26,065 bases of DNA, taken from positions 1 to 26,065 of the IMG/VR virus record IMGVR_UViG_3300010389_000112. One strand, 5' to 3'. Positions 1 to 26,065 of this stretch are shown here, piece after piece; position 1 is the first letter of the stretch, and each line of letters opens with the position of its first letter. A program made the position numbers and the translations under genes. Under the pieces are notes generated by a model, which searched no databases, was not told where the DNA came from, and saw only the letters and a program-made list of their open reading frames with translations. The DNA is from a virus.

Positions 1-2179
1 AAGCAGCACCACCCGATCCATTATCAACATTGACTTTGAGGCCGGTGTAAGTACCACCAGCGCTGGTCCAGTCCAGCTCTACATTCAGATCTGCGGTGCC
101 TGCCAGTTGTCCGGCGTTGTTGTACTGGATGTTGCCGGTTGCTCCAGAGACAAGGCCGACGGTGCCGGTTTGGTCTGGGAAGCTGATCGTGCGGTTGGCG
201 GTTGGGGTGACCGATTGAATGGTCGTAGAGAAAGCGCCGCCGCTGTCGAGGTTTAGATCACCCTTGACTGTTGCAGTGCCAGGGTCGGCATTGCTAACAC
301 CAACCGTCAGCTCGTTAGTGGTCTTGTTAAACGTCAGACCAGAATCAGCACCAAACCCGCCATCATCGTTGAATTGGATCTGGCCGTTCGAGCCAGCAAC
401 TGGGTCGATGCTGGTGCCGGTAAGGACCAGCGTGCCGGTGCTGGCCTGAATGCGGCCGACGTAGGCCACAATCTGGCGATAGCCGCTTGTTGGCTTGACG
501 TTGGTCAGGCCGCCACCATTGGCAACATAAAGCTCATCATTGGTGCTCCAACCCGGAGTGGCCGTGTCGAAATTGAAGATCTCGCCAATGATTGTGCCAT
601 TGCCCTCACCATTGACTGCCAGCGTTGTTTCAACCAAGCCCACTGCCGGGCCCTTGGCCGGGTCGGAGCTGTCGGCGGCTTGAATCTCTACGCGATCACT
701 AGCGCCAACCGTGCCGGTGATATAGAACGGCGTGCCTGCATCAAGCTGCACCGTGTCGGTGTTCTTGACGTGGATGTAGACGCTGCCTGCCAGATTGCCG
801 TGGATGTGCTCGGCAGTAAGCAGCGTGTTAACGGTGAGGTTATTCAGCGTCAACGGGTCAGGCACTGACACGTCATCAGCAACCCACCCTGTGCCGTCGT
901 AGGTCAGGATCTGGCCAGTTGTTGGCGGCGTTGTAGTTAAATCAACGTCACCCAGCTGATCAAGGCTGTAATCGCCTTCAGTGGCGACGACTGCGCCGGT
1001 CCGGCCAAACACCGAATCAACAGCGTTGACTTCGGCGCCAGACTGAATGCCATCAAGCTTTGTCTTGTCGCCAGGCGCCATCAGACCGGCGTTGGTCCCT
1101 GTGACCAGCGGGACCGTGGCATCGGTGCCGGTGCTAGAGGTTACGGTGCCATCCGTTGCGCTGGCGGTGTAACCAAGGTCAGTGGCATCACCCGGAGGTG
1201 CCGCCCATGTGCCATCAGCGCGAAGATAGTTGGCTGTGCCGCCACCACTTCCACCGACCAGGCCGGCATTGGTTGAAGTAAAGGCAGGGATCGTTGCGTC
1301 GGTGCCCGCTGTATTGGTTACGGTGCCACTGCTGGCGGCCGCTGTGTAACCAAGGTCAACGCTACTGACGACGCTGCCGGGCACCCAGTTGGCGCCGTCA
1401 TACTTCAAGAATTGCCCGCTAGTTGGCGCGGAGCTTGTCAGATCAACATCGCCAAGCTGGTCTAGGTCGTAATCGCCTTCTGTCGCGACAACTGCGCCAG
1501 TGCGACCAAAGACCGAATCAACAGGTGCCGATGCTGTTGTGTGCGGCACCCAGTTGGTGCCGTCATAGCTCAACACTTGACCGCTGCTTGGCGGTGTCGT
1601 CGTTAGGTCTACGTCACCAAGTTCTCCTAGGTCATAATCGCCGTCAGTCGCGACTACAGCGCCAGTACGGCCAAAAACAGAATCAACAGCATTGACCTCT
1701 GCACCGGCTTGGACGCCATCAAGCTTTGTCTTGTCGCCGGGCGAGAGGAGGCCAGCATCTGCAGCAGTGACAAGCGGGATGGTCGCATCGAGGCCAGCGC
1801 TATTGGTCACCGTGCCATCAGTGGCCGATGCGGTGTAACCAAGATCAACGCTGCTTACGACATCACCCGGCACCCAGTTGGCACCGTCGTAAGCCAAAAA
1901 TTGGCCATTGGTCGGCGCTGTGGTGCTTAGGTCAACATCGCCAAGCTCGCCTAGGTCATAGTCGCCATTTGCGGCCACGACGGCACCAGTGCGGCCAAAG
2001 ACCGAATCAACCGGCGCATCAGTCGGCGCCAGTTTGACGACAGCGCCTGCACTGTTCTTGGTATAGAGCGCAGTGCTGTTCGCGTTGATGTTTAGCGCGA
2101 TTTCGCCGTTTACCAGATCCGATGGCTGCGGCGCTTGGTCCTGGACGGAACTGTGTTTATGTCGGACGTTGAGCGACAT
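1..2179 (-). CDS. Tail fibre / receptor-binding protein, modular repeats (C-terminus cut by window edge)
   Basis: The frame is open from an ATG at 2179 to the left window edge, giving at least 726 residues with no stop. A strong ribosome site (GGGAGG, 7 nt before the ATG) fixes the start. The N-terminus (residues about 1-52) contains LVNGEIALNINANSTALYTK, a pattern common at the virion-anchoring end of phage fibres. Residues about 57-434 are alternating repeats: four copies of a module with VDSVFGRTGAVVA and LGDVDL motifs, and three copies of a module with LGYTASATDGTVT and DKTKLDG motifs. GGTANYLRADGTWAAP, another fibre motif, lies between them. The later part is beta-rich and Gly/Thr/Asn-rich. 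It is the last gene of the tail block, 44 nt after the previous stop. Role inferred: host recognition at the tail tip. The C-terminal receptor-binding or chaperone domain is outside the window. Confidence 0.85.
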   Translation of the reverse strand, partial: MSLNVRHKHSSVQDQAPQPSDLVNGEIALNINANSTALYTKNSAGAVVKLAPTDAPVDSVFGRTGAVVAANGDYDLGELGDVDLSTTAPTNGQFLAYDGANWVPGDVVSSVDLGYTASATDGTVTNSAGLDATIPLVTAADAGLLSPGDKTKLDGVQAGAEVNAVDSVFGRTGAVVATDGDYDLGELGDVDLTTTPPSSGQVLSYDGTNWVPHTTASAPVDSVFGRTGAVVATEGDYDLDQLGDVDLTSSAPTSGQFLKYDGANWVPGSVVSSVDLGYTAAASSGTVTNTAGTDATIPAFTSTNAGLVGGSGGGTANYLRADGTWAAPPGDATDLGYTASATDGTVTSSTGTDATVPLVTGTNAGLMAPGDKTKLDGIQSGAEVNAVDSVFGRTGAVVATEGDYSLDQLGDVDLTTTPPTTGQILTYDGTGWVADDVSVPDPLTLNNLTVNTLLTAEHIHGNLAGSVYIHVKNTDTVQLDAGTPFYITGTVGASDRVEIQAADSSDPAKGPAVGLVETTLAVNGEGNGTIIGEIFNFDTATPGWSTNDELYVANGGGLTNVKPTSGYRQIVAYVGRIQASTGTLVLTGTSIDPVAGSNGQIQFNDDGGFGADSGLTFNKTTNELTVGVSNADPGTATVKGDLNLDSGGAFSTTIQSVTPTANRTISFPDQTGTVGLVSGATGNIQYNNAGQLAGTADLNVELDWTSAGGTYTGLKVNVDNGSGGAA
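878..2011 (-). repeat. Tandem modular repeats inside the tail fibre gene
   Basis: Four copies of an approximately 145-nt module (1865-2011, 1544-1687, 1376-1522, 878-1021) encode VDSVFGRTGAVVA, then GDYxL, LGDVDL and YDGTxWV. Three copies of a second module (about 1688-1864, 1256-1375 and 1022-1189) encode LGYTAxAxxGTVT, DATIP and, in two of them, PGDKTKLDGxQxGAEVNA. The copies are similar in DNA as well as in protein, all in the same frame. Such repeats can change in number by recombination and can be mis-assembled from short reads. Confidence 0.85.
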
Positions 2180-2223
2180 GGATAAACCTCCCGGTCAAAG
2201 GCGCATACCGCGCTGGACGCATT

Positions 2224-3051
2224 CTAGAGAAGGTACTTTCCAGCCACGTCGTGCAACAGTCTGACTTGGCCTGTCGTGACGAACTGAATTTGGCTCTGGA
2301 TCAACTCGCCAGGCGTGAGCTGAGTCGCCACTGATGTCACCACACAATTCGCCAGATAAAACAAGGCGCGATCACTGGTGTTGCACAGCTCATCAAGCGG
2401 GATGGCATCGGTGCGCTTGAGCAAGAACACGCCAGTAAAGTCTGAACCGATCTCCTGCCGAATGGCTAGCTGGTGCATGTAGACCGGCGATTCGGTGTCG
2501 TATGAGCCGTCTTGCAGCCGCCATTTGGCATCAAAAAAACAGGTGATGTCACCGCTGCCCGAGACAAGCATTCCCATCTGCTGGCGGAACGCATCGCCAA
2601 GGCTGGTGAAGTCTGCAAGCTCGCGGTTGGTGTTCAGCGTCCAGCTGGTGGTCTGAGCTAGGCAGAGATCAACATCAGTGACCACCTCATAGGCGATCCG
2701 GTACGAACTGCTAGGAGCCACCAGCGTCAGGGCTGCATCAAGGCTGCCCTCAAGCGCATTGCTCCACAGGTCATAGAGCCTGATGCCGCCAACGCCATCC
2801 ACGTTGACGTAAAGCGTGATCTCGGTGTCGATCACGCCACTGATGAAATCAAGCGGACCGCCAGAAACACCGCTGTTATCAACACGCGTGAACTTGACCT
2901 GATCGCCAGTGATCAGGCTTGTCTTTGCCAGGCCAAGATCAAAACGCTTCTCAGGGATGTCAACATTGGCCGCCTCTAGCAAGCCATATGCAGGTCCTGC
3001 ATATGCTCGGCCAAGACGTAGGCCACCTGCTTCACCAAGCCAAAGAGCCAT
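2224..3051 (-). CDS. Putative tail protein with a tube-like C-terminal half
   Basis: This 275-residue protein has no family I can name with certainty. Its second half (about residues 135-275) contains ELADFTSLGDAFRQQ, followed by GSGDITCFF and a last strand pair ending in IQSQIQFVTTG. This is the layout of siphophage tail-tube proteins: a strand, a TSLG loop, a strand with GxI or GxM, a helix, and final strands. Its start overlaps the stop of the upstream tube-like gene by one base (TGATG), so the two are translationally coupled. It sits just before the fibre gene, after the tip genes, so a role in the distal tail or fibre attachment is inferred. It could instead be an unrelated beta-rich virion protein. 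Confidence 0.6.
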   Translation of the reverse strand: MALWLGEAGGLRLGRAYAGPAYGLLEAANVDIPEKRFDLGLAKTSLITGDQVKFTRVDNSGVSGGPLDFISGVIDTEITLYVNVDGVGGIRLYDLWSNALEGSLDAALTLVAPSSSYRIAYEVVTDVDLCLAQTTSWTLNTNRELADFTSLGDAFRQQMGMLVSGSGDITCFFDAKWRLQDGSYDTESPVYMHQLAIRQEIGSDFTGVFLLKRTDAIPLDELCNTSDRALFYLANCVVTSVATQLTPGELIQSQIQFVTTGQVRLLHDVAGKYLL

Positions 3052-3485
3052 CAGACAACAGTCACGGTGGTGAGCGGGCCAGTCACATTGTATTGAATGT
3101 TGGCCTGAATAATCTGAGCGGCTTGTGCCGTGATATCAACCGATGAGATCAGGCAAGTGAACTCAAGAATCCTTTCAGCCACTCCTCCATTGTTCAGCTG
3201 TAGCTTGAGCACGGTGGCCGGAGCGTTTGGCGTCTGAGTGGTGCGCAGCACATCATCTAGCAATGCCGCGCCTTCAATCTGATTGCTTGCGTTCTCGTAA
3301 TAAAAGATCGTTGCGCTGCCAGAATATGACTGGTTGCCGTTGATGTAGGTTTTAGCGTACTGGCCAAGGTTGGTCGTTTCTAGGCTGTCAACATTGCCGC
3401 TAAGGTTCCACGACTCAACGCGTGCGACCTTTGCGCCGTTGACGTACAAGGCGCCATCAATGCCGGTGTATTGCTTGTTTGCCAT
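3051..3485 (-). CDS. Tail-tube-fold protein, paralogue of the major tail protein
   Basis: A 144-residue protein that carries a full tube-like pattern: VESWNLSGNVDSLETTNLGQ near residues 23-42, then YSGSATIFYYEN, a helix, and LEFTCLISSVDIT with IQANIQYNVTG at the end. The same ordered elements occur in the major tail protein at 11918-12706 (IETTTL, ASGSMTVYFTPD, VEAHVSIFGFSLS, AEINFRLS). It lacks the extra N-terminal beta domain of that protein. The ATG at 3485 lacks a clear Shine-Dalgarno sequence. It is coupled to the next gene by TGATG. Its place downstream of the tip protein suggests a minor or distal tube-like component rather than the main tube. That role is inference; the fold assignment is by motif only. 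Confidence 0.65.
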   Translation of the reverse strand: MANKQYTGIDGALYVNGAKVARVESWNLSGNVDSLETTNLGQYAKTYINGNQSYSGSATIFYYENASNQIEGAALLDDVLRTTQTPNAPATVLKLQLNNGGVAERILEFTCLISSVDITAQAAQIIQANIQYNVTGPLTTVTVV

Positions 3486-3510
3486 GGCGCGATCAAGCCT
3501 TGCTCAGAGT

Positions 3511-4047
3511 CTAAGGAATTGGAACAGAAGCAACAAGATCAACGCTTACGCTGCCAACGCCTGGCGATGTCCACTGCACCGAAGGCGGCGACGCATAGCG
3601 ATAGGTGTAGGAGGCAGGCTGCAGATAGATGGAGCTTGAAACGCCAGCCAACACCTCTGGGCTGAGATTGAAATCTAGGTAACCGCCTTGCACGGCAAGG
3701 TAGTGAGCAAAGATCAGGTTGTACTGGGCTTCTGTAAGGTTTTGGAAGCCCAAGCTCAACGACAAGCCGATCTGATTGGCGCCAAGCAGCACACGATTTT
3801 CAAGGCCAGAGTAAGTCTGAAAAGTGCTGAACGGCTGCGATCCTTGCGTGAATGTTCGCGCTGAAGGCGCTAGCGCAGGAAAGTCAACGCCAGCAGCAGG
3901 CGGCACTGATGCGCTTGAACTACTGTTCGGCGCACCATCAGCTTCAAGCACGGCGATCAATCCGAAGAAGCCGCTCCCCAACTCTGCCGTTGGCATACCG
4001 CCAGGCAGTGTTGTCTCTGTAGCTGTGATTGTGAAATCAGCTGCCAT
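3511..4047 (-). CDS. Minor tail protein
   Basis: A 178-residue protein. Its central part reads LSLGFQNLTEAQYNLIFAHY, then GGYLDFNLSPEVLAG and, near the end, VQWTSPGVGSVSVDLVAS. This resembles the pattern of lambda gpM-type minor tail proteins, where a strand is followed by a helix that sets the length of a loop, then a motif with conserved aromatic residues. The N-terminal third is Ala/Ser/Pro rich and probably flexible. It starts six nucleotides after the stop of the upstream gene and is read as part of the tail-tip block. It would act during tip assembly or attach to the tube end. Its similarity to gpM is weak by eye, so 'tail protein' is firmer than the exact role. Confidence 0.6.
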   Translation of the reverse strand: MAADFTITATETTLPGGMPTAELGSGFFGLIAVLEADGAPNSSSSASVPPAAGVDFPALAPSARTFTQGSQPFSTFQTYSGLENRVLLGANQIGLSLSLGFQNLTEAQYNLIFAHYLAVQGGYLDFNLSPEVLAGVSSSIYLQPASYTYRYASPPSVQWTSPGVGSVSVDLVASVPIP

Positions 4048-4052
4048 GGTGA

Positions 4053-4943
4053 TCAGGTAAGGTCAGGCTCAGAGGTGCCAAAATCAAAGATCAGGCTTGG
4101 CTGATTCATGTCAGCCTGAGAGCGTATCCAATAGCGACCATTGGCAAGCAGCAGAACTCCGTTGAAGTTAAGAGGAGATCCATATGTCGATCTGTTGCTG
4201 CTGGTCAAAGCTGCGGGCACGTGGTAGCGCACGTCTGATTGGTTGATAAAAAAAGCGGGGCCATAGTCAAAAGTGTTCCAATAATTCATGCCAAAGTTTG
4301 TGAAAAATATCTCTGGCATTAGCCCTTGAAAGTTGTTGTTGTACCAAGGTTGCGGCAAAAGCAGATATTCAGCGCCGCTTGCCCCAGAAGCTATCGGCGC
4401 GTTGGTCTGCCACATTGCCCCGTCAGTATTCATTGGCCAAATGCAAGTATTGGGGTTGTCAGCAGTACCGTTCCACGTCCCAGCCTGCACAAAGGCAGCA
4501 GTATCAAAGCCTGGGTGATACCACATCACCTTCTTGTTTCTTGTAACTAGCGTGGCATTTACTACCTGATCACTTGTCCAAAAACGCCAGTTGGCGCCAT
4601 AGAAAGAGTAACTAGTGTCATTGTATTCAATCGTTCTTAGGTTAGTTGTGTCGGTTGCTAGGTCGCCTGGAGATGCCGTATAAGTCGCGTCTTCGTAAAT
4701 GCTGCAACTAGTTGAAGTCGTAGCGCTAGTCCAGTTCGCCCAGAAGTAGCTTCGCCATGTGCCGCCTTGCAAGCTATCAGTTGCGCCATACGAGAAAACG
4801 CGTTTGAAGCTGCTGCCGTCTGGATGCGCTCCCGTAGTCCAGCCCTTGGATGGCAAGTAGGTATCAAACAGATATTCCATCGCGGCATTGTTCTCGGCGC
4901 GGTCGCCGGTCCAAGTCACGGAATTGGCTAGCGTCCAAGTCAT
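4053..4943 (-). CDS. Hypothetical virion protein of the tail region
   Basis: About 296 residues, unrecognised. It is rich in aromatic residues (Trp, Tyr, Phe) with many short beta-type stretches, for example WRSYFWANWTSATTS and NDTSYSFYGANWRFWTSDQ. There is no signal peptide or membrane segment. The segment NNAAMEYLFDTYLPSKGWTT near the N-terminus recalls small domains found in phage baseplate or fibre-associated proteins, but I cannot assign a family. The ATG at 4943 is chosen. A TTG at 4955 in the same frame has AGGA five bases upstream and is a real alternative, adding four residues. Being flanked by the J-like tip protein and the minor tail protein, a structural or adhesion role is likely. 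Confidence 0.6.
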   Translation of the reverse strand: MTWTLANSVTWTGDRAENNAAMEYLFDTYLPSKGWTTGAHPDGSSFKRVFSYGATDSLQGGTWRSYFWANWTSATTSTSCSIYEDATYTASPGDLATDTTNLRTIEYNDTSYSFYGANWRFWTSDQVVNATLVTRNKKVMWYHPGFDTAAFVQAGTWNGTADNPNTCIWPMNTDGAMWQTNAPIASGASGAEYLLLPQPWYNNNFQGLMPEIFFTNFGMNYWNTFDYGPAFFINQSDVRYHVPAALTSSNRSTYGSPLNFNGVLLLANGRYWIRSQADMNQPSLIFDFGTSEPDLT

Positions 4944-4992
4944 TGATAGCGTCAACCTTTTCCTACAGGTTACAGCAGCAAAATGAAACGCA

Positions 4993-7953
4993 CTAGGTCA
5001 GGGCATCTAGGTCTGCCTCAATATCTGCCGGAACGATGGTGCTTTGATTCATTGGCACCAATGGCGCGTCATCCGTAGCGGCAAAACAGTAGTCGTAGTA
5101 TGTGGATGCATCAGAGGTCTTTGTGAAGCCTCGGGTCTGGAAATCCTTCTTGTTTGTTGGCGGATTGTATGTAATCCCGCCAGGGCTTGTGCCAACCAGA
5201 CTCCCATCGATCCAAAGGCTAATGGTCGGGATGTTGTCGGTGCCATTAAGCCAATAGACCTGAACATAGGCATGAACCCACGACTGAACGGGGACAGTAG
5301 TTGTCCCGATTGAATCCACGCTTAGACCTTCAGCAACCACAGAAAAAGACATAGTGGTAGATGAAACGCGAACGCCTCTAAGCTGCCAGCCAATTGCTCC
5401 TGTTGTCACTCTGGCGAAGGTTTCACGTTGCCCGGCAATTGTCAACGTACCTGTGCTAAGGATCGACGGGCTATTGTAGTAAAAACGCGTAGACCACATA
5501 TAGTAGGGTTTGTCATGATATGGGAAGGCATTCGTAAACAGCAGGCCCACCTCTTGCGTTGCTGGCGTCACCGCTGAATATGCACCATCAAACGCTCTTG
5601 TGATGCTGCGGGTCGTGTTGTCTTGTACACCAAGCTGAGCTTCACCATTCTCAAAGCTAAATTTGGTCCCAAGCGGTGCCGCGGCAACAGATGTAATAGT
5701 CACATATTGACCATCAGCAAACACCGAGAAAAGGTTGTCTGGTATGCCAAAGCGGACCCAAGCACCAGATACATCAAGCTGCACTGATGAAACCGTCTGT
5801 GAAATCTCGTTGCCGCCTCCGTTGTATGAAAATCTAATCGTATCGTTTACGGCAATTGCGCTTAGATCCGCGTACCTATTAACTCCTATCGAATCAACAG
5901 AATTGATTTCAACGTAATATAGATTGCTTGTGTCAACAAAGAACTTAAACTCACCACCAAGCAGCGCGGTAACATCAGCAGCTGTTGGGGTGTAGCTCCA
6001 AGCAAATGCGCTCGGTCCATCGCCTGGCACTTCGGTTTCAGGCGGAGGTGATGTCAACGCTGGCTGCATATCGGCGCTAATGATGCTGCGCCCGCTTGCA
6101 TCAGTGGGGAAGTGAGTCGCCTCAATCTGATAGTTGCCAAGCTGATCCTCTATAACATTGTCTATCTGGTAAAAATCCGTAGTTTGCTGTTGAACGCCTT
6201 GCGCTTCGTATGACCAAGTGACCTCAATGATCTGTGAAGGCAGAAGGTTTGCTGATGCCGATGTGGTCTTAAAAGTGACGTAATGCTTTATGTTTTTCCT
6301 GCTTGATATGATATACCTTCCGATGATCTCAGCATGTCTGACATCTGTGCAAAACTCTTCCATGTCGTACTGTTCATATGGGCCATCTAGCGCAGTTCCA
6401 TCAAATCGAACCTCTAAAGCGCGCGACACTGGGAAGCTTGCGGCGCTTTGTTCACGCCAAGTCATAACGGCGCAGAATGGCCTCAGCTGCTCTGTGGAAG
6501 CGTATTCCTTCTGATACGAACCGACAACAATGTTTTCGTTATTGAAGGTCGCAACTGGCACCACTGGATCAGCGCTAACCAGCTTGTCCGCGTTTAAAGG
6601 AAGCACTGGCAGCAGCATATATTTGCCACCAGCTTGGACAAACCTTAGCAAATAATACGGAGCAACACTCGCTAAATAGTCTCGCAAATTGGCACTGTTT
6701 GCCAATACGCCATTAAAGGTCAATAGGCTGTTTTGGTTGAATTCAGCGGCGAGCTGGAAGGACGGCAAGTCAATGAATGCATTGGCGGCAATTCCTGCCT
6801 TTTGCAGCAAGTAGTAAGAAAGGTCTGGGAACAGGTTTGAGCTGCCGCTACCGCCGAGCAACTTATTAACCACAATGCCACTACGGACAAAGCAGCGAAC
6901 TTGCTGATATAGGTTTGAATTTTCTACGCCTGCAACATATCCGCCTTTTACTGCAAGTGTTGTCAACCCCTCAAAGGTGCCGCCAGAGCCTGGGAACAGA
7001 GGTAGATTTGTTGAGACGGCAGGCTCCCCCGGCAAATAGTCAGCAGAAGCGGGAATATAAACCCATTTCCTGTAGCTGTAACGGAAAGCTACTCTAAGAT
7101 TGCGCCCAGTAGCCTGCTGGTATCCAGCAATATCAACAATTGCCTCAACAGAACTGCCGCTAGTTGGCAGGTCCTGATTTATGTTTGTTGCTAGCTTATA
7201 GGCCCCAGAAGGCGCAGGATCGCTTATGGATCGCGACTGCACAACTGCTTGGTTTATCTCAAAACGGATCCCGGCGGCGACAGGGGTGCCCGGCGCGTTC
7301 TGGTCTTCAACGCATATCTCAAAATAAGAGATTCTGCCAATATCAACGCCTAGAATTATTCTATAGTCACCATTGGAAACGCGGGGATCAGAAGTATTCA
7401 GCGAGATTACAGCGGTAAAGCTATTGGCCTCATATGGCGGCAGATAGGTTCCATAATAGCGAAAATCAGAGCTGTCGGGTCTAAAGTAAGTAACTGCACT
7501 TAAGTCATACTTGCCAGGCGTCCCAACCTGCGGCGATCCAGCTGTTTCATAGGTCAACGTATAGTCAAAGCCAGAGACAGCTAGGCCGTTATACGTGGTC
7601 ACCGCTGATGGGCTTAGCAACGATGTCAGAGCAGAGGCACCCTGCTGGATGTCTGCCAATGCAATAGAAGGCATCTCGCCGTCACCAAGCACTAAGCCAT
7701 AGGAAAAGCTGCTGATATCAGACTCCTTGTACTGCGCACCAATACGAACCGCAGGCGGCGCCAACCAAACACCGCCAATGGCGTTCTCAGGCATGTAAGA
7801 GCAAAAGACTAGCGGGATTGAATTGCCCGTTTGAACCGCTCGTTGCCTGCTTGTCGCGTTATCGTCTACAGCCTGAAGTGCAGCAAGTTCATCCTTCCGC
7901 AGGTTCGTCGTGATTGGCGAGGATGCGCTCTGTGGCGAGATATAAGTGGTCAT
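4993..7953 (-). CDS. J-like tail tip protein with C-terminal LamG-like domain
   Basis: A 986-residue protein, by length and position the central tip protein (lambda gpJ role). Near residues 46-60 it has GNSIPLVFCSYMPENAIGGV, like the early hub region of J-type proteins. The middle (about 370-610) contains FPDLSYYLLQKAGI, NLRDYLASVAPYYLLRFVQ and DVRHAEIIGRYIISSRK, which fit the hub core. The C-terminus (about 765-975) is beta-rich with WVHAYVQVYW and ISLWIDGSLVG, typical of LamG/concanavalin-like sugar-binding folds. Its ATG overlaps the stop of the upstream gene (ATGA). Expected role: closes the tube, triggers DNA release and binds the host surface. The domain borders are estimates; the overall call is good. 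Confidence 0.75.
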   Translation of the reverse strand: MTTYISPQSASSPITTNLRKDELAALQAVDDNATSRQRAVQTGNSIPLVFCSYMPENAIGGVWLAPPAVRIGAQYKESDISSFSYGLVLGDGEMPSIALADIQQGASALTSLLSPSAVTTYNGLAVSGFDYTLTYETAGSPQVGTPGKYDLSAVTYFRPDSSDFRYYGTYLPPYEANSFTAVISLNTSDPRVSNGDYRIILGVDIGRISYFEICVEDQNAPGTPVAAGIRFEINQAVVQSRSISDPAPSGAYKLATNINQDLPTSGSSVEAIVDIAGYQQATGRNLRVAFRYSYRKWVYIPASADYLPGEPAVSTNLPLFPGSGGTFEGLTTLAVKGGYVAGVENSNLYQQVRCFVRSGIVVNKLLGGSGSSNLFPDLSYYLLQKAGIAANAFIDLPSFQLAAEFNQNSLLTFNGVLANSANLRDYLASVAPYYLLRFVQAGGKYMLLPVLPLNADKLVSADPVVPVATFNNENIVVGSYQKEYASTEQLRPFCAVMTWREQSAASFPVSRALEVRFDGTALDGPYEQYDMEEFCTDVRHAEIIGRYIISSRKNIKHYVTFKTTSASANLLPSQIIEVTWSYEAQGVQQQTTDFYQIDNVIEDQLGNYQIEATHFPTDASGRSIISADMQPALTSPPPETEVPGDGPSAFAWSYTPTAADVTALLGGEFKFFVDTSNLYYVEINSVDSIGVNRYADLSAIAVNDTIRFSYNGGGNEISQTVSSVQLDVSGAWVRFGIPDNLFSVFADGQYVTITSVAAAPLGTKFSFENGEAQLGVQDNTTRSITRAFDGAYSAVTPATQEVGLLFTNAFPYHDKPYYMWSTRFYYNSPSILSTGTLTIAGQRETFARVTTGAIGWQLRGVRVSSTTMSFSVVAEGLSVDSIGTTTVPVQSWVHAYVQVYWLNGTDNIPTISLWIDGSLVGTSPGGITYNPPTNKKDFQTRGFTKTSDASTYYDYCFAATDDAPLVPMNQSTIVPADIEADLDALT

Positions 7954-8402
7954 AACTGCGGCGGATCCCCCACCAAGGTAGTGGTGAATTTACGAGGCGG
8001 TGCTTGCGCCTTCACTGGATCAAGGTTACTGCCGATCTGAACGGCAAGGATCCGATCGGTCTTGCTGGCAGTCAATAAATTTCCAACGAACTGTGCAAAG
8101 GTTGTAAGAGTTGCAGGCGGAACGCCCGTCGCAGTCGGCGTAAACTCTTTCAGCTCGCAATCGTAGATGTATCCATTGGTTGCGCTATTTTCCACGACCT
8201 GCTCAAGCGCAGGCTGCAGACCAAACTCGATGTCAAGTGATTGCTGGCCGCCAGAGACATTTGAGGTGATGGCTCCAACGCTAAAAGGCTTGAAGACGTG
8301 ACCGCTCACCGTGATGCCAGGCCAGTAGCTCTGATACCTAGCCACAACGGTACTGAAGTCGCTCTGCCTGATCGTCAGGAATGCGGCAATGCCTTTGGTC
8401 AT
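7950..8402 (-). CDS. Tail tip assembly protein (DUF1833/gpL-like position)
   Basis: A 150-residue protein between the tape measure and the tip protein, overlapping both by 4 nt (ATGA at each end). This is the place where lambda carries M, L, K and I. The sequence has LDIEFGLQPALEQVVENS and YIYDCELKEFTP, the kind of strand-rich layout seen in DUF1833-like or gpL-like tip proteins. I see no cysteine cluster that would prove an iron-sulfur gpL homologue, since only one cysteine (in IYDCELKE) is present. No membrane segment is visible. Role inferred from context: part of the initiator complex at the distal end of the tail around the tape measure C-terminus. Confidence 0.6.
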   Translation of the reverse strand: MTKGIAAFLTIRQSDFSTVVARYQSYWPGITVSGHVFKPFSVGAITSNVSGGQQSLDIEFGLQPALEQVVENSATNGYIYDCELKEFTPTATGVPPATLTTFAQFVGNLLTASKTDRILAVQIGSNLDPVKAQAPPRKFTTTLVGDPPQL

Positions 8403-11188
8403 CGTGCAACCCCCATACGACGACGCAGCGCAGGCGTGCTGGTGATCGTCTGAATGGTCTGGTTAACGGCGCTGCTCATCGCGCGGGTCATGTCGGCCTT
8501 TGTGACGTAATCAGTGCCATTCATCTGCATCACAGGGCCTGTGGTGAGATTAATCTGTGGCGTGGCCATGTTTAGGACTGCATCACCACGACGGCCTGCG
8601 CTGTAGTTTCGCATGGCTGCATCCATCTTGCTAGATGGGATGACGTATTCACTTTCACCGCCTTCACCGATCAATGCGCGGGTTGGGCGTGTGACGTAAC
8701 CACCCTCAGCGAATGAGCCGAATGGCACGTTAACTCCGCCTGTAGACTTCAAGACTCGAGCCAAGCTGCCAAGACCTAGATCTTCAAGCTCTTTTACAGC
8801 GGCAAGATTTCTCCTTTCCGCAAGCGCCTTGTTAATTTGGCGCGCGATATTAAGGTATTTCTCTTGCAGCTTGGCGGATTCGCCAAAGTTTAGGATGCCT
8901 TTTTTTACCAATGCATTTTGCTCGGCTGCATAAGCTGCGCCAAACAACAGATTGTTTGCCGCTTCACCAAAACGACTTTTGAGCAGACCGGCAAGATTGC
9001 CAGCTCTGTTGGTTGATTCGGCTAGCCGGTCCATCTGATCAGCAGTGGCAGAGGTGTTTTTCTCTGCGCCTGCCATGTTTCTGGCAAACTCTGCAGCCTC
9101 AACCTTGGCTTGGAAAGTTGCCTCGGCAACTGTGTTTTGATAGCGACCAACCTCAATAGTTGTCTCTAGTTGGCGCTCAGCAAGCAGCCGAGTCTCCACT
9201 GCAATGTCATAAGCCTTGGCCAGCTCTACCGTATAACGCTTTTCTGCTATCGCGAGTTGGACCGCAAGCTGGACCTGTTTTTCTTTGAGAATGGCCGCCT
9301 GTGTTTCAATGCGCTGCTTTTCTGTGTTTGCAGCTATTTGCTCCCTTGCTGCCTGAAGCTCAATTTGCGCTTGAGCAACAGTCAGGTTGTAGATTTGCTG
9401 AGCTAGTGACTTGCGTTCTTCCTGGGTCTTGGCTCCATCAAGTTGCCGGTTTAGCTGCTGCAGAAGAACATCGTTCACCGCGGTTTCTGCTGCTGCTCTT
9501 GCCTGAGTGACCGACAGCTGCTGATCGACAATAGACAACCTGTTTTTTTCTGCTCTGTCAATAAACTCTGTAACTTCACGCAACTGCTTGAGAGCCGCTG
9601 ACTCTTGGCGGCGCTGCTCTGCAATCTCTGCCACCGTGTTTGCTGTTCTTGCCGTAAGCAGCGCAATGGCTTCCTGCTGCTGAGCTTGTTCTTCAGTGAG
9701 CTTGCCAGTCTGCTGCTGCAGGCTAATCTCAGCAATCTTTTGCTTCGCAATTTCGTCGTTCAGTTGAATTTGGAGTTGATACGCAGTAGCGCCTTCCTCC
9801 CTGGCTTGGGCAATTTGGATTTCAGACTGAAGCAGCGCTTGACTGTACTTGCTTTGCTCAACCGCAGCCTCAGTTGACTTTTGAAGCTCTAACGCAACCT
9901 GCGCCTCAGCTTCAGAGCGCAGCCTGGCCTCATTAGCCAGATCGGCCGCGGCCTGTTTCTGTGCATCAAGATCTGTTCGGCCTGCGTCGAGCTCCTTGTT
10001 GTACTCCGCAACCGTATCCTTCGTGAAGCCAAACTTATCAGCAAGGAAGCCAGCCGATTTAACCGCTACGTTAATTGCTGCGGCCAGCGGCGAAGCCTTG
10101 ATAAACTCCACCAACCGCTGAAATGCACGCGCCGCGGCGCCGATCACTTCAGCCGTAACCTCAAACCCGCGGATCAGCGTGTTCTCAATGACGTTTTTGA
10201 TAACTTCAAAATCAATGCCCTCGAACACGTCTCTCAACGTGTCATAAACAGGCCGCAAGGCTTCGACAAACTTCGGGAAAATATTGTCTGATATAAACTG
10301 CCAAAACTGGCCAAACGATTGAACGATCGCAGAGAACCCTTCAACCGCAGCAGCCGCGCCATCAATCAGCGGACCAGCCAACGGCTCCAATGCCTTGCCG
10401 ATCGACTCAAACAGATCGTTGAAGTTCTCGGCTAGCAGGTCGACCTTTCCCGCTAATCCTTCGCTGCCTGCCGCGATAGCAGCACCGCCATATTGCTTCT
10501 CAATCTCGCTCAGGATCAAGTTCTGAGCTTCAAGCTGGTTGCCGCTCTCAACCAACGATTTGATCAGCGTTTTCTGCTGTTCGTTGAACTGGATGCCAGA
10601 ACGGCTAAGCGCTGTTAGGCCAATTGTCGGTTCCTGCAATGCCTTCGCCAGCTGCGTGGTGGCAGACGTGACATCAGTTCCCATCACCTGCGCGACATCA
10701 CCAGCCACGCCAATCACCCGCTCATACTCGCTCACCGCAATTTTGGTGAAGCTGGTAAGGATGTTCGCCGACTGGACGTAATCCTCTTGCGTAAACAGCG
10801 TAAGGTTGCCGAACTCGTTAGCCTTGGCGATCACATCGTCAATAGCCTGCGATCCTGCAACGCCAAACTTTTGCAAGCCTTTCTCAAGCACCAGCAAATC
10901 GGCCTGGCGTTCACCGGCCTTAGTGAATGACTTGCCGAGCAGAGCAATGGCGCCACTAATAGTGACGATCGGGCCTAGTGCAGCGTTGATCGCAGCTCCC
11001 AACGTGGCAACACCGCCTGATGCGGTTGCAGCGCTTGTGCCGAATGCGCGGATGCTATTGGCGGCCTTTGGAACTGCGCCCTGAGCATTCTTGGCCGCCT
11101 TGTCAACGGCGTTGATCTGCGTGCTGAGCTTGTCAAGCTGACTGGCGCCTTTTACGGCAACCTGAATGTTTACCTGACTCTCGGCCAC
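8399..11188 (-). CDS. Tail tape measure protein
   Basis: 929 residues, starting at a GTG at 11188. It is the longest late gene after the J-like protein and lies directly downstream of the G/GT chaperones, as expected. Residues about 55-85 contain a hydrophobic stretch (AALGPIVTISGAIALLG). Residues about 90-250 match the common tape-measure N-terminal domain, with LTLFTQEDYVQSANIL, VMGTDVTSATTQLAKAL and EKQYGGAA. Residues about 400-700 are Gln/Glu/Ala-rich and strongly alpha-helical or coiled coil. Near the C-terminus are EGGYVTRPTRALIGEGG and ESEYVIPSSKM, hallmarks of tape measures. At about 0.15 nm per residue it predicts a tail near 140 nm. It is ejected or forms a channel during infection. 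The call is secure from context and motifs. Confidence 0.93.
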   Translation of the reverse strand: MAESQVNIQVAVKGASQLDKLSTQINAVDKAAKNAQGAVPKAANSIRAFGTSAATASGGVATLGAAINAALGPIVTISGAIALLGKSFTKAGERQADLLVLEKGLQKFGVAGSQAIDDVIAKANEFGNLTLFTQEDYVQSANILTSFTKIAVSEYERVIGVAGDVAQVMGTDVTSATTQLAKALQEPTIGLTALSRSGIQFNEQQKTLIKSLVESGNQLEAQNLILSEIEKQYGGAAIAAGSEGLAGKVDLLAENFNDLFESIGKALEPLAGPLIDGAAAAVEGFSAIVQSFGQFWQFISDNIFPKFVEALRPVYDTLRDVFEGIDFEVIKNVIENTLIRGFEVTAEVIGAAARAFQRLVEFIKASPLAAAINVAVKSAGFLADKFGFTKDTVAEYNKELDAGRTDLDAQKQAAADLANEARLRSEAEAQVALELQKSTEAAVEQSKYSQALLQSEIQIAQAREEGATAYQLQIQLNDEIAKQKIAEISLQQQTGKLTEEQAQQQEAIALLTARTANTVAEIAEQRRQESAALKQLREVTEFIDRAEKNRLSIVDQQLSVTQARAAAETAVNDVLLQQLNRQLDGAKTQEERKSLAQQIYNLTVAQAQIELQAAREQIAANTEKQRIETQAAILKEKQVQLAVQLAIAEKRYTVELAKAYDIAVETRLLAERQLETTIEVGRYQNTVAEATFQAKVEAAEFARNMAGAEKNTSATADQMDRLAESTNRAGNLAGLLKSRFGEAANNLLFGAAYAAEQNALVKKGILNFGESAKLQEKYLNIARQINKALAERRNLAAVKELEDLGLGSLARVLKSTGGVNVPFGSFAEGGYVTRPTRALIGEGGESEYVIPSSKMDAAMRNYSAGRRGDAVLNMATPQINLTTGPVMQMNGTDYVTKADMTRAMSSAVNQTIQTITSTPALRRRMGVAR

Positions 11189-11213
11189 TGCTCCGCTCTC
11201 TATTTCCTACAGG

Positions 11214-11773
11214 CTAACGCCGCCGCATACGCGCCTTTTTCTCGGCTGCCTTTTGCTCCTTATGCTGCACAGTGAAGTAGACGTTCCATAGAACCATCTC
11301 TTCGTGCGTCATGCTTTGCAGCAAGTCGCCAACCGTCATGTGCAGATAAGAAGCAAGGTAAAACTGAAACCTCAGCCAGTCGTCTTTCTCGAACGACCTT
11401 TCGACGCCAAAGGGGAATCTTCCTCTTCCTCCTCATCATCCTTTGTCTCATCCTGTTGAAGCAGCTTCAACAGCAACGCATCAACCAACCAAGATGGCAG
11501 CTTGTTGCGCAAGTCGGCCAGCTCACCAGCCACAAACATCGGTTGGCCGTTGCTGTCCTTTGCCTTGCTGATCAGCAGCTGCATTGCAAAGTCAGTGGCA
11601 TCATCGCTCTTGGCCTGCTTCTGCGCTCTGGTGCGTTCGGCCAACGTCAGCGGTGTCATCCAAAACTCAAACACCTCACCATTGGGCAAGTCGATTGTCT
11701 TGCGTTGCGGCTGCATCGTCACAGCAGCCATCAATTGATCAAGCGCGCGCATAGTCTTCTGTGACTCCTGCAC
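11214..11773 (-). CDS. Tail assembly chaperone G-T fusion made by -1 frameshift
   Basis: The G frame and a second frame one base back can be joined at the heptamer CCCTTTG (11408-11414). Before the slip 122 codons are read; after it, 64 codons in the -1 frame run to a TAG at 11214, giving about 186 residues. The T part reads VERSFEKDDWLRFQFYLASY, then LQSMTHEEMVLWNVYFTVQH and a basic Lys/Arg tail. This is the usual gpT-like composition and continues without an independent start near its beginning. It lies between the tube gene and the tape measure, as in lambda. Known role of the family: the G part coats the tape measure and the T part recruits tube subunits. The frameshift itself is inferred from sequence and needs proof. 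Confidence 0.8.
11372..11773 (-). CDS. Tail assembly chaperone (gpG-like)
   Basis: The unshifted product is 133 residues from a GTG at 11773. An ATG at 11752 is an alternative start, with GGAG 12 nt upstream, which would remove seven residues. The core KTIDLPNGEVFEFWMTPLTL followed by an Ala/Lys/Gln helix and LPSWLVDALLLKLL is like small siphophage chaperones. The C-terminus is a run of acidic residues (DETKDDEEEEED) just before the slippery site, then SPLASKGRSRKTTG and a TGA stop. It is not expected in the finished virion. It would be made in large excess over the G-T fusion. Function is assigned from family position and the frameshift geometry. Confidence 0.8.
   Translation of the reverse strand: MQESQKTMRALDQLMAAVTMQPQRKTIDLPNGEVFEFWMTPLTLAERTRAQKQAKSDDATDFAMQLLISKAKDSNGQPMFVAGELADLRNKLPSWLVDALLLKLLQQDETKDDEEEEEDSPLASKGRSRKTTG
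11379..11414 (-). promoter_or_regulatory. Programmed -1 ribosomal frameshift site with downstream stem-loop
   Basis: In the G frame the codons CCT and TTG preceded by C give C CCT TTG, which fits X XXY YYZ (positions 11414 to 11408). Downstream, GTCGT (11397-11393) can pair with ACGAC (11383-11379), with a 9-nt loop and one extra G-U pair, leaving about 9-10 nt between the heptamer and the stem. Slippage yields the G-T fusion. No pseudoknot was worked out. Confidence 0.75.
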
Positions 11774-11864
11774 AGCTTAGACAGGCCAAGGGGGGTGGAT
11801 CAGCACCTCGCCCCCACAGCACTGCCACGGTGAGTCACCAACCGCAAGCGCAGTCTAAAGGCAC

Positions 11865-11892
11865 AAAAAAGGGGAGGTGCTGAAGCCTCCCC
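11865..11892 (-). terminator. Rho-independent terminator after the major tail protein gene
   Basis: On the minus strand GGGGAGG (11892-11886) pairs with CCTCCCC (11877-11871) over an 8-nt loop, followed by six T (11870-11865). It starts 25 nt after the tube gene stop. It should reduce transcription of the chaperone, tape measure and tip genes relative to the tube gene. Confidence 0.8.
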
Positions 11893-11917
11893 CGTGCCCA
11901 TTCGCTGCAGATGCAGC

Positions 11918-12706
11918 TTAGGAGATCAGATTGCCGAAGATGTTGGTGGCATCGCTCAGGCGGAAGTTGATTTCGGCCTGGGTTGCATCCTCAGGAGCAG
12001 AGCTGAGGCTGAAGCCAAAGATGCTCACGTGAGCCTCAACGAACAGCGATGCAGCATCATCAGGCTGGCCGGTTCCATCATCAATGGTGGAAACGTACAG
12101 CTTGACGCGTGCGCCATCTTGACGCTTGAGCAAGCTGTTGGCAATCAGACGGTTGGCCAATGCACCCTGATCAGGGGTGAAGTACACCGTCATGGATCCG
12201 CTGGCGTCTAGGTAGCCAGGGATATAGGACTTCGTGGGGGCGAACTTGCCGACAGCAGCCACGCCACAGGGCAGCGTGGTGGTCTCAATCTCGTCACGAG
12301 TCAAGTCGATCGAGAACGTAGCAACTTGGCACACCGCTGCATAGGTTGAATATGCAATGGCGATGTGGTTTGCTGCGCCTGCAGTATTAGCAGTGCCGGT
12401 GCCACCATCGCCAAGCAAGGTGATGGCCGCGCCGCCAGAAGTGGCCGAAACGCTGATTGTGTTTGCGGTGACGGCAACCACGTAATAAGTGGTGCCAGCA
12501 GTCAAAGCAGAATCAAGGTTCGCGGTGCCTTCCTCAGAGAAAACAACCGGATCGCCTACGCGATAATCCTGGCCAGTCGGCACAGTGATCGCGGTGCCAG
12601 CGGGAAAATCGGTGTAATCAAGCAGGCACCAAGACGTGCCAGACGGGATGAAATATACAGAGCCCTCGGAACCCGAGATGGCCGACTGTGAACATGCGAC
12701 AGGCAT
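11918..12706 (-). CDS. Major tail (tube) protein
   Basis: 262 residues. The ATG at 12706 has GAGG seven bases upstream. The C-terminal half (about 125-262) is the tube core: FSIDLTRDEIETTTLP, PGYLDASGSMTVYFTPDQGA, a helix, VKLYVST, FVEAHVSIFGFSLSSAPED and AEINFRLSD. The N-terminal part (about 28-105) is a separate beta-rich domain with FPAGTAITVPTGQDYRVGDP, TAGTTYYVVAV and TISVSATSGGAAITL. This domain occurs in many phage tail proteins and may decorate the tube surface. The gene lies between the tail terminator gene and the chaperone pair and is followed by a strong terminator, matching a highly expressed virion protein. The tube polymer surrounds the tape measure. The call is well supported by order and motifs. 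Confidence 0.85.
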   Translation of the reverse strand: MPVACSQSAISGSEGSVYFIPSGTSWCLLDYTDFPAGTAITVPTGQDYRVGDPVVFSEEGTANLDSALTAGTTYYVVAVTANTISVSATSGGAAITLLGDGGTGTANTAGAANHIAIAYSTYAAVCQVATFSIDLTRDEIETTTLPCGVAAVGKFAPTKSYIPGYLDASGSMTVYFTPDQGALANRLIANSLLKRQDGARVKLYVSTIDDGTGQPDDAASLFVEAHVSIFGFSLSSAPEDATQAEINFRLSDATNIFGNLIS

Positions 12707-12747
12707 TTGAAAGCCTCAGAAAAACAACAGTTGGGGGCGTTGTTTGG

Positions 12748-12775
12748 GGGCGACCTGCGGGGGCTCAGGTTGCCC
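12748..12775 (-). other. Hairpin between the tail terminator and tube genes
   Basis: GGGC (12775-12772) and ACCTG (12770-12766) can pair with CAGGT (12757-12753) and GCCC (12751-12748), with one mismatch and an 8-nt loop. No T run follows, so it is not a standard terminator. It could be a processing or stability element upstream of the tube gene. The plus strand here has three runs of five G (12733-12737, 12746-12750, 12759-12763). Confidence 0.4.
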
Positions 12776-12780
12776 TTAGG

Positions 12781-13401
12781 CTAACCATTGGCCGTAAACG
12801 TGGCAGAGACCACAGACAACGCATACGGTTGCGCGCCGCTCAGCACAGGTGTCGGGCCTTCAATGTTGCCGATGCGTGGCCGCACACCGTTTGGATCTGC
12901 CTGCTTGGGTATCCCGACCAATGTCTGAACGCCGATCTGCGCCAACTCCTCAAGGCGCTTCATGCCTTGACCGCGTGGCGTGTAGCAGCTGATCTGAATT
13001 GAGCCGCGAATGAACTCGACGTTGCTTTCCTCAGAACAGATCACAGGCAGCGCCGTTGCCGGGAAGCCGATTGAAAGGATTACATGCTCAGAGTCTGGCG
13101 GAGCCTCTTGCACGTTGTCATATATCAAGGTTGTTCCACTGTGAATTTCGCTGCGGGGGAAAATATCTGCGTTGTCGTAATCTGCCGTGCCAGGGTTGAA
13201 CTCTGGCGAGCTGTAGCCAGGCGCGTCAGTACAAAGTGACTTAATACCGTTGTCTACATCTGCGTTGCGATAAGTGCCAGAATGAACGTTAACGCAAACA
13301 GCGACTGCATTCTGATAATTCGCCAAGCCAGTTGAAAAGGAGCTTGAATACGACGCAGCAAACGCCGTTTCAAATAGCGATCGGATCGTGGCGTAGCTCA
13401 T
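12781..13401 (-). CDS. Tail terminator / tail completion protein (DUF4128, gpU-like)
   Basis: 206 residues. The C-terminal half has VEFIRGSIQISCYTPRGQG, a helix MKRLEELAQIGVQTL and GVRPRIGNIEGPTPVL with VSATFTANG at the end, the usual layout of gpU-like tail terminators. Between the first helix (residues 1-15) and the YDNVQEAPPDSEHVILSIGF region there is an extra stretch (about 30-90), rich in Asn, Asp, Tyr and Ser, that most relatives I know do not have. It overlaps the upstream gene by ATGA. In the family this protein forms the ring that stops tube growth and joins the tail to the head. Position immediately before the tube gene supports the call. The extra segment is an observation, not a sign of damage. 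Confidence 0.7.
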   Translation of the reverse strand: MSYATIRSLFETAFAASYSSSFSTGLANYQNAVAVCVNVHSGTYRNADVDNGIKSLCTDAPGYSSPEFNPGTADYDNADIFPRSEIHSGTTLIYDNVQEAPPDSEHVILSIGFPATALPVICSEESNVEFIRGSIQISCYTPRGQGMKRLEELAQIGVQTLVGIPKQADPNGVRPRIGNIEGPTPVLSGAQPYALSVVSATFTANG

Positions 13402-13799
13402 TTCGGAAGATAGGCAACGATACGTTTACGCAAGTCTGCTGGCATCTGACCGACAATCGTCGTGAACCAAGCCGCACCGCCTACTGCGTTCTTTGCCCAT
13501 TTTGGATCTAGCGAAACCCGCTCGGCATAGGGCAGATTGTTGGTGATATACCAGTTCCCATCAAACTCAATCACGCCTGAGAACTCGGGCGCTTCAACGC
13601 CTTGCCAATCCGCAGGCCGCGATTCACTGCTTGGCTGGTCTTGGCCGATGTACCAAGACGACGCCATCCTGCCAGTCTCAACCGGGTTACCTTTGGCCAG
13701 CTTGCCCTGGGTGTCAAAGATAAGCTCAGAAAACGCCTTGTTCAGCGCCTTGCGGATGTTCGGCACCTGCTGGTCTAGCGGAACAACCTTAGCCATCAT
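13398..13799 (-). CDS. HK97-gp10-like head-tail/tail completion protein
   Basis: 133 residues from ATG at 13799, or 132 from a second ATG at 13796, which is better spaced from GGAGGG. The sequence contains GNPVETGRMASSWYIGQ and GNWYITNNLPYAERVSLDPK, the 'TGR..SSW....YITN..PYA..(V/L)' pattern of HK97 gp10 / lambda gpZ-type proteins. A C-terminal helix (AAWFTTIVGQMPADLRKRIV) follows. It is overlapped at both ends by neighbours (4 nt each), so the four connector genes are a coupled set. Expected role: completes the tail end or the connector before joining. The family call is good; the exact mechanical role is inferred. Confidence 0.75.
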   Translation of the reverse strand: MMAKVVPLDQQVPNIRKALNKAFSELIFDTQGKLAKGNPVETGRMASSWYIGQDQPSSESRPADWQGVEAPEFSGVIEFDGNWYITNNLPYAERVSLDPKWAKNAVGGAAWFTTIVGQMPADLRKRIVAYLPK

Positions 13800-14164
13800 G
13801 CCCTCCTTGCAATCACTTTACAGCCGTATTTCAGATCACCCGACAGCAGCGGGTTGATCTCAACGATCTTCCACTGTGAATCTTGGTAACGGATCAGATC
13901 AAGCGTTGTTGGCCAGATCTCATCAATCTTTGCCGAGTTGATCCAAACCTCTATCGCGTGCACCTGCTCAACGCCACCGCCTTCATTGGTGACCATCGTT
14001 TTGGTCACCGCGCCAGCGGCTTCATAGACCTGCTCGCCAATGGTCACATCCCCCGTCGTCGGGTCATAACCCTGATTTATGCGGACGTATTCAACGCTGT
14101 TTACGCGGTAGAGATCGACCAGGCTATTCGCAAGAGGCTTCGCCCACTGATCCTGAAAGGCCAT
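13796..14164 (-). CDS. Head closure / head-tail connector protein
   Basis: 122 residues. The start ATG at 14164 has AGGAG six bases upstream and follows the stop of the adaptor gene by two bases. The protein is beta-rich: VEYVRINQGYDPTTGDVTIG, AAGAVTKTMV, VHAIEVWINSAKI, WKIVEINPLLSGD and GCKVIAR. This arrangement of short strands is typical of stopper proteins (SPP1 gp16 type) that seal the portal after packaging. It is placed between the adaptor and the gp10-like gene, the usual order. No catalytic residues are expected or seen. The call depends mainly on gene order and size. Confidence 0.6.
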   Translation of the reverse strand: MAFQDQWAKPLANSLVDLYRVNSVEYVRINQGYDPTTGDVTIGEQVYEAAGAVTKTMVTNEGGGVEQVHAIEVWINSAKIDEIWPTTLDLIRYQDSQWKIVEINPLLSGDLKYGCKVIARRA

Positions 14165-14166
14165 GG

Positions 14167-14736
14167 CTAGCTCCTAACCCTTAAGGCAACCTTACCGGCG
14201 CCGGTTGAGGTATCAGACCAGCAACCGAGGATATCCACCAGCTGCGGATACTTCTGCAGGATCAACGGTGCGCTGGCATCAACCTTGGTCGAAGAGCCTT
14301 CCTTCACGTCGTAAAACTCTTGGCTAAGCTCGCCAAGCTGCTGACGCTTCACCGCACCAAGCGTGCCACTCTCAACCGTGCCGACAGTCGGCGGTGTCGT
14401 GTGAAGCTCTAACGCCAGATACGACGTGGCCTCAATGATCTCCTTGGGCAGCATGTCGCATTTGGCCTCGATGTCGCGGCATGTCGCCTTCGACCGCGGC
14501 CACTGCAATGCCTGCTCTGCGTCGGTGTCGTTAGTCGATGGCGTGCAACGCTTGCCTGCGTACTGCAGCATCTCAAGATTGCGAGTCGCGGCCATCAACG
14601 CAGTTTCTTTCTGCGCCGTGGTCAATGCAGACCAATTGGCCTCAAGCATCGAGCCCAAATAGTAATCATCAGCCTGAGCAACGCTGATGTAACTGGTGGC
14701 CGTGCTGCTTCCGAGAGTAGAGACAAAAGCAGGCAT
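14167..14736 (-). CDS. Head-tail adaptor (annotated in relatives as DnaT-like)
   Basis: 189 residues. The N-terminal half has TSYISVAQADDYYLGS, NWSALTTAQKETALMAATR, LQYAGKRCTP and a LQWPRSKA motif, then PKEIIEATSYLALEL. This is the pattern often labelled 'DnaT-like ssDNA-binding' in phages, but in this setting it is a helical adaptor that binds the portal ring and receives the stopper. It directly precedes the stopper gene and follows the capsid region, supporting the adaptor reading. It is coupled by TGATG to a small upstream gene. No DNA-replication role is suggested by the context. Confidence 0.7.
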   Translation of the reverse strand: MPAFVSTLGSSTATSYISVAQADDYYLGSMLEANWSALTTAQKETALMAATRNLEMLQYAGKRCTPSTNDTDAEQALQWPRSKATCRDIEAKCDMLPKEIIEATSYLALELHTTPPTVGTVESGTLGAVKRQQLGELSQEFYDVKEGSSTKVDASAPLILQKYPQLVDILGCWSDTSTGAGKVALRVRS

Positions 14737-14900
14737 CAGACAAGCTCAGTGTGAGTGATTACAAAGCCTGCACTCAGCAGGTACTCCTTCATTTTAGAAA
14801 GGTCGATCCTTTCAACGTCAAACAGCTGGAAAATGCCTGACTTGTAGGCATGGATGCGGACCATGTTGACCATCTTGCCGAGGCTTCGGGGATGAGCCAT
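14736..14900 (-). CDS. Small conserved-looking protein after the capsid gene
   Basis: 54 residues from ATG at 14900. The frame is open further upstream to 14990, but that would include the terminator and the end of the capsid gene, so the shorter form is preferred. An ATG at 14873 is also possible. The sequence is MVRIHAYKSGIFQLFDVERI followed by KMKEYLLSAGFVITHTEL, a compact alpha/beta pattern. Its TGA overlaps the start of the adaptor gene by one base, so it is probably translated with it. No function can be assigned. There is no good Shine-Dalgarno sequence at 14900. Confidence 0.5.
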   Translation of the reverse strand: MAHPRSLGKMVNMVRIHAYKSGIFQLFDVERIDLSKMKEYLLSAGFVITHTELV

Positions 14901-14916
14901 CAGGCTAGACAGGCAC

Positions 14917-14942
14917 AAAAAAGGGAGCCCGCAAAGGCTCCC
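14917..14942 (-). terminator. Rho-independent terminator after the major capsid gene
   Basis: On the minus strand GGGAGCC (14942-14936) pairs with GGCTCCC (14929-14923) over a 6-nt loop, followed by six T (14922-14917). It begins 29 nt after the capsid stop. A 14-nt core, CCCTTTTTTGTGCC, is identical to that of the terminator after the tube gene. Confidence 0.85.
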
Positions 14943-14970
14943 CCGGTTGAACATTCCTCGCCAGTATGGC

Positions 14971-16068
14971 TCAGGCCACGAGACCCCCAAAGGGACTGTT
15001 CACCGTAAGCTCGACCATTGGGATCAGGCGAGCGTCGCTGTAGGCAAGGCCCCAGTTGGTAGGAGTTGCCAGCTGGGCATTGGTCGGGCCATCAAAAGCG
15101 CCATTCCAAGTGGTGCCAGGGATGTGCATCAGGTTGCTGTAGTGCACAGCAACTGCATCCTGCAGCGATTGGATATTGCGATCGGTCTCGATACGAACCG
15201 GGAACTGATCGCCAGTCACCACGCTGCCGTTGCCGAACAGGTAGCAGACGAACTGCTCTTGCTCGCCGACGCCACCGCGGATTGGCATCTGGCTGTCAAC
15301 GATCACCTGCAGGCCCATCATGAAGCCAACGTCGGACCGGGTGACACCGATACCGCCGCCGCCCCAGGTCACAGGGCCGCCAGTGGATAGCGCATTGGTC
15401 GAGAAGGTCAGCGCACCGACCTGCTCGAGGTATGCAGCCACAGTTGGGTGCATTGCGATGGTGGTCAGGCTGCCAGCCCGATCACCCAGCAGGTACTTGG
15501 CCTCGGTGATGTTGGCCGCGGTCAGGTAGTTTGCCTCAGACGCGCCGGTTGTGACCGACTTGTTCAAGGAGTTGGTGGCGTTCAGCGGACCGCTAGGACC
15601 AAGCAGACCAGTCAGCTGCGAAAGCAGCTTGGCGGTCATCTTGCGATCCATGTCAGCAGCAAGCTGACTGCGGAAGTGAGCCAGAGGATCTTCGCCGGTT
15701 TGATACCGGCTGAGATCATCACAGCTGAACATGAAGCCGCGGTACGTGTGAGTGGCGTACTGCGTCGAGGCGGTTACCTTCTGGCTGGTGAAGTAACCAT
15801 TGCCATTGGTGCCCCAAGTATCGCTAGAGGAAATCACTTCCTCGGTAGCGTTGATCGGGTCAAAGAATGGCACCTCAAGGCGGCTGCCGACAATGCCGCT
15901 AAGACGTGCATCACGCAGAAGCACACCCGAGCGGATGAAAGCAGAACGCTCAAAGATCTCCTCTGCCAAATAACGGGCAAAGGGAGCAGAGGTGGCTAGC
16001 CGAGTGGCCGACCCGATGTCAGACGTAAAAGTTGATGCAGGATTAAGGTTGCCAGGGAAAATGCCCAT
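14971..16068 (-). CDS. Major capsid protein
   Basis: 365 residues, directly after a scaffold-like gene and followed by a terminator. The N-terminus is Ala/Ser/Thr-rich, then RYLAEEIFERSAFIRSGVL and LEVPFFDPINATEEVISSSD. The centre has THTYRGFMFSCDDLSRYQTG and a long helix (HFRSQLAADMDRKMTAKLLS), like the spine helix of HK97-fold coat proteins. Later parts contain AMHPTVAAYLEQ, IVDSQMPI and VCYLFGNGSVVTG, elements typical of the A domain and P loop region. No N-terminal delta domain or protease gene is visible; the separate scaffold explains this. It forms the icosahedral shell. There is no clear ribosome site before the ATG at 16068, which is odd for a strongly expressed gene. Confidence 0.85.
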   Translation of the reverse strand: MGIFPGNLNPASTFTSDIGSATRLATSAPFARYLAEEIFERSAFIRSGVLLRDARLSGIVGSRLEVPFFDPINATEEVISSSDTWGTNGNGYFTSQKVTASTQYATHTYRGFMFSCDDLSRYQTGEDPLAHFRSQLAADMDRKMTAKLLSQLTGLLGPSGPLNATNSLNKSVTTGASEANYLTAANITEAKYLLGDRAGSLTTIAMHPTVAAYLEQVGALTFSTNALSTGGPVTWGGGGIGVTRSDVGFMMGLQVIVDSQMPIRGGVGEQEQFVCYLFGNGSVVTGDQFPVRIETDRNIQSLQDAVAVHYSNLMHIPGTTWNGAFDGPTNAQLATPTNWGLAYSDARLIPMVELTVNSPFGGLVA

Positions 16069-16107
16069 CGGTCTGTAAGGTTGTTTTTACGATGGCGACC
16101 CACGGGG

Positions 16108-16821
16108 TCAAGATGCCTGAGCTTTGAGACGTGCCGCAAGCTCAGGGTTAGTTGCCTCAAGCTCCACGATCTTCGTGAAGTTCTTTGAGACGTAGGGGTT
16201 ATCTCCACCACCAGTGGAGACAGGTGTTGAGCCACTGCTGCCCATTCCACGTGCTCCGCTGCCAGCGAACATGTATGCAAACTGGCTATCAGGAGCCTTG
16301 AGGTTATTCAGGAAAGATCCAAGATCGGTCTCGACGCCCCCATCGAGCGCAACCACGGAACCATCCTTCAGCCTCAATTTGTCCTTTAGCAGTGCGTACA
16401 TATGCTCTGACTGCTGAACGCCTGCCTGCTGAAAAGCAGAAACGGCGCGAGCTTGAATGGTTGCCTGCTGATGGGCCGCGGCCATCTCTTCCTTCTCTCG
16501 CTGCAGTTGAGCAATCTGCTCCTGCAGCTGTGAGTTGGTTGCGGTGGCTTCCTTCCAAAGCGGCAGATACTCGCCTTGCTCTTGGAGCTTGGCTTCTTTC
16601 TGCTTCTTGGAATTGGCTTGCAGATCGGCAATCTGACGCTGTAGGTCTTCAACCTGTTGAAGCATCTTCTTGTTTACCTCACCCTTGCGTCGGCTGTCTT
16701 GTTGGACCAGCTCAAGCTTCTGACGAAGCAGGTTGGGGTCGTCGGATTCGGCTGCACGTTGCTGAGTCACAGACTCTGCAGATTGTTCATCCGTCACGGA
16801 CGGATCGAAGGTTTCAGACAT
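16108..16821 (-). CDS. Capsid scaffolding protein
   Basis: 237 residues, immediately upstream of the capsid gene. It is charged and helical, with no cysteines: residues about 30-125 form a near-continuous coiled coil (NLLRQKLELVQQDSRRKGEV, LQEQIAQLQREKEEMAAAHQ). A hinge follows, and the C-terminal part has Gly/Ser-rich loops (GSGARGMGSSGSTP). The last 30 residues (NPYVSKNFTKIVELEATNPE and then LAARLKAQAS) are the capsid-contact type end seen in other scaffolds. Length, composition and position match phage scaffolds that direct shell assembly and leave before packaging. No protease motif is visible. I am confident of the role, not of a named family. Confidence 0.8.
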   Translation of the reverse strand: MSETFDPSVTDEQSAESVTQQRAAESDDPNLLRQKLELVQQDSRRKGEVNKKMLQQVEDLQRQIADLQANSKKQKEAKLQEQGEYLPLWKEATATNSQLQEQIAQLQREKEEMAAAHQQATIQARAVSAFQQAGVQQSEHMYALLKDKLRLKDGSVVALDGGVETDLGSFLNNLKAPDSQFAYMFAGSGARGMGSSGSTPVSTGGGDNPYVSKNFTKIVELEATNPELAARLKAQAS

Positions 16822-16859
16822 ACAGTGGTTAGGGCTTCAGGCGCTCCACGGGAGCTATT

Positions 16860-18080
16860 TCAGAGTGTAACCGGCTTGAAGCGCCCGACACCATTCGCGT
16901 CCCTGTTTATCAAATCCCTCAGCGCAACTTCTGGCCGCGTGCCGCTTCTTACCGCCTTCTGAAATCTCTCCGCACGAATGCTGCCAGCATTGCCGCCACC
17001 AAAGAACATCTGCTGAGTGGTGCGGTTCGACTGCGCCAAGAAGTCGGCATAGGTTGGCGGCTTGCCATCCTTGCCCTTGATGTCAGTCGAGACCCGGTAA
17101 AGCTTGCTGCCCTTGACCTTAAGCTTGGTTTTGTACTCTCGGCCAGCTGGTAGATCATCACGCGTTGGCGAGACCTGCAAGCCTGCTCTAATGTCCGCAG
17201 CTTCGTCAGGGTCAACAGCGACGACTCTGCAGCGGCAGTTGATATGAAGCGGCCACTCCGGGGCGTCGCTTCGCTTATCCCAGCGCTGGCCATCAAGTGG
17301 CGCGCATGTCGGGCATGTCTTGCTGTCGAGCGCAGCAACCCACTCCCACTGCAGACCGCTTAGCTGTTCTTCGTTGGCGCGAAACACCTCCTCGTTGACT
17401 TGGCGGTTTGCATCTTGAACCGCAGTGCGCGCGATCGCTCGCTCCTCGGCCAACACACGTCGCGTTGCCGTTGGACCTTGAGTGTTCACATACTCCTCAC
17501 CATTGCGCGTCGTGGTGCTGATAATGCTCTTGGCAATGTCCTCTGTTGACTGGCCCTCAAGGATTCCGCGCGTCACAACCTTATTGATCACGTCCTGATT
17601 GGTGCGCATCCACGCCGAAACTGGGCTATCAGGCGTCGTCGAGAACAGGTCAACCACACGCTGATTATTCACCTTTGACTCAAGCGCAGCGCGCACGCTG
17701 TCTTGCACGTTCAAACCAGGAAAGCCGCGGTCAACAGCCTCAGCAGTTCTAACCTGAGCAGCAGGCACGCTAGCGCCAGAAGCCTCAAGCATCTTCACCG
17801 CTTCGGCCGCCATCTGCGGTGCCTCCTCAGCTAACTGCGTCTCTAACTGATTCAGAAACTCTTGGTTGTAAGGCCCAAGCGCATCCAGAATCCGCGGTTG
17901 CAGTTCGCGCCATGCACGTTCACGGAACAGATCACCAGGCGGCGGCAAGCTGGCCACCAGATCCTGCACACGCTTCATCGCAACCAGCAGTTGCGGCTTC
18001 AATGCCGCCACCAACTCTGACTCACGATTGGCCAGTGCAAACGCTTGGCTGATGAACAGTTTGAGTTGCCGCTCGTTCAC
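16860..18080 (-). CDS. MuF-like minor head protein (head morphogenesis)
   Basis: 406 residues from a GTG at 18080. Residues about 150-290 are the MuF / SPP1 gp7 domain: helices with ILEGQSTEDIAKSI and RRVLAEERAIARTAVQDANR, then LDSKTCPTCAPLDGQRW and WPLHINCRCRVVAV. Cys256, Cys259, His279, Cys282 and Cys284 could bind a metal. The C-terminal part has PTYADFLAQSNRTTQQMFFG, common in this family. The N-terminal 120 residues are helical. It contacts the portal and is thought to be injected or to help DNA exit. Its start faces a plus-strand gene 31 nt away, and a set of small genes separates it from the portal, which is unusual for the pair. Confidence 0.88.
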   Translation of the reverse strand: MNERQLKLFISQAFALANRESELVAALKPQLLVAMKRVQDLVASLPPPGDLFRERAWRELQPRILDALGPYNQEFLNQLETQLAEEAPQMAAEAVKMLEASGASVPAAQVRTAEAVDRGFPGLNVQDSVRAALESKVNNQRVVDLFSTTPDSPVSAWMRTNQDVINKVVTRGILEGQSTEDIAKSIISTTTRNGEEYVNTQGPTATRRVLAEERAIARTAVQDANRQVNEEVFRANEEQLSGLQWEWVAALDSKTCPTCAPLDGQRWDKRSDAPEWPLHINCRCRVVAVDPDEAADIRAGLQVSPTRDDLPAGREYKTKLKVKGSKLYRVSTDIKGKDGKPPTYADFLAQSNRTTQQMFFGGGNAGSIRAERFQKAVRSGTRPEVALRDLINRDANGVGRFKPVTL

Positions 18081-18111
18081 CGCTTAGCCTGTTTGTAGCC
18101 ATAGCCTACGC

Positions 18112-18261
18112 ATGACCCGCTACACCTACATCGGCAAACAGCGCTTTCCGATTGAAGAGAAGGAAGCACCTGCGCCTGTAGAGCAGCCCAAGCGCCGCCG
18201 CCGCTCAGCCAAGACAGAAGAGCCGACGCTAGAAGTCGAGGCCACAGATGAAGTCGATTGA
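18112..18261 (+). CDS. Small basic/acidic plus-strand protein
   Basis: 49 residues, ATG at 18112 to TGA at 18261, on the strand opposite to nearly all other genes. The sequence begins MTRYTYIGKQRFPIEEKEAP and continues with a run of four Arg (KRRRRS) and an acidic tail. The N-terminal 'RYTYIG' start resembles small phage neck or accessory proteins, but I cannot name a family. It overlaps the next plus-strand gene by 14 nt, so the two are likely one transcript. No minus-strand ORF of usable length competes here. There is no clear Shine-Dalgarno sequence. Confidence 0.6.
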   Translation: MTRYTYIGKQRFPIEEKEAPAPVEQPKRRRRSAKTEEPTLEVEATDEVD

Positions 18262-18421
18262 TCTGATTGCAGATTCGGCCATCGGCACATTCGTTGCGCT
18301 GATGGCCGTTGAAGTCTTGGTGAAGCCGATCGCGATCAGGGTTGGCCGCTTTCTAGTGCGCAAGGCGGATCAGCGTTTCACATGGATCCCGGATTGGCTG
18401 CACAAGGGACCGATCGAATAG
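18248..18421 (+). CDS. Small plus-strand membrane protein
   Basis: 57 residues, ATG at 18248 to TAG at 18421. Residues about 8-30 (ADSAIGTFVALMAVEVLVKP) form one hydrophobic helix, followed by a basic amphipathic part (RVGRFLVRKADQRF) and a WIPDWLHKG end. GAGG lies about eight bases upstream. It could be a single-span membrane protein, holin-like or accessory to lysis, but no family is recognised. Its stop is two bases from the stop of the convergent minus-strand gene (18424). The pair with the 49-aa gene is an isolated plus-strand unit. Confidence 0.65.
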   Translation: MKSIDLIADSAIGTFVALMAVEVLVKPIAIRVGRFLVRKADQRFTWIPDWLHKGPIE

Positions 18422-18423
18422 AC

Positions 18424-18654
18424 CTAAGACGGCGCGCCATCAGTCGGGATCAGCAGCGCAAGGATCACCGCAATATAAGCATCGACGGCACGCTGCAGAT
18501 CGTCGCTCACTTTCTGGCATGAAGGGTTTGCGCTTGCAGATGGTTGAAGCCTTGCCAGCTTTGCGCATTCGACACCAGCGAACCAAAACACACTGAGCTG
18601 AGCGATCATGATTCCGCCAAGCATTATCAGCAGCAGCTGCCGTGTCTTGATCAC
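18424..18654 (-). CDS. Small membrane protein (possible lysis accessory)
   Basis: 76 residues from a GTG at 18654 that overlaps the upstream stop by 4 nt (GTGA). It has an N-terminal hydrophobic segment (residues about 7-28, LLLIMLGGIMIAQLSVFWFA), two cysteines (CAKL, SCQK) and a second hydrophobic segment near the C-terminus (VDAYIAVILALLIPTDG). A short hydrophilic stretch lies between. This could be a two-span membrane protein or a signal-anchored periplasmic one. The position next to a coiled-coil membrane protein is like some holin or spanin gene groups, but no motif proves it. No endolysin is in the window. Confidence 0.65.
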   Translation of the reverse strand: MIKTRQLLLIMLGGIMIAQLSVFWFAGVECAKLARLQPSASANPSCQKVSDDLQRAVDAYIAVILALLIPTDGAPS

Positions 18655-18911
18655 CTATTTCGCCTGCTATCAATTATGTGCTCCAAGCCAGAAATGCGAG
18701 ATTCGTGAGCCTGCAACCTGTCGTATATCTCCCGCTTGTTTTGGCGTAGATCTGCATGAAGATCACCCAGCTTTTCGCTCAGGCTTTCAACTGCCACCGT
18801 CAATCGCACCACAGCCTCGCGCGTTTCACTATTGCGACGACTGAATGATGTATAGGACAGGCCAACGAAGCTCAGCGACGCGCCAAGACCAGCAGCAAGC
18901 ACCTCGATCAT
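18651..18911 (-). CDS. Membrane-anchored coiled-coil protein (XhlA-like layout)
   Basis: 86 residues. ATG at 18911 is chosen because AGGGGAAAGG precedes it; a TTG at 18917 is the longer alternative. The first 20 residues (MIEVLAAGLGASLSFVGLSY) form a hydrophobic helix. The rest (LTVAVESLSEKLGDLHADLR, EIYDRLQAHESRISGLEHII) is a heptad-like coiled coil. A coiled coil plus one membrane span is the general layout of haemolysin XhlA-like and some spanin proteins, though here the membrane helix comes first rather than last. It overlaps the next gene by 4 nt. The function is unknown; a lysis or envelope role is inference only. Confidence 0.65.
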   Translation of the reverse strand: MIEVLAAGLGASLSFVGLSYTSFSRRNSETREAVVRLTVAVESLSEKLGDLHADLRQNKREIYDRLQAHESRISGLEHIIDSRRNR

Positions 18912-18965
18912 GGCCAACGCCTTTCCCCTAAGGGTAACGGTCTTGACGTTTTGCTAAGGCCGAGA

Positions 18966-19241
18966 CTAGCTGCTGCGCTTGGCTTTACGCTTGCGCTGCT
19001 TGTCCTGTTCGCGCTTGGCCATGCCTTGATTTAGAGCAGTGCGAGCAATGGCCGCGATGGCAATGCGTACCTGAACAGATGCCGAGATTGCCTTTAGGCC
19101 TTTGCGCAACAATCGGCGGCCTGTAACGCTGCAGTATTGAACCGCGGCCTTGGCAACCTCACTAAGCTCGCCTGGCCTCTCAAGCCGCATGATCAGCAAT
19201 GGCAAGGCCAAGAGGCCGATAGCAAGAAAGAGCAAGCCCAT
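18966..19241 (-). CDS. Small membrane protein with basic tail
   Basis: 91 residues. ATG at 19241 overlaps the portal stop by one base (TGATG); a GTG at 19244 in frame is a second choice. Residues 1-18 (MGLLFLAIGLLALPLLIM) form a hydrophobic span or signal anchor. Then come a helical basic region (LLRKGLKAISASVQVRIAIA) and a strongly basic C-terminus (KREQDKQRKRKAKRSS). No family is recognised. It is translationally tied to the portal and starts a group of three small membrane proteins that lies between portal and MuF genes. The basic tail could bind DNA or membranes. Real because of coupling and coding style. Confidence 0.6.
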   Translation of the reverse strand: MGLLFLAIGLLALPLLIMRLERPGELSEVAKAAVQYCSVTGRRLLRKGLKAISASVQVRIAIAAIARTALNQGMAKREQDKQRKRKAKRSS

Positions 19242-20773
19242 CACTCTTCAGGGTTCACTTCCTCCTCATTCTGCTCAGCCTCATCCTCCTCTTCTTGCTC
19301 TGGCTCAGGTTGCTGCTGCGGCAACATCGAAACCATCATGCCGCCGCCACGCTCCTGCTCAGTTAGCTCAATCTCCCGCTCAATGTCGATCTCTGGCAGC
19401 ACCTCGCCTTTCTTGAGCATCTCAAGCAAGGTCTGATGGGTGATCGCACCATTGCTCCACAGTTGCATGTACTGCTGGATCTGGCCGGAATCTAGAACCT
19501 GCAGATCAAAATCTCGATCAAGCATCACCTCAGGCGCTTCGATACCGATATAAGCGCCTGCCATGTCCATCGCCATCTGCAACGAAGTCTGCAGGTTCTT
19601 GCTGACGATGGCGATAAGGCTGTCTGAGTCTGTACGCGAAAGTCGCTTGCTCTCAGCCGTTTCGCCCGCCACCTTCTGCGCAAACAGCGTGCTGATGCCA
19701 AGGTTGGACATCTGAGACTCAAGTTGGCTGATAAATGACTGCTGCGCGGTAAACGCCGAGCTAGCGGGCTCCACGTAGCGGCCATCCCCCTCAGGCGGCA
19801 GCATGATCAGGCTGTTGGCCGACAAGCCGATCGGGCCAGACTCATCGAAGCCCTTCAGCATCAGGATCGGCAACGCAGCAACATGCAAGCTGTGGCACAG
19901 ATCGGCCACTCTTTGCGCGTGGCTGATGTTTAGGTTGGCGATAGGCAGCAACGGGGGCTTACTGATGAACTCCGCCACCTTCTGGCTATAGACAGGCGCA
20001 AGCGGGATCATGCCAAGGCTGCTCTCGCCTTCTTGGTAGATCACCCACCCTTCGTCATCATTGCCGCGGCGGTAGACACGCCAGCGGCCAGGCTCAAGCA
20101 CGCGCACCTGACGCACAAGCTCATCACCGAACTCGCCTAGCGGTTCGCTCACCACCTCGTTGATCCGCACCATCGTGATCGGTGCGATTGGACTGTCGCC
20201 ATCCTTCCGCCAGCCAAGGATCTGCTTGGCGTCAACGTGGATGAAGTACGGCCGCAAGCCGAGCATCCGCTCTGCAGCCAGGTTCGGCGCAGGCTCAGTG
20301 CTCGGATAATCGACCATCGTTGCAGCGTGGCCGTAGAGCAGGCTGCTGATCACGAGACGGCGCGCGTAATCGTCGATCGTGGTGCCGTAGCCGTCAACGT
20401 TCTCCGCAAAACTTTCCCAGAACGGATCAACCTCGCCAGCCTCATCCTTGCTCACTAGCTGGATTGGCTTACGCAGCAGCAGACCAGCCGCCTGCTCGGC
20501 AATGCGAGTGGTGAATGGCGAAAGCGTCGCGTGATAAATCCGCCGTCGCCATGTCTCCTCATCTTCCTCTGGTTCTCGCGGGATGTAGGTATCCGCGTGC
20601 AACCGCAATGCCTGCGTGCCACCAACGCATACATCAATTGGGAACCATTGCTGGCTCATCTCCAAAACCGGACCCGCCAACCAACTTGGATCATTGCCAG
20701 GGTTGCGCTCAAGCGTCGGGTCAAGCGGCTCCTGGCCGTTGAACACACCTGACGGATACGGATGGTGGGTCAC
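19241..20773 (-). CDS. Portal protein (DUF4055-type)
   Basis: 510 residues from a GTG at 20773. The N-terminal region has QALRLHADTYIPREPEEDEE and WRRRIYHATLSPFTTRIAEQ, then GLLLRKPIQL, the opening pattern of DUF4055 portals. The middle contains YARRLVISSLLYGHAATMVD, FIHVDAKQILGW and ADLCHSLHVAALPILMLKGF. Residues about 340-420 hold the long helix region (FISQLESQMSNLGISTLFAQ and SKRLSRTDSDSLI). The C-terminus is very acidic and Gln/Glu rich (PEPEQEEEDEAEQNEEEVNP). It forms the twelve-fold ring at the capsid vertex through which terminase pumps DNA. The gene is separated from terminase by a plus-strand gene. Confidence 0.88.
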   Translation of the reverse strand: MTHHPYPSGVFNGQEPLDPTLERNPGNDPSWLAGPVLEMSQQWFPIDVCVGGTQALRLHADTYIPREPEEDEETWRRRIYHATLSPFTTRIAEQAAGLLLRKPIQLVSKDEAGEVDPFWESFAENVDGYGTTIDDYARRLVISSLLYGHAATMVDYPSTEPAPNLAAERMLGLRPYFIHVDAKQILGWRKDGDSPIAPITMVRINEVVSEPLGEFGDELVRQVRVLEPGRWRVYRRGNDDEGWVIYQEGESSLGMIPLAPVYSQKVAEFISKPPLLPIANLNISHAQRVADLCHSLHVAALPILMLKGFDESGPIGLSANSLIMLPPEGDGRYVEPASSAFTAQQSFISQLESQMSNLGISTLFAQKVAGETAESKRLSRTDSDSLIAIVSKNLQTSLQMAMDMAGAYIGIEAPEVMLDRDFDLQVLDSGQIQQYMQLWSNGAITHQTLLEMLKKGEVLPEIDIEREIELTEQERGGGMMVSMLPQQQPEPEQEEEDEAEQNEEEVNPEE

Positions 20774-20848
20774 TTCTTGCCCAGACTGCGCTTTAGGCCA
20801 GTCTACGTTTCAGGCACCGCCAAACTGAGGCAAGCATTATTTACAGCG

Positions 20849-21010
20849 ATGAATGATTGGCACACTGCACGCGAGTTTGCTGTTGAAGCTGCAAAGCGTG
20901 AGATCATGCGCTGCGATGACGTAGAGAAACTTCGGTATCTCTGCTTCAACTTGATGCTTCAAACTGAAGCACTCAAGGAGATGGTTGGCGACATGCTGCT
21001 TAATGGCTAG
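20849..21010 (+). CDS. NblA-like small protein (putative phycobilisome-degradation adaptor)
   Basis: 53 residues, ATG at 20849 to TAG at 21010, on the plus strand between terminase and portal. Sequence seen: MNDWHTAREFAVEAAKREIM, a CDD turn, then EKLRYLCFNLMLQTEALKEM and VGDMLLNG. This is two helices joined by a short turn. From memory, the NblA family has an F, nine residues, V, then a turn with S or D, F/Y-L eight residues later, and M-M...K in the last helix. This protein follows that spacing apart from a three-residue gap. The position of the phycobilisome-binding lysine of Anabaena NblA appears to be Gly here. The function is therefore a hypothesis. Its stop shares the palindrome CTAG with the terminase stop. 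An in-frame ATG at 20762 lies inside the portal gene and is unlikely. Confidence 0.6.
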   Translation: MNDWHTAREFAVEAAKREIMRCDDVEKLRYLCFNLMLQTEALKEMVGDMLLNG

Positions 21011-22377
21011 CGCAGTCTGCGCCTGCCAAGCATCTTGCTCTTTTCGCTGATGCGCCTTTGGATCTGAGCGCGATCACCGCTTGCTGTCTGCCATGGCTTC
21101 ACTTGGTTGAACGCGCCAAGGATCAGGTAGCCAAGGCCATCAGTCCAGTGCTCGATACCTGCAGACTTGTCGATCACGTAGTCTTGCGTGCCTTCTTTGT
21201 ACGTGACGTTCTTGAGCGCCTTGATCGTGTGCTTACAACGCGGATGGATGAAGAGACGGATCTGACCGTCGGCCGTCTTCACCATCCAGTTGGTGCTGTT
21301 GATCTTGTCTTTTACGGCCCAAGGATGCTTGGGGCTGATGCACTGGAAGCCATAGCGGCGGATAATGCCATGGTCCGTTTCACCTGCTGCGCTGGTCTTA
21401 CGCGCTGATCCTGTCGGGTCTGGGTAGGCGACGATATGGCGACCGGGGAATCTTGCCTTGAGCATGGCGCACACCTCATCGGTGTTCGACTGCTTCACAG
21501 TGATTTCATCCCAGACATGCAGAGTGTCACCGACACGACTGCCCAGAACGCCAGCCATAACACCAACGTTAAAGTCAGTTCCCCAATAGATCTCTCCGCC
21601 GATGTCTTTGACTTCTGCTGAGATGTTGTCGTCGCTGAAGTCGGGGTAGACACGACCCGAAAGCGTCTCAAACGAGGCTAGGTATTCCTGGCGGAATGTG
21701 CGATCGTCGAGTGTGCGCTTGGCCGCGGCCACCTCTTCTGGCGGGACGTTGCCGCCTTCGATCGTGGTGAAGCTAAAGGTCTGCCAGTCTTCTTGGTCGT
21801 GCGCCTGCTCCCAAAGATCATGGAACCAGTTGAGACCTGCTGGTGTGGTGATGAACCAAGCCGGGCCGCCTTGGTCTGACAATGCAGGGCGTAGCACCAT
21901 CTCCCACGCTTCCTGCTTGACGTAGGCGGCTTCATCAATGATCAGGCTTGAGAGGCTGACGCCACGCAACGCATCGGCGGAGTCGGCACCTTTGAGCGCG
22001 ATGATGCTGCCGTTGGTGAGTTCAACTGAGAGTTCTGATTCGTTCTTTTTGGCGAACATCTCAACGGGCACCATCTCGCGCAGCTGCCGCCATGCGATCT
22101 GCTTCGCTGATTTGTAGGTCTGGGTGACGTACCAGTTAAGGCTGCCTGGGTTTTGGATTGCCCAAGCAACTAGGCGAGCGATGCAAAGGTAGGTCTTGCC
22201 AAAACGACGACCTGAACAGAGCAGCTTGAAGCGCGAGTCTGAATCCCAGACCTGCCGCTGCGGTGTTGTGAGCGAGCGGTAAAGATGATCGGCAAGCGGC
22301 CGCCAGTCTTTTTGAGGAGCGCCGATAATCGGCGTTTCAAGCAGAGTCCCGCCTGGCAAACCGTCGAGAATGCTCAC
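21007..22377 (-). CDS. terL: Terminase large subunit
   Basis: 456 residues from a GTG at 22377 that overlaps the small subunit stop (GTGA). The N-terminal ATPase has a Walker A CSGRRFGKT at residues 54-62, a Walker B LSSLIIDEA at 142-150 and the coupling ITTP at 176-179. The C-terminal RNase H-like nuclease has YWGTDFN (Asp268), YPDPTG (Asp320) and HWTDGLGY (Asp413), the three acidic metal ligands. Length and motifs fit a complete, active enzyme. It binds the portal, cuts concatemer DNA and drives packaging. Whether packaging is by cos or headful cannot be told from this sequence. Confidence 0.95.
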   Translation of the reverse strand: MSILDGLPGGTLLETPIIGAPQKDWRPLADHLYRSLTTPQRQVWDSDSRFKLLCSGRRFGKTYLCIARLVAWAIQNPGSLNWYVTQTYKSAKQIAWRQLREMVPVEMFAKKNESELSVELTNGSIIALKGADSADALRGVSLSSLIIDEAAYVKQEAWEMVLRPALSDQGGPAWFITTPAGLNWFHDLWEQAHDQEDWQTFSFTTIEGGNVPPEEVAAAKRTLDDRTFRQEYLASFETLSGRVYPDFSDDNISAEVKDIGGEIYWGTDFNVGVMAGVLGSRVGDTLHVWDEITVKQSNTDEVCAMLKARFPGRHIVAYPDPTGSARKTSAAGETDHGIIRRYGFQCISPKHPWAVKDKINSTNWMVKTADGQIRLFIHPRCKHTIKALKNVTYKEGTQDYVIDKSAGIEHWTDGLGYLILGAFNQVKPWQTASGDRAQIQRRISEKSKMLGRRRLR

Positions 22378-22697
22378 TCAAAAACCCTGGCTATGCGTGC
22401 CGCGGTATTTATGCAACCGAGCGCCACATGAGGCTGATTGCTCTTGCGTGCTTCTTTTTGAAGAGTTGCGAGCTGTGAAAGCAGTTCCGCTACAAAGGTT
22501 TTGCGGTCAATCTCCCAGTCTTCTTTAAGCAGCTCGCGTGCCTTGGAAATGTAGCTGTCAATCTGGCGAGGTTGGAGCCCCCATTCATTTGCGCCGTATT
22601 GCACGCATTCAGATCGTGTGGCGCCATTGGCCAGCAGTCGAGCAATGCGGTTAACCCGCATCTCGATTTTGACAGAGGTGGAGCCTTTGGCGGGCAT
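22374..22697 (-). CDS. terS: Terminase small subunit
   Basis: 107 residues, start TAATG overlapping the stop of the Mom-like gene. The first half looks like a helix-turn-helix: VNRIARLLANGATRSECVQY and GLQPRQIDSYISKARELLKE. The second half is helical (EIDRKTFVAELLSQLATLQK, NQPHVALGCINTAARIARVF), the usual oligomerisation part of small terminases. It is coupled to the large subunit by a 4-nt overlap. It should bind the packaging-start site and load the large subunit. The family is variable, so the call rests on the helix-turn-helix pattern, size and position. Confidence 0.8.
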   Translation of the reverse strand: MPAKGSTSVKIEMRVNRIARLLANGATRSECVQYGANEWGLQPRQIDSYISKARELLKEDWEIDRKTFVAELLSQLATLQKEARKSNQPHVALGCINTAARIARVFE

Positions 22698-23449
22698 TAG
22701 GTAATTACCTCGCCTTTTGAATTGGAGCGCGCGGGTCGGTTATGCTCCGCCGCCTTACCGGTGGTCCCGGCAGTTGCCTGCTTCGCGCGCGTACGCTTAC
22801 CACGATACATGGTTGCTCCCAATTCGTCTATGCGAGAAAAGGGGAGGATGGGAACGGTGAGGCGATGTTTAGCAGTTGGGTCTAAAAAGTAGATGTAGCG
22901 AAGCTGAAAGCCTTCAAGGGGTTTGGCTCCGCGTTTTTTCCATTGCGAAGCGTTGCCACCCATTCGTTGCGGGTTGACGTTGAGGGTTAGGTCGGTAACG
23001 ATTTTGCCGTTTGGCAGTTTAAGGATGGTTTTGTTTTGGCGGATGCCGGTGAGTAAAAAACCACTGGCTCGATAGATAGTGCCATCACCGCATTGGGAGC
23101 CATCAGCAAAAGAAAGCACCCACTGAATGTGGGGGTAGTGCTTTTTGATTAGACGAAAAGCGATAGAAAGAGCGCGGCTTTCGCTGTTGCGCGGGAGGGT
23201 TTCGCTAAACGCCATGCGGTTAAGTTCTAAGAACCCGTTCCATGGTGTGTCTTCGACAAGGGGAAGGACTTTTCGTTTGTCGATAGGGGAGCCAAACTGC
23301 ATTGCCCCCTCAAGGCGACCATTTAGAAAAACGCCTAGATGAAGGGAGGATGACGCGGCAGTAGAGCCAGAGTAATGGATGCGTTTTACGAGAGTGCCCG
23401 CATCTTTGGCAGAAATAGGCGCGACCTTGATGTCTTTAGCTGAGGCCAT
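22697..23449 (-). CDS. mom: Mom-family DNA adenine modification protein
   Basis: 250 residues. ATG at 23449 is chosen because GGGGGAG lies five bases upstream; GTG at 23455 is a second choice. The body is a GNAT-like fold: VKRIHYSGSTAASSSLHLGV, FLNGRLEGAMQFGSP, FLELNRMAFSETLPRNSESR, then ALSIAFRLIKKHYPHIQWVL and SFADGSQCGDGTIYRASGF (residues about 113-131). The last is the signature of Mu Mom and relatives ('ADxxxGHxGTIYxAxxF'). The C-terminal 30 residues are basic and probably disordered. In Mu, Mom converts adenines to a methylcarbamoyl-type form that blocks host restriction. It follows a ParB-like gene (14-nt overlap) and precedes terminase. No methyltransferase is present in the window. 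Confidence 0.85.
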   Translation of the reverse strand: MASAKDIKVAPISAKDAGTLVKRIHYSGSTAASSSLHLGVFLNGRLEGAMQFGSPIDKRKVLPLVEDTPWNGFLELNRMAFSETLPRNSESRALSIAFRLIKKHYPHIQWVLSFADGSQCGDGTIYRASGFLLTGIRQNKTILKLPNGKIVTDLTLNVNPQRMGGNASQWKKRGAKPLEGFQLRYIYFLDPTAKHRLTVPILPFSRIDELGATMYRGKRTRAKQATAGTTGKAAEHNRPARSNSKGEVIT

Positions 23450-24065
23450 GATCACTCCCCCAGCTTAGAAACAGCTCAGCGATGCGAGCGATGGCATTGC
23501 CATTGCTGTTTTCGTTGCCGGTATCAACGAATGGACCCATTTCTTTGGCTTTTTCGATGGCTTCCTTAATGATCTCAGCCTGAAGATCATGAACAGTAAA
23601 AGTCATTTGCTGGACAGGTTCCCGATCTCCTGAGTTGAGATCTGGCATGTCGTCAAGCGGGGAAACATCGTCTCCGATTAAGTCGGCAAGATCATCAGCA
23701 TCAAACCAGGGCGCTAGATCATGCTCATCTGACAATCGAGTGAGCATGGCTTGGTCCCATTCGGAGAGGTCAGCGGTGCGGTTGTCTGCGAGTGCGAGGC
23801 CTACTTTGTCGTCTTCGGAGAGCCCGCTGCGTTTGATGGCGATGATTTCGTCGCCTTCGGTTTCGATGATTCGAACGTTTTTGATGCCTGCTGCTTTGGC
23901 CCCCTCGATGGTGCCGTTGCCAGCGAGGATGCGGTTGTCTTCGTCGATGACGATGGAGCGCGCGGCACCGTAGCGTTGCAGGGACTCTTTGATGAGTTCT
24001 GCAGAGCGATCGGTACGACGCCGCGCGTTTTTATGATCACTGATTAGCGAGTTAATCGAGGTCAC
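23436..24065 (-). CDS. ParB/Srx-like nuclease-domain protein
   Basis: 209 residues from a GTG at 24065. The N-terminal domain (about 1-95) has HKNARRRTDRSAELIKESLQ, RYGAARSIVIDEDNRILAGN and GTIEGAKAAGIKNVRIIETE, the ParB/sulfiredoxin fold seen in phage genes beside DNA modification enzymes. Next comes KVGLALADNRTADLSEWD, also typical. The C-terminal half is acidic and ends in AELFLSWGSDHG, overlapping the Mom start. The usual Srx-type motif (GxxR or GNG/GH) is partly present as AGNGT, so nuclease or ATPase activity is not certain. In related phages this protein adjoins methyltransferase or Mom genes; a role in modification or in DNA binding is inferred. Confidence 0.8.
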   Translation of the reverse strand: MTSINSLISDHKNARRRTDRSAELIKESLQRYGAARSIVIDEDNRILAGNGTIEGAKAAGIKNVRIIETEGDEIIAIKRSGLSEDDKVGLALADNRTADLSEWDQAMLTRLSDEHDLAPWFDADDLADLIGDDVSPLDDMPDLNSGDREPVQQMTFTVHDLQAEIIKEAIEKAKEMGPFVDTGNENSNGNAIARIAELFLSWGSDHGLS

Positions 24066-24094
24066 AGACCAGGGCTAACGATATTTGGTTGAGC

Positions 24095-24280
24095 TTAGTG
24101 TAAGGATTGCCAAAGGCCGGTGTAGGTGCAGCGAAGTGGCTTGTTGGCGTCTTTGCGCCCTTGGAGGCGATAAAGCCATTCGAGTGCCAGAACGCGGTTG
24201 TTCATTGCTTCGATGTCTTCAGCACCGGGTTTGGCTGGTGTGGTGCGGAGATTTTTGACGGCTTGCTGAGGTGTTGTCAT
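24095..24280 (-). CDS. Small phage protein with YTGL motif
   Basis: 61 residues from ATG at 24280, overlapping the upstream gene end by 62 nt. The C-terminal half, NNRVLALEWLYRLQGRKDAN then RCTYTGLWQSLH, matches a small protein pattern common in phages (LYxxxGR...HxTYTGL). An internal ATG at 24205 would give a 36-residue protein containing just that motif and would avoid the overlap. The function of this family is unknown to me. It sits before the ParB/Mom genes in the same direction. Confidence 0.55.
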   Translation of the reverse strand: MTTPQQAVKNLRTTPAKPGAEDIEAMNNRVLALEWLYRLQGRKDANKPLRCTYTGLWQSLH

Positions 24281-24512
24281 TGGAGGCGCGTAGTTGGTTG
24301 AGTTTAGGTTCTACGAGGTGAAAGGAGGAGACGAAACCGCAGTTGCCGTCTAGGCAGACGCGGATGCAGTCGCCTTCTAGTTGGGTGATGGTTGGCTCTG
24401 CTGTCACGCGGTTGTAGGCGCGTTGTATGCGGTCATGGTGGGCGTCGATAGCACAGGAGGCTAGGAAATCGACGTAATCAGAACACCATGTATCAAACGG
24501 AAGCGTTTTCAT
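24219..24512 (-). CDS. Hypothetical protein
   Basis: 97 residues, ATG at 24512. It begins MKTLPFDTWCSDYVDFLASC with helical character, then EPTITQLEGDCIRVCLDGNC, a strand-rich part with four cysteines overall in the first 60 residues. The C-terminus is polar and low in complexity. It overlaps the upstream gene by 20 nt and the next by 62 nt. I cannot assign a family. Coding is supported by the overlaps and frame continuity in a dense operon. Confidence 0.5.
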   Translation of the reverse strand: MKTLPFDTWCSDYVDFLASCAIDAHHDRIQRAYNRVTAEPTITQLEGDCIRVCLDGNCGFVSSFHLVEPKLNQLRASNDNTSASRQKSPHHTSQTRC

Positions 24513-24792
24513 TGAGGGCGATGACGACAGCGGCGGTGATGGCTTCGAGTTGAGTTCTGGGGATGCCTGCTGAGGCGCGTGCAGCGGCTTCTACAGCATC
24601 AGCAAAGACGTTGGCACCAACGGGGAGTTTGAAGGGGTTTGCGGAGGTGCGTAGGGATGCCTGAATGGCGGAGCGTGCAAAGTCGCTCATTGTGGTGCCT
24701 TGATCTAGGCAGAAATGCTTAAAGGGCAGGACTTCTTCTTGGGGAAGCGAGACCTTGATGATGGTGTGACCTGCGCGGATTTTGCTGGACAT
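24493..24792 (-). CDS. Ribbon-helix-helix-like protein
   Basis: 99 residues from ATG at 24792, which overlaps the upstream stop by one base (TGATG). The N-terminus fits an Arc/MetJ-type fold: a strand (HTIIKVSLP), helix EEVLPFKHFCLDQ, then TTMSDFARSAIQASL. The second half is Ala-rich and helical (FADAVEAAARASAGIPRTQL, EAITAAVVIALNE). It could regulate early or late phage genes or act in plasmid-like DNA binding. The fold call is by pattern only. It is in the operon that leads to the modification and packaging genes. Confidence 0.6.
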   Translation of the reverse strand: MSSKIRAGHTIIKVSLPQEEVLPFKHFCLDQGTTMSDFARSAIQASLRTSANPFKLPVGANVFADAVEAAARASAGIPRTQLEAITAAVVIALNENASV

Positions 24793-25151
24793 CAAAAGTC
24801 GAGTGAGTCTGGATCGAATTGTGCGAAGTCGTTTGAGATCAGGGTGACGCCATCAGGCTCAGGCGGCTGATCAAGGGTGACGGGGAGGTCTGGGGAGTTT
24901 GCTGGTGTGGTGCCTGGCGGTGGTGTGAAGTCACGCGGTTCGCTGCGTTGGACGGTTTCAGGTTGCTCGGGGTCACGGAGTGGGTTGCGGTATTCGTGCT
25001 GCTTGTAGTTGGGGTGATGAACGCGGAAGCGCTTGGCATTTTCACGCCAGCCATATGAGGGCGTGTCTAGGTCTTCTAGTGTCCAGTGACCGGCTTCGAT
25101 ACCACGGCGGAGTAGAAGGCGCGTTTCTGTGAGGTCAAAAGCTTGTTCCAT
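24792..25151 (-). CDS. Hypothetical protein
   Basis: 119 residues, ATG at 25151. The N-terminal part (RLLLRRGIEAGHWTLEDLDT then WRENAKRFRVHHPNYKQHEY) looks folded and repeats in small phage proteins I have seen, without a known role. From residue 60 it is Pro/Asp/Glu-rich and probably disordered (PPPGTTPANSPDLPVTLDQP). It overlaps the upstream gene by 17 nt and the downstream gene by one base. No function assigned. Confidence 0.55.
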   Translation of the reverse strand: MEQAFDLTETRLLLRRGIEAGHWTLEDLDTPSYGWRENAKRFRVHHPNYKQHEYRNPLRDPEQPETVQRSEPRDFTPPPGTTPANSPDLPVTLDQPPEPDGVTLISNDFAQFDPDSLDF

Positions 25152-25554
25152 AAAAAACCTTTACGGGCTTAACGGGTTGGATCTCTCCGTATTTTTCGCG
25201 GAGCATTCGGACTGTTAGCAAGGCTGAGCGTCGAGAGGAGTCAAGCTTTTTCAGCTGAAGTCTTAGGTTTTCTATTTCAAGTTCAGCACGCTTCAAATCG
25301 TTCTTAACTTTGCGCAATTCATAGCGAACGCCTTTAGGGCCTTTGGAGCGGTAATTTGATTGAAACCAGCAAGCACGGATGAGTTTAGTTAAGCAATCGA
25401 CTTCGATGGTTAGCTCTTCTGCGTCTTCCTCCGAGAGTCCGGGTTCATTTAGCAATGCACGTTTGACGCCACGCAAGGCAACAAGGTCTTGCTCCATGGC
25501 CAAAGCAGCTTCAGTGTCAAGAAGGCTGATTTCAGTGAAAGTAGGAATTTCCAT
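25135..25554 (-). CDS. Hypothetical coiled-coil protein
   Basis: 139 residues, ATG at 25554 overlapping the upstream TGA by one base. It is nearly all helical: AMEQDLVALRGVKRALLNEP, then a long basic/leucine-rich coiled coil (ELRKVKNDLKRAELEIENLR, LQLKKLDSSRRSALLTVRML). No membrane segment or catalytic motif. Translational coupling to the putative replication gene suggests a partner protein, for example a loader or accessory factor, but this is inference only. Confidence 0.55.
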   Translation of the reverse strand: MEIPTFTEISLLDTEAALAMEQDLVALRGVKRALLNEPGLSEEDAEELTIEVDCLTKLIRACWFQSNYRSKGPKGVRYELRKVKNDLKRAELEIENLRLQLKKLDSSRRSALLTVRMLREKYGEIQPVKPVKVFYGTSF

Positions 25555-26065
25555 CAGAGCATGTCCTTGAGGATTGGGTTGGTTGTGGGGCCATCGTCAA
25601 AGCCCTTGGCAGCGGTGAAGACGCGGCTAGCAGGGTGACGCGGCTCCGGCTGGCTAGGGGCGCCTTGCTGGGCCTTGCCGAGGCCAAAGCGCTCGTAGTT
25701 GGCCAGCGTGATATTGACCCATCCGTAGCCCCGCGCAAGGCCTATCTGATCGCGCAGGACCTTCTCGCCGTAACGATCAAGAATCGCCCTGCAGCCGTTA
25801 ATCAGCGTTTTGGCCGCGGCCTCTGATTTCTTGCCGCTTTTGTCTTCGCGCCAGTAGGCCAACAGGTCAGGCTTGAAGGATTGGAGATCGTCTGGAACCG
25901 AAAAAACAAATCTCTTTCGTTGGTCGCCCGAAACGACTTGTTTCGGAACTCTTCTCTTAGAGAAATTTTCTTTTTCTTCTTCGTTAGAAGAAGAAGAAGA
26001 AGGTTTCTCGTAGGCTGTTTCTTCGGCTGTTGTTAACTCAAAGCCGGAGGCCCCAACCCCCCTAC
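25554..26065 (-). CDS. Putative replication protein, C-terminal part (5' end outside window)
   Basis: The frame is open from the right window edge to TGA at 25554, at least 169 residues. No start codon lies in frame before a TTG at 25862, so the gene begins outside. Residues seen first are an acidic, Ser/Glu-rich linker (KPSSSSSNEEEKENFSKRRV), then RKRFVFSVPDDLQSFKPDLL and AYWREDKSGKKSEAAAKTLI, NGCRAILDRYGEKVLRDQIG, LARGYGWVNITLANYERFG. The pattern 'aromatic-x-Trp ... GKKs.AA..' recalls the C-terminal regions of some phage replication initiators, but this is weak evidence. The linker DNA contains three inverted repeats (described separately). Confidence 0.55.
   Translation of the reverse strand, partial: RGVGASGFELTTAEETAYEKPSSSSSNEEEKENFSKRRVPKQVVSGDQRKRFVFSVPDDLQSFKPDLLAYWREDKSGKKSEAAAKTLINGCRAILDRYGEKVLRDQIGLARGYGWVNITLANYERFGLGKAQQGAPSQPEPRHPASRVFTAAKGFDDGPTTNPILKDML
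25928..25995. repeat. Three tandem inverted repeats in an AT-rich stretch
   Basis: Repeat 1: CCGAAAC (25928-25934), 5-nt loop, GTTTCGG (25940-25946). Repeat 2: TTCTCT (25952-25957), 1-nt centre, AGAGAA (25959-25964). Repeat 3: TTCTTCTTC (25974-25982), GTTA loop, GAAGAAGAA (25987-25995). All are perfect in the arms. They lie in the linker part of a putative replication gene. Repeat 3 is partly explained by the Ser and Glu codon runs. Confidence 0.75.

Follow-up and report, generated by a model that had tools for sequence, protein, structure and literature searches.

Origins of replication lying within a gene are textbook knowledge in phage lambda. According to PMC7466680, the lambda origin consists of iterons (binding sites) and an AT-rich tract located mid-gene, inside the coding sequence of the initiator O. 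A siphovirus origin, oriL of SPP1, is described in PMC6316719 as combining direct repeats with an unwinding element rich in AT, both placed inside the initiator gene 38. As far as titles and abstract openings reveal, no in-gene origin in cyanosiphoviruses and no cyanophage iterons are described in the open-access literature.

Herein, we consider a linear IMG/VR record of 26,065 bases, taken in its entirety and referred to as the window. It is a fragment of a tailed phage with the main genes, including the terminase, on the minus strand, and its last gene carries a hairpin-rich stretch that is probably part of a candidate start site for copying of the virus genome. Like the lambdoid in-gene origin, this stretch comprises an AT-rich tract; unlike lambda, it displays hairpins and no iterons in its visible part, and the domain core encoded next to it is very diverged. 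No neighbour similar to lambda P was recognised. The layout of lambda is matched by winged-helix relatives of the gene, whereas its RHH (ribbon-helix-helix-like) relatives have another DNA-binding domain. The likeness of the window to SPP1 oriL is one of layout; the window differs in having hairpins and no repeat array.

The truncated gene and its product

The gene and the conserved parts of its product are located as follows:

25554..26063, minus strand: putative O-like replication initiator gene, frame open to the contig end, 169 residues visible
25707..25898, minus strand: core of the O-like C-terminal domain (VPDDL...GWVNI), from the alignment of relatives and hhalign
25557..25640, minus strand: conserved C-terminal tail HPASRVFTAxxGFDDxPTTNPxLxxxx, from the alignment of relatives

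The 5' end of the gene is truncated by the contig end, with the N-terminal domain lying off the contig, and our search found no contig extending the window past this point. The closest annotated homologue of the visible protein is the full-length CPKG_00028 of cyanophage KBS-S-2A, annotated as hypothetical; the host of this phage is Synechococcus WH7803 (PMC3751600). Residues 55-169 of the window protein align with CPKG_00028 at 34.8% identity (tblastn, E 1e-8), and both proteins have the same C-terminal tail. CPKG_00028 matches phrog_678, 'replication initiation O-like', with an E-value of 1.2e-17. It differs from what is visible in the window in having an HTH_36-type N-terminus (E 0.001, below the Pfam cut-off) and a direct-repeat linker, where no inverted repeat was reported. 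In KBS-S-2A, the gene is part of a small series of genes that precedes the terminase, and it adjoins a divergent recombination block (RusA-like, Sak-like and exonuclease genes).

Aligned to 20 relatives by hhalign, the window protein scored 98.5% (E 2.7e-15) when the tail was included and 59% (E 9.3e-5) for the domain core without it, so that much of the former score is due to the conserved tail. In the tree, the C-terminal domain of the window sits far from all relatives, on an end branch of 2.0 and with unsure placement. The predicted structure contains helices at residues 58-71 and 81-112 (pLDDT about 72-84), and Foldseek returned no match at E<=0.001 and no solved relative for either of the two structure models. 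Given the tail-driven score, the 59% core and the long branch, we regard the window protein as a remote member of the O-like group, assigned to it by homology of the C-terminal domain and not proven to be an O protein. The first-pass annotation of this DNA, which took the gene for a putative replication gene, is supported in part, by a domain homologous to O-like initiators, but not by the window protein's own profile matches: no PHROG family was hit up to E 0.1, hence no phrog_678, and no Pfam family was above the cut-off. Outside viruses, two scans of cellular genomes gave 41 and 61 pattern-matching stretches with no confirmed relative among them, and none was found on plasmids with the protein of contig L046 as the only query.

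Inverted repeats in the linker

Upstream of the region coding for the C-terminal domain, the following elements are found:

25928..25946, minus strand: perfect 19-bp hyphenated palindrome, CCGAAAC-GACTT-GTTTCGG in plus-strand letters, 7-bp arms, 5-nt spacer
25952..25964, minus strand: short inverted repeat, TTCTC-TTA-GAGAA in plus-strand letters
25960..26009, minus strand: main hairpin, 23-nt arms (25960-25982 and 25987-26009) paired at 20/23 positions, 4-nt loop
26008..26031, minus strand: two 12-nt direct repeats, 83% alike; no iteron array
26024..26046, minus strand: weak palindrome CGGCT...AGCCG upstream of the main hairpin, 5-bp arms, 13-nt spacer, pairing predicted by folding

Three perfect inverted repeats had been noticed at 25928-25995, along with a TTTCG word at 25915-25919, and all of these are present. 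The third repeat, TTCTTCTTC-GTTA-GAAGAAGAA at 25974-25995 (plus strand, 9-bp arms, 4-nt loop), is the inner part of the larger, imperfect main hairpin, the arms of which are polypyrimidine/polypurine and correspond to the codons Ser5-Asn-Glu3. Since the repeat at 25952-25964 and the outer stem of the main hairpin have TTTCTC in common, the two represent alternative pairings and cannot form together. The description of this stretch as AT-rich and linker-coding also held: codons 21-40 have a GC content of 0.33-0.37 and a GC3 of 4/20, against 0.59 in the genes of the contig; the five serines in the run are without exception encoded by TCT, which makes up 16% of the serine codons used; and the predicted structure is of low confidence here, apparently disordered.

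Such a composition brings forward the explanation that a low-complexity Ser/Glu linker written in TCT and GAA codons yields TTC/GAA hairpins as a by-product, the palindrome being a chance occurrence. The first-pass annotation had raised this origin for the third repeat, and synonymous recoding disfavours it: the 20/23 pairing of the main hairpin was reached in 0/500 recodings with the codon usage of the contig and in 0/500 with matched low GC3. The palindrome at 25928-25946 is unusual on its own (p 0.004-0.007 by synonymous recoding) and occurs once in the window, up to two mismatches being allowed in the search, while the repeat at 25952-25964 is not significant alone (p 0.07-0.13). Counting perfect, disjoint repeats with arms of at least 5 and loops of 3-8, three in the 81-nt stretch were obtained in 0.26% of recodings that followed the codon usage of the contig, in 2.3% of within-gene codon permutations and in 0.08% of 1,300 sliding 81-nt windows across the contig, figures that are optimistic because the stretch was chosen after being seen. 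The by-product explanation draws some support from the fact that, when codons were permuted only within the stretch, 27.6% of the permutations kept three repeats. Folding of the whole 144-nt stretch as DNA gave z -3.3 when dinucleotide shuffles served as the reference. Relative to synonymous recodings, its energy was at z -1.9 with plain codon usage (11/300 as low) and at z -3.4 with matched GC3 (0/300 as low). Overall, we consider it unlikely that the hairpins merely follow from the protein, and data from relatives, given below, bear on this as well.

Winged-helix relatives

Scans of viral contigs revealed full-length relatives with two types of head, winged-helix or RHH-like, preceding the O-like C-terminal domain. 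Among the aligned homologues, phrog_678 was matched at E<=0.001 by 22 of 31 members. Recoding of 28 winged-helix genes demonstrated linker repeats in excess of what the protein requires in 27 (p<0.01), the exception being L006 (p 0.06). In the six genes inspected, these repeats form families of 3-5 copies, spaced mostly by 23-25 nt, and many of them are hyphenated palindromes. After the last iteron, L011, L012, L015 and L016 also have ACAAGAACCC-type repeats spaced by 14-15 nt, which resemble the short repeats of unwinding elements.

The proposal of a lambda-like layout is sustained in one respect, as relatives hold DNA-level repeats or hairpins in the linker, and not in another, as no lambda-type iterons are visible in the window. 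Cumulative GC skew, suggested earlier as a check, lends no support: in KBS-S-2A, the peak falls at 14.2 kb and not at the initiator gene (16.3-17.1 kb, with the linker at 16.8 kb), an ambiguous outcome.

RHH-class relatives

The second head type is recognisable, albeit faintly, as RHH. Pfam RHH_5 was found in 2/16 of these N-termini (best E 0.0016), models of RHH_1, VapB and HicB-like proteins were matched weakly, once each, and the best solved match of the head profile was NikR (E 0.075). The predicted structure of the L003 protein shows two RHH helices with moderate confidence. The genes of this class (L003, L042, L046, L094 and others) share the O-like C-terminal domain with the window, theirs being much less diverged, and 13 of 24 members, which have no winged helix, matched phrog_678 at E<=0.1 (best 5.7e-5).

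Directly 3' of the RHH head, these genes have an element that starts with CTTGACA and, after a 7-nt gap, continues with T..(G/T)CTG and the first arm of a hairpin; GAGC and the loop lie between this arm and its partner, and a pyrimidine run closes the element. The two arms form hairpin 1. In a comparison of 14 distinct arm pairs, for which the position of each 3' arm had been chosen for best complementarity, Watson-Crick pairing was seen in 99 of 112 cells; none of 20,000 shuffles scored as high, and two or more pair types occur at 7/8 positions. Across 28 distinct elements (copies identical in the first 150 nt were collapsed, and one regex hit lacking the motif, in the window's own locus L001, was dropped), at least seven pairs were formed by an element's own arms in 25/28, compared with 17% when arms were taken from other elements. 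Considered individually, 10/28 elements reached p<=0.05 by recoding and 18/28 did not.

Stems that covary are also what would be expected of RNA, and the main rival to an origin is that the hairpins act in mRNA, where they could serve in attenuation, in control of translation or in regulation of the gene by its own RHH or winged-helix product. This possibility is consistent with all elements found being in frame within the gene and with the folding of the 144-nt stretch as RNA (z -3.5), much like that as DNA. Nevertheless, hairpin 1 includes no G-T pairs among the 14 distinct arm pairs, and G-U is usually tolerated in RNA stems; in the winged-helix relatives, the same slot is occupied by DNA iterons, a double-strand feature. 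These two observations weaken the case for RNA. Rfam also gave no family at gathering score in the loci of 10 relatives, and in the window it returned only sub-threshold hits of microRNA type, which we judged to be chance. We thus find a role in mRNA rather doubtful.

Downstream of hairpin 1, RHH-class genes, like the window, write their Ser/Glu linker as a polypyrimidine/polypurine hairpin. Linker GC3 in 31 distinct genes is 0.27, against 0.66 before and 0.71 after it, and the longest perfect linker hairpin beats 95% of recodings in 18 of the 31. In the other 13 genes, L003 among them, recoding revealed no significant second hairpin, a point in favour of the by-product explanation. Against it stand perfect arms of 11-17 bp with p<=0.002 in many relatives, such as the L094/L099/L102 group, and a paired change in L109, which has TAAGTC...GACTTA for the TAATTC...GAATTA of its kin.

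Two further sequence features were noted in these genes. Alternating GC runs, e.g., ACGCGCGTGCGCG, lie about 20-60 nt after the second hairpin in L042, L046, L094, L099 and others; in many RHH genes such runs code for basic residues, and they are possibly Z-prone DNA. At the start of the region coding for the C-terminal domain, L070, L074, L075, L080, L081, L084, L085 and L087 have a perfect 8-bp palindrome, GGGGATGA-(2 nt)-TCATCCCC.

In L128 and L144, the RHH head and the element precede a different C-terminal domain, from which it would follow that head and element travel together (for L140 and L141, viewed across just 45 residues on each flank of the element, the C-terminal domain was left unclassed). 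The same shuffling of N- and C-terminal modules could suggest that the hairpins are the mark of a recombination joint or a mobile palindrome inserted in frame. Against this, in a wider pattern scan, the 18 newly inspected loci (L151, being L042's contig, was left out) comprised five true elements, at the same place in RHH-type genes, and 13 chance matches, and neither unrelated genes nor intergenic DNA yielded a copy of the element. The idea of a mobile repeat was rejected on these grounds, and the explanation as a whole, joint included, appears highly improbable.

Place of the window among its relatives

L003 and L004 are sister contigs of the window, 93.6% identical to it just downstream of the gene, over 23700-25124, and both carry the RHH type. 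In protein as well as in hairpin design, the window linker PSSSSSNEEEKENF is similar to SSSSSTKEENF of L003 and to SSSSIEEENKTF of L046, although the second hairpin of L003 is only 6 bp long (p 0.22). Conservation of the repeats in relatives is partial: the main hairpin has a counterpart at the same place in the RHH class, with a TTC/GAA, low-GC3 linker in common, whereas none was seen for the palindrome at 25928-25946 or the repeat at 25952-25964. Unlike RHH-class genes, the window does not show the CTTGACA...GAGC hairpin 1; by reading, it is absent from the visible 62 nt upstream of the pyrimidine run (26002-26063), as is an iteron array. The window may represent a third variety of initiator gene, or its hairpin 1 may be so long in the loop that part of it lies beyond the contig; such a loop would need to exceed 40 nt, longer than any seen.

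A 62-bp island (25552-25613) is 91.9% identical to L003:2188-2249 and is present in both L003 and L004. It codes for the tail GFDDGPTTNPILKDM in the window initiator and also, in L003, in another protein of 153 residues, and would correspond either to a joint left by recombination or to an interaction motif that the two C-termini share; of the joint explanation discussed above, it is a second point in favour.

Elsewhere in the window, a ParB-like gene (23436-24065, minus strand) precedes a gene for DNA modification of the Mom family (22697-23455, minus strand; Pfam Mom, E 1.6e-53). In L003 and L004, the same ParB-like start runs into a 410-residue protein that, by reading, looks like a DNA methyltransferase, which suggests that a swap of modification genes has taken place. 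At 2-2179 (minus strand), repeated VDSVFGRTGAVVA..GDYDLGELGDVDL modules are found in a structural, probably tail-fibre, protein.

A candidate in-gene origin

Our preferred reading, to which we give a probability of roughly 55%, is that 25928-26009, with a possible continuation beyond the contig, forms the AT-rich side, where strands open, of a candidate in-gene origin in the linker of an O-like gene. Its basis is the C-terminal homology, the DNA-level selection on linkers of relatives and the hairpin of the window; the RHH type of the sister contigs and the recombination genes next to the KBS-S-2A homologue also speak for it. In the corresponding scenario, the off-contig N-terminal domain, RHH-like or winged-helix, would bind to sites lying within its own gene, in the linker. 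The AT-rich, hairpin-forming tract beside these sites would then melt more readily, and the C-terminal domain would bring helicase and primase to the strands laid bare, which are perhaps folded into hairpins, so that replication would start at the linker. A resemblance to rolling-circle nicking might be seen as well, and plays no part in this scenario.

It is tempting to suppose, though only tentatively, that phage initiators, cyanophage ones perhaps, swapped an O-like head with winged helix and iterons for an RHH-like head with its cognate in-gene hairpin origin, this cassette being mobile between unrelated C-terminal domains. The cassette origin would then consist of the conserved CTTGACA...GAGC motif with the covarying hairpin, followed by the AT-rich polypyrimidine/polypurine hairpin, and the window would be a diverged member in which only the second hairpin is visible. 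The open-access literature, again at the level of titles and abstract openings, describes no RHH-headed phage initiator with an in-gene origin. If the reading as an in-gene origin is right, both origin and initiator would be located in dozens of uncultured phages, and the RHH head with a hairpin origin would represent a second solution beside winged helices and iterons. The covarying hairpin would, moreover, offer a direct handle on whether a DNA strand must fold at the origin.
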